DNA of 64,000 nt from Syncephalis fuscata (taxonomy: Eukaryota > Zoopagomycota > Zoopagomycetes > Zoopagales > Piptocephalidaceae). This document shows, piece after piece, positions 1 to 64,000 of the stretch; the first letter of the stretch is position 1; every line of letters starts with the position of its first letter. Both the position numbers and the translations under genes were made by a program. Below the pieces are notes generated by a model. That model made no database searches. It saw only the letters and a list, made by a program, of their open reading frames with translations, and had not been told where the DNA came from. Location of the stretch: positions 1 through 64,000 of the forward strand of contig JAHLTZ010000028.1 in assembly GCA_025786725.1 (NCBI GenBank), written 5' to 3'.

Positions 1-1502
1 ATCGCGATCATCATGATCGCCGTTATCAAAATGCTTATATGCAACAGGGCACCTATGCGGCACACGCACATCATACACCTTTCTCGTCTGCAAGACCGCC
101 TTTGGATGCATCTCCAAATGCCAGATCTAACTATTCCCACTATGGACCTAATCACCCACATGACACAACTGCCACCAATACAACTGCTGCCACAGCTGCT
201 CCACCTACAGCTGCTCCAGCACCACCATCACACGTGACACGGCCTATGAACGCTGAAGGCTACAGTCATACCACCTCTGTACCATGTAAGTTACCTTAAT
301 AGAGCAAGGAGAGGTGAAATGAATACACTGGCTTTTAATAGGCTGTATTATGTAATTATATATTTATTTACTAATTTACTATAATATGATGTAATAATAA
401 CTGTATATTTATAGATGGCGCCAATCATCCATCGTCTATGATAGGTAATGGGCCAGGTGGCGACTCGGGTCATTCGATGCATTCTTCATCGACATATACA
501 ACATTCCGAGTTGAGGACCATCAGCACGTGTCGCGCCGACAACGAACAGCCTCATTTGGCGGTAAATCACCATCGCCACCCATGCATCCATCGGCCATTG
601 GCAACAATGGCACCAGCATGATACCAAGTAAACGACCGGCATCAATGCTTGCGCCTGCAGCCACGTCTGCGGCTGAAATGACCATGAGTGGTCTAATGCC
701 TTCAGTATCTCCAAGGCCTATACCACTTAACATCCACGGTCAACATTCTGACGATTCGAATAGACTTTATGCTCGTGATCCCGCTTTCCATCGTATGATG
801 CCCGCTACAACACCCACTTCGTCTACACTATCATTCCAGCCGACTCGGCCGCAGTATCAGCCGCTGACGCCGTCGCAGTCTGGCTCACTTTTACCACCGA
901 ACAATGCCTCCCCACCTATTAGTTCAGCGTCTGCACGCCGTGCGGCACAGAACCGTGCAGCACAGCGTGCTTTCCGTCAGCGTAAAGAACGCTATATGAA
1001 AGAGCTTGAGTATAAGTCGCGCGTACTTGTATTTGCTCAGCAGCGTTTGGCCGAACGACGTGGCCAAGTAAAGCGACTACAAGAGTTGGCAAAAGCGCTT
1101 TATCAAGAGAATAACCAACTACGCAGCCAGGCCAGTAACAGCGTTAAAGAAGAAGGCAATAGGCCTAGCGACAGTGGTAGTATTACAGATAACGATGACA
1201 AGGCCGCCACTGATACGGCAATGCCATCCTCGCTATCACGACTATTAGCGGATACAAAGATGGTAGAAGAGCTGCTAGAGAGCGAACCAGCTGACATTGA
1301 CGAGGATTTAATTCATCCACCTGCACCAGTATTACCATTTCCTGAATTAGATATGGTCCAAGCACCTTCTCAATCAGTGCTGCCTTCGTCGTCGTCGTCG
1401 TCCCCACCCTCTTCGATATCCATGTTAGGTGGTAATTCTGCTATGCCTATCAAGGCTGAATTAACATCCGATACATCGTCACATATTACCTCATTCCAAT
1501 GA
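1..1502 (+). CDS. Yap/Pap1-type bZIP transcription factor, 5' partial
   Basis: Nuclear DNA-binding regulator of the fungal AP-1-like bZIP class, known in other fungi for stress responses; the target genes here are unknown. Two exons are visible: 1-285, open to the window edge, and 415-1502, joined by a GT-AG intron (286-414) that keeps the frame through a split Tyr codon. The basic region reads RRAAQNRAAQRAFRQRKE, with the NxxAQRAFR signature of Yap/Pap1 proteins. It is followed by a leucine-heptad coiled coil (VLVFAQQRLAERRGQVKRL, then a further QELAKALYQENNQL). The flanks are His/Pro/Ser/Thr-rich low-complexity sequence, and the C-terminus is Ser-rich and acidic. No C-terminal cysteine-rich redox domain like that of Yap1 is visible. 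The true start lies upstream of the window. Confidence 0.9.
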
Positions 1503-2911
1503 CAAGCATGAAAACTGGACATGATTAATTTGTTCACTTTTTTTCTTCATTCGCTTTTCTATTTTTTATCGCTATTACTTGTTGTCTGTTTGTTTGTATG
1601 TTTACTTGTTTGTCTGTTTGTCTGTCTGTCTATTACTACTTTTTTTACGACTAGCCATTTTTATCTTTTTTTTGTTAGTAACTAGACACATACATATACA
1701 TACACATACACACATACACAAACATCATGCTTTCCAGTTTCATTCTCACCATTTCTTTATAACAACATCCTGCTCAATTCACTTTTTTAAGAATTTTCAT
1801 TCGTTTGTTGATGAAGTAGCATTTGAAAAAAAATCAAAAGTTTTCATGAAATTTTGAACGAAACTTAGATAGATTGTATGGCTTTTATTTTTTTGGTATA
1901 GCATTCTTTACAATACCATTTGTCGGCTTACTTTAAGCATCAATTATTATCACTTATCATTTCATACAAATATATTTAGTTTTCTTCTACCTGTCATTGA
2001 TTATTAGTGTATGTATTCATCCGCCTAATCAGCTCATAGCTGTATTGATATATTATAACTACATATAAAATGTGCTATTTATAAATCCGTTTGTTAGAAT
2101 GCTTTGTTTGCAGTACTGTATTCGTTTATTTTTAACTAATATTTACCTAATCCCCTCATGGGCTGCAAATCTTTTTACGCAATCAATTGTAACGATTTAA
2201 ATAGTTGGCGAGTTGACTGGATTGATTTGTGTTTAAATGATCATCCACAATAAATATTAATGTAATGTAATAACATTATCATTCCATAAAATATAGTTGA
2301 TTGTAACAGAACATTGTATCAGTAATTGTACGTAGTAACAACAACAACAATTGCGGAATGATATGGAATCGCGATCAATGGCTTTATTAATATTCGATCA
2401 ACTTTTCTACACATGGCCAACAACAACAATGATCAGCCTCAAATGTTTCAAATAAATCAAATAGCGTGTTGCATTCTTTATTTAAATGTTTAAAATTATT
2501 ACTGATACAATGTTCTGTTACAATCAACTATATTTTATGGAATGATAATGTTATTACATTACATTAATATTTATTGTGAATGATCATTTAAACACAAATC
2601 AATCCAATCAACTCGCCAACTAGTTAAATCGTTACAATTGATTGCGCAAAAAGATTCGCAGCCTATGAGGGGAGTAGGTAAATAGTCAACTTAGTCTTTC
2701 ATAAATATTTACTATATAAGATTTAATAATAATTAAACATTTTTCTGCTCATAAATCATTCTATCTAACTTGTAAACAGCAGTTTGTTACATATCTTTCG
2801 TATTGATGTAGTATCAATGGCAATAGGGAATACAATAGATTATAGATACAGATAGAATATTTTATTTAGAAAACTTATATTTGCTATACGTATACGTATA
2901 TTCACGCCTAG
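1503..2911. other. Convergent intergenic region with T-rich 3' flank
   Basis: This spacer separates two convergent genes. After the bZIP stop the sequence is pyrimidine-rich (about 1535-1680) with a short CA-dinucleotide run near 1690-1725. The only structured feature is the inverted repeat listed separately at 2141-2684. Short ORFs in the T-rich stretch look like composition artefacts. Confidence 0.6.
2141..2684. repeat. Long imperfect inverted repeat (arms ~186 bp, spacer ~171 bp)
   Basis: The left arm (about 2141-2326) and right arm (about 2498-2684) are reverse complements with few mismatches; both contain the TTACATTACATTAATATTTA core. The outer ends carry TACCTA/CCCCTCAT in inverted form. 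There is no coding potential. It could be a MITE-like or foldback element, or a hairpin at the convergent 3' ends of two genes. Confidence 0.85.
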
Positions 2912-5577
2912 TTATTGTCGAGATGATTCGGCCGTTGTAGACGACGCTGATGGCGATGGTACAACATCTACCTTGGCTGTTGACAATGATAAAGCCTAAT
3001 CAATAATCATATTAATATTCCATTCGATTCCATTCGATCCCTATGATTACTTACTTTATTAGGTAAATAGGCAAAGCCTTGTTCACGTAATAATTGGGCA
3101 AGACGCTGTTCATCTGCTGCCTTTGAAGTTAATGGAGCAGGGCTTGGTTCAGCAGTATCAGCAGGTTCATTTGTTGTTGCAGCCAACTCAATATCTTTTG
3201 GCAATAATCTTGTTGAGCGACGTACGGGGGATATAACCATATTAACACCAAATTCTAATAAACAATCAATAACGCAGTTTATCATAACCTATTTGTCAAC
3301 TCACCTGATTGTTGTATTTTGGATGCTCGTATTGGTGTTAGTGCCGTAAATGTACTTATAATTGGATCAATATCATCTGATTTAGCTTGATGGCCCATGG
3401 ATCGAATACGCCGCGATGGTCGATCATTTGGACTGGTCTCTTCAGGTGTTCTAGGTCGTCGGCGTGTGCCCGTCTTCTCTGGTGTTTTTTGTATTGATTG
3501 AATGGCAGATTTTTCATCGCCTTCATCATATTGATCTCCATTATTGCTAGACTCTTGTTTATCAAGCAATTGATTTGCAGTTGTATCAATAACTGTTATT
3601 ATATTAATAGTCTGTTCTGGTGATACTTCTTCGTCTGAATCACTAGATTGGCTATCATCTGAAATCAGTGACAATGCTTCAAGTGTAGCAGTTGGTAATT
3701 GACCATCATCACTTGCTTGTGCTAAACGCTTCTTTTCAAGTCTAGACTGCGATGAATTCGTATAACTAGAAGTATCGGCTGGTAATAAAGTTTGTACAGT
3801 GGGTTCAGTCGTTAATTCAGTTGTTGTCTTTTCCGGTTCAGGTTGTATACAGCGAATAATCATAGGCGGTGACATATCATAAATGGGATTAAGATGATAT
3901 GAAGTATTTACCATATTTGTTGTTATTGTTGTTGTTGTTTTCGTTGTCGTTGAACGATACTGCTTACCAAATACCGCTTCCAATTCTGCTATTAATCGAT
4001 GACGTCTTGTTTTTATTTCAGATGCATTACTAATATCAGCTTGTGAATAAAGTATTCTGGGCTTATTCTTCTCATTATGAAGACCTTTTGGTATATTAAT
4101 AAACAATCATAATACTATCTACTATCTACATACCACTTCGTGCCATTCTGTCGGTAAATTCTTGTAACGCTTGTTGAAAAATAATAGAGTTAGCAGGTAA
4201 GACTTTGGCAGCTTCATCGTATACATGGAAAGCTTCGGTAATCTCTCCACATGCTTCTTCAAATTTACCACGAGCAATCCAATACTCTGCTTGTTGATAT
4301 GGCCATGTATTGATAACATTATCATTAGACTGAGTAGTAGTAGTAGTAGTGGTTGTGGTGGTGGTGATAGATTGATTAATAGTATTTCTAGGTGGCTGTG
4401 CTCCTAGGATCCATAATATAGCCCGTGCTAGCTTTGTCTTACCTTTCATAGCAATAACACGCACATCATCAATATTAAACCAAGTTAATATTTTTGCATC
4501 AGTAACAAAATCAATATTGGTGTTATTAACACGTAAAGCAACCGGTTGATAGATATTTAATTGCTTAATTGCTGTACAAATACGATTATAATCTTCTTCA
4601 GAAAGTCGACAAGTATATGTATTTGTTTGAACACACGAATCAGTAACTGATTCAGTCTTTACAGTGGTAATAGGTGATTTTGATGTCTTATTACTCTTCT
4701 TAACTAAAGCAGGCGTTTTATGTTCCTTTCTAGCCTTGTTATTACTGCTATTATTTGATATACGTCGCTGCATTGAACCATTCTTTTTCTTATGACTATT
4801 ATGTCTATTTTGAGATGATGATGGTGTTGAAGACGATGGTCCAGCTGATCTAGCAGCTCGTAATTCATCATTTAAATTACGTGTTGTATTTCTCTCCGCT
4901 TGCTTCTTCTTCTTTTCCTGTTCCGCTTCTTGTAATCGTATTTGTACCGATAGCAGTCCTAATTTCATCTTCAAATCACCGCCATTATTACGAATATGTG
5001 CCATCTTTTTTGCTGAAGCACGTAACACACGACGACGTAATTCATCGCTATTTGTCATGGCAGCATTGCGATCTGGACCATCCGATGGATCACGACGTGG
5101 TCTAGGCGTTCCATGAGACACAGATGCTGGTCTTGGATCTGAAGATGAAGCAGGTATGCGATTAGCTACTCCATTAGTAGCCTGCATCTTGCCTGATGTT
5201 TTGGCTGAAGATGCTTTTTGGCTATTGATAATACGTGACCGTGTAGGAGATGCACGCTTTTTAGGCGATGCTATAGGGCGTGAAGAAGTTGAAGTTGATT
5301 TCCGTTCAGTTGAAACGTCATTAAGCGGTGCCATTCGTTGAATTGGCGGTCTTGGTAGTTCGGTATTTCTTGTTGGAACAGTAGTGGGTGTTGTCGCTTT
5401 ATTAGACACAGCTGGCGTTTTAGTGCCTGCTTGTTCTCTATCAAATAAAATAAAGTCAGTTATAATAGTTGTGGTAGTGCAGTAAAGCTATCACTTTTGT
5501 TTGGCTGCTCTTTCACGACGCCATTCTTCTAGCTGCTGTCGTCGATCTACAGGCGAATTTGAGCTGCTTTCAGGCAT
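2912..5577 (-). CDS. CKAP2/CKAP2L-family C-terminal domain protein
   Basis: Predicted spindle/microtubule-associated protein, by analogy with animal CKAP2/CKAP2L. Five exons in consistent phase: 5577-5495, 5437-4134, 4084-3305, 3254-3055 and 2995-2912. The N-terminus has DRRQQLEEWRRERAAKQK, like the DRRKQLEEW block of CKAP2L. Near the end of exon 2, AEYWIARGKFEEA...AFHVYDEAAKVLPAN resembles the CKAP2 'FWICKAKL...GLYEEAI' helical repeat. Exon 4 has VNMVISPVRRSTRLLP, matching the CKAP2 FITPVRRSSRI block, followed by a short helix. The middle is basic, Ser/Thr/Asn-rich and probably disordered. Neighbours (bZIP, TXNDC17) give no functional hint. Assignment rests on three motifs in the correct order; a diverged TPR-like protein is the alternative. 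Confidence 0.72.
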
Positions 5578-5841
5578 TACACTCGTAGACTTGATGTATG
5601 GCTAACACGAGTGGTATCGCTCGTAGTAATAGAAATAATGTACTACAGTAGAAGGATCGACAAAACCGACAATAAAAACGAAAAGATAATAAGAAGAAAA
5701 TACTATTTTTATTGTGTGTACTGATAAATAATCAAAACAAAACTAATAAATATAGACGCGTGGTACTAAGAATAAATTGCCACTACACGCTTCATTTATT
5801 GAATTGATGATAGAAGTGGCACTGGTTGTAGGAAGCATACA

Positions 5842-6481
5842 CTACACGGCAAGGAAAGAGGCTAGCTTGGCATTATTCATACATTCCTCTTCAACAAGTC
5901 GTTGGCCAAACCCGGTAGTCTATATTCTCATAAGTAGTTGAACAAGCCTTAGTCTTGTGTCAATACTTACTGGTTGCCAATGGAAAAGAGTAGGAATGGC
6001 CGAGAGAGCAATCAATGGATTGGCACGGTAAGGATGTTCAGGACGATTCTTCCATCTAGATGACAGGTTAGCAATTGGATATATACCAAGTATATGTAGT
6101 ACGTACTTTGAACGATCGCCAACAGGACATAGTATTAGCAGTGCTTCGGGTAAGGCGTGGATAGCTTCACGTATTTTGGGATCCGCTATAGTTGCGCATT
6201 AGAACATTGAACTAGAAGGCAATATATATATATATATTAGTTAACTTACCGTCTACGCAGTCAGGACACCAAGATAGACCGGTAGCTGGATCTTCAGTTC
6301 CTATTAGTTTGTATACAATATATATATTCATATGCATATAATAAAATAGATTTTAGAATGATTTAGTAGTATTATATAGACTATTACCAAAGAAAAGAAC
6401 AAACGTGCTTTTAGGCACAGTGCCTAACGACGCAAGACTATCGTCCAACGTAGAGATATCGTCGATACGAACAGTACGCAT
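5842..6481 (-). CDS. TXNDC17: Thioredoxin domain-containing protein 17 (TRP14-like)
   Basis: Small cytosolic thioredoxin-like oxidoreductase. Exons begin with the ATG at 6481 and end with the TAG at 5842-5844; five exons joined with matching phases, with introns about 45-80 nt. The product starts MRTVRIDDISTLDDSL and carries the family's WCPDC active site after GTEDPATGLS. It continues with ADPKIREAIHALPEALLILC, a WKNRPEHPYRANPLI segment that lines up with the WKDPNN/FRKNLK region, the cis-Pro motif AIPTLFHW, and LVEEECMNNAKLASFL at the C-terminus, as in TXNDC17 proteins. Length (about 130 aa) is normal for the family. One donor is GTACGT; the rest are GTAAGT-like. Confidence 0.9.
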
Positions 6482-6768
6482 AGTTGTAATGGCAACAATG
6501 AAAGAAAAGTCGAATACAAGGCATCATCTATGATGTAATAGACATTTTTATTGTGACATCCATTAATAAGCACAGATTTATTGATTAAGCCATCATTAAA
6601 AGGATAGTAAATAAAAATATTCTTTGTAAAATGCAAGTTAATTGTTATTAGCTAAAACAGAAATAAAATGAGCATAGATACAAACAATGGGATATAAGAT
6701 TTGGTGTTGCTATCTACATAAAGGAATGACAGCATATCAAAGGTTATTCTCGGTTGAATGCAGGAATT

Positions 6769-8001
6769 TTAACGTGGCCGTAGTGCGTTGGCAGATGACC
6801 GTCGTCCATTGGACTTTTCATCAGACTGGACAATGTCACCGCGCATCTGCTCAGCCTCTGCCATAACATAGGCAATTTCCTCGCGATTAAGTATCCCGGG
6901 GAAGTCTTTATAAAGTACGGCGGAAAGATTTGACAATACGGCATCAAAATGAGAGTTATCAAAGACGAAAAGACGGCGATGAACTGCGCGCATACGAGTG
7001 CGATTGTAAGGTACACCTTGCACGGCGTGGTTAAGAAAACAGGTCATCATGCGATGTAAACGTTGTGGATCAATGCCATGGTAGTATTGGCGGATACGCA
7101 AATCAATGACATTGCGTTCAAAAAAGCGACGTGATAGAGCGTGTAATTCTTCTTCGTTAAGTCGATGAACGTGTCCATCTAACGGCAATGGTGATGGTGG
7201 CAATTGTTCTTCATCCGTATCAACGCTATTATAACCGGTGTTGATGGCTAGACCGGTAGTGTTACGTCGAACACTACTAAAGCTATTGCTGCTATGCATG
7301 GATGCTGACATGCTTCTATTATTGCTGGGCCTGTGAGATGTCGATGAAAATGATGAATGCGACGATGGTGACGAAACAGTTACTGGCAACATATTAGGTG
7401 ATGATGGATCTGACGAGGCTGGTGTAGGTAATTGGGTCATCTCCTGCTCATGTCGTTCAATCTCTTGTAGACGGGCAAGACGGCGTTGATGAAATGGACA
7501 GCCAGATGCCTCGGCTTCGGCCGTTGCTTGTAAAATGATATTTGAATTGGGATAACTACGGATACCACCAAAGCCGATTTCAGCGGCTAATGTATCGCTT
7601 TTACTTGCGGAATAGTCGACTGATGATACCATATCGTAACGTGTATGTTCGGCCACTTTAAGTACTACATCCGCCATTTCAGGCGCATGTCGTAATACTG
7701 CTTCGCGTAAATGACTAATAACTACATCAAATAGCTCGTGAGTGATATTATGGCGTCGGTGAGCACGTCGCATAGCCTCGCGATCGTAGCCAACGCCGCC
7801 AAGCGCGGAAACGACAAAATAACGAAACATTCGACGAAGTCGGTCCGCATTGATACCGACATAGTACGACTGTGTCACTGGATCTGTGATGTTATACTCG
7901 AAGAAATCATTGGCAATACGTAAAACAGTATCGTCATCGAGCAATGGTGTCATTGTATGAGCGACGGCCGGTGCTCGTGTTATACGACGTCCAGAGGCCA
8001 T
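6769..8001 (-). CDS. Tandem two-domain truncated (2/2) haemoglobin-like protein
   Basis: Haem-binding globin of the truncated (group I-like) fold, apparently duplicated within one protein (410 aa, single exon). Domain 1 (about residues 20-120) contains DFFEYNITDPVTQSYYVGIN, RLRRMFRYFVVSALGG and the likely proximal His in MRRAHRRHNIT. Domain 2 (about residues 290-390) repeats the plan: RRFFERNVIDLRIRQYYHGI, RLHRMMTCFLNHAVQG and MRAVHRRLF. Both domains have Phe where bacterial group I proteins usually have B10 Tyr, so ligand chemistry may differ. A Ser-rich linker separates them. I chose the ATG at 8001 because upstream in-frame sequence is hydrophobic low-complexity leader and the globin similarity starts just after MASGRR. 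A paralogue lies at 11880. Confidence 0.8.
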   Translation of the reverse strand: MASGRRITRAPAVAHTMTPLLDDDTVLRIANDFFEYNITDPVTQSYYVGINADRLRRMFRYFVVSALGGVGYDREAMRRAHRRHNITHELFDVVISHLREAVLRHAPEMADVVLKVAEHTRYDMVSSVDYSASKSDTLAAEIGFGGIRSYPNSNIILQATAEAEASGCPFHQRRLARLQEIERHEQEMTQLPTPASSDPSSPNMLPVTVSSPSSHSSFSSTSHRPSNNRSMSASMHSSNSFSSVRRNTTGLAINTGYNSVDTDEEQLPPSPLPLDGHVHRLNEEELHALSRRFFERNVIDLRIRQYYHGIDPQRLHRMMTCFLNHAVQGVPYNRTRMRAVHRRLFVFDNSHFDAVLSNLSAVLYKDFPGILNREEIAYVMAEAEQMRGDIVQSDEKSNGRRSSANALRPR

Positions 8002-10599
8002 AGTGTTTTGTATTTTCTTTTCTTTAGTGTTGATAAAAATAAACAAAAAGTAATAATCCAATAACGCAGTAAATGATGATAGTTGCGAAAGTTTTAGAAT
8101 GTAGAAATCAGTGGAAAACAAATCTAGCACACATATACGTACAAGTCGAGATCTAAGGACAAGATACTTGATTAGTAAAAAAGATATAACGAGATGTGCC
8201 AAAAAGAATCAATCAACATCGGCTATAACATTCTGCAGAGAATTATATGAGACACCGTGACAGCGAGGGCGGCGGATTGCGGCTGCATATCCGAGACATT
8301 CTCATTGAATCATTGCGATCTCATATATTCCCGTATATGCATCCAAGTATTCTACGCTCCGTGCCTTGGCTCAAATGACGACTTACCTGATCGACGCGGC
8401 GTATATGTTAAAGTTACAATAATTGAAGTGTTGATGGCTACGAAATAATAGTATTATGGCAATACGAGTGCCGTAGTAGCCGTAGCCGTAGCCGTAGCTG
8501 TAGTTGTAGCAGCAATAATAGTGTAAATGAATAAACAGACCAAAAATAATACTGACGTTACTATGGGAATAATAACGAAACAACAAGATTAACAATGGTT
8601 TGGGAATAGCGACGGACCTTTGGCTAGTGGTCTACTATTTAACAAAGCGTAAAACCTTTTTTTTCAGCCTTGGCTAAATTAGGTTGCCGCCAAAGATGTC
8701 TTAGGAACTTGTCGAAATGATTTACTGAACCGCGCAAAAACTCTAATCAGTGCAGTAGTGACTGTTTCTACCATATAGCGTAGGATGTTGCATTTTTGTA
8801 CCACAAGGGTCGGCGAAATAAAACTGCACAGTAGCGAATAGGCGCAATGGGCAGCACATTTCGTCCTACTGCCATGTCGGTACCATTTACAGAAAAGTGG
8901 CTGATGCCTTGTACATAATACGCTGCAAAGGCATATTAAGCAAATGTATGTGCGTACATGTACACACTTGCTGATGATCGATTGCCTAAAACCAATGGCT
9001 ACCTTGTCAATAAAAGATGTATACGTACCACACATACAGAGTGGCACGGCATAGACAAAAAGTTTTTTCTTTTTTAAGCATGACCCTTTTGCAGGGTGCA
9101 GCCAAATAGCCATCATACTGGCCATAGGTTGAACTATGGTTACACGTACATCCCAAATGACTTTACTGCACTACTACTTTAAAGCGTTGCCATTACTGTT
9201 ACTTTCCTTCTAAAGACCGTCGCCTTGAACAAGGTAACAAGACAATACTTACCGAGTTCGCTCTTGAATGCTGAATCATACGTTATTTAACAGCATTCTA
9301 CTAGAAATGTATTCGATTATTTTGTGATCAGGGTACACAGTTTGAGTCAAAATAGGCTATAGAAGCTGAATAGATTATACAGACTGGCAAAGTAACTTGT
9401 TCAACGTCAGATTGCGTTTAGTTAGCTTTTAAGTATTAAAATTCAACGCGTTGTTGCAGATATTGGTATCTCTATCCCTTTATGTATTATTGATTGGCAC
9501 AAATGATAGTTGACGTCACCGCCCACCTCTGTACTGAGTACAAAGTTATCTACCTATCGCAATACTGACTGTATAATAAATATTAAATTGCGTTGTTGTG
9601 TAGACTTTTCATCCATTGGCTATTGGGTCTTAAAAGGTAGACGCTTTTTGTATTTAAAATACATAGATAACATATGCCAAATATAAAAGTACACATGATT
9701 AAATATTTATAATAAGGTACAACTTTACACTAGTATTATTTTATTGTTACTTATGCAAGTCGTATTGCACTGCAATAGATCTGCAATAGTTGTACGCTAT
9801 AAGTGTGCATACATATACGTAGAATAGAATGTATTCAGTAAATAATAAAGTGATATGCAATAGAAAATAATAATAAAAAATTGTATAAGCAGTGAAGATT
9901 GCAGTATGTATGCCTCAATGATTAGAATAAGCAAAAAATATTTGATAGTAAGTAGAAATAAAGTTAAACGTATAATAATTCTAGAGAATATGCTATTAGC
10001 ATGTAATAGAATAATAAACAATAAAGTGATAGGCAATGAAAAAGTATGAATAGTGGCGAGTAAACTATTGTGTGGATTCATACATGTATATGCGCATAAT
10101 AGGTGTGGTGAGCAAACTAAATCAAATTACAGCTAATACAGTTATTAAAAAATGCATAGCAGTTTTATATAGAACACGGCTAATAAATTTGATATTAATA
10201 TACAGTAGAAAATGTGAAAGGACAAGATCATAGATGATGGTATTAAGCTATAGTGCATGTAATGCGATAAATAAAATGTATTGAAGTATATGAACAATAA
10301 AATGTGTCCGCTATATTATAAAATGATATATAGCAGTGTGGGGCATATTTGGGATGATATAAATGAATAAAGTATATATGTGTACTGAATATATGCATAC
10401 TGGATAATAAATCTATGCTGATGAGTATTTTAAGCTTTAATGTAACTCACCACCCACCATCATGCTCAATAATTGAATGTTTAGTTTAACTGTGTGAATA
10501 TCATTAAACTTTGTCGCTTGATCCAAAAGTTACGCTAAATATGTAATGTTAATGCATAATAATAATACAAATAAATAAGATATTGGTATATATGTGGCA
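8002..10599. other. Intergenic, AT-rich, no supported gene
   Basis: About 2.6 kb between the two-domain globin and the FYR gene fragment. A (GTAGCC)n-like simple repeat lies near 8468-8500. The longest ORF (8679-9125, minus) has no recognisable motif, a composition unlike neighbouring proteins, and no splice support. From about 9700 the sequence is very AT-rich and passes into a TIR-element fragment (10190-10540). Confidence 0.5.
10190..10540. repeat. Partial copy of TIR element family E
   Basis: The stretch running through ATACTGAATATATGCATACT, CTCACCACCCACCATCATGC and CATTAAACTTTGTCGCTTGA matches the terminal part of the elements at 12926-13972 and 15663-16709, in the orientation of 15663-16709. 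Only one terminal region is clear. The other end fades into AT-rich sequence, so this is a decayed or truncated copy. Confidence 0.6.
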
Positions 10600-11637
10600 T
10601 TGTAATTTACCTTACTGTGTCAACCAGATACCGCGTTGTATATCGGCACCATTAACTCTATGTAGGCTTAATGATTTGTGTGTATTCATGACTATTTATT
10701 TGTCGCTACAGGGAGTATCGGCACTACTATATGGGATATTGGACACCTGGTGACGGATGAGCGTAAATTGCAGTTTTGGAGTAATCGTGCGGTAAGTAGG
10801 ACATAGTTCAATGGCAAAAGAATGGCAAAAGAATGGCAAAGGTTAACCATTTCTATGTTCTACAGTGTATGTTCCATCATCCCTACCCGGTTGGCTATCG
10901 GGCGAGTAAGTACCATTTCGGTCGTGAGTATTGGATGACGATCGAGGCAGATGAAGATGGGCCTATATTCACGGTAAGCTAGTAGCCTGAAACCATGAGG
11001 ATTCAAGTATAGTCTCTTTACAAACGGTCATATTAGGTATTTACCGAAGATAGACAGCACAACTTTGAAGGTCGCACGCCTACACAACCTTGGACGCAAG
11101 CATGTTTAGCGAGTACAACAAAAGGAACTCGTATTAGTGGACCGCTGGTAAGCATCAATGCAAGTCACTGTTGATCGCCTCATAAGTCTTGTGCATGTGT
11201 AGTTTTTTGGCTTTTCCGATCCATTAACACAGCTACTAATTCAACAGCTGCACGGCTACCAAAGCTGGGAAGATCTGCATGCTGAAGCGGCAACAGCAAT
11301 GGCACCTACAGCAGCAGCAACAACAACAACAACAGCTGCTGCTACTACAGTTTCTACTGCGACGCCCACTGAGCTATTAGACAGCTTGACCTCTGTCACT
11401 ACAACAAAAGGCCGGCCAATGCGAAATATTACCCAATTGGCATCGAATGTTGCATAAATTTGTTCAAGGCAATGTGGAACCGTTTTTTTCAGTACAATTA
11501 TGTGGCCAGCTATAGAAATGGCACTGTGTGCTTGACCGTCCAAAAAAGGACTGTTGCGTTTGACACACAAACTCCGCAAAATAAATATTCTTTTCTTTTC
11601 TGCTTCCACGAGCTGTCCTCTTGTGTTGTGCAAGTGT
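10600..11637 (+). pseudogene. 5'-truncated duplicate of FYRN/FYRC gene
   Basis: An inverted, nearly identical copy of 20608-21645. It contains the last exons of the FYR-domain gene: SIGTTIWDIGHLVTDER, the FYRN core HHPYPVGYRASKYHFG, the FYRC part VFTEDRQHNFEGRTPTQPW and FFGFSDPLTQLLIQQL, then an Ala/Thr-rich tail ending at a TAA (11455-11457). Splice sites are intact. The copy begins inside the intron upstream of the FYRN exons, so it lacks the start codon and N-terminal exons. It differs from the parent by scattered substitutions and by one extra base in the CAG/CAA tract near 11331, which changes the C-terminal frame relative to the parent. Expression as a partial protein cannot be excluded but no promoter is evident. 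Confidence 0.85.
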
Positions 11638-11879
11638 GTTCGCGTGTTGCCGTGCTAAACTTTGCTAATTTATCGTTCTAAAACACCGATTCAAGTCAAA
11701 TAAGTGCTGGATTAAGACGTAATGTAATCAATTTAAATAGAATAAATCTCAAACATTTTTACCTATTTACAACATTTGGTACAGTCAACTATTTGTTTAA
11801 TCATTTCTTTTAATTATATTTGCCATTATTTTCCATTAACTATACATCTACGGCTACTAAACCCTAGCCATTCTTTACT

Positions 11880-12551
11880 ATGCCTCCAATAGCAATGTCT
11901 AGTGGCAAATCAGCCGCTTTGGATCTTACCCCTGTATTACCAGATGCCGACGTGGTTCGACTAGTTGCTCGTTTCTACGAGATTAATTTAACGGATCCAA
12001 TGCTTACCCACTACTTTATTCAATCACAAATGTCATCGCTACGTGCAAAATTTGCTCGATTTGTTGTGCATGGACTTGCTGGTCTACCGGTTGATCGGCC
12101 ACGTCTACGTCGTATCCATCGTCGTTTGGGTATTGGAGATATTGAATTTGCTGCGTGTGCTAAAAACCTGCTTACCGCTTTAGCCGAACAGCCAGCTCTT
12201 GAAACAAAACTAAAAGATCAGCTTTTACTATTGCTATGGGAGCTTGAAGCGGATATTACCGTTGAAGGTGGCGTACCTTTGCTTGATGGGTCTGGCGAAG
12301 GTTCGAATACGAAAGGGTCACATCATGGCACAAGCTCTCATCGTACACGCAGCTATTCTACATATGGACTTGGTTCGGGTACGGGATCTAGTTCAGGGGC
12401 CGACAAAAGCGGCGATATAATTTACTTGGATGATTTACAAGAGATTGCCGCGCAACGTAATACCACAGCGACATCATCTATTCCCCAAAACAGTCCGCTG
12501 CTATTGTCGCCAAGAATACGACCTGGCTGGCGCAGTTTAATCCCATGGTAG
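11880..12551 (+). CDS. Truncated (2/2) haemoglobin-like protein, single domain
   Basis: A 223-aa single-exon protein. Residues about 15-110 hold one truncated-globin domain: DVVRLVARFYEINLTDPMLT, SSLRAKFARFVVHGLAG and the likely proximal His in RLRRIHRRLGIGDIEF. Here the B10 position is Tyr (RFYEI), unlike the two-domain paralogue at 6769-8001. The C-terminal half is Gly/Ser/Thr-rich and ends LLLSPRIRPGWRSLIPW. The last ~450 bp including the 3' flank are duplicated at 17328-17779. It lies between a truncated FYR copy and a transposon-like element, so the locus has been rearranged. Confidence 0.8.
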   Translation: MPPIAMSSGKSAALDLTPVLPDADVVRLVARFYEINLTDPMLTHYFIQSQMSSLRAKFARFVVHGLAGLPVDRPRLRRIHRRLGIGDIEFAACAKNLLTALAEQPALETKLKDQLLLLLWELEADITVEGGVPLLDGSGEGSNTKGSHHGTSSHRTRSYSTYGLGSGTGSSSGADKSGDIIYLDDLQEIAAQRNTTATSSIPQNSPLLLSPRIRPGWRSLIPW

Positions 12552-12925
12552 TGCCGCTTTATGCTTATATTTTTGATTTATACATTTATTACTAACTTTA
12601 ACTTTTGTACTAAGCACATCAATATTTTGTTTATATGTTTATTATTAAAACACATTATTATTGCATAAGTTTCACTTCAATTTTAAGTAGAATAATAACA
12701 TGTTATTATATATCTTATTTATTTTATTAATTAAATACAACAGTTTTTTTACAAACATCAATCTATTACAGTTAGCTACATTCAATACAGCTACATTGAC
12801 ACTGCTTATTTTAACAATAATATCAATTATTTATATTTAATAACATTTGCAGTTAAATTACATATTTTTTTATTGAAATGGTGACGAATGGTAAAAATAT
12901 TAATGATTAAATTATTACACTGTAG

Positions 12926-13972
12926 TGTTTGTTTGGTGGTCAAATGATTACATTTAATCATATTCACACTAAAATTAAACTTTCTTCTATTAAACATGAA
13001 ACTAGGGGCAATTCACATCAGGGTCCAAAATACTCATTATCACAGATTTATTATACAGTATGCATATATTCAGTATACATATATATTTTATTCATTTATA
13101 TCACTTCCAATATGCCCTACACTATTATATATCATTTATAATATACTAAATGTATTTTATTTATTATATACACCAACACACTTCACGCAGTCCACTCATT
13201 ACGTTATACACACTGTAACTTTAACATTATTTTATATACTTTCTCACCGTACATTTGTCATTTTATATATCATTCTATACTCGCCTAGTCTTCCTCTATC
13301 CAAAGCTGGTCTTATTTTTGTTCTAGCTTTATTATTAACAAATGTCGACTAATTCCGCTTATTGATTATGTATATATGCTCAATAACTTTAACACTGCTA
13401 ATCGGCACTTCGTATTATATATTCGTTATATTACATATCATTCCATTGTCTAGTGTATACGCACTAGTTATTGCAATTGTTCTTTTTGTTCTAGCTTTAT
13501 TATTAAAAAAGTTTAACTAATGTCAATCATCTTGTTTATTAGGCTAATGCTCAATAACTTTAACATTGCTAATCTCGTTCAATATTGCATATTCATTATA
13601 ATGTTTATCATTTTATTATATATTAGCCATACGCTGTCTATAGCCGTTGTCGGTATAGTTTCAACTGCTTTATTAATAAAAATTAACCTATTGCACCTAG
13701 TCTGTTTACTGAGTTGTATTGGTAGAATAAATAATATGAATATGAATTGAATTGTTTTATTAAGATTATTTATAAACAAACTAGATCATGTCAATTAGTT
13801 ATGATTTTAATGCTATTCAAGCAAAGTGACGGGTGTATATAGTAATAATACATACTGTGATGATATATGCATACTGAATAATGAACCTACAATGATGAGT
13901 ATTTGATGATTGATGTCACTCACCACCCATCATCATGCTTAATAAATTGGATGTTATTAGATATTAGTCATT
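12926..13972 (+). mobile_element. TIR element E, copy 1 (left arm of palindrome)
   Basis: Near-identical in reverse orientation to 15663-16709; even meaningless ORFs translate identically. The ends are inverted relative to each other: the left end has GTTTGGTGGTCAAATGATTA, the right end the complement of TTTGGTGGCCAAATGACTA, followed inward by a shared AATACTCAT...CAGTATGCATATAT block on both sides, so the terminal inverted repeats are about 150 bp and imperfect. No transposase is recognisable, which suggests a non-autonomous DNA element. Confidence 0.75.
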
Positions 13973-13988
13973 TGGCCACCAAACAAAT

Positions 13989-15662
13989 AATAAAAGTGAT
14001 GATGTGGCGATTAAATAAACTCACCACTTGTCCCATGTTCAATAGATTGAGCGTGCAGTTCAATTGCGCGAATGTTATTAAATTTAGTCATTTGACCCCT
14101 AAACATAATAATTTTTATTTATATTACATTAGCACTTGCACCCACACTATAAAAACAGACTGCCGATTGCATAGCACACGATTTACGTTACGCCTTCCTC
14201 TTTCTCTTCCTCCATACTTGACAGCATTCATCCACTAGCCACCTTCCCCACTTGCACTTGCTTCCGTAAGTTCGGTATATGCCTTGCTTGCTATATGTCA
14301 TTGTTGGTCTATTAGTATAAGCATGCCTAGTCTCGGTACTACATACCGCCCTGCTGTATGGCGCCGTACAGCATTGCTAGCGGTGTCGTTTTACCTTGTA
14401 AACAGCTGCTAGTATGCTAACTATGATGGATATATGCTACCAAACATATACCGTTATCTTTCTCTTCCTCATCCTTTCCTCTATACCTTCTATTGCTCAC
14501 CGTGCTAGCAACAGTGTGCTTAGCTATGGTAGTAGCATATTGCGGCATTGCTGTATGGCCAGTACAGCAGTGCCATTATATGCACTACCTGTAAACACCT
14601 GCCAGCACGATGTTGCATTGGCAGCTCTCCTTTTCTTTCCTTTTGATAACCACTTACTGGTCCTTTTGTATGGTGCACTGATCGTGCAATGTAAGTAACT
14701 AGCTTAAATCATCACCAACTCTGCATATAATACTTTAGATTTACAAGCCATCAAGTGTCAATTCAAGGACAATGGCGATTAGTGTGTTAGCGGCCGGCTA
14801 CCAAGCAATATAACAACCAATGTATATTGATGACTTTAGATTTAGATTACTAATTACTAACCTGTATTGATAATTACAATTTATATCATAAATAAAAATC
14901 ACAATTGTTTTAGTGTGCTAGCGGCCGGCTACACAACATTGCAACATACTAACTTTATACATATATTGTTTTAAATTTTAGATACCGGACACTAACACTA
15001 ACATTTATTGATTATTATAGGTTTTAGGTAGCCGGCCGCTAGCACACTAAAATTAATTATAAAATATAAATTTAGGACAATTGTCTACTAACGTACTAAC
15101 ATTGTATTAATTATTTTAGATTTGTAGGTAGCCGGCTACTAACACACTAATACGCCCATTTCAAATAAGTAAATAATGTGATACTGCTACAACTGCAGTA
15201 TCCATCATATAAAACATGTGATGGTATACCACTATTTATTGGTGGCGATATACCATCACAACAATACCAACAAATAAGTACTTGATGTGGCATCATCAAG
15301 ATTAAAAAAATACTATTGCTATCAATTACTAGCAATATTAAAGTTATATTAAATCAATTTAATAATATGTTATTTATTACCAATTAATAACTTATTATGC
15401 GTTGATATTATCAAACAATATCGGTGCAAACTGTTAAACAAAAGCAACAACTACTAATAAGTAGATGCAAAGGTTTATACATTTTGCATTTTAATAAAGA
15501 TATAATCAATATATTTTATTGCATTTAATAAAGTGAATTGTAATAATAAAGATTATACAATTATTATATTTGCACATACTAGCTACTCATTAATTAATTA
15601 AATAAAAATGATTTTTACAATCATTAAATAATTTATTAATTATTATTGCTTTTTTGAAGGAC
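13989..15662. other. Spacer of the 3.8-kb palindrome, no supported gene
   Basis: Single-copy loop between the two inverted elements. It contains another element-like terminus near 14030-14105 (CTCACCAC... to GTCATTTGACC), a pyrimidine-rich part (14180-14700), and four copies of a 22-bp GC-rich motif (14780-15149, separate entry). The 94-aa ORF at 14414-14698 has no recognised domain. Confidence 0.5.
14780..15149. repeat. Nested inverted repeats with GC-rich AGCGGCCGGCTAC ends
   Basis: The motif TAGTGTG(T/C)TAGCGGCCGGC followed by TAC occurs in direct orientation at 14780-14802 and 14911-14932, and as its reverse complement at 15028-15049 and 15127-15149. The outer and inner pairs each face inward, like terminal inverted repeats of a small element nested in a related one (about 370 and 140 bp). 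The GC-rich motif stands out in very AT-rich DNA. Confidence 0.7.
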
Positions 15663-16709
15663 AAATGACTATTTTTAATAATATCCAATTTATTGAACAT
15701 GATGATGGGTGGTGAGTGACATCAATCATCAAATACTCATCATTGTAAATTTACTGTCCAGTATGCATATATCATCACAGTATGTATTATTACTATATAC
15801 ACCCGTCACTTTGCTTGAATAGCATTAAAATCATAACTAATTGACATGATCTAGTTTGTTTATAAATAATCTTAATAAAACAATTCAATTCATATTCATA
15901 TTATTTATTCTACCAATACAACTCAGTAAACAGACTAGGTGCAATAGGTTAATTTTTATTAATAAAGCAGTTGAAACTATACCGACAACGGCTATAGACA
16001 GCGTATGGCTAATATATAATAAAATGATAAACATTATAATGAATATGCAATATTGAACGAGATTAGCAATGTTAAAGTTATTGAGCATTAGCCTAATAAA
16101 CAAGATGATTGACATTAGTTAAACTTTTTTAATAATAAAGCTAGAACAAAAAGAACAATTGCAATAACTAGTGCGTATACACTAGACAATGGAATGATAT
16201 GTAATATAACGAATATATAATACGAAGTGCCGATTAGCAGTGTTAAAGTTATTGAGCATATATACATAATCAATAAGCGGAATTAGTCGACATTTGTTAA
16301 TAATAAAGCTAGAACAAAAATAAGACCAGCTTTGGATAGAGGAAGACTAGGCGAGTATAGAATGATATATAAAATGACAAATGTACGGTGAGAAAGTATA
16401 TAAAATAATGTTAAAGTTACAGTGTGTATAACGTAATGAGTGGACTGCGTGAAGTGTGTTGGTGTATATAATAAATAAAATACATTTAGTATATTATAAA
16501 TGATATATAATAGTGTAGGGCATATTGGAAGTGATATAAATGAATAAAATATATATGTATACTGAATATATGCATACTGTATAATAAATCTGTGATAATG
16601 AGTATTTTGGACCCTGATGTGAATTGCCCCTAGTTTCATGTTTAATAGAAGAAAGTTTAATTTTAGTGTGAATATGATTAAATGTAATCATTTGACCACC
16701 AAACAAACA
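15663..16709 (-). mobile_element. TIR element E, copy 2 (right arm of palindrome)
   Basis: Reverse-complement copy of 12926-13972 with very few differences, so the pair is recent or maintained by gene conversion. With the 1.7-kb spacer it makes a 3.8-kb inverted structure able to form a large hairpin. No coding gene is recognised. Confidence 0.75.
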
Positions 16710-17327
16710 ATAAATTATTAATAAATTATTTAATGTACAAAAAATAGTTATTTTTATTTAATTAATAAATGAGATTATATATACAAGTCATAAATTGAAT
16801 AGCATTGTACATGAAGACTATGAACAAATTGAAATATTGATAAAAGAGTTGCTTAATTGATGCAATAAAACAAAGAATAAAAACCAATCGCATAAAATCA
16901 AATACAATTATACAATATGTCAACAGTAAAACAATAAACGTAATAGAAAAATAGATGACAGGCAATAAATACTGGTATATTCATAGAACATGTCATCAGT
17001 ATATAATGAAAATAAATAAATGACAAACAATGAAGACAAGTATAATTGTAGAATAATGTCATCATTAAAACAATGACAATAGTGACAGAAATGGTATTCT
17101 AAATGGATTACTATCTAAAATTACTGTCGCATAGTGCTTCTAAGCCAATCCATATAAATGTGACATTAACAAATTTATAAAGGCAAAGCGATGGATTACT
17201 AGCTATATAAATAAATAAAATGTATTTATTTAACAAGTCTGAATCCATTACAATTGTGTACACACACTATTTGCTTTTTAAAAACAATTTAATAAAAGTA
17301 TGAAACAAACTTTACTTCAGCCAAAAA

Positions 17328-17779
17328 TCAGCTTTTACTATTGCTATGGGAGCTTGAAGCGGATATTACCGTTGAAGGTGGCGTACCTTTGCTTGATGGG
17401 CCTGGCGAAGGTTCGAATACGAAAGGGTCACATTATGGCACAAGCTCTCGTCGTACACGCAGCTATTCTACATATGGACTTGGTTCGGGTACGGGATCTA
17501 GTTCAGGGGCCGACAAAAGCGGCGATATAATTTACTTGGATGATTTACAAGAGATTGCCGCGCAACGTAATACCATAGCGACATCATCTACTCCCCAAAA
17601 CAGTCCGTTGCTATTGTCGCCAAGAATACGACCTGGCTGGCGCAGTTTAATCCCATGGTAGTGCCGCTTTATGCTTATATTTTTGATTTATACATTTATT
17701 ACTAACTTTAACTTTTGTACTAAGCACATCAATATTTTGTTTATATGTTTATTATTAAAATATATTATTATTGCATAAA
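17328..17779 (+). pseudogene. 5'-truncated copy of the truncated-haemoglobin gene
   Basis: Direct copy (about 452 bp, a handful of substitutions) of 12218-12669: the C-terminal ~106 codons plus 3' flank of the globin at 11880-12551. The globin domain itself is absent; the open frame (17341-17661) starts in the middle of the LLLLWELEADITVEGG segment. Sequence upstream of 17328 is unrelated AT-rich DNA. Most likely a fragment carried along during the rearrangement that created the neighbouring inverted elements. Confidence 0.85.
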
Positions 17780-18625
17780 TTAGCTGTCTCAACTGTCTTT
17801 AATATTGTTATAAACATCTATATTTACTTTTCAGCCTAATAACTTTCCATGTATTGTTTTCACCCATAAAACATTAATAGATTTTGACTGTTGGTACAAC
17901 GTGTTTTGTTTTATTGATGAATAGGCCCAAATGTTTCATATGACCCACCATGTGCCTGTAACAACGATACCTAGCATCGCCCCTAACCAACCACCTCGCC
18001 TTTTGTTTAGTAATTCTCCTTTGTTGGATAAATAATAAAACTACAATTTTAGCTGTCTATATATAGGCTATGACTGAGAAAAGATCTTCAAAAAGTATGG
18101 CTTTACCTGCCGCATAATTTAAGGAAATCTTTATTTAATTTGTTCACCTATTAATAACTTGGGACTGGTAATAGACCCTCTAATCTATTTATTACTACTA
18201 ATAGCTGAGTTTTACTGTTTTTTGTTATTTTATACAGCGACCATCGTTTATACACGTGAGGCGAAATCCCTTTACTTCCAGCTTGCCTCGAGTTTCTTTA
18301 TCAAGAATTCTTATAACCGCATGTTTTTGAAAACGGCGACTCCGTAATCTTGCTACTTAGCTTTGCCATTCATTCTACATTCCGCTTTCTCAACTTCTAC
18401 CCAACCTACTTATCCCGCATTCCGTTTATTCTTTTCATGACAACACTATTCAAGCCCAATTCTGTTTGTCTCGTTACCATTAAACTGCTATAGTCTTCTC
18501 AGTTTTAAGAATAGATTCAATAACCTTTATTAGTGTCAATTTCACATTGTATGGCTTCATTGATATTGCTTTAAGTACTCAGTATCATTTCTAGACCAAG
18601 GATTATTGATAGTTCATACGGCGCA
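17780..18625. other. Intergenic, no gene seen
   Basis: A 0.85-kb spacer upstream of the secreted-protein gene. Pyrimidine-rich stretches (18360-18530) lie just before the start codon, as upstream of several genes in this window. No repeat or RNA gene was recognised. Confidence 0.5.
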
Positions 18626-19653
18626 ATGGCATCCAAATGGATTGCTTTACTAGCAATGCTTCGACTGCTATTGCTAGCTTTTGTTATTCAGCTGTCTAGT
18701 ATACCGCTGGCAGTTTCACAATCAAATCAATCTGCCCCAGCAGCTAGAAGTGAGCCCATCATCTCGCCGATATTAGCGCAATATCCCGTCAATATGACAC
18801 TTAATGCGCCCATTACCACGCTCATACCGCGTGAGCCACGTAATGTAACCGATGCTGCAGGATTAATGGCCCGCATTGGTCATCGACTTCTTTATACCAT
18901 TGGCTTTTACGGTGTACGCAATACTTCACATGCTGCTTGGATTAATAACGAATGGATTGCACCTCGTAGTCCTTTCCAAATCCATACAACACAAGAGCTA
19001 GTGCAAGTGATAAGAACAACCTTTCTGCAGCGTTATGCTACTGGTCCATTTCGTGGTATAGTATACCCTTGTTTAAAAGCCGGTAGTTTTGCCGAATTCA
19101 TTACTTGGCGCACGACTGTTGCCGATAATAGCGATGGAGCAGCAGCCAGTGTATTAAATAGCAACCAACCTGACCGACTAAGAGTTAAAGTACTCTGTAT
19201 AGAAGGCGTGCGATTAAATATCGATGCCGCAACAGTCGATTTTAACACCGGTCTTATGAAGCCAACAGCATCGCCGCTAGATAAAAGTGGCTCTGTTATT
19301 GTTACTAGTGGAGATGGCAGTGTTAGTAGAGATGCCACAACAGGTAGTTTACAAATTAAGCCGCAGTCCAATGGTACTGCTATTAGTTCAACATCAATTC
19401 TTTTCCCTAATGGTACTATTATCAATCTTAAAACTCCAAAGAATAATGAGCAATCAAATGAAGTGAAACCATTAAATGATTCAAAATACCAACACCTATC
19501 TCACCAGTATCCAGCAACAACAACTCTGCGTTGAATGGCAATACATCATCGGCCAATCAGGATACTAATGGTGGCCCTATACATTTATACAATTCATCAA
19601 TGGCACTAACATCGACAGTTTGGCTATTTACATTTGTTTTAATGCTTTTGTAA
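18626..19653 (+). CDS. Secreted, probably GPI-anchored surface protein
   Basis: The N-terminus (MASKWIALLAMLRLLLLAF...) is a clear signal peptide ending near AVSQSNQS. The ~300-aa body has several NxS/T sites (NMT, NVT, NTS, NGT, NDS), two or three scattered Cys and no recognised domain. The first frame stops at 19532-19534. The next frame continues with Ser/Asn-rich sequence and a hydrophobic tail (MALTSTVWLFTFVLMLL, stop 19651-19653) typical of a GPI-attachment signal. The frames can be joined either by a 95-nt intron (19413-19507, GTACTA...CACCAG) that restores phase, or by a one-base loss in the A-run 19483-19486. I therefore extend the gene to 19653. Function unknown. Confidence 0.65.
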
Positions 19654-20607
19654 AGAATGATACGCTTACACTATAACCAACATTTGTAATGATCTTTTAC
19701 TTTCTTCCTTAAACATCTTTTTATATGCATGCTTTTAAAACTGTTTAAAATAATCAACTTGTTTGTCGCTTGTTTCGCTCCTTGCCTGGTGTAAAATATG
19801 AAACAGGTCAACAGCAACTTATTGCAAATAGTTAATACAGACGTCTATGAAGTTTTATTGCTCAATTGCTTGTGATATAATACAGATTTTTATTTATATT
19901 AATGTCATTACACCAATATTGAATAAATTTATCCTTATTTAATATGGTTCAGTGCTAAATGACTAAAACTGGTACCACACACCATTGAACTAAATATTTG
20001 TTTTATTAAACATATGACTGAGTGATGAGTGAAATTAGTCATCAAAACACTCATCAGTATAATTTATTATCCAATATGTATATATCCACCATCCAGCTGT
20101 GCTATTACTATTGTATACTCATATATATTATCATTTTAACATGTATTAACAACTTTACATTTAGTATAAATAATATTGCTTATGCTTGTTTATTATTAAT
20201 CAACAGAAATGCTAATATTTCAAGTCAAAAGATATGAGTTTTGCAAGCATGTTTACACTTTAGTTATTAAGTTTATATTATGTAATACTAATACTATAAA
20301 GATAACTAGAACAGTACTATTTCATTCGGCGAAAAGCTTAAAAAATATTTAAAAAATGTACAATAAAAACGTCCATGTTGACATTAATAATTATAAAACG
20401 TGAAATAAAACTATTAATAACAAATTGCTAAGCGAAGTATGATCAATAAACATCAATCGACCCAGCAAATCAATATAGCACATACATATATAGCATACTA
20501 TTGATAATAAATATACCAAATAGTAAATTTTATTTAATACTAAAATGTATTATTATAAAATATATAATCATTAAAATAATAAATATCATAAAACAATTAG
20601 ATAAGAC
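19654..20607. repeat. AT-rich spacer with degenerate element E fragment
   Basis: Around 19985-20200 the sequence (TGAGTGATGAGTGAAATTAG, ACTCATCAGTATAATTTATT, CCAATATGTATATATCCACC) resembles one terminus of the TIR element family at 12926/15663/39030. The rest is low-complexity AT-rich DNA without a gene. Confidence 0.5.
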
Positions 20608-21645
20608 GCACTTGCACAACACAAGAAGACAGCTCGTGGAAGCAGAAAAGAAAAAATATTTATTTTGCGGAGTTTGTGTGTCAAACGCAACAGTCCTTTT
20701 TTGGACGGTCAAGCACACAGTGCCATTTCTATAGCTGGCCACATAATTGTACTGAAAAAAACGGTTCCACATTGCCTTGAACAAATTTATGCAACATTCG
20801 ATGCCAATTGGGTAATATTTCGCATTGGCCGGCCTTTTGTTGTAGTGACAGAGGTCAAGCTGTCTAATAGCTCAGTGGGCGTCGCAGTAGAAACTGTAGT
20901 AGCAGCAGCGTTGTTGTTGTTGTTGCTGCTGCTGTAGGTGCCATTGCTGTTGCCGCTTCAGCATGCAGATCTTCCCAGCTTTGGTAGCCGTGCAGCTGTT
21001 GAATTAGTAGCTGTGTTAATGGATCGGAAAGCCAAAAAACTACACATGCACAAGACTTATGAGGCGATCAACAGTGACTTGCATTGATGCTTACCAGCGG
21101 TCCACTAATACGAGTTCCTTTTGTTGTACTTGCTAAACATGCTTGCGTCCAAGGTTGTGTAGGCGTGCGACCTTCAAAGTTGTGCTGTCTATCTTCGGTA
21201 AATACCTAATATGACCGTTTGTAAAGAGACTATACTTGAATCCTCATGGTTTCAGGCCACTAGCTTACCGCGAATATAGGCCCATCTTCATCTGCCTCGA
21301 TCGTCATCCAATACTCACGACCGAAATGGTACTTACTCGCCCGATAGCCAACCGGGTAGGGATGATGGAACATACACTGTAGAACATAGAAATGGTTAAC
21401 CTTTGCCATTCTTTGCCATTCTTTTGCCATTGAACTATGTCCTACTTACCGCACGATTACTCCAAAACTGCAATTTACGCTCATCCGTCACCAGGTGTCC
21501 AATATCCCATATAGTAGTGCCGATACTCCCTGTAGCGACAAATAAATAGTCATGAATACACACAAATCATTAAGCCTACATAGAGTTAATGGTGCCGATA
21601 TACAACGCGGTATCTGGTTGACACAGTAAGGTAAAATTACAATAA
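20608..21645 (-). repeat. Parental half of inverted duplication (FYR gene 3' part)
   Basis: Reverse complement of 10600-11637, about 1,038 bp at very high identity, with break points in an intron of the FYR gene (21645) and in its 3' flank (20608). The two copies lie about 9 kb apart in inverted orientation and bracket the globin/TIR-element cluster. Confidence 0.85.
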
Positions 21646-22286
21646 TTCAAATGTTAACTTACCATACTTTTATAGCGAAATGATAAGTGCCACTTGAATC
21701 CACGCGATAATTTATTCCAAGCATCATCATTTTCATCATTTTTATCGTTTTCATTTTCTTTATCTTCCAACTCTGCTGCTATTTGTCGCTTTTCCACAAG
21801 ATCTTCAGGATTTGATAGCGGCTTAAGCTAGTATGCATACGAAATACATTTAAACCGTTCATTCATTATTCAATCTGTAAAAACATAAAAATACATACTA
21901 AAGGTGCCTCGCCTCGTAATCTTTTAGAAGCTCTTGATGGCTTTAGTACAGCTGCGATGGGCAGTACGCGACGTCGTATTGATCTAGACGACTAAAAATT
22001 AAGTAGATAAACAGATAACCATAATAAATATATTAATATCTATATAAAATCATAACGATTAATCTTACCGTTTTATTTACTGAATGGTCGTTATCAGCTT
22101 TTATTGTTTCTTTCTTTGAAAGTCCTAACTGAGCCAATAATTCCTCATTCCGCTGAATATTTTCAACGCGCTGTCGTTCAAAATCACTTAATTCAACTCG
22201 TCTATTACAATTCACGCCATAATATTAGTTATTATGCGTATTCTTAATATCAAATAACGCGTAACTTGCCGGTGTTTAGAAACCAT
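20864..22286 (-). CDS. FYRN-FYRC domain protein (TBRG1-like)
   Basis: Likely nuclear chromatin-associated protein; FYRN/FYRC pairs occur in TBRG1 and in MLL/Set1-type proteins. Exon 1 is only MVSKHR (22286-22270) and needs a GC-AG intron (donor GCAAGT at 22269-22264). Exon 2 (from 22201) encodes VELSDFERQRVENIQRNEEL. Then follow a basic exon (SSRSIRRRVLPIAAV...SKRLRGEAPL), an acidic linker with WNKLSRGFKWHLSFRYKSM, and the FYRN/FYRC exons: DIGHLVTDER, HHPYPVGYRASKYHFGREYW, FTEDRQHNFEGRTPTQPW and FFGFSDPLTQLLIQQL. The join before SIGTTIWD is uncertain: GTAAGT gives the wrong phase, whereas GTATGG four bases upstream fits. A one-base difference in the CAA/CAG tract relative to the 10600 copy gives a stop at 20864-20866 instead of 20787-20789. 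Confidence 0.75.
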
Positions 22287-22498
22287 AATTGCAAATGCGT
22301 AAGAAATAAAAAAGATTAATATAAATAAACAAAAATATAATAATACTATTTGTTATCCATTCACTTCAATGTGTGTGTGTGTGTGTGTGTGACTATTGTC
22401 ATTTATTTTACATGCACTGCTTACGTTGTCTTTTTAACTACTATAACCACAAGTAACTATTTCAAACACTTTTGTATCGTTTAAAGACAACATTAAGC
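22287..22498. promoter_or_regulatory. Short divergent promoter region with GT microsatellite
   Basis: The 212-bp spacer between the divergent FYR-domain and FAS1 genes presumably holds both promoters. It contains a (GT)n run at 22372-22391. No TATA box was identified with confidence. Confidence 0.5.
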
Positions 22499-22976
22499 AT
22501 GTCAGCGGTATTTGACCATAAGAATGAAGGACCAGTATCATTGAATGATTTAATTGCTCGTGATAAATCGTTAACCACCTTTATTGATGCTTATCGTCGT
22601 TATCCAGAACTAGTAAGTTAGTTAGATAAGCCATAGTATTAATAGTACTAATAAATCTATTAAATAGGTTGATTTACTGGAGGATACGAGTAATAACGTT
22701 ACGGTGATTGCCGTTACTAATGAAGCCTTTAAAGCTTTAGAACATATACCACCAGAAGAAGAGTTAAAACGACGTATTAAACGACACTTTCTAGTCAACT
22801 TCACTGCTGATGCAAACCAGCCACATATACAACAAAGTGTCAATACACTGTCAAATGAACCGGCAATGGTTACTGTACAAAATGGACGAGTCCATATGCT
22901 TGAAGGAGCAATAACAACACTAGTGACTGAACTACCGCATAGTGTTCTTTATAAAACAGATATATTACTGTCTTGA
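22499..22976 (+). CDS. Fasciclin (FAS1)-domain protein
   Basis: Two exons, 22499-22612 and from about 22669 to 22976, joined by a GT-AG intron in phase 0 (LVDLLEDTSNN across the join). The N-terminal part SLTTFIDAYRRYPELVDLLE and VTVIAVTNEAFKALE match the start and H1 motif region of FAS1 domains. ALEHIPPEEELKRRIKRHFL corresponds to the helical insert and VNTLSNEPAMVTVQNGRVHM to the second conserved strand. It is about 140 aa, one domain. No signal peptide is seen, so the product is probably cytosolic or vacuolar, unlike most secreted FAS1 proteins. The stop codon is 8 bp from the stop of convergent RSAD1. Confidence 0.8.
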
Positions 22977-22984
22977 TCAATTTA

Positions 22985-25216
22985 TTAATCAATAATACAT
23001 TCAAGAACAAGATCAAGTATAGCCAATCCTGATTCTGTAGGACGTACATACTTAATATCCATCGATACTTGTTCTTTATCTTCTTCAATATAACTATATA
23101 TTTCTCGTGCCCATTCTAAATAGCCATAATCATGTAATTTCTCTAATTGATCTATATTGAGATACTATATAAATAGTTAATTAATTAGTTAATTAACAAA
23201 TAATAATCATTTAATATTTACCATTGTCAGTGATTCATTTGTAAGTTGTTTAAAATGAGTATTTTGAATACCCGTCTTCATTCTCATAGCCATAACAATT
23301 ATTTCCTTAATGATGTTAACACTAGTTATTATAATAATAACAATAATAATAATAGTAAATATCTTACTCGTGCATATTCATTAGTTGATAATGATACTGT
23401 TTTACGTAATCTAGTAACAATCATCATTAATTAGTTATTATTGAATTCATATAGCTATTTACTTACCCATGTCCCAATTTTGCACACTGCTTCATCCAAT
23501 GATTAGGTGCTGCAATCTATTATAGCTAATATGAATTCAATAGAGTAGATTATTATACAACTACTTACTCGATAAGTACGTTCCATATTCATGGTGCTTG
23601 GATTAAGTACTCGACCATGAGCACCAGGCCCAATACCTTTATATCAATTATTATGATTATGATTATGATTATGATTATTACTTATATACTATTAACATTC
23701 AGCTTATTCATACCAATATAGTCTCTACCCATCCAATAACCTTGATTATGGATACTACGTGATGATGTTGATCGAGCATAATTGGATACTTCATAATGAT
23801 CAAATCCATGAGATGTCATTAATGATACAGTCTGTTGATACATATCGGCCATTACATCATTATCGGGTAGAGTAATATGACCAGCTTCAACCTTATTAAA
23901 TAGACTAGTATAGATAGACTATTCGTTAGTTGTAATGATACACTGTTGGATAATAGTTACCGAGTACCACGTTCTACGGTCAATTGATAGATGGATAAAT
24001 GATCATCTGCTATGGCCATTGCTCTCTAATTATACTAAGTAACCCTATTCTATACATATACATATATATACACATATATATATTGTAATTGATCATACCT
24101 TTAATTCATCAGTCCAATCTTGTTTTGTTTGATTAAGACGTCCAAATATTAGATCGAATGTTACTCGACCTGGAAATAGTTCACGGGCCCGTTTAATTGA
24201 TATGAGTGCGTCTTGAACTGTATGTTCTCGACCTAACCATTTTAAATCTTTATCATTTAATGCCTATTATATGTTATTTATAGAATAAGTATTTGTTTAA
24301 TATTTGGTATTTACCTGTATACCAAGAGATATTCGATTAATGCCTATATCTTTAAATGATTGCATACGATTGGTGTCAAATAACTATTTAGATTATTAAT
24401 ATTAATATTGATATCTTTGTACAATTAACTATTCTTACAACAGGATTACCCTGTTTAATATAAAGTGTGAGTTATTAATTAATTAATTAACTAATTAATA
24501 AATAAACAACTCACCTCGAGTGATATTTCAACATTATTTGGTACGGTAGCATATTGTCCTATAGTATTTATTACTGCTTCTAATGTAGATGGCTTATAAA
24601 TGGTTAACAATAGCTAATTGCTTTAATTATACCATTACTTTAGCAAGACCTGTTATAACAACAACAACCATAACAATCAATATACTTTATTTATTGTATA
24701 TTATAATAACTTACTCGGTGTACCACCTAGATATTTTATATTAATTAATCGCCTTACTAATTATACTATAATTACTTACCTCCAAAGTAAATACTATTTA
24801 TACGTGGTGTATATGGCGCATAAGAGGTCAATGCTTGTTTTGTTTCAGCCACTAGTGCTGCTTGCATTGGTAGTTCATTATCTATTGAGTAGTTTCTTGG
24901 TTGTCGATATTTGTTAAACGCACAATAGGGACATAGTCTATCAATACATATATACATATATACATATATATTATAAATGTATAGAATATACTTATAAAAA
25001 TAATACTTACTTTCGACAATACGGCCAATGAATATAGATCGATATGTCACGTTCATTACTAGCACTAGTAGTTGTTATAGTTTGAATAGACCTCGTTGTT
25101 GTTATACAACCACTACGTGTAAATAGTTTATGTAATCTATTGTCAACTTGTTTAGTCAGTCCTCCATCTATTCTACTAATGACTGGTCGTAACCACAATC
25201 GACACGACATAGTCAT
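22985..25216 (-). CDS. RSAD1: RSAD1/HemW-like radical SAM protein
   Basis: Member of the HemN/HemW radical-SAM family; RSAD1/HemW proteins are haem-binding, haem-chaperone-like, often mitochondrial. The [4Fe-4S] motif is CRKLCPYC (Cx3CxxC) after ISIYIHWPY, split by an intron. IYFGGGTPS follows, then the EGNP motif, GINRISLGIQ-like sequence, DLIFGR, HLSIYQLT and the C-terminal HYEVSNYA and GPGAHGR motifs. About ten exons were traced. Three are microexons in correct phase: 24715-24726 (12 nt, GGGT), 24639-24649 (11 nt, SLAK) and 24439-24450 (12 nt, GNPV). The N-terminus is Arg-rich, compatible with mitochondrial import. It is convergent with the FAS1 gene. Confidence 0.85.
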
Positions 25217-25581
25217 GACAAAGTAGTAGTAGTAGTAGTAATAGTAGTAGTAGTAGACTAATAGTAGTAGGTTAATAGTAGGTTAATAGTAGTAGTAGAC
25301 CAATAGTTATGGTTGTAAAACAAATAAAATAAAGTTTATTTTCAACTAATACGTATACTAGTAATAGTAACTAAGCTTTAATGTAAGCAATCAATTGACC
25401 AGAACATCATAAATAAATAGATGGAGAACGTAAACAATGCTAGAATGCAAGCTGTATATAATGTATAGAATATGTTGTTGTTGTTGGTAGAAGAATAAAA
25501 TAAAACACTGAGCGAAAAGGCATAACTCCTGGCACCAATTACTACTTGTTATTTTACTGGATAGAATCCGATCGATGATAA
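25217..25581. other. Short intergenic region with TAG triplet tract
   Basis: An imperfect (TAG)n tract lies at 25224-25300 just upstream of the RSAD1 start, with AT-rich sequence beyond. No gene is seen. Confidence 0.6.
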
Positions 25582-28500
25582 TTACACACTACGAGCAATT
25601 CGCTCGGCCAATAATCCACGTAGCCATTCTTTGTAGACAACTACCGGTGTTACTTGACCGCGTAGTACTGCATCAAGACCGGCCCGGTCATAGCGTCTAA
25701 AGAACTCGGCATGAACCCAACCCAGTACTTCTTTGACCCAAGTCAACAAATCTACACTCCAAACTTCTTTCTTTGGTAAAAGATCAGTTGATGTGGAAGT
25801 AGTAGGTGCAGTTGGCTTTGTTGTCTCATTATTGCTGTTACTGTTACTGTTATTGTTGCTGTTGTTAGTTGTAGCGGATTTATCATTTGATATTAAATTA
25901 TCTGGTAAATTGACATCTTCAGGTCGTGTTTCTGCAGCTGCTGTTTCATTAACCGAATCAATGACTGCAGCTACCGGTGCCGTAACCATTTCATCACTAT
26001 GAGCTGAATCAGTTGTTGCTATATTGGTAGTAGTAGTAGGAGGAGTAGTAGTATCCATAGCATCTGTTGATGGTTCAGGTGTAACATCCATCGGTGTCGG
26101 TCCTATAGCTGTTGTAGTTGTAGCTGTAGAGGTAGGTGGTGATGGCTGTGGTGGCGGTGAAGGACGTTGTCGTGGACACCGTTCACGTACTACAACAATA
26201 TTATCTTGTTGTGATGCCGGCCATGATCGTGTTGTATCATCAACAATTAATGGCATACCAAAGAATGGCTGATAGAACCATTGTTGGCGTGTACTGGTGG
26301 CCTCCTCTCGATTAATCACCGATCCAATGGTTGTATTATGCCAAGCAGAACTGGCCACTGCATCAGCACCACTAACCAAATGATGAAAGCCTGCCTCGGT
26401 TGGATGAGGTGTGCCAACTGGTAAATAACAGAAATTGTATAATGCATCCAAGTTCTTGGGTGGTGTATCGCGTGCACCACGTGTTACGGCAAAGTCCAGT
26501 TCAGGTCGGGCTGAATGACGTAATCCTTGTATTCGAGTCTTTCCTGGATCCAATACATCTGCTACATCTGATACATAGTTTTGTTCTCTAATAACAAATC
26601 GTTAATGGCTGGTTGTCGATATTATTAATATGATTAATACTTACCCTAGCGAACAAACAGATACTTCAAATAAAGTGGCGGCCCAGTCTAGAAATGTCTC
26701 TACACCAGGTGTAACTACTACACGTCGTCCATCTCTTAATGTGCGAATTCGTTCCGGTACTATAATAATAGTAATTAGTATGGTTATTGTTAGTATTACT
26801 AGTCAATCATTTGTATACTTGTATTTACCTGTAGCTGCTTGTTTTTCAGGTACATAACGAACTGGATCATCATCACTAATAAGCCGTACAAGTGTGTCAT
26901 CCAAGTCAAGCACCAATGGTAGTCGACGGGAATTTAATAAATGTTGTATCTGTTGAACGGCACAGTTACGAAGTGCTGTTGGTTCACATATATAACCAAA
27001 TAATGTTCTAAGTATTATTATTAATAATATTAATAAATATTACAAATCAGTTATGCTGTATTGTTCGCTTAAACCACCTTAATACTTACTGTTTATCACG
27101 GGCTGGTTTTAAATGTAACTCCCATGGTGTATTTGATCCACGTTCACGTATCATAAAATAGGCACTCTAAATAAATAAATAGTTAATTAGTTAATTAGTT
27201 AATTAGTTAGTTATATAATCAATGGTTAATAATGATAATACTTGCCTTACGCATCCCTGCCATATCTTCAAACCACGAATGTTGTGGAAACTGGAATACA
27301 AATGAAAATTTAATCTGTAATTGATGGAGTGAAGAGTAACAACCACGCGGCAATACACCAGCAATACGATACTCCGGATCGAGTATAAAGAACCGACCTA
27401 GTACAGGTTGTACATGTACTGGACGCAATTCCACTGATGGTGCATATTCTGGTCCAGGTTGACCACTGGTAAATGGTGGCAGTATGAGTCGTGGATTCCA
27501 ATCATATTCCGTTTGTTGTGTACACAGAATGAGTTCAGGTTTACGATGAGCAGTATTGGTAGGGCCTGTATTGGTAGATGGCATTTTACCAAAGAAGTTG
27601 GGTCCATTATTTGTTGTGGGTGTTGAAGCCCGTACTGATCGTGGATTATTTATATGATGCATACTAGTAGCCGGGTTATTGCTATTCGTATTTGACATCA
27701 TAGATGGATTGGTGCCACTATTATGCAATATAGTTGTTGCGGTGGATGTTTTTGTTGCTGCTGTTGTTGTTGCAGTATTCCATTAACAGTGGTTGTATTT
27801 GTCGTTGCATTTGTTGTCGATAATGATGATGATGATGATGGTGTGGTGGTGGTGCTGATGATGATGAATTAAGACCAAAGAAGTTAGGTGGCGTAACATG
27901 AGCACTACTTGATGCAGTATTAGTAGATGAAAACCGTCCACCTGGAAATGGTCCTGGTCCATGACTTGTAGTATCTCTACTTGCTGATAATCGTGGATTT
28001 AACATATTAATGGCTGGTTTAGCAGGTGATCCACCAGACATGCCACTACTAGCACTACTATTACTGCCACCACGTCCCATACCAATACCACGTGGACCTG
28101 CAGCACCAGAGGGTCTCCTATATTTGCCACCTTGAACATCTCGTTCATTGATATCGTTATATTCAACTATAGATGCATAACCATTAGTCTATTTCTATTT
28201 CTATTCTATTCTATTAGTATTGGTGTTATAGGCTTACCTGTAGGACGCGTACCAACAGCTGGTAAACGACCAGGAACAGCAGTCATGCCAGGTGCACCAC
28301 CAGATGTTACTGTCCCTGTTGTATCAAGACGGATGGATGATGTGGCCGTTAGACTAAATGCTTGATTACCAGTTGGTAGAATACCCATGCCTACTGCATC
28401 ACCATCTGTTGCGGCTACCAAATCATCTAATTGACCACGACGAGCAAATGCATGCTTTCGTTTATCTTTCTTTTTCTTCTTCTTCTTAGATGCTGGTTCC

Positions 28501-29633
28501 CAAATAGGTAGATCTGCAACTTCGTCACTATCATCTTCACCATGATGATGATGGTGATGTGGATGATGAAGATGATGATTATTACCATGGAACCCGGTTG
28601 GTGTTGGTCGATTGGGTGTATGCGTAGTGGTATTGGTAGTAGTATTGGTATTGGTAGTAGTATTGGTATTGGTAGTAGTATTGGTATTGGTACTATTGGT
28701 AGTAGTATTGGATGCACTGTTAGTCGTAGTGTTAATAGGAGCAGATGGCCAAGTAGTTGTACTAGAACTGTTATTGTTATTGTTGTTATTGTTATAAACC
28801 CATTATCTTCAATTTGTTCTGAATTGGTATTTAACAATGTGGCAGCTGTTGTTGTCGGTATAGTTGTAGTAGCTGTTGTTGTATCAATACTATTATTACT
28901 AATGTTACTAGTGTTACTATTACTATTAGCAGTTATAGTAGCTGTATCACTATTGGTAATTGGTGTAGATACAGGTACTGTTGTAGATACAGATACTGTT
29001 GTTGTTGTTGTTTTAGTAGTCATTGGTGTAGTAGTTAAAGGTAAAGAAATTTCAGTTAATGCTGTCTCTATACCATGTACAGAGGCAGGTATTGTCTTGG
29101 TTTCAGTAGGGTTGTCATCGATCATTTCATGATCATCCGCGTCATGGCCGCGCTGTTGTTGGTCGTTATCATTAAGTAGAAACATAATGTTGGACTTTTG
29201 AGCCGGCTATATAATAGATAGTATAGTATAGTAATAATTGTACACTCGTTAGTAACATGTCTGTCAAACAAGCCCATATGAATATCACGTGCAGTAACAC
29301 TATCCATCTTTACACTTCACCCCACACTCCTTCTTCCTGTATGCTTGTAGCTGTGTTTACTTCATAGTACAACCGTCAGTGCTGTTACTTACCTCATAGC
29401 TATTGGTGCTAGTACCGCTACTACTGCTATTGTTGCTGCCTTGTAAACTGGTAGCAGTGGCAGTAGTTGTATTGCTGGCCGCTGTGGCCTTTACCGCGGA
29501 TGGACCAGTCGATGGCACAACAGTCGTTGACATAATGCCATGACTACCATCGTCTTCGTCGTCCCCGCCGCCCTCTTCGCCTGGCTGGCGTGTTCGCTTG
29601 GCAGGAGGAGGAGGAGCTAGGCTCGACCGTTTC
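25582..29633 (-). CDS. FCP1-like (DxDxT) protein phosphatase, low-complexity rich
   Basis: Nuclear CTD-phosphatase-like protein of the HAD/FCP1 class. The catalytic signature RRLPLVLDLDDTLVR lies at about 26880-26935. It is followed by RTLRDGRRVVVTPGVETFL and SVCSLGEQNYVSDVADVLDP, the FCP1 homology region. Upstream exons hold a folded block (VQPVLGRFFILDPEYRIAG, FQFPQHSWFEDMAGM, ERGSNTPWELHLKPARDK) plus long Asn/Thr/Ser/Gly/His tracts. The C-terminal exon has Pro/Thr-rich sequence and a last helix block (WVKEVLGWVHAEFFRRYDRA). The start MKRSSLAPPPPAKRTRQPG includes a putative nuclear localisation signal. The frame changes twice in low-complexity sequence (near 28768-28799, where a 32-nt GT-AG segment would fix it, and near 27750), so the exon model there is unresolved. 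Confidence 0.7.
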
Positions 29634-30565
29634 ATAGTGACACTGGCAATAACAATAAAATAAAATACACCACAGGCGTTTGAACAAAAAGGACGGTCAT
29701 ACACGGGAAATATACGGGCACGAGGTCTTTTGCCTACGCGACAGAGAAAGTAAACGCTGTGGTGACACGCTTAGACGAGAATGCGGTGTTTTGTTTAAAG
29801 AAACAAAAGCGTTTTTGGTAAGGTTGTCTGTCGTGGTTGGTTGATAAGTAAATCAAACGAAGATGCCTATCACTTATGCCTAATCCACGTTTAAAGCATA
29901 CACTCATACACTCATACACTCATACACTCATACACATACGCGTGCACTATTGTTGTGAAGATTAATGATTGGGCAATAACTGGTTAAAAAACTGCAAGTA
30001 AAAAACTAAAACTGCCAATCTACCAAACGAATCGATTTGTGTGGATGGGTGGTGAGTAAATGTGTAACCGCCTAAGGGGTAGATAATTTGTAGTGTGTGT
30101 GTGGGTGATAAAGTAAATGGGTGCGTAGAAAGCTCTAGCAGGAAAATCGACAACTTTGAATGACTAAAATTTTCTAACCATAGCCACGGCCGCTCGACAC
30201 AACGTCAACTGGCCTATTTATACGATACCACGCACACGGTCAAGGGCTCACCCTCATCTGTATAATTGGCCGTTTATTGGCTCGTGAGAAATGGGGAGGG
30301 GGTGATGATGGCGTCAACGAGCCAATGTGCTGCCTCGAAAGGGGGGAGTTACATTTGCATTATAGACAGTGATAGGTCAGTTCAGTTGACATACAAAATG
30401 GTTGCTGAGAAATAGAAGAGTAGATAATTGCGATTGAATGAAGTTTGATTAAGATAAATTTGGTAAATGAGAACGTGTGTGAGTACAAATGTGATGGAAT
30501 GTGATTGAGTGTTCGAAAATACAATATTTGTCCTATCGTTTTTATTTTATTTTATTTTATTTCGA
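29634..30565. promoter_or_regulatory. Divergent intergenic region (FCP1-like / CCCH genes)
   Basis: About 0.93 kb between two divergently transcribed genes, so both promoters must lie here. It includes a short tandem repeat of ACTCATAC (29900-29935) and TTTTA repeats right before the CCCH gene start. No RNA gene or ORF is convincing. Confidence 0.5.
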
Positions 30566-32534
30566 ATGTCTACTGAATTTAACAAGCCTAAACGGAGATT
30601 TACGCGTTTGGCACGGAATGTAAAGCCGGCATCGACGGCCAGTGCTACTAGTAATGTGGTGACTGTTACGACAGACCAGACGGTGTCAACCATTGCCACT
30701 ACAAGTAGTAATGGCACAGCCAAGACGAATCAAGCGATCACAACGATGAATTCATCTACCAAGTCTTCACCTGTACCTAAGGTCGCTTCTATTCCCAGTG
30801 ATATGCTCTATATACTTCAAGAGCTGAATGGGCCATCAGTAGAGTCTAGAGAATCGGCTATAGCATCGTCACCAGCTGTAGCGATAAAAACAAGAAAATC
30901 ATCACGGTTGGAGAAAATAGATATAGCACAGCCATTAGATACTACGGCAATGCCCAATGATTTACTGTATATTATGAATGCGATGAATGGCAATATTGAT
31001 ACGACAACAATGGATACTATGCCCGACAATGATGCTATTACTTCAAAACCAACAGCACAAATACAAGGAAAACGGGCAAATAAACGTAAAAATAAAGATA
31101 CAAAAGCAACGATGACAAGTGTAGAAGAGGCCACCAATAGTGGTAAAATAATAGAAAATGCAAAATCAACTCGAAAACAAGAAAAGAGAAAATACAATGC
31201 GGCAAATGACCCGCGTTCAACAAATAAACGTCCCAGTTGGACCGATAGAGATCAACAAGCGATGGATGCACTGGAAGAGTTAACATTGCCAATTAAAATA
31301 GATGGACAAGTTGACGATGATTTTAATGCACTATTAAGTGAGCATATTAAAGCAACAGATAACACTAATAGAAAGAATACGGTAAGTATATAATAAGCAT
31401 AACTGTAATGACATTAAACGATAGTGTATAACGCTATATAGAAAAGAAAAGAAAAGTCAAAAGCGTCTAATACAGCATCAAATTCAGCATCTGAATCAAT
31501 GGCATTTAATCCAGCAGTAAGTTGTTTACTAATAACAATTATAAATTATCAATTATCAATTATTAATTAATTAAATTGATATATTTAATAGACTAAAATA
31601 CGGTTTTGTTTTCAATGGCAAAAAGACGGATACTGTGAACGAGTAAGTAATCAAATTGATATAACTAATATATTTATATAATTAAATATATGATTTATAA
31701 GGGAGATGCTTGTCCTTATTCACATGAAGTACCGCCAGAAATAGCCCGAGAAGCAATGAAAGCACCAAATCAAATATGTCGCGCATTACGTACTCATGGT
31801 ACATGTCCACTTGGTGTAAGTAACTAACCGTTAATGATAGAGAATAACGAATAAACTAATTTGATCAATAGATACGATGTCCATGGTCTCATGATTTATC
31901 GGCTATAACATCAGTATCTAAAAAAGATACACCTATAGAAGATGCACCTATAGCTAATAATGAAAGAGACAAGCCACAAACAACAACCTCTAACAAACCA
32001 GCTGAACTGTGTCGTTACTTTAAATCAGGCAGTTGTGGTAAAGGATTATGGTGTACATTTTCACATGATATCCTTTTATTTCTATTATCTATTAATATGC
32101 TAGATAGTTTAACCCTTATTGTAGTAATATCTTAACTATTTGTGTGTGTGTATGTGTGTGTGTATAGATACATTTGAAGCTGGAACCTTGCTTCTTTTTC
32201 GCTCAACGAGGCTATTGTGCAGCCGGCGATGAATGCCGTTTTAGTCACGTAGCACCAGGTGATGGTAACACATCAACAACTGATGGTGGTTCAAAGGCTG
32301 AAAATACTACCGATAAAGATTATTCTTCTATTCCACCTGAAAAGTGGGTTCCTGTTTTATCAGCGGTAAGAAGTATAAACATGCAGTTAATCAGTGTAGA
32401 TAATGACTAAACTAACATATATTATATATGACACATCACAGACACATCATCAAGATCATAACGATACCAAGATAGATGTTGATCAACCACTGTCATTTAG
32501 TGGATTACCAGCTGATTTAGTCTATGATCCATAA
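30566..32534 (+). CDS. Four-finger CCCH zinc-finger protein with candidate AT-AC intron
   Basis: Probable RNA-binding protein. The ~270-aa N-terminal region is Ser/Thr/Lys-rich, with two similar IPSDMLYILQELNG / MPNDLLYIMNAMNG motifs. Four CCCH fingers follow: FCFQWQKDGYCERGDACPYSH (Cys at 2, 11, 17; His last, trimmed here), ICRALRTHGTCPLGIRCPWSH, LCRYFKSGSCGKGLWCTFSH and PCFFFAQRGYCAAGDECRFS. Splice phases of the GT-AG introns agree. Between fingers 3 and 4 a perfect U12-type donor, ATATCCTT (32066), and an AC end (32170) give FSHDLKLEPC with no insertion. The alternative GT-AG intron (GTAGTA...ATAG) is in frame but adds 19 odd hydrophobic residues. I chose the ATG at 30566 because upstream codons are T-rich leader. 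Confidence 0.82.
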
Positions 32535-32736
32535 TCATTGTAATTTAACTCTTTATTTTCTATATACTCGAATAATTACTGAAACAACATCTGCGTAATT
32601 ATTACTAATAAAGATGGCAATCGTGTATCCTATTAAACATAGCCTCTATCTATATGATGTGTATACATTGTGTACCCCCTTTTCAATGGCAGGCAATGGT
32701 CTAGATCCATGTGAGGGCCAACACGGCAATAACAGC

Positions 32737-33111
32737 CTAATGAAAGTGTATAGAAAGAATCATTGCGTCTATATTGAAACGAGCTATAGCAATGGCGCCA
32801 TTATCCGCGTCGGGTTTTAGATTTCTCTGACCAGTAGGACCAACAATAACCGTTTCGGTTGGCGTGACCACTACCACGGATGCAGTACGTGTAGGTGGAT
32901 CAGCAGGCGTATTGTTGCCTACACCAATAGATATACCGGTAGTACTATTGCTCTTACTATCGCTGTTACTATTCTTATTATCATTATTATTGTTGTTGTT
33001 GTTGTTATTACCGCCACCTAATATAGGCAGGTTAAGCTGAGCGGTAACCGGAGTGGCAACGGCCCATAGCGCTAAAACAGCGCCTAAAATAACCATAGAG
33101 TTGAATCGCAT
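32737..33111 (-). CDS. Small secreted Asn-rich protein
   Basis: A 124-aa single-exon protein. The signal peptide is MRFNSMVILGAVLALWAVAT followed by PVTAQ. The mature part opens LNLPILGGG, then a poly-Asn/Ser/Asp/Lys stretch of about 30 residues, then TGISIGVGNN and RTASVVVVTPTETVIVG. There are no cysteines in the mature part and no strong C-terminal GPI signal, although a missed 3' exon is possible. Function unknown. The asparagine codon tract is a GTT/ATT microsatellite on the plus strand and is likely to vary in length. Confidence 0.6.
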   Translation of the reverse strand: MRFNSMVILGAVLALWAVATPVTAQLNLPILGGGNNNNNNNNNDNKNSNSDSKSNSTTGISIGVGNNTPADPPTRTASVVVVTPTETVIVGPTGQRNLKPDADNGAIAIARFNIDAMILSIHFH

Positions 33112-34821
33112 GGTGTTAATAGCTGGTTAAACAATAAGTTTAGTAACAATAAAGGTGAAAGGCAGTAATGCTTAAGATGAAGTAGTAAAATTGAATAAGT
33201 TTGAATAGAGGTGAAATAACGTGTACATATAAAATGTATTTTATTCGGCGTATTCGGCCTATCCATATGCAGCACAGTGCAGTGTGTGGATGTGTGTGTG
33301 TGTAGATCTTAGTGGTGAAGTAAAAAACGGACCGCTCAAGGAACCAGTAACATGTGAGAGTAGTTAATTCAACAAGTCGACACTTGTACGATTACTAGCG
33401 ATTTCTTAATAGAACTAAACACACGTGGTTTACTGCGTTATTTATCTCACTGTCCTATAATTATAAAGAATACAACAGATATATTGACTATAACTATGCT
33501 AGGGAGATTAATTTATAATGATTTGTCGTGATAGTCGCTTGCTATCTATTTGTCAGCAATGGTATAGCTGCATCGATACTTCATGTTGTCGTTGCTACTT
33601 TTTAAACTTGCCGTTTTGGCCATTGTATTGATGCCTCGCTTGTGGCACTTAGATTTGCTGCAAGGCTGATCTAGTTAAGCATAACCCTCGAATAGTCAAC
33701 TTTGTTTAGTACTGAGTATTTGCGTACATTTTCTACTTTACATGTAAACCGTGTGTATATCTATGTGTATGGCGAGTTCTGAGGTGTAAATACCACGTTG
33801 ATGCCAGCAGCCATTGGTAAAGGCAGCCAACCAATCTATGGATAAACTACAACGTGTGGCTGCAGCTATCCATGCGTGGCATTTTTCCATGCTTAATGGC
33901 ACTTGTGTGTGTGTGTGTGTATGTGTATGTCTGTGTGCACGCAAATACAAGTACGCACGCACGCACGCACAAATTGTATGGCTGTATGATTGAATAGGCC
34001 ATGCGATACGCCAATAGTCATTCAGACAATGTATGGCAACTGGATTTAATAAACATGCGGAACCATGACTCGCTAGACTTGTTAAAAATACGATGCTACA
34101 ACCACGCAGACTACTTGCTCTTTTCTCTTTCATTTCGTTGTCTGTTCCGTTATCTAAATTGCTCTTTTCATCTCTCTCTCTCTTTCTCTATTTCTCTATA
34201 TCTCTTTGTGTTATTTCGTTAATTTGTTTTTCTGTTCAGTTATTACTGTACTATTAATTAGTTTGTGATTTACGTTTGTGTGTATCTGTGTAACACAGCT
34301 CAAGTCAAGTATTAATCTTTCACGGCAAGGACAAAAGCTAGCCTAGTCTTTGTACTGTTTGGTAAGCAAATTAAATAGTCATATTACCATTATTATCGCA
34401 ATGTTTTATTCGCTTGGTCCCTGACGTACTCTGCATGTTGTCTGCAATTATTTTGGTTTATATGGCATGGCCATTTGCCATAAGCGTTACTCTCTCTTGT
34501 TACGTGCACGCGTGTACAAATGTGCCCTTGTGATACTGGTCAAATAGACGTATGGTTGGCCATAGCCATGTGTTTTGCGCGTATGCATGAAGAATGCCCT
34601 TTAATACTGTTGCCGTTAAGGCGAAGACCATTGCACCTGACATGATACTTCGTATAACATTTTAAATCTTTATTGTCTTTATTGCGCTACTGTCTATATA
34701 CTGTATTTTCCTTTGTTACTGCTATATCAACAATTAATAAGATAATATATTAATAATCCGTGTTTTTATTATATTATATTATTAGTACCCAATTTAATTC
34801 AATTATTCGTCTACGACTACT
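33112..34821. other. 1.7-kb intergenic region with microsatellites
   Basis: Contains GT-rich microsatellites (33290-33302; 33905-33930), a (GCAC)n run near 33953-33970 and CT-rich sequence (34170-34205). The ORFs here (for example 33738-34133) follow the repeats and show no domain. It holds the promoters of the minus-strand secreted protein and the plus-strand gene at 34822. Confidence 0.5.
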
Positions 34822-36162
34822 ATGAGTCCCAAGTTTACTTTACGTCGCTCAATGATGGGCACTGCGGCGGATTTCAATCAAACAGAAGGAATGGACCAGC
34901 ATCGCGTATCTACGTCGATTAATAGATCATCGAGGAAAAATCGACGCACTTCCAATCTACTTAATCGCTTTAGTTTCCGTAACGATGCGCCAGCGCCTAT
35001 TGTGACTGCCCTTCCATTACAACTCAGGAAGAGGAGCCCGTTTCTCCAGTATTGTCGTTAACAATGTCGCCTTCATTGCTATCCACACTACCACCTGAGC
35101 TGATGCCTGTAACTGAGGGCATTGAAGGTATTCAGGATTATTTCAACCCGGCAGCAAGACAAATCAAGTCTACTAATGCTAAAAAGGATAATAAGAACAA
35201 GGCTGCAAAATCTGCTCAACCGATCAAACATCCACAGACAGCGACTAAAGCAAGTGCTAAAAAGTCAGATACCGTAGCTGTGGCAGTTCCAAATATTGGA
35301 ACTTCAAACGCACAGCCTAAAAAAGCCTATGTTGCTTTATCCCCCACGGCCAAAGATGCCGTCTCTGTAGGAGATCTCGAATCTGCGTTGGATCAGATTT
35401 GGGGCGGCTTCTGCGATGAAGGCCAACAGGCAAGTTGTTGAATAAACACCAATTGCCAAATTATTAATCTAATTGTTTTATTTATATAAATATTATTACC
35501 GCAAACAGATGACCGATAATCAAAATGAACATAGTGATAACGCGATTGATAACGAGGAAGAAAACGATAAAAGCAGCGCACAAAGCCAAGAAGAAGAAGA
35601 AGAGGAAGAAGATACAAATAGCGTTCATACCGTTGTATCAGTTGATGATATTACAGCCGCTGTAAGAGCTAGCGGTTTAACAAGAGATAATTTCAACGAT
35701 GCTGCTTCTGATTCCGATATTAAAACGGATATTACGGGTACGAATACGGTTAACGCACGTATAACGGGTGCATCTCGTTTCCGTGGCCTACTAGGTGGCC
35801 GTACAAGCCAGATTATGCCGCGCAGTAGCACGGGATTTGGTGATTTGTTTACACGCAATAAGATGCGCCGTCACCCAACTGTGGCATCAGCCGATGATGT
35901 CAACGAACCAACCGAAGAAGCCGTTGGTCGTTCTGCTTGGGGACTATCGAGACTATCACGATCAAAGGAAGTAGATACTACACCTACTGCACCAGCCGCA
36001 AATACTGCTACTAAGGATGATAATGATTATTATGGTGCGGTTGTAGTTGCACGTAAATCGGCCAAAGAGCATGGTATAAGTGCGTGGCGACGTGCTGCTC
36101 CTCTGCGTATGCTTGCTCAGCGTATCGTCGGCCTCGGCCAACGATTCACTTCTGCTCGCTAA
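34822..36162 (+). CDS. Uncharacterised low-complexity protein, 3 exons
   Basis: Not recognised. Proposed exons are 34822-35001, 35028-35429 and 35509-36162 (411 aa). The last intron (35430-35508) is GC-AG with donor GCAAGT and keeps phase. The first join needs either a very short 26-nt GT-AG intron (35002-35027) or a base change; after it the protein reads EEEPVSPVLSLTMSPSLLST. Features: an Arg/Ser-rich N-terminus (NRSSRKNRRTSNLLNRFSFR), a Lys/Ala-rich middle, an acidic poly-Glu run, then SRFRGLLGGRTSQIMPRSST and a C-terminal basic helix region (KEHGISAWRRAAPLRMLAQR). No signal peptide or membrane segment. Likely intracellular and partly disordered. Confidence 0.6.
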
Positions 36163-37573
36163 AGGATTAGCACTATTTTAGGAACGCGTACATGTCATCG
36201 CTCAACAAGCATTTATAACATTCTTTTTTTCAATCGCCCTCTCATTCGTCTTTATTCTTTCTCGCTGTCTTTAGCAATTGGCAATTATGGCTTCGATTTT
36301 CAATTTTGTGGCCATTAATGCCATTCTATTTGTTCCTTGTTGTCTTTTGCATTTGATCTATTTGTCGGCTGTACTTTCACCGTCAAGTAATCAATGCTTA
36401 GTTAATTCATTCGTTCTATTTTGTAATAGTTGTCGCCTGGTAGCAACACTATTGAATACTTTTTATTTTAGGATATATTGAATGCTGCTATACTTTTTTA
36501 ATGGTGCAGTGGCATTTTTTGTAATTTTCTGTGCACACGTACATCCGTGTTTATTAATAAACTTTGTTAACTTTACTGAATTTGGTTGAACTGTACTTTG
36601 ACTCCCACATTTGGAGTTTTCAAAGCAAAATTCGCTCTAATTGAAGTCATGCTGTTATGCACAGCAAACATAGTTATAATGTTCATTTAACTACTTGGAA
36701 ATTCACAAGGCCGATCATTGTTGTTGTTGTTGGTCATGTGTAGAAAGGTTAATCAAATATTAATAGAAGCCATTGATTGCAATTCCATATCATTTCGCAG
36801 TTATTATTGTTGTTACTACGTACAGTGTGGTTTCTTGCATCTGAATGATCTCTTCTATTTTCCAATCTTCTACTATTGCATTTTGGGCATATTTGCCATG
36901 TAAGATACCCGTCTATGGTGACAAAAAGGTAGGACGACTAGCATTTTAATGTTTACCAGTCTTAAGCATTCTTGGTATCAACTTGGTAGGTGCAGATTAT
37001 TTTCCAACCATTGATGAAGCAAATCGGCCTCCACCATATGCAATAATGATAGGTTGAGTGTCTTATAGGAAGTCTTGTGGCACAGTTGTAACCAGAATAT
37101 ACGCATGCCGTTGAGGTTACTTGAACAGGTGTTGGTGTAAAATAAGAAAATAAAAATAGGATTGAATATGTTCTTTATTGATGTTCAAATACACATGTTT
37201 TATATTGTTATATTCAACATTATGTATAATATATTATGAATAGAATATCCAAAAAGACGGTGAAATGAGTACATAAAAATGCGGGGTCAAAGTACAGTAG
37301 CTCGTATGTATAAATTGTAAACTAAAACTTGTCTGATTTCATGTATTTAGTAATTAGTAATAACTAATATATGAGTTATGGCAATGTATATTTTCATCGT
37401 CAACGTCGTAACTTGCTACTATTACTAATATTATAATACAATCAGCTTTTTTATTTAGTAAATAAACATTATCTTATATTTGCGTATTTTATTGTTTAAA
37501 TTATTAAGGTAGTCGAAAAGTAGCAACATTGACAACAATAGCTATGACTGTAACTAATAATAAAATAATTGAA
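36163..37573. other. Convergent intergenic region, no gene seen
   Basis: About 1.4 kb of T-rich then AT-rich DNA between convergent genes. Several short ORFs encode hydrophobic, low-complexity peptides without domains. No RNA gene or repeat family member was recognised. Confidence 0.5.
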
Positions 37574-38737
37574 CTACAGCTTTATAACCTGTGGTGTTTC
37601 AAAGCCAAGCTGTGCAAGTAAGCCACCTACAGGTCCTGGATCTACTTCACTACGCATTCGGCCGGCTACTTGTTCCATCATACTTGATATCATAAACAAT
37701 AACTTAATAACATTGTTTGTAATTTTTAATAAATCTTACCCTGGTGGTCCACATACAATTGCCAATGAGGCACGCAAATCGCCACCTTGCCAAATAGATG
37801 CCTTTTCTATTTCTGTTTTTGTTATTCGTCCAATACCTCCTGTCCATGCTGATGGCGATATTGACTCCAATGTCTCTGCCAAATAGCGAATACGCAGTCT
37901 ATTAGGATATTGCTGTGCTAGTTCATTTAATGTATCGGCTAGCAAGTGATCCTGTTCATTTTTTGCTGCAAAAATTAGAGTAAATTGTGTTGAATCAGTC
38001 GTATCGATCATAGCATATTGCAACAGTTGTACCATAGGCGCAACACCTGTGCCACCCGCCATCTATCATTGATTAATATAGAAATATCAATTAAACTGTT
38101 ATAGTTATCGATAATCCTTAGTACTTACCAATAAAACATGTCGATACTTGTTGGGCTGATATTGCCATTTATAGCTGTTTAGTCTAGGTCCAATAAATTC
38201 AATTCGATCGCCAATGTTCTTATTTGCAATAAATCGCGACACTTGGCCATCCGAATAGACGCGCACAGCAAGTTGCAATTTGTCTATCGGTGTTCCTGGT
38301 GGAGGCAAATAAACTGGCGTGTAATGGCGCGCTGTTTGTAAGGTATCGTCCTTAAGGAAAACACTCCAAATGGGCGTTAATGGTGTTGTTGCTGGTTTAG
38401 CCAGTGAAAAGGTAAACAGATAAGTATCGCTAGTTAGCGGCTTGACCGACGCAAGCGGTAGACTACAAAACTCGTCAGGACGTAGTGTATCGACTAACTG
38501 CTGTTGTGTGTGTCTTTCGCGATAATGCTGCCATGCTAGTAGGCTGCAAATAGCTGTAGTTGCCGCAGCTATAACTATTGGTCGGTTGACGCGACGTGTG
38601 GAATCATTAGCTGGTTGCGTAGACAAGGACGGCTTGTCTGAATTTGCGTGCAACTGGCGTACTATCAAGCTATCCGCACAAGTAACTATGCGAATCGTGT
38701 CGACGTTACTATTCAAGCCTTTTAGTCTAAACGACAT
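37574..38737 (-). CDS. NADH-cytochrome b5 reductase-like flavoprotein (MCR1/CYC2-type)
   Basis: FAD- and NAD(P)H-binding reductase. The N-terminus starts MSFRLKGLNSNVDT. A single membrane anchor (about residues 55-75, PIVIAAATTAICSLLAW) precedes the catalytic part, as in mitochondrial MCR1 and CYC2. The FAD motif is ARHYTPVYLPPP. The dinucleotide motifs are MAGGTGVAPMVQLLQYA and VCGPPGMMEQVAG. Three exons; the joins at GG|T before MMEQVAG and after RHVLLV are in phase, and the stop is at 37574-37576. The extended GGLLAQLGF tail is typical of the reductase C-terminus. I chose the ATG at 38737; a non-ATG codon lies further upstream in frame. MCR1 and CYC2 cannot be separated here. Confidence 0.82.
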
Positions 38738-39029
38738 GCTAACCTTGCTGACAAAAGTGCAAATGCCCACATTGTGTAAAAATAAAATAATAAAAATGTA
38801 AAGTATTTAATAGTATTAATAATGAAATGAAATCTTAGTATAATTTTATATCTTTATAGCTGTATTATGGCACTGGTATATTACCAGCACCATTATAAAA
38901 AATAAAACAGGAGTTAAATAGTATCGTACAATGCTTGTAATTATAATTATTAGTTTGTATAAAATATGCTAATACACAATATACTATGTGTTATTTAACA
39001 TTTAAACAGTTTATTATTAATATAATTAT

Positions 39030-39510
39030 TATTTGTGGATCAAATGGCTACAATTAATAATATCCAATTTATTAACATGATGATGGGTGGTGAGTGATAT
39101 TAAATATTAAATACTCGTCATTGTAGATTTATTATCCAATATACATATATCCTATATTCGCCTATATCATTGCCATTCTATTCCACGCTACTATATATTA
39201 TTTCATGCTTGCATATCTTCCTCTATTCAATGCTATTTTTATTTTTGTTCTAGCCTTATTACTAATACATTTTAGCTCATTCAACTCATCTATTTAGCAA
39301 GCTATATGTAATTGAAACCTATAACAATAGAATGTATTCAATATACATAGAATAATATATATATAAATAGAGTATATATGTATACTGGATAATCAATCTA
39401 CGATGATAAGTATTTTAAACTTTAATGTCATTCAGCATCCAATTTCATGTTCAATAAAACAAATTTCTGTTTAAATGTATAAATATTATCATTTTAATTA
39501 TTTATCATCA
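39030..39510. mobile_element. TIR element family E, short copy
   Basis: The left end (TGTGGATCAAATGGCTACAA, then ATGATGGGTGGTGAGTGATA, ACTCGTCATTGTAGATTTAT) and right end (GTATACTGGATAATCAATCT, CTACGATGATAAGTATTTTA, ATGTTCAATAAA) are imperfect inverted copies of each other and of the ends of 12926-13972. The total is about 480 bp, shorter than the 1-kb copies, and no gene lies inside. Confidence 0.6.
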
Positions 39511-39722
39511 GTTCAAACACAATTATTATTATTAGTATATTATTATTTTGCTTTATTAAAACTACTACATAGTTGACTCTCTTTTTCTCTTTTTGCTGCC
39601 AGCTTCACTTTTATTCTAACATATAAATAGCCATTAAAGTATTATTTATTGTATTTATGCTTTATTTAGCTTCTAGTTTTAATTATAAATAATGAAATTG
39701 GAGAAATTGGATGCTGCTATTA

Positions 39723-40223
39723 TTATGTAGTAATAAATGGCAACAATAATAATAATGCCAAGCTTACTACTGAGTAAAGAATAGGTAATGCTTGTCCAGC
39801 AGTAGTTTGCGAATAAGTCGTGGCTCCATTAGAATCATCCGGTATTTGTGTTCGCATAATGGTTATATTTGGTGTAGGAAATGAAGCAAATACATGTGTA
39901 ACGACAAGTACCATTGTAGGCGTTGCTGTTGCCAGACCACCGCTACCTGGTTTCATAGAGATTTGACCACGATTATTATTATTATTATTATTATTACGAG
40001 CAGTAGGTGTCGGTATTAATTCAATATTGTTGGCCACAGATGACGGCTGATTTGGATTTAAATCATGATTAGCTAGGGCAATCCGTGTTAAATCTATAGC
40101 CGTCAATTCTTCCAATGGGATTGTTTGTGCATTGACACTATAGCATAGTAGTAAGTTGTAGAATAAAGCAATAAAGCTTGCAGCAATCAATGCTCTTCGC
40201 CAGTAGCAAAATGCGTCAATCAT
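39723..40223 (-). CDS. Small secreted GPI-anchored-type protein
   Basis: A 166-aa single-exon protein. The N-terminal signal peptide covers about residues 1-33 (RRALIAASFIALFYNLLLCY, then SVNAQ). The body contains an Asn run (TARNNNNNNNNRG) and Thr-rich segments (ATATPTMVLVVTHVF), similar in style to the secreted protein at 32737-33111. The C-terminus AGQALPILYSVVSLALLLLL, preceded by small residues (GATTYSQTT), is a good GPI-anchor signal. Function unknown; probably cell-wall or surface located. Confidence 0.65.
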   Translation of the reverse strand: MIDAFCYWRRALIAASFIALFYNLLLCYSVNAQTIPLEELTAIDLTRIALANHDLNPNQPSSVANNIELIPTPTARNNNNNNNNRGQISMKPGSGGLATATPTMVLVVTHVFASFPTPNITIMRTQIPDDSNGATTYSQTTAGQALPILYSVVSLALLLLLPFITT

Positions 40224-40305
40224 TTCAAATGTAGCTTATATTTAAAACAAATATTAATTGAAGTGTATAAAGTAGCGTTTAACAATTAATACTTTTAAAA
40301 ATTAA

Positions 40306-40590
40306 ATGGCAGCGAATAGCCGTGAAAATAATCACACTTTAAGTACGTGGTTGTTATCAATGGTAGTAATGGTAATAATAGCAAGTAAAACTATTCTTAC
40401 TACAAAGCAGCGTACATTTAAGCATTTGACTGCATTGTATCGCGGCGATAGTAAGTGCCCCCTTGCCATTACCTTCCTCAAATGTCGAGTACACGGTGGA
40501 GTGTTAATTCATAGTAACAAAAGGAGAGCTGAACATGAAATCTCCTTGGCTTGCTTACGTACGTGCCTATCTCCCTTTTCCTATTCATAG
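40306..40590 (+). CDS. Possible small ORF, weakly supported
   Basis: A 94-codon ATG-initiated frame located 82 bp from, and divergent to, the GPI-type gene. It has one hydrophobic stretch near the N-terminus (STWLLSMVVMVIIAS) followed by a basic, Cys-containing tail. No family is recognised and no splice sites extend it. It may be a chance ORF. Confidence 0.25.
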   Translation: MAANSRENNHTLSTWLLSMVVMVIIASKTILTTKQRTFKHLTALYRGDSKCPLAITFLKCRVHGGVLIHSNKRRAEHEISLACLRTCLSPFSYS

Positions 40591-40760
40591 TGCTATGACC
40601 TACTAGTAACATAGACATATTTTAGAAAGAAGAGCTAATAAATGCTGAATGTATCAGTTTATTGATTTCTTAGTTAATTAAAAATATTATTACTTATTAC
40701 TCCAATATATTATTTAAACAATCACATTAACAAGGCAACTAACATATCATGTTCAAATTG

Positions 40761-43011
40761 CTAAATGGCAACGCTATGTATACGCGACGAACGAGGCATC
40801 GAGCCAAATATTGCCTCATTACTTTCGGTATAGGTGCGAGCAGCCAGTAAATGAGGCGCTACAAACTCATCATCCTCTGAATCGAGATCATTTGAAGCAT
40901 CATATAGATCGCCACCTACAAGTGGCCTATTAACCTGTGATCCTGCCATGACAGCTGCAATACCTGTAACAGTACTCGATACCGGTAATACATTCATTGA
41001 ATCTTTATCGTTAGCTGGCTTCTTTTTTAACTGATTTAATGGCTGTCGATGAATGTTAATCGGCAATGATGTGGCAAACATATGGTGACTTGTTTCAGAT
41101 GGTGATTGTCCTTTGCCGTAAACGGCATTTGTTTGCTGGCGTAGTGCAGTGAGTCCATCGCGTGATTCATCATCAAGCACAGATAAATCCTCTTCATTAA
41201 CCTGGTCCAATGATCGGTCATCTTCAAAATCAGGTAAATACTTGTGACGAGATCGCTGTTTCCATCCACCAGTGCCAATACTACCGGATAAGCCAGACAT
41301 TGATTGTGATAGTGGCATGTATCGAGAGTCTTGTGGCATCATACTTGTTCCAAAGTGCATACCTGGCCGACTTATCATGTCGTTTGTCTCCCTTTGTTCT
41401 GCTCCGAAGTAACTGCCACTTTCCCTAAATGAACCAGCAATAGGCTGGGTGTCAATTGTATCATCCAAGTCTGCCTCTTCATCTAATAAAAATACTATAT
41501 GGTCATTTATAACTCATTAGTAATCATAAGTGGTATTATTTGTAATGTTAATACTTATACTTACAATCATCTTCATCTTCATCTTTATCATTGCCATAAT
41601 CATTGGTATTTTTATTTCCATAGGTTGATTTTTTACCATTCAATACATCGCCCTTTTGATATTGTGTATCTTGTGTCATGACACGGGTCAAGGTCGATGC
41701 TGTTGAAGGAAGCACCTTTTCAAATAGGATTGGCGCAGTCTGTTGTTGTTTATCCTCAATTAATGACTCGTTATCACGAGTAGCCGTTGGTGCTTGTTGA
41801 GCAAGACGTTCAGCCCGTGTGGTATTCAACCCAGCCAACAAGCTAAAACCACCCTGTTTTAAACTGCCTATTACAATAGAAGATGGTCTATTTGTTTCGG
41901 CTATTTCATGCATACTACTATCACTCTCCTCGCTTGACGGTTGATGGTCAATGTCCTGTGATGATATATGTCCAGTAAATGAAGTTGCGCGGCTGTGACT
42001 AGTAGATCCGCTCTCTTCAGATGATTGTGACAATGCTTGCTGTCTTAATGTATCAGCTCTTAGTAACTGGCGTATAATTGCCGTTTGATCCTCTTTCGCT
42101 CGTTGCATGCGCTTCTCCAGCAATTCATTTTGTGTACTACGGAAATCAGTAACACGCTGCTCCAATGCAGCCATTTCAGTTAATTCGTAGTCTTTCAGTG
42201 TGGCTTTTGTTTTTTCAGTAGCACGATTACTTTCTAAAGCTAAATAAACAGTTATTTACACATTATAACTATATAAAATATACTTGCCATGTATATCGTT
42301 CATTTCTGCTTGTATATCGTCCTCATTGTCGCAGTGTTGAATTACAATTTTAAATGCCCAGCTAAATTGTTCATTCTGCTGTGCGTTAACAATCTCTTTA
42401 CCAGCCTATTTATTAGCCAGTCATAATATTTACGTTAATATCCATTTTTATATTACATATGACGATCATCGTTGCATATTATTACAGCGATTATCGTCAT
42501 TCTTGCAACCCACCAAAGCAGAGGCATGTTCAAGTACACAAACTGTGCCATCCGGTGGCGATCGTGCCAGCACTGGCTGCTGACCAGTGTGACGAGTATG
42601 TGTTATAGAATCATTGCTGTTTCCATGAAGGCCATGGGACTGGTCGTCACGTCTTTTCTCTTTGTAGGCATATAGATTACAGCTACAGTTGAGACAGCAT
42701 ACTGTATGCCAGTGTTTAACCGCAGGTTTAACAACAATAAGTGCTTCGTGTTCCTAAATAAGCATAGGCCAATTAGCTAGCCATTCCAATGACTAACAAA
42801 AAAGCAGGTGTCTATCTGCCATAGTACTTACAACTGTAACGCCACCAAGACCAAGTGTCAGTTTCCAGCCTGATGGACGGTTGTGATGAGGCAGTTCATC
42901 CAGTATCTGCTTTGCCGTCTCAACGGCCGTGCCAGTCTCCGTCGAGACATGGGGCCGAGAGGGCAGATGGAGCCGTATGTTAAGACACGGACAGGCTAGA
43001 TAGTTGGCCAT
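40761..43011 (-). CDS. Uncharacterised protein, Cys motifs at N-terminus, disordered C-terminus
   Basis: Not recognised. At least five exons; checked joins include 42832|42753 (GTAAGT), a GC-AG intron with exon end 42288 and next exon at 42239, and 41565|41482. The ATG at 43011 gives MANYLACPCLNIRLHL and then PSGWKLTLGLGGVTVV. The next exon holds CCLNC, which together with CPC may bind metal. A later exon encodes NAQQNEQFSWAFKIVIQHCD and a long helix (MAALEQRVTDFRSTQNELLE...KRMQRAKEDQTAIIRQLLRA), probably coiled coil. The C-terminal 350 residues are Ser/Asp/Gln-rich. The intron between exons 2 and 3 (about 42480-42540) is not resolved. Confidence 0.6.
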
Positions 43012-43758
43012 AGTGGCACGTATCAAGTGGGGATTCTTTATAAGAACGTCGGTAATAAGCGTAAATACACGCACACACGTACACTACAATAGTGGAGATA
43101 GATAGTCAGTTAGGAATGCAGACACTAGTGATAGAACTGGTGATAAAATGGAACAACAAAGAAGCAAACAAACAAACAACAAGCAATAGTTGGTTAATCG
43201 TGGTAAAGATGTGTGAATGAAACGCAAAGAGAAAATGAATAGTCTTAATAGAGGTATTGAAATAAACGACTTGACTTATAAACAAAATAGGTGAGATGAG
43301 TAGGATTTTCACCACACCTTCCAGATTACTGGAACAGCCTAGGCTATTTCAATATCGATCCTAACTGATGATAAATACGCAAAACTTAATAGATGGATTG
43401 TTGTAATGCGCCAGTTTTCACTCTATTCTTGCAGTACTGGCTAGCATCACGTGATTCATGCTACGAATGACATCATTAATCATAAAAATAAACTAGAAAA
43501 ATTGAAATAATCTTTTGCCCATTCTTTCATCAGATAACTGTATATGTTTATAACTACATCTATAGAAGCAAGTTAATATTTATTTATCGGTTGGCATCGA
43601 TTCCCTCCACGAGGTCCATCAGATAAGAAAACGCACTTAGAAAAAGGATCAGATATCTCCGAGTTGTCACGCTTCCGACATTATCCGTCCACGTCTTTCC
43701 TCTTTTTTTCCTACTACATAGTGTGTAGCCACATTGCCTTCTCAACAATTACGATACC
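43012..43758. promoter_or_regulatory. Divergent intergenic region upstream of phytochelatin synthase
   Basis: A 747-bp spacer shared by the divergent uncharacterised gene and the phytochelatin synthase. A pyrimidine-rich tract (43690-43720) precedes the PCS start. I see no recognisable metal-response element with certainty. Confidence 0.45.
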
Positions 43759-45138
43759 ATGTCTTTAGTAGGCCGCAGCAGTCATAGTAATGTTAAACGA
43801 TCACTTTGGGCATACCGAAGAACCCATCGTGTATTGACGACGTATGCAATGCAACATGCACCGTTGAAATCGCCGCTTGCATTGCCCGCACTACGAACAA
43901 GTAGCAGTAGTAGCAGTGGTGGTGGTCATCTATTAGGTACTCATCCGGCAATGACTATGAAAATATGCAATGCACCTTTGACGGCACTGGCCACCAGTAC
44001 GCCATTACGTAAAGAATTCCAGCCACGACAACGCTCTAATGCATCTACGGTCACTATTTCGGTAGAGCCATGTATTCAGTGTCGTTCTGACCCACCATCT
44101 ACTCCGGCTAGCACTATGGCTGATGGCTCTTTTTCCAATGCGTTGACATCTACGTCTAATGGCGAGGATCGTCTTTCATTTGAAGATGAAGGTGTTATGC
44201 GTTCGACGTTCTATCGACGTCCGCTTCCTAAACATCTTGTGGCGTTTGATTCGACTGAAGGCAAGCAGTTTTTTAGACGTTGTCTTGATAAAGGCCACGC
44301 TGAAGGTTACTTTCACCTTGCTGATAACTTTTCTTCCCAATCAGAACCAGCCTGTAAGTGGTTATATACACATTTAATAATGACATCTAACATTAATCTA
44401 TTTGTTTGATATTGTTTTATCTAGATTGTGGACCTAGTTCATTGGCTATGGTACTGAATGCGTTGCAAATTGATCCACGTCGACGCTGGAAGGGGGCATG
44501 GCGATGGTAATCGCTTAATACTACTTGCTTATTATAAGTACTAATGTTGGTGTTTTAACAGGTATACTGACGAACTCCTTGAAAGCTGTCTACCTATGTC
44601 TGTAGTAAAGCGTAAAGGCATTACATTTTCACAGTTTGCTTGTAAGTTATATTGAATATGGCAGTGTATTAGAACTGACAATATGATGATAATAGGTATA
44701 GCTAGTGGGCATTGTGAAGTGGTAGCTAAAAGACCCACTGAATTTACATTTGACAATTTTGTTGCTGATTTGCGCCGTGTAACAAGTCGTATGGATAACG
44801 GCGAGCATATGGTAGTCAGTTATGCTCGTGCCACCTTAGGCCAGACGGGGGATGGTCATTTCTCACCTATAGGTGCATTCTATCCAGGTCGGCCACGTCA
44901 GCCTAACAAACCCAAACAACAGGATAATGAACCTATTCATTGCGAGGAAGATTATGCATTGGTGTTGGATGTGGCTCGATTCAAGTATCCTAGCTATTTC
45001 TGTCAAACACGGCTACTTTACGAGGCAATGAAACCCATCGACCGTACTACCGGTAAATGTCGCGGCTGGTTTCTTCTAAGACCGCAACAGCACTCGCCAG
45101 TCTATGGATGTGCTAGTGTGTGTAAGGATTGGGCCTAA
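43759..45138 (+). CDS. PCS: Phytochelatin synthase
   Basis: Gamma-glutamylcysteine dipeptidyl transpeptidase (EC 2.3.2.15), which makes metal-chelating phytochelatins from glutathione. Four exons: 43759-44353, 44425-44506, 44562-44641 and 44696-45138, all in phase. The catalytic core starts at [20 protein letters not shown]. The papain-like triad is visible: Cys in [20 protein letters not shown] (split by intron 1), His in [11 protein letters not shown] and Asp in [13 protein letters not shown]. Other family blocks are [27 protein letters not shown] and [11 protein letters not shown] Ser-rich extension of about 150 residues at the N-terminus could be a targeting or disordered region. The variable Cys-rich C-terminal domain of plant enzymes is absent. 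Likely cadmium/zinc/copper tolerance. Confidence 0.95.
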
Positions 45139-45699
45139 TTGCTGCTGAATAGTTATTGTTAGTATGCCTTTTTGTTTCTGTTTCTGTTTATTACATATAT
45201 GTACGGTGACTTTACCACATTCTATCCCAAACTTTGTATAAATAATATTTGCAAAATCAAGCTATTTTACTTAGTGCTACTACTATACTATAGATATTAG
45301 ACAGTGTTTAATGCATATAAATGTAGAAATAATAGATTAATATTTAATATAACAAAATTATAATATGCTTCAATTGTTATTCAAGCATAAAGAACACATA
45401 TAAATAGATACATTAATAATGGAGTTGTTGATAATACTAGTTATAGTATGGTGTAGTCATCCGTTTTATAGGATATGACGATAAACAACTAACTGTCATG
45501 CTTTCTTCACTGCATATTGATTTTATTATAATGATCATATACTGTTAGTAAGAGTTAATTGTTGTAATATTTGATTCATTCGTTTATTCTTCTCACTCCA
45601 TTGTATATATAATAGTTTTATCAGCATTATTCATACATTTTATTATATCCAGTCATTTTTATGTACTATTCTATGTTCTATTAAGCATAGTTTACTAAT
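45139..45699. other. AT-rich intergenic region
   Basis: Downstream flank of phytochelatin synthase and beyond the 3' end of microexon gene 1. Very AT-rich; no ORF, repeat or RNA gene recognised. Confidence 0.5.
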
Positions 45700-46144
45700 A
45701 TACAAATTTAATTATATTGCTAATATTTAGCACTACAATATTCATATTTAAAGTTGTTATTTAAACAAAATATTGCTATATTCATACCAATCTATGTTTA
45801 TAGCTAACATAACATAAATATATGTTTTTTGTTAATTTTTAAATAAAAATAAACATGATTATAGATATAGCAATTTGATTGTGTATAGTTAAGATGGAAC
45901 CATATATTTATTACTATAAGCTTGCACAGTTGAATAGTAACAACTAAATGCAGTCTTGTTAATAAAAATGATGATTCCATTGATTAAAGACTGGATAAAC
46001 CGGAGCATTGGCCAAAACTTGATGTATAAATAGACTGGACGGCGTAGTTGTCAAATGGTCTTGCTTTTCACCGAATATATATCTAAAGTGTATTGGAATA
46101 GTAATTCAATTGCACTACCAATGCTGATGTCTTGAGACCATCGA

Positions 46145-49100
46145 TTATGCTGTATTTACAAATAAAGATATTATATGTTATATAATTAATGAATAAGCCA
46201 TCAATATATAATGCTACTTACTGCCTATTAATATTAATATATTGATACCATCAGTAAATAGCATAGTTAATATATAGTCAATTAATATATAATATTACTT
46301 ACCGACTATTAATATTAAACAATTGATACAATCAATGAATAGTATAGTTAATGTATAGTCAGTTAATATATAATGTTACTTACTGACTATTAATATTAAA
46401 TAATCGGTACAATCAATAAATAGCATAGTTAATGTATAATTAATTGATATACAACAATACTTACGATCTATTAATAATAAACAATTATCACAATAGTAAA
46501 TAGTGTTAATGTATAATCAATTAATATACAATATCACTTACTCTCTATTAATATTAAATAATTGGCACAATCAGTAAATAGTATGTGATTAATGTATGCC
46601 AGTTGATATATGACGTAACTTACTGCCTATTAATATTAAATTATTGATACACACAATATATGATATGTAATTAGCCGATAGTCGATTAATATACAATACT
46701 ACTTACAAACTATTAATATTAAGTAATTAGTACAATAAGTAAATAGCAGTTAATATAGTCAAGGGATACACAATATAACTTACCACCTATTAATATTAAA
46801 TAATCGGTACAATTAGTAAATAGCAGTTAATATACCATACTACTTACTATCTATTAATATTAAAATGATTGATACCATCAATTAATAGCATAGTTAATGT
46901 ATAGCCAATTAATATATAATACTACTTACGACCTATTAATATTAAGTTATTGATGCACGTAGTAGGTAACATGTGATTAGTACATAGTCGATTAATATAA
47001 AATGCTACTTACATCCTGTTAATAAGGTTGTAGATGCACATAATACATAGTATATAATTAGCCAATGGTTAGATAATATACAATGCTACTTACTGGCTAT
47101 TAGTATTAATATATTGGGATCATCAGTAAATTGCGTAGTTAATATATAGTCAATCGATATACAATATAACTTACTAGCTATTAATATTAAGTTATTGATG
47201 CGCGCAGTAAATAGGATAATTAATGTATATTCGATTAATATACAATATTACTTACTAGCTATTATTATTAAATAATTGGTATAATTAGTAAATAACATAG
47301 TTGATATGCAATACACCTTACCGGCTATTAATATTAAACAGTTGGTATCATTAGTAAATAGCAGTTAATATAGAAGCAATCAAATATATACTATCATTTA
47401 CCCTCTATTAATATTAAATAATTGATACAATTAATAAATATTATAGTTAATGTATAGTCAGTTAATATACGATACAACTTACCGCCTATTAATATTAATT
47501 AATTGATATCATCAGTAAATAGTATAGTTAATATATAGTCAACTAATACACAATATAACTTACTATCTATTAATATTAAATAATAAGTACAATCAATCAA
47601 TAGTATGGTTAATGTATAGTCAGTTAATATACGATACAACTTACTATCTATTAATATTAAATAATAGGTACAATCAATCAATATTATAGTTAATGTATAG
47701 TCAGTTAATATACAATATAACTTACCGCCTATTAATATTAAACAATTGGTACAATCAATCAATAGCATGATTAATGTATAGTCAGTTAATATACGATACA
47801 ACTTACCGCCTATTAATATTAAATAATTGGTACAATCAATAAATATTATAGTTAATGTATAGTCAGTTAATATACGATACAACTTACCGCCTATTGATAT
47901 TAAACAATTGGTACAATCAATTAATAGCATAGTTAATGTATAGTCAGTTAATATATAATACTACTTACGACCTATTAATATTAAGTTATTAATGCACATA
48001 GTAGGTAACATGTGATTAGTACATAGTCAATTAATATATAATGCTACTTACATCCTGTTAATAAGGTTGTAGATGCACATAATACATAGTATATAATTAG
48101 CCAATGGTTAGATAATATACAATGCTACTTACTGGCTATTAGTATTAATATATTGGGATCATCAGTAAATTGAATAGTTAATATATAGTTAGTTAATATA
48201 CAATATCACGAAGGGGACGTTGCTAGCCCAGTAGGTAAGGCAGCGTTTCCCGAGCTAAAGGCTTTAGGTTCAAACTTCGGTTTGAATCAATCCTTAAGTG
48301 GAAAATCCCCCCCTCCAGTTTTCTCTAATTAACAAATTGCAAACCAGAACCCAATAAGTAGGTCCGGAAACAAGACCTTGGCCAGAATAGCCGAGGAAAA
48401 CCCAATTGGGACCAACTTCAAGAGAATAGTGCTGTGTAGCACCATTCAAAAGAAGATGGCCCCCGCGTGGAATCTACATGAACTAGATTTGCGCAAAAAC
48501 GTGGCAGTCCACCCGTTAAAAGTTTGGAAAAGTCCAAATATAGTGGGAAGCAGCGCAAATTCTTTAATTATGTGCAGCGGGGGCTCACAAGCTTTTCAAA
48601 ATAAAATAATATACAATGCTACTTACTCACTAATATATCAAGTCGTTGACACATAGTATATGACATATAATTAGTCCATAGTCAGTCAATATACAATGCC
48701 ACTTACTGCCTATTAGTATTAGGTTGTCGATACACATAGTGCATAATATATAATTAGCTAGTGTTCAATTAATATACAATAACTTACATGCTATCGATAT
48801 TAAGTTATTGATATACATGGTGTATGGTATAAAATTAGCACATAATTAGCTAATACATAATACACCTTACACACTATGGCATTAAGTTGTTGATACATAT
48901 AATACATAATATAGAGTTAGTTTATAAATTATCAACACGTAATTCTAATTACAGTCTATTAATATTAAATTGTTCGTGCGCATGATGCATAACATGTAAT
49001 TAGTGAGTAATCAATTAATATAAAATATAACTTACATTGAGCTAATATTAAATTATTAATAAATACAGTACATGGTACATAATTAATGTGTGTTCTATTA

Positions 49101-49375
49101 ATATATAATAGGACTTACCGCCTATTGATATTAAGTTATTGATAAACACAGTACATAATATATAATCAGTGAGTAGTTATTTAATACGCAATACCACTTA
49201 CCCTCTATTATAATAGTTGTTTAAAAATACTGTTAGTAAATATAATGCTATGATATGTTTATTAATATTGCAACATACTATCACGACGAACTAAAGCTGG
49301 GTTAGCATCCACCATGGTTGTAACGGCCACAAGAGCCACGACAATGATGCAAACGGCGGCAATGGAAAGCTTCAT
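46145..49375 (-). CDS. Microexon gene 1: secreted cysteine-rich peptide, 35 exons
   Basis: Exon 1 (49375-49279, 97 nt) encodes signal peptide MKLSIAAVCIIVVALVAVTT..MVDA and NPALVRRD with an RR processing site; donor GTATGT. Then come 33 microexons of 3 nt (one of 6 nt, 49036-49041), each between an acceptor (mostly TTAATATTAATAG) and a GTAAGT-like donor. Their lowest plus-strand bases are 49202, 49119, 49036, 48953, 48871, 48788, 48707, 48627, 48133, 48052, 47969, 47888, 47807, 47726, 47645, 47564, 47483, 47402, 47322, 47256, 47175, 47094, 47023, 46930, 46848, 46784, 46707, 46624, 46542, 46465, 46384, 46303 and 46222. The terminal exon starts at 46149 and the TAA is at 46145-46147. Exon 1 fixes phase 1; in that phase no stop occurs and the product is 67 aa with mature cysteines spaced CX3C-X12-CX3C, a spacing also seen in alpha-hairpinin peptides. 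In phase 0 there is a stop. Function is unknown; effector, antimicrobial or signalling roles are all possible. No transcript evidence was available. Confidence 0.82.
48210..48608 (+). mobile_element. tRNA-derived SINE, copy 1
   Basis: About 400 bp inserted in an intron of microexon gene 1, antisense to it. The head has pol III A-box-like TAGCCCAGTAGGTAAGGC and B-box-like GGTTCAAACTTC. The body is about 80-90% identical to 54471-54880, and the 3' end is A-rich (AAAATAAAATAAT). Flanks AATATACAATATCAC and AATATACAATGCTAC could be a decayed target-site duplication, though they also match the array monomer. Confidence 0.8.
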
Positions 49376-49740
49376 GGTGATATTGATTTGTTGAGACAAA
49401 CAAATAAAAGAGATAGTAGAGTGTGGTTGGTATAGAATGGAGAGTAGTGTGTGTATTGCAGATAGTAGAGTGTGATGATGATATCGCAGTTGGTTGTGTA
49501 TATTTTGTGGGTTATTTATACTTACGGCAATACTGAGATGCTAGTATACTGTAGTATATGAGGTACACTATTGATGTGTAATATGAACCAATAAAACAAT
49601 CCAAACAACAGTGGTTTGAGGTGCACATGTACTAATAGATTCATGATGTGATAGAATGCTTTCCAGCCTTGATTTCAACCTGCTTGATCTTGATTTCAAC
49701 CCGCCCGGTCTTAGTTTCTATTTGCTCGGCATTTACACAA
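49376..49740 (-). promoter_or_regulatory. Promoter region of microexon gene 1
   Basis: A TATAAATA box on the minus strand (49513-49520) lies about 140 bp before the ATG, and the same arrangement exists in gene 2. The leader between them is CT/CA-rich and contains CTACTATCT repeats, conserved in both copies. Confidence 0.6.
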
Positions 49741-50880
49741 ATAACGCAGTAATTTCAATGAGCAGTACATATGCGATAAAAATAGGCATGTTATCCTGTA
49801 TTTTTTTGTTACGCCGTCTAACTATTTGGTGAAAACAAGATATTGTTTGGCTTTGTAAAACGACAATGATGTCTTTGCTGCCATTTCTACTGATTCAGTC
49901 CTCAATATCTGCATGCATGCAAAATAGCACATAACCTGCCCGGTCTTTACTTCAATCTGTCAGTTATTCGCACGAATGATGTAACAATGGTAATAATCCG
50001 CATATATGCGATAAAAATAGGCATGTTATCCTGTATTTTTTTGTTACACCGTCTAACTATTTGGTGAAAACAAGATATTGTTTGGCTTTGTAAAACGATA
50101 ATGATGTCTTTGCTGCCATTTCTACTGATTCAGTCCTCAATATCTGCATGCATGCAAAATAGCACATAACCTGCCCGGTCTTTACTTCAATCTGTCAGTT
50201 ATTCGCACGAATGATGTAACAATGGTAATAATCCGTATATATGCGATAAAAATAGGCATGTTATCCTGTATTTTTTGTTACATCGGCTAACTATTTGGTG
50301 AAAACAAGATATTGTTTGGCTTTGTAAAACGATAATGATGTCTTTGCTGCCATTTCTACTGATTCAGTCCTCAATATCTGCATGCATGCAAAATAGCACA
50401 TAACCTGCCCGGTCTTTACTTCAATCTGTCAGTTATTCGCACGAATGATGTAACAATGGTAATAATCCGCATATATGCGATAAAAATAGGCATGTTATCC
50501 TGTATTTTTTTGTTACACCGTCTAACTATTTGGTGAAAACAAGATATTGTTTGGCTTTGTAAAACGATAATGATGTCTTTGCTGCCATTTCTACTGATTC
50601 AGTCCTCAATATCTGCATGCATGCAAAATAGCACATAACCTGCCCGGTCTTTACTTCAATCTGTCAGTTATTCGCACGAATGATGTAACAATGGTAATAA
50701 TCCGTATATATGCGATAAAAATAGGCATGTTATCCTGTATTTTTTGTTACATCGGCTAACTATTTGGTGAAAACAAGATATTGTTTGGCTTTGTAAAACG
50801 ATAATGATGTCTTTGCTGCCATTTCTACTGATTCAGTCCTCAATATCCGCATGCATACAGAATAGCACACAACACTGACG
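49741..50880. repeat. 235-bp tandem repeat with two-unit higher-order pattern
   Basis: About 4.7 units of ~235 bp; GCGATAAAAATAGGCATG recurs near 49773, 50008, 50242, 50477 and 50711. Full units alternate between a type with CCGCATATA plus TTACACCGTCTAAC and a type with CCGTATATA plus TTACATCGGCTAAC, so the amplified unit was a dimer of about 470 bp. The paralogous place upstream of gene 2 (57190-57370) has one diverged unit only. Confidence 0.85.
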
Positions 50881-51141
50881 CAAAAAACAAGCTTAATGTA
50901 TTAAACTGGTATTTTTATATAGATTTTTACTACCATACATAGGTCAGCCATAATTTCTTAAATTATAAAGTGTATTTATTCATTTTATACATTTATTTCA
51001 TTCAACACTATGCCCATTTTTATGGGGCAATCACTACTTTGAATTCACAAATACATCACATCCAGGCATATCATGCTACATGTTGTGCAACTGGCATCAT
51101 TCAAATGGCGGCTAATCTAAATTACTCAAAGTTGAATATAC

Positions 51142-51283
51142 GATAAGTACTGTTTGTATCATGATGCATCACAGCGTTTTGAGCAATGGAACATTCCAAC
51201 AAGTCATTTCGTCATCAGTCTTCTGCTGTAAACTAGATTGCATCGGCTAAGCTACACGCAATGCAATATGCAGATACTAGACC
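51142..51283. other. Conserved 142-bp block upstream of gene 1
   Basis: Matches 57642-57783 with only a few differences, clearly above the similarity of the surrounding DNA. It runs from AGTACTGTTTGTATCATGAT to GCAGATACTAGACCA. No ORF is conserved in any obvious way. It could be an enhancer or a small non-coding RNA. Confidence 0.6.
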
Positions 51284-53188
51284 AGACACAATAAAAAGTA
51301 CTAACCAAGTACCAGCAGTTTCAAGTGCATAGTGGCAATAGATTGCATATTAACTAGTAATCGTCTAGAGCTTAGGTACTGTTCAAACTGCTAAAAATAA
51401 TTTTGACAAAAATTCAAGATTGCATACAGGAGAACAAGTCAAAGCAAAAACCAATAGAAAAACAATCGGCAGCTTGAAGGCTTACTGGTTTGGCTTATAG
51501 TAAACCATTATTGGCATACCATGTTAGACTGTGTTTATTAACGATCTAACTATTGATGATGCAGCTAAAACGATAACGCTAAACGAAAGTAAAAGATGAG
51601 AGCAAAAACATTGTACATAGTATTTAACAAAACTACAAATACACACATGCTGTTATGCTTTGGATTCTATAAGGGGAATACTTGAGGGAAGGGTGAATGA
51701 ATAAGGGGAAATTAGACAATAGCGGATGATATTGTCAACAAATGGCTATTCATGAGGGCATTGACTAGTTAAAATAAGGATTGATATAGTTATATATCAC
51801 AAGCAATGATTTCATGCTGTTTTAAGTTATCAAACAGAAGAAAAGAAAAGATTCATTTATTAGATCGAAATGCGTGTTCAGAACCATTATTTCATTCATT
51901 TGTTACATAAAAGCATGTACAGCTAAAGCAAATAGTAAAGTAGTATTGAAGCCATTCTCAATTATAAAATATACAGTTTATACTATGTGTAAATGCGCAG
52001 CAATACAATATCATATATTGTACCAAACAGGTATCAGTTTTATTGTTATAATGTCGGTCATCTATTTAATTCACTTGACAATAAAAATTACAGGATGTTG
52101 TTACGGTACAGAATTACAGTATTATGGTTGCCTAATTATCTACCATGCAATTAATCCATGATATCCACCATGTAATCAAATAGCATGCTAACGATAACAT
52201 GTGAATAGCCACGACAACCATATACTAAATAGTAGTACTAACGATTATAAACAAACAGCTACCCAAGGACACAGTTAGTAAATACTTGTTATTCACTGAC
52301 ATATGAGCAACCGCATGGACAAGACTTAAGTTCTATTAACAATAATATTTACTATAAAATGCTAGCTTTATTGGAATTATAATAAATATATATGTTTGGT
52401 TCTATATTCTTTCTTTGCTTTAGTTACAAGTGTTATTTAGTTATTAAAAGCTTAACTGTGGTAATCGATAGTTAAACATGAGAATCATTTATTGTTTATG
52501 TTATAATAGCATCAAATTCATATTATACTAATTTAAGCAATTGATTAGTAGCCACCAGCGCTTAGATGATAAAAGTAAGCGTATGCAAGACGGTAGTCAT
52601 TAAGTTACTAGTCGCTAAAATTTAGTGCTAGGTTGTTAACAATCAACAATTATTCTTATATCAATACCAGTACAATATCATTTTATTATATGATAGTGAT
52701 AGATTTGTTACTATTCATGGTATAGTTACAAATAAGCGCAGTCAACTTTATTGCCAATATGCATCACTACAATATCCACATTTAACATTGATATATTCAT
52801 ACTGGCTATGATTATAGCTAATACAATATAATTCTACATGTCTTTTGTCAATTTAACTATTTGACTAATAATTAATAATCATTGAATGCAAATAGAACAT
52901 GGTTATAAATATAGCAATTTGATTGTGTATAGTTAAGATGGAACCATATATTTATTACTATAAGCTTGCACAGTTGAATAGTAACAACTAAATGCAGTCT
53001 TGTTAATAAAAATGATGATTCCATTGATTAAAGACTGGATAAACCGGAGCATTGGCCAAAACTTGATATATAAATAGACTGGACGGCGTAGTTGTCAAAT
53101 GGTCTTGCTTTTCACCGAATATATATCTAAAGTGTATTGGAATAGTAATTCAATTGCACTACCAATGCTGATGTCTTGAGACCATCGA
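51284..53188. other. Region between duplicated units, no convincing gene
   Basis: AT-rich. The one ATG ORF of note (51874-52161, 95 codons) is hydrophobic and Ile/Tyr-rich with no known motif, and it falls in the stretch (about 51610-52735) lacking a match in the duplication, so I do not call it. From about 52735 the sequence is the 3' flank of microexon gene 2. Confidence 0.5.
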
Positions 53189-56100
53189 TTATGCTGTATT
53201 TACAAATAAAGATATTATATGTTATATAATTAATGAATAAGCCATCAATATACAATACTACTTACGGCCTATTAATATTAGTATATTGGTGTACACAATA
53301 CATGGTATATAATTAGCGCATAAACCAGAAATATACAATATAACTTACCTTCTATTATATTAAGATGTTGTTATACATGGTACATGGTGTAATTAATTTA
53401 TAGCAGAAATACACAATTCTACTTACGACCTATTAATATTAAGTTGTTGGCGCACATAGCACATCGTATACAATCAGTGGATGATCAATTAATATATAAT
53501 ACCACTTACAAACTATTAATATTAGACAATGAATACACATGGTGCATCGTATACAATTAGTGAATGGTCAATCAATGTGCAGTGCCACTTACAATCTATT
53601 ATATTGAGTTGTTGATACACACAACACATGGTATATAATTAGCCAACAGTCAATTAATATACAATATCACTTGCCTCCTATCATATTAAGTTGTTGATGT
53701 ATACAATACATGTTACATAATTAGTTAATAGTTAATCAATGCATAATACAACTTACTGTCTATTATATTAAGTTAATTCATACAATAAATAGCATGTAAT
53801 TATTTATAGTCAATTAATATACAATATCACTTACCATCTATCATATTAAGTTGTGATGTATACAATACACGTTATATAATTAGTCAATAGTAAATCAATA
53901 TATAATACAACTTACTACCTATTATATTAAATTATTGATGCACACAATGAATAGCATGCGGTTAGTGCATGATCAATCAATATACAATACCACTTACAAT
54001 CTGTTAGTTTGTTAACGCATACATTACATAGTGTATAATTAGTGTATAGTTCATTGATATACAACACCACTTACAATCTATTAATTTGTTAACATACACG
54101 GTACATAGCATGTGATTAGTATAGTCAGTTAATATACAATGTCACTTACCCCCTATTAATATTAAATAGTTGGTACAATCAATCAGTAGCATAGTTAATA
54201 TATAATTAATTAATACATAATACAACTTACGGCCTATCAGTATTATATAATCAGTACAATTAATCAATAGCATGTAGTTAGTAAGTAATCAATTAATACA
54301 TAATACAACTTACAACCTATTAATATTAAGTAATCGGCATCATCATTAAATAGCAAGTTAATGTATATTCAACAAATATACAATACCACTTACATTCTAT
54401 TAATATTAAATAATTGATATCATCAGTAAATATCATAGTTAATGTATAGTCAACTAATATACAATATCACAGGGGGGGACGTTGCTAGCCCAGTTGGTAA
54501 GGCAGCGTCTCCCGAGCTGAAGGCTCCGGGTTCAAACCTCAGTTTGAATCAATCCTTAAGTGGAAAATCCCCCCCCAGTTTTCTCTAGTTAACAAATTGC
54601 AAACCAGAACCCAAAAGTAGGTCCGGAAACAAGACCTTGACCAGAATAGTCGAGGAAAAACCCAATTGGGACCAACTTCAAGAGAATAGTGCTGTGTAGC
54701 ATTATTCAAAAAGAAGATGGCCCCCGTGTAAAATCTATATGGACCAGATTTTGCGCAAAAACGTGGCAGTCCACCCGTTAAAAGTTTGGAAAAGTCCAAA
54801 TATAGTGGGAAGCAGCGCAAATTCTTTAATTATGCGCAGCGGGGGCTCACAAGCTCTTCAAAATAAAATAAAATAAATAATATACAATATCACTTACTAT
54901 CTATTAATATTAAATAATTGGTATTATTAATAAATTGTATAGTTAATATATAGTCAACTAATATACAATACCACTTACTCCCTATTAATATTAAATAATT
55001 GGTATTATCAATGAATAGTATAGTTAATGTGAAGTCAGTTAATATATATTGATACTTACTGCCTATTAATATTAAATAAATAATACCACCAGTAAATAGC
55101 AATTAATATATAGTCAGTCGATATACAATACCACTTACTATCTATTAGTATTAAATAATTGTTACAATCAGTAAATAGTATGTGATTAGTAAATAACCAA
55201 TTAATACACAATACAACTTACAAACTATTAATATTAAATAATCGGTACAATAAATAAATAGTATAGTTAATATATATTCAGTCGATATACAATACAACTT
55301 ACGATCTATTAATATTAAGTAGTTGGTAAAGTCAGTAAATAGTATAGCTAATATATAGTTGATTAATACAATACCACTTACTCACTATTAATATTAAATA
55401 ATTAGTACAATCAATAAATAGCATAGTTAATGTATAGTCAGTTAATATACAATACCACTTACAGCCTATTAATATTAAATAATCAGTAAATCAGTAAATA
55501 ACACGTGATTAATGAGTAATCAATTAATATAAAATACCACTTACGCTCTGTTAATATTAAATAATTGGTACAATCAGTAAATAGCATAGTTAATGTATGT
55601 TCAGTCAATACATAATGCCACTTACTGCCTATTAATATTAAATAAATAATACCATCAATAAATGGCATAATTAACGCACAATCAGTTAATATACAATGCA
55701 ACTTACTGCCTATTAACGTTAAATTGTTAATCACAAAATATGCAATATGTAATTAGCTAATAGTCAGTTAATATACAATGCCACTTACATCCTATATCAT
55801 CAAGTTGTCGATACACATAATAAATAGTATGGTGTGAGTGCTAGTCAGTTAATATACAATCCAACTTACCATCTATGACATTGGATTATTGATAAACACA
55901 ATAAATCATATATAATTAGTGCATAGAAGTTAATATGCAATAAAAATTACCCCCTATTACAGGAAATTGTTAATACCATCAGTAAATAGCATAATTAATG
56001 TATAGTCAATCGATATACAATGCCACTTACTGCCTATTAGTATTAAGTTATTGATACACATAGTGCATAATATATAATTAGCTGGTGTTCAATTAATATA

Positions 56101-56861
56101 CAATAACTTACATTCTATTGATATTAAGTTGTTGATATACACGGTGCATGGTATAACATTAGTTTATAGTCAATTAATACATAATACACCTTACCCTCTA
56201 TGGCATTAAGTTGTTGATACACACAATACATGGTATATAATTAGTTTATAAGTTAGCAATATGTAATAGCACTTACGACCTATTATTATTAATTTGTTGA
56301 CACACATGGTGCATAACATGTAATTAGCTAATGTTTTGTTAATATACAATATAACTTACATTTCGCTAATATTAGGTTGTTAATGAACAGAGTATATGAC
56401 ATACTATTAGTATATGTTCTATTGACATGTAACACAACCTACCAGCTATTGATATTAATTTATTGATGCAACCAGTAAATAACGTAGTTGATATATAGTC
56501 AATTAATATGTGATATCACTTACAAACTATTAATAGTAAATAGTTGGTACAATTAGTAAATAGCATGTAATTAGTGAGTACTTGATTAATATAAAATACT
56601 ACTTACCTTCTATTAATAGTAAATGATTGGTACAATCAACAAATAGCATGTGATGATTAGTGCAGTCAGTTAGTACGCAACACAACTTACTGCCTATTAT
56701 AATCATGATTTAGGAATACTGTTAGTAAACAAAATTCTATGCTATATTTATTAACATTTCAACATACCACGACGAACTAAGGCTGGGTTAGCATCCACCA
56801 TGATTGTAGCGGCTATCAAAGCCACAATGATGGTGCAAACGACGGCAATGGAGAGCTTCAT
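53189..56861 (-). CDS. Microexon gene 2: secreted cysteine-rich peptide, 40 exons
   Basis: Paralogue of microexon gene 1. Exon 1 (56861-56768, 94 nt) encodes MKLSIAVVCTIIVALIAATI..MVDA and NPALVRR. There are 38 microexons, all 3 nt except 56360-56365 (6 nt, the same ordinal position but two as in gene 1). Lowest bases: 56691, 56607, 56524, 56443, 56360, 56277, 56195, 56112, 56031, 55951, 55870, 55789, 55707, 55626, 55545, 55463, 55382, 55303, 55222, 55139, 55060, 54979, 54898, 54394, 54314, 54231, 54150, 54075, 53998, 53916, 53835, 53757, 53675, 53593, 53510, 53427, 53349 and 53266. The terminal exon starts at 53193 with TAA at 53189-53191. In the exon-1 phase the chain is open and gives 71 aa with seven mature cysteines, CX2C-X3-C-X11-CC-X3-C-X5-C. 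The donor after microexon 53675 is GCAAGT; others are GTAAGT, GTAAGG, GTAATT or GTAGGT. Mature sequence and Cys pattern differ from gene 1 although signal peptide and 3' end match. Confidence 0.82.
54471..54880 (+). mobile_element. tRNA-derived SINE, copy 2
   Basis: Same family as 48210-48608. The head has A-box-like TAGCCCAGTTGGTAAGGC and B-box-like GGTTCAAACCTC, and the tail is AAATAAAATAAAATAAATAA. It is flanked by an exact 15-bp repeat, AATATACAATATCAC (54456-54470 and 54879-54893), consistent with a target-site duplication. It lies in an intron between microexons 54898 and 54394, antisense to the gene. Confidence 0.82.
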
Positions 56862-57190
56862 GATGATATTGATTTGTTAAGACAAACAAATAAAAGAAAT
56901 CGTAGAGTGTGGGTGGTATAAAGTGGAGAGTAGTGCGTGTATAGCAAGAAGTAGAGTGTAATGATGATATCGCAGTTGGTTGTGTGTATTTTGTGGACTA
57001 TTTATACTTATGATTATGCCGAAATGCTAGTATACTGCAGTATACGAGATATACCATTAATGTGTAATATGGACCAATAAAACAATCCAAACAATGGTTC
57101 GAGGTGTGCGTGTACTAATAGATTTATGGCGTGATGATATGCTCCCAGTCTTGGTTTCAACCTGCTCGGCATTTACAAAGATAGCGCGGT
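56862..57190 (-). promoter_or_regulatory. Promoter region of microexon gene 2
   Basis: A minus-strand TATAAATA box (56999-57006) lies about 140 bp upstream of the ATG at 56861, matching gene 1 in sequence and spacing. The leader is strongly similar to that of gene 1. Confidence 0.6.
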
Positions 57191-57641
57191 AATTCCAATG
57201 AGCAGTACATATGAGATAGAGACATGCACATTATCCTGTATTTTTTGCTACATGGTCTGACTATTTGGTGAAACAAGTATATTGTTTGTTTGTAAAAACG
57301 ATAATGATGCCTTCGCTGTTGCTTCTATCGAGTGACTCGGGCCCCAATATCTGCGTACATACAAATAGCGTACAACATTGACGCAAAAACAAGTTTAATG
57401 TATCAAAATGGTATTTTATACAGGTTTTACTGCTATATATAAGCCACTTATAACCCCTTAAATTATAAAGTGTGTTAATTGGTACATGCATACATTTCAT
57501 TCAAAACTATGCCCATTTTTATGGGGCAATCACTGCTTTGAATTTACAAATGCATCACATTCAGGCATCTCATGCTACATGTTGTTCAACTACCATCATT
57601 CAAATGGCGGCTAATTCTAACCACCTGAAACTGTCTATACA

Positions 57642-57783
57642 ATAAGTACTGTTTGTATCATGATGCATCACAGCGTTTTGAGCATTGAAACATTCCAACA
57701 AGTCATTTCGTCATCAGTCTTCTGCTGTAAACTAGATTGCATCGGCTAAGCTACACGCAATGCAATATGCAGATACTAGACCA
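57642..57783. other. Conserved 142-bp block upstream of gene 2
   Basis: Counterpart of 51142-51283. It lies about 0.8 kb from the start codon here, compared with 1.8 kb in gene 1, where the 235-bp repeats were amplified in between. Confidence 0.6.
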
Positions 57784-58099
57784 TACGCAATAGAAAGTAC
57801 TAATCAAATACCAGCAGTTTCGAGTGCATAGTGGCAATAGATTGCATACCAATTGGTAATCATCCAAGGCCTAAGTGCTGCTCACATTTGTGAAACCACT
57901 TCCCTCAAGCAAGATGAAATATAGAAGAACAAGCCAAAGCAGAAACCAATAGAAAAACAATTAGCAGCTCAAAAGCTTACTGGCTTAGCTTATAGCAAAC
58001 TATTATCGGCATAGCATGTTAGACTGCGTTTATCAACAATCTAACTATTGATGATGCAACTAGAATATTAACGTTAAACCGAGATAACGCACAAAAAAC

Positions 58100-58741
58100 A
58101 GATAGTTGTATATAGCATTTAATAAAGCTACAGGGAATATCTGTGTAATAGCGCAGTTATTTGTATAAAATTAAACTGATATTCATTAGCAATTAAATGA
58201 TACTTTATTATCGTTATAATTATAATACTAGCTATTTGTACGAACAAATATTTGCAAACACATTGCAAAATATAAAACATATGCTTGCACAGTCATAAGT
58301 CCATTCAATTATTACAAAGCTTGTCAATTGTTTGTCTAAACAAGATAATAACAATCATAGTACACAACTATTTACTATTAAAGTTAGTGGTCATCTTCAG
58401 TCTATCTTAAATATTGATTTAAACAAGCAAATTATCAACTTATTTTCCATATTATGTTAACGTTATTTTTTATCTATTATAATAATGGTGTATTATTTTT
58501 ATTTACATTTTGATTATATAGAACGATCCAGTAATTAACTGGCACAGGTTATGATTTCAAATAAAGCTCATTACAATAAAATAAGTACTAATAAAAATGC
58601 TATTTAATGTTTATTATACCAAAAATCATATAGCACTTTTATAATTAAAAACTATAAACAAAATATAGATACACCACAGTAGGATAGCCGATAATACTGG
58701 CCATTACACGGTATAATAGTCAGTAGTATATGGCATAGCAG

Positions 58742-58802
<61 letters not shown>

Positions 58803-58867
58803 TCTATGCTTGCAATATAATACATTCATAATTCAATAAACAAAGTTTCTTTTATTCATCATTTTTA
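58100..58867. repeat. Intergenic region with (CTAA)n microsatellite
   Basis: AT-rich spacer. A perfect tetranucleotide tract (AACT)n runs from 58743 to 58801, about 15 units. No gene is seen. Confidence 0.8.
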
Positions 58868-60822
58868 CTATTGCCAATTAGGCGTATCATAGGCAGAATA
58901 AACAATGGCCGAGTATGCACGTAACGTTTCTGTATTTGCTATCAACTATGAAATTAAATTCGTTAGCACCAAATAAGCAAAACCGATAGGCTACTTACAT
59001 CAAGGTATGGGTTGGGAACACCATTAAGTATTTCATGTACTTGATGGCTAATATCCGGCAGTAGTTTAGCCAGTGGTACTTGTTTTATCATAGCTTCCTC
59101 TTCGGTCGGTGTTAGTTCATGAATACCCGAGCTGGCCATTTTCAAAGCAGGTAATGGGTCGGGGAAATTCGATACCTGTAGTCGATTAAGTAGCATACCA
59201 AACGACTCATTAAGACAATGTGCCAATACAGTAGTAAAATCAGGACTATATTAACATCATTATTATCATTAAATCATAGTAACTATTAGACTAATGTTTA
59301 CATATCGTGTATACCCATCACTAACCTATCAATAAAGTCGCGAGTCTCGTCCAATAAACGACGTAAACCAGATGAAATTGGATTAACCGCCGTTGCAGCA
59401 TCTTCAATGATACCCGATTCCTGTAATACACAAAGCGTATCTTCCTCGTCATCAGGTAATAACATGGATCGAACGCTAATGTTATTATCAACTATAAGCA
59501 AAACTCGTAATAATGTAAATACAAATAACAAACATACCTATCAAAGAATGGCAATGGATGCTCAGAAGATATCGATGCAGCATCTTCAATTCGATCCCGT
59601 ATTTGATTAATCATTTTACTCAAATCCTTATAAGAGCAAGCCTGTCTGAGACCCACACTAGCAGTAAATAAACAAAAATAAATACAGCCATTAAGTATTT
59701 ATAAGTTAAGACTTACTCTCCAATGACGGCCGTAGTAGCCTCGCGTATTCTTTGTACACATGTATACCATCCTACATGCAATAGCCACCAGCTAAAACTA
59801 AGATAGTCACGCTCAGTATCGGTAGAAAGATTAGCATCGCTGTATTGCAGACGCATCTTAACCGATCCTTCAGCCTCTCGGCTCTCCTCAACTCCCGACT
59901 CGGCCACCGATGCCACGTAGATGTGTCGTCCCACAAGATTCAATTGCAGATGGGTCAACAATGTCAGCAAGGTAATTAGATATGTGGCAGTAATAGTACG
60001 AGTAAAAGCTTTAAATATATTAACTTAATATGATTGATGGCTCATAATAAACACTTACAGCGTATTTTTAATTCTTGCCATAACTCTGCTTTGGTAAGAC
60101 GATCTACAATTGTTTGTTTGTTTGTTTGTTTAATTAAATATTAACACTCCTATTAGCCTCCTACCTAATGGATGCTCCTCTATTGGTGGATCAATGGTAT
60201 TTTCTTCAATAAAACTAGCCGAAGCCATCTCATGACCATTATCACTGGCTGTGCTGCTGTTTGTTGCACTATGACCACCATCGCTTACTGTCGCTTCCCC
60301 GCCTTCTTTTCTCACCTTCTCGTCTGAAGCCTCACCCTCTTGACGTTCAGTCTTATCAACTTTTACAAAGCCACTTCCTGAAGCTGTTGATGCCGACATG
60401 GAGTGCGAGACATTTTGTCGATTGTTACGTAAACGCATAGTAATACCATCGACGTCAACTTCTGTATCCAGTTGCTCAATCAGCGCTGGTAAAAGTGCCA
60501 TTACTGTAAATAAACAATCATTTTGATTTTGTTCAAAGCGACGCTTTAAACTAATAGAATAGCCAGTATATAATATTGTTTCATTAGTAACCAAAGCAGA
60601 GTAGACTACTCTGTCAACCTACTCTGTTCGACGAGCCATTTCCTCAGACGAACTACGTTGAAAGTTCGCCAATTTATTACGTATAAACCTAGTCGTTCCA
60701 TAAATACCGCCTACCACACCAGCCGTGATCAGTAGGCCACGCTGGTGGCGTTTCGTGAAATCCCATATAGGTTGAAGCATCGCGAACCGAATAAAAGGAA
60801 AATAATCCTGGAGTGTGGCCAT
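58868..60822 (-). CDS. PEX3: Peroxin-3
   Basis: Peroxisomal membrane protein that docks PEX19 and is needed for peroxisome membrane assembly. The N-terminus contains MLQPIWDFTKRHQRGLLITA followed by the membrane segment GVVGGIYGTTRFIRNKL, matching PEX3. Later exons hold the family block DCLFTVMALLPALIEQLDTE, then LTKAELWQELK, YLITLLTLLTHLQLNLVGR, YLSFSWWLLHVGWYTCVQRI, and the helical C-terminal half ending in ETLRAYSAIVYSAYDTPNWQ. Multiple short introns; the last join (PYLD|LIANTE) is in phase, stop at 58868-58870. An acidic Ser-rich insert lies in exon 2 (about 60220-60420). The start at 60822 adds about 14 residues before the usual MLQ start. Confidence 0.88.
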
Positions 60823-60934
60823 AGTCTACAAACTACGGCAACGTAAACCCGGTCTAATCACGTGACAATACTCGTATACTAATATGCGTCTATAACCATA
60901 TAACGATAAATGATTTATTATTATAATATGTTAT

Positions 60935-61531
60935 TTATTTTCTTGGTTTTCGCTTCTTCTTGCTGCGTAGACGTTTATCAGGCTTTGTAATAAGATAAGG
61001 ATTGACGCCTTGTCTAATTCATGGTTGATTTGTGTTATTACCAGTAGCTGCTATTATCAACGCGTCTATTATATTTACCTATACTTTTCAGTCCAATTAA
61101 GAATCCAGCGTCGCTGTTGTGGTGTAAATCCAAGTTCATGTCGCATTTCATTGGATGTTACAGTAAATAGATGTTGCCAATCCTATAATGTAAAGTTAGT
61201 TTAAACAAACGATACATCATAGCTTTGGTGAATAGAACCCGTAATATAATAACATAGTGACAGATATATATTTGTGTGTATTTAATATACAAGTTATTTA
61301 CCTTGATCTTCTCGCCTAGAGATTCACAGCCACGTCCAATGGCCGTTAGAAATGTTTTATGATCGGCAATTTTATCTACAAAACGCCTGTCAATAATCGA
61401 TCCAATGATCTTGTAGAATATTTACCGCGGGGCGCTGGAATTGGACGTGCCAGTTTGGTCGTGGATAAGGCACGCGTAAATACTGGGCGTGCCAGCTGCC
61501 GTGATAGCGACGAGATGGCCGTCCGAAACAT
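60935..61531 (-). CDS. FYV4: Mitochondrial small-subunit ribosomal protein mS41
   Basis: Component of the mitochondrial 37S ribosome. Four exons with consistent phases. Exon 1 (61531 down) gives an Arg/Ser-rich presequence, MFRTAISSLSRQLARPVFTR, for import. The IGD-type domain reads KTFLTAIGRGCESLGEKIKD, then WQHLFTVTSNEMRHELGFTP and QQRRWILNWTEKYRQGVNPY, matching FYV4/mS41. The C-terminus is very basic (RLRSKKKRKPRK), stop at 60935-60937. It is divergent from BET4, with a 146-bp spacer. Confidence 0.85.
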
Positions 61532-61677
61532 AACAACGTGTCGTTGTAGATAGTCGTATATATAAAGAAATGAATAAAAAAGAGAATGAATTTAATTAAT
61601 GATCATAATAATGAAATAAAAATAGCCACTGCATCAATGTAGTAGCGTCATCATAACACTTTAGTATATTTGTCATC

Positions 61678-63049
61678 ATGGTAATATAATGACGGTAACC
61701 AAATAGTAATTACTCACTAGCATACACTAATAGGAACACAGAGGAGCCAAGGTTAAAGAAACCTCGACCGAGGAACAAAAGCAGAAGCGAAAGGAACGGG
61801 AATTGGCCCGTATAGCCGAGTACTGTCAGCTGAAAGACAAAGCTTTTGAACAAGCAAGTTGTTTTGCACAATAGTCTCCTACTATACTTACTATCTACTA
61901 GAAACGGCTTAATGTATTTGACGAAGAAGCTCTTCGTATGACAACACGTCTACTACACTGGCATCCAGACTTTTATACAATATGGAACTATCGTCGTCAA
62001 ATATTGATGGAACAATTTAAAGCAAGGTAATGTATTGTTATTGTCATTAGTGTGATATGGATTGAGACTAATCTATTATTATGCTCATTAGTGATGAAGG
62101 TAAACAGTCAGCTTGTGAGGCAGAATTGCGGTTAGTAGAAGATTTGGTGCGTAAACAGCCTAAATCCTACTGGATCTGGAATCATCGACGATGGGTGCTT
62201 GAAACGATACCTTGCGCCAATTGGCAACGCGAACTAGGACTAACCAGTCTTATGCTTGATCTGGACCAACGTAACTGTAAGATACTAAGATAGGGAGCTA
62301 TATCTATGTATATATGTATTGATAGAATATACTATGATTGGATAGTTCATGGATGGCAGTATCGCTATGCGGTGATTCGGCAATTACGCGATGAGAATCC
62401 AGGGCAAGACCAGCAACTTATTAAAGAAGAGCTGGCATATACAAAACAGAAAATCAGCCAAAGTTTTTCAAATGGTTCGGCATGGCATTATCGCGGTAAA
62501 TTACTACCCTTAGTGCTACAAGCAACTGAGGATACATTTCGACAAATGGAACTTATTAAAGAAGGCAAGTATAAGTGGTTATATTTTAATACACTAATAT
62601 ATTGTTTACTTAGAGTTTGATATGGTTCAATCGGCATTCTACACTGATCCTGATGATCAAAGTGCTTGGATTTATTATCGCTCATGGATCCAGTATTTGA
62701 ATGATCATCCAGATTTACCAGGATTACACGGTATTGAATTACTACGACGAGAAGCCGAGGTTATTCGTGAATTACTCTCGATTGAGCCTGAGGCCAAGTG
62801 TAAGTGGGTCATACAAGTTTATTACTTGTTTTAACCATCCTATGGACAACTATGGTTTATCGATTATTAGGGCCTCTATTAACGTTGCAACATTTAATGC
62901 AACAGTTACAGAAATGTAAGGCCACTACAGGCCAGGATAGCCAAGAATTGGAACAATTGTCAAGCACGTTAATTCAAGTCGATCCAATGCGTGCTAATCG
63001 CTATAAACATTTGGGACAGACTACTGTCGCTGCCCAAATGAATGAATAA
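61678..63049 (+). CDS. BET4: Rab geranylgeranyltransferase alpha subunit
   Basis: Alpha subunit of type II protein prenyltransferase, which prenylates Rab GTPases together with the beta subunit and REP. Prenyltransferase-alpha repeats are visible: HWHPDFYTIWNYRRQILMEQ, KQPKSYWIWNHRRWVLETI, YYDWIVHGWQYRYAVIRQL, SNGSAWHYRGKLLPLVL and DDQSAWIYYRSWIQYL. Exon 1 appears to hold only ATG (61678-61680), spliced to EHRGAKVKETSTEEQ at 61734; this resembles the family start MHGR-KVKTS. Two introns use GC donors (61854 and about 62564), required by the frame. The join after LDLDQRN (62278) to YYDWIVHGW could not be solved with a canonical acceptor, so a small error or an unusual site exists there. Confidence 0.85.
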
Positions 63050-63229
63050 AACTAAATGGTCATTTATTGTCAGTAGCTAGTCTTGATGTTTAATATATGA
63101 TACTGCGACTATTTAATATAATACAGCCTTTAATTCCAATAGCACATTATAATAAGATACTTAAAATACTTATAAAGTATTTATTTATTCTACTATTCTA
63201 CTATATAACAAGTGTAGTAGTAAGCAAAT

Positions 63230-64000
63230 TTAATCTGATGAACTACGAATAAATTTCAAAATAGCATCGTTGTATTCATCTGGCTTCTCCACGTGAATGC
63301 AATGGCCGCAGCCTCTAAACACCTTTAGCGGTGCCTGTAAGATTTCGGCAAGATATTCAGAATTGGTCGGTAAAATTAAATAGTTTATATTTCCAGTGCA
63401 AACAAGCACTTTTAGATTGCTATCTCGAATCTTGATTAGTTTCTTTTAGGTCATGTAGGGAATGCCAACAGCCTTGAACTGTGCTTGATAGCCTTTGTTT
63501 ATCCTAGCATAGTCATTGAGATCAGTTAAAAGCACCATCTGAATAAATATCATATATTGGATGTTAATGTTACAGTTAACAAACTGTATTGTATATTAAG
63601 CACCTCTAGTAAAAACTCTCAATTGGTTTTGGTGGGATCCATTCTTGATGAAGAATCTAACCATTGCTAAATACAATTATTATTAGTTAAATAATTTTGC
63701 ATTAAAGCACAGCAGCTTACGGTAGAGTAAACGTAATCTTGATTTTGCTTGAAACGTGTTACTGGATCTTGATGTCATGCATATTCTAAGCGTTTATTTG
63801 TATCTGAGTTCTAGATACGCTAAATTAACATAATTTATACAAAGCAGTAAATTGCCAATAGCTTATGGCTTTAATATACCTCTAAATTTTCAATAGTACG
63901 AAATATGCTTGTCAGGCACACGGACTCGAAGTATTGTGGATACTCGCTGGCCAATGCCTGTGAAATAAGTCCACCCATACTGGCTCCAATAAGATGTATG
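63230..64000 (-). pseudogene. Alpha/beta-hydrolase, apparently inactivated (3 in-frame stops)
   Basis: The frame retains the nucleophile elbow HLIGASMGGLISQALASEYP, the block RIRDSNLKVLVC...NSEYLAEIL and the catalytic-His region GCGHCIHVEKPDEYNDAILK, stop at 63230-63232. Between them are in-frame TGA after LEYA (about 63774), TGA after DPTKTN (about 63623) and TAA after GIPYMT (about 63446), at places where Trp, Trp and Glu would fit. Intron boundaries still look normal. The 5' part lies beyond the window. It could be a recent pseudogene; sequence error cannot be excluded but three events are unlikely. Confidence 0.7.

Follow-up and report, generated by a model that had tools for sequence, protein, structure and literature searches.

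The zoopagomycete Syncephalis fuscata very probably has a multigene family for cysteine-rich, presumably secreted peptides in which almost every codon of the mature part forms an exon of its own; the genomic sequence predicts that these exons are spliced together in order. The member that we describe in most detail, gene 1, lies at 49375-46145 on the minus strand of the window (the whole 64-kb stretch of DNA that was analysed). Sequence decoding resolves it into a 97-nt signal exon, 33 microexons and a terminal exon. Thirty-two microexons are 3 nt long and one is 6 nt (CTCAAT, 49041-49036); together they span 49204 to 46222, each unit has the form (A/T)TAATAG-NNN-GTAAGT or near, and the units are spaced ~81 nt apart, so that introns make up 94% of the gene from start to stop. 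The predicted coding sequence of 204 nt yields 67 aa and ends with a stop at 46147-46145. Its product begins with a signal-like N-terminus, followed by the dibasic site VRR; the mature part carries four cysteines in the spacing C-x3-C-x12-C-x3-C. The first-pass annotation had proposed this build (97-nt exon 1, 33 units, one phase, 67 aa, four cysteines), and it was recovered independently by our decoder, which scores acceptor and donor only, permits exon lengths of 1-45 nt and has neither a frame rule nor a length preference. The same 33 units were also listed by plain pattern matching, and 32 of the 33 were recovered at a stricter decoder setting. The features of gene 1 are as follows, with all microexons placed by the decoder.

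49376-49560, minus: promoter and 5' leader of gene 1, TATAAATA around 49515
49279-49375, minus: exon 1, 97 nt, signal peptide, PALVRR, phase-1 donor GTATGT
49202-49204, minus: microexon 1, AGG
49119-49121, minus: microexon 2, GCG
49036-49041, minus: microexon 3, CTCAAT (6 nt)
48953-48955, minus: microexon 4, ACT
48871-48873, minus: microexon 5, TGT
48788-48790, minus: microexon 6, CAT
48707-48709, minus: microexon 7, GCA
48627-48629, minus: microexon 8, TGA
48205-48600, plus: SINE-like insert in the intron between microexons 8 and 9, antisense to gene 1
48133-48135, minus: microexon 9, CCA
48052-48054, minus: microexon 10, GAT
47969-47971, minus: microexon 11, GTC
47888-47890, minus: microexon 12, GCG
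47807-47809, minus: microexon 13, GCG
47726-47728, minus: microexon 14, GCG
47645-47647, minus: microexon 15, ATA
47564-47566, minus: microexon 16, ATA
47483-47485, minus: microexon 17, GCG
47402-47404, minus: microexon 18, AGG
47322-47324, minus: microexon 19, CCG
47256-47258, minus: microexon 20, CTA
47175-47177, minus: microexon 21, CTA
47094-47096, minus: microexon 22, CCA (triplet shared with unit 9; repeated block begins; decoder and pattern)
47013-47015, minus: microexon 23, GAT (preceding intron identical to that of unit 10; decoder and intron comparison)
46930-46932, minus: microexon 24, GTC (preceding intron 95% identical to that of unit 11; decoder and intron comparison)
46848-46850, minus: microexon 25, ATA
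46784-46786, minus: microexon 26, GTG
46707-46709, minus: microexon 27, TTT
46624-46626, minus: microexon 28, GCA
46542-46544, minus: microexon 29, AGA
46465-46467, minus: microexon 30, ATC
46384-46386, minus: microexon 31, TCA
46303-46305, minus: microexon 32, TCG
46222-46224, minus: microexon 33, GCA
46145-46149, minus: start of the terminal exon, CA then stop TAA; 3' end as in intronless paralogs

The terminal-exon TAA thus lies five bases in, as had been noted earlier (CA-TAA at 46149-46145). The companion claim that the openness of the chain is not trivial holds only in part: phase 0 does contain one stop (TGA at 48629), but the openness of gene 1 alone is not significant, since its exons remain stop-free in 31% of trials when their order is shuffled (P 0.31). 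The weight of the coding case therefore falls on the gene family and on its intronless paralogs. A search with the promoter and exon 1 (49200-49480) gave 40 scored copies, the query counted, out of 270 candidates, at 84-100% identity. The SINE-like insert at 48205-48600, with a putative resemblance to A/B boxes, has copies in 12 other array genes.

A second array gene lies in the same window.

53189-56861, minus: gene 2, built as gene 1 (decoder)

Its exon 1 is 94 nt long (56861-56768), its terminal exon starts at 53193, and 36 microexons were decoded between them (35 of 3 nt and one of 6 nt); further units may be hidden in two gaps of ~160 nt. Taken alone, gene 2 is not significantly open in exon-order shuffles either (P 0.10). 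Across the window, an acceptor-donor gap of 3 nt occurs 60 times on the minus strand, which holds both genes, versus 6 times on the plus strand, and any other gap length up to 24 nt occurs 0-5 times on the minus strand. The ends of the array introns resemble those of a presumed ordinary intron in the window's phytochelatin-synthase-like gene, which we read as 44642-44695 (54 nt, GTAAGTTATATTG to TAATAG).

The same geometry recurs across the 28.95-Mb Syncephalis fuscata genome, where we counted 1727 strict 3-nt units, 8 with a gap of 0-2 nt and 23 with a gap of 4-12 nt; when these patterns were read backwards as whole-genome controls, the counts were 0, 3 and 14. At 15.8 strict units per decoded gene (21 genes) this corresponds to an estimate of ~109 array genes, assuming that every strict unit belongs to an array gene. 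Stricter anchors gave lower counts: the terminal acceptor-plus-stop motif has 42 exact copies and the exon-1 donor 56. With N of 0-15 allowed in the exon-1 donor pattern, N was 1 or 4 in 56/56 cases, all in phase 1 relative to the VRR codons. The array genes share a conserved promoter and a conserved signal exon (exon 1) that ends just past the dibasic VRR in phase 1. Then follow 23-42 decoded microexons, nearly all of 3 nt and rarely of 6 nt, with introns of mostly 57-92 nt between them, some enlarged by inserts, and a terminal exon with the stop of the intronless paralogs. Across 21 loci the donor lies exactly 3 nt past the acceptor for 498 of 510 strong acceptors, and for 0/27 on the opposite strand, as scored with matrices trained on the window's 3-nt units.

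Decoding of whole genes agreed with these counts, and the decoded models start with a hydrophobic, signal-like N-terminus. The stricter decoder was applied to 17 of 24 gene models, the other 7 having no terminal motif in the fetched stretch; exons were 3 nt in 486/506 and 6 nt in 18, and 15/17 genes were open from the ATG to a stop in the terminal exon. The laxer decoder was run on 21 genes, including four of six added loci (no terminal motif was in reach for L047 and L050, which were left out). Although up to 45 nt was permitted, all 676 internal exons came out at 2-7 nt, and 669 of them were 3 or 6 nt, that is, whole codons. Together with the phase-1 donor of exon 1, this means that the internal exons also start at codon position 2. 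Phase 1 contained 1 stop in 541 codons (in L017) and 0/161 in the four added genes. Only 15/21 genes were open end to end under the laxer decoder, so some units were misread or some genes have decayed; L007, whose 96-nt exon 1 breaks the frame, is probably dead.

Read in the predicted frame, 23 genes contain 0 stops in 709 codons versus 43.8 +- 4.9 in order shuffles (10,000 trials, minimum 26), and 121 cysteines versus 58.5 +- 5.4 with exon order shuffled. This stop test omits L007 and rests on matches pre-filtered for a donor at 3, 6 or 9 nt, a filter that the later decoders did not have. In the non-redundant set of 19 genes, from which the near-duplicates L001, L011, L016 and L017 are omitted as well, stops occur at 0/564 adjacent junctions and at 50/545 junctions when one unit is skipped; larger skips gave 41/526, 28/507 and 35/488. 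The skipping data bear on whether the genes are spliced as described but with varying sets of units, so that alternative splicing would yield many peptides per gene. Skipping nearly any unit would preserve the frame, and schistosome micro-exon gene (MEG) exons are described as open to alternative splicing (PMC10399815), but one-unit skips meet stops no less often than larger steps and give no sign of selection for open skipped products, and we regard this variant as unlikely.

A non-coding satellite, in which an 80-nt tandem repeat carries AG and GT 3 nt apart by chance, would fit the tandem-repeat character of the arrays, and the 3-nt spacing could descend from one ancestral unit. We consider it extremely improbable: the flanking splice signals are conserved and the three letters between them are not, the signal exon and the stop are in register, and the absence of phase-1 stops contrasts with the shuffle mean. 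Moreover, intron lengths fall into all three mod-3 classes (281, 167 and 211 introns of <=100 nt with remainder 0, 1 and 2), yet 669/676 exons are multiples of 3. The whole array might alternatively be one long intron in which each AG-NNN-GT is only a ratchet point or a remnant and the three letters are lost. From the observed phases, exon 1 joined to the terminal exon would be in frame and stop immediately, and in Drosophila, ratchet points without any trace in the mRNA are on record (PMC8605326). Such an intron would yield neither the complete lack of stops in one phase nor the cysteine excess, and it fails to explain the match to intronless mature peptides and the faster, solely residue-changing exon differences between gene 1 and its close paralog L001, both described below, which leaves it very improbable.

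We compared the array genes with intronless relatives that carry the family signal peptide. Among 20 fetched intronless loci, 19, P0001 included, are single ORFs; most have VRR, their mature parts are cysteine-rich, and the sequence around the stop is mostly alike. Six mature cysteines are invariant across the 16 of these 19 ORFs that were aligned (L034, L038 and L044 were omitted). Of 24 array models, 17 end in AATACAG, then CA, AA or GA, then a TAATCGATGG-like sequence that equals the 3' end of the intronless genes. We scored the spliced mature peptides of the 15 of 21 array genes that decode open against the 19 intronless ones and obtained a summed score of 802, compared with 494 +- 22 for shuffled exon order (maximum 563 of 300) and 598 +- 21 for shuffled residues (maximum 660). 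Individually, 11/15 genes beat their own shuffles at P < 0.05 (L004, L014, L048 and L049 do not), and gene 1 scores 57 against a maximum of 49 in 300 of its own shuffles.

In genome searches with spliced products, the two best places for the L015 product are intronless ORFs, matching residues 1-67 and 1-60 (64.6 and 64 bits), and its own signal exon ranks below both (53.2 bits); for the gene 1 and L048 products, the best place is the signal exon of an array gene. Identity in the better intronless matches to spliced products is 56-65%, over most of the query length. The searches with gene 1, L015 and L048 found no near-identical intronless copy of a spliced product, and hence no proof of splicing by way of a retrocopy. 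Read in order and in phase 1, the microexons yield a peptide of the kind that the intronless genes encode. The family-wide stop, shuffle and intronless-match tests indicate that the tiny exons code in phase 1 in the predicted order.

The microexons also evolve differently from the introns that surround them. Between gene 1 and L001, changes affect 17/102 microexon bases, 125/2428 bases of the intron interior, 1/94 bases of the signal exon and 0/132 bases of the GT/AG ends; the residue is changed in 12/34 codons, there are 0 silent changes, and the cysteines are kept. In seven close paralog pairs, which were hand-picked and include two models that do not decode cleanly (L017 and L045), microexons change faster than introns in six. 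Five of these reach P < 0.05 (gene 1/L001, L005/L013, L010/L017, L045/L046 and, barely at 0.045, L048/L049), L008/L016 is non-significant, and L006/L011 shows the opposite, with 2/93 changes in microexons versus 73/1934 in introns. In four more distant pairs, exon bases differ by 58-66% and introns by 26-32%. These substitutions bear on a further possibility, that the arrays are pseudogenes of the intronless family in the course of decay, which would suit the 6/21 models that are not cleanly decoded with the laxer decoder and the frame-breaking exon 1 of L007. Decay is hard to reconcile with 15/21 (laxer) or 15/17 (stricter) open genes and with a gene 1/L001 comparison in which every codon change replaces a residue while cysteines and GT/AG are retained, and we rate it as highly unlikely. 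Satellite DNA, one long intron and pseudogenes were accordingly rejected on the coding, intronless-match and substitution evidence. Jointly, the phase, length, intronless-relative and evolution tests indicate from the sequence that the microexons are coding in phase 1.

In gene 1 the unit block CCA-GAT-GTC occurs twice, and the introns before the two GAT units are 100% identical and those before the two GTC units 95%. L048 has 42 units and L049 has 36, a difference of six whole units, and best-matching units are mostly out of register between distant paralogs and mostly in register with L001. From the duplicated block, the difference in unit number and the register data, whole-unit gain, loss and exchange probably occur, and the frame is kept by construction.

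For the preferred reading, in which every unit contributes its codon, we infer that the ordinary spliceosome would remove the array introns by intron definition, one after another, because an acceptor and the next donor only 3 nt apart could hardly be bound together. Each predicted step would leave one codon and rebuild the next donor, much like recursive splicing with a 3-nt residue. Because the introns share one phase and the exons are whole codons, crossover or copying between similar introns could add, remove or swap codons with the frame intact. Such codon exchange would help the mature peptide to diversify under selection, probably for contact with the host fungus. We give roughly even chances to this fuller account, in which serial recursive splicing would assemble ~100 secreted peptides one codon at a time and the one-codon exons would serve as a single-residue exon-shuffling device for diversification. 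Thirty-four splicing events per short peptide appear costly and error-prone, which counts against the preferred reading as a whole. The peptides are perhaps aimed at the host fungus or at recognition among strains, a role towards which we lean slightly because of the signal-like peptide, the dibasic site, the fast-changing cysteine-rich mature part, the ~100 copies and the mycoparasitic habit; Syncephalis is described as mycoparasitic (PMC10386755, PMC6784888).

Provided that they are spliced in this way, these genes would take gene fragmentation to an extreme, with 23-42 successive one-codon exons in each of ~100 genes in a single fungus. They would put to the test how the spliceosome handles exons below the size needed for exon definition and illustrate exon shuffling in nature down to single residues, and standard gene models would have missed a large family of secreted peptides in a mycoparasite. 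Thanks to the intronless paralogs, the origin of the arrays and the purpose of their introns can both be tested directly.

Micro-exon genes have internal exons that are multiples of 3 nt, and all 676 decoded exons fall within the exon length used to recognize such genes (<=36 bp). By its architecture, the array family is a micro-exon gene family at its limit. Schistosome MEGs are described as having exons of 3 to 36 bp that form up to 75% of the gene, and, like the array family, as multigene with highly variable proteins, secreted there and predicted to be secreted here (PMC10399815). The earlier remark was that MEG and aphid exons are mostly longer; the same source reports 3-bp exons in schistosome MEGs (PMC10399815), so what stands as new is the unbroken one-codon run. 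The case for regarding the one-codon array as a new architecture is strong. The array peptides are cysteine-rich, whereas MEG 2.1 isoforms are described as disordered (PMC10399815). Unlike MEGs, the array genes have unbroken runs of 23-42 one-codon exons, repeat-like introns and intronless paralogs.

The bicycle genes of aphids have exons that exceed one codon and are not arrays of repeated introns. They are reported to have ~17 exons on average, and megacycle >100 microexons; they share with the array genes a large, fast-evolving putative secreted family with many small internal exons, almost all of which start at codon position 2, as array exons do (PMC9168663). The array genes also resemble Drosophila recursive splicing as described, in that a donor directly follows the acceptor and each step rebuilds a donor; at a Drosophila ratchet point the mRNA retains nothing or a longer exon, whereas in array genes one codon would be retained at each of ~33 steps (PMC8605326). 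The 1-nt exons of Arabidopsis APC11 and Fusarium CYP621A show that exons of a single nucleotide can be included by the spliceosomes of plants and fungi, but they are isolated and in conserved genes, whereas array exons come in runs. The authors of the Arabidopsis 1-nt exon study propose sequential splicing with donor rebuilding for their case (PMC4674806). SP7 effectors of AM fungi were considered and set aside, as they are described with a conserved intron before the first repeat and not with microexons (PMC11333574). The titles and abstracts listed in searches of open-licence PMC papers contained no such Syncephalis genes and no runs of one-codon exons.

Protein searches returned matches from Syncephalis fuscata only, 9/9 at E up to 10 with a spliced-relative query and 14/14 at E up to 0.01, and among these matches there was no sequence relation to schistosome MEGs or aphid bicycle genes. 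Pfam gave no convincing family, with hits for single members only (best E 0.0096), and Rfam and tRNA scans gave no result. AlphaFold2, run without an alignment on the intronless P0001, gave a helical model with a mean pLDDT of 66, for which Foldseek found no convincing solved match (best E 2.8). The intronless profile searched against the PDB gave vicilin hairpinins and BWI-2c among weak, non-significant matches (E 2-10); matches to hepatocyte growth factor, likewise non-significant, ranked above them (E 0.48). Alpha-hairpinins are helical hairpin peptides with a CX3C-CX3C motif, and the C-x3-C-x12-C-x3-C of gene 1 fits their cysteine spacing.

Introns of both array genes in the window (genes 1 and 2, in which predicted microexons of 3 or, rarely, 6 nt alternate with repeat-like introns), as well as those of 11 other array genes, carry a SINE-like insert of ~395 nt. 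The two copies in the window are:

48205-48600, gene 1 intron, antisense to gene 1: SINE-like insert
54475-54862, gene 2 intron, antisense to gene 2: SINE-like insert

The insert is antisense to its host gene in 13/13 cases by our reading of the hit strands, and the copies in other array genes are 88-96% identical to that of gene 1, which is flanked by an 11-nt direct repeat, TAATATACAAT. Some copies may be co-inherited. A 14th array locus, L007, has only fragments of the sequence. An ARAGORN scan for tRNA found none; the insert has putative tRNA-like A and B boxes.

A 6-nt exon like that at 49041-49036 in gene 1 also occurs in other loci, mostly early in the array. The acceptor of these exons differs, reading TATTAG rather than TTAATAG, and 26 units of 6 nt were filled in across 24 gene models. 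Four annotated S. fuscata proteins (P0002-P0005) combine the family signal with dissimilar mature parts and may represent mispredicted models of array genes.

Other features in the window include a tandem repeat directly upstream of gene 1:

49765-50873: tandem repeat, 235-bp unit, 4.7 copies, 97% matches
43759-45138: phytochelatin-synthase-like gene, apparently interrupted by short introns
6772-8199, minus strand: open frame with a bacterial-like globin domain
11880-12548, plus strand: open frame with a bacterial-like globin domain

Two open frames with this globin domain lie within a single 64,000-nt window.
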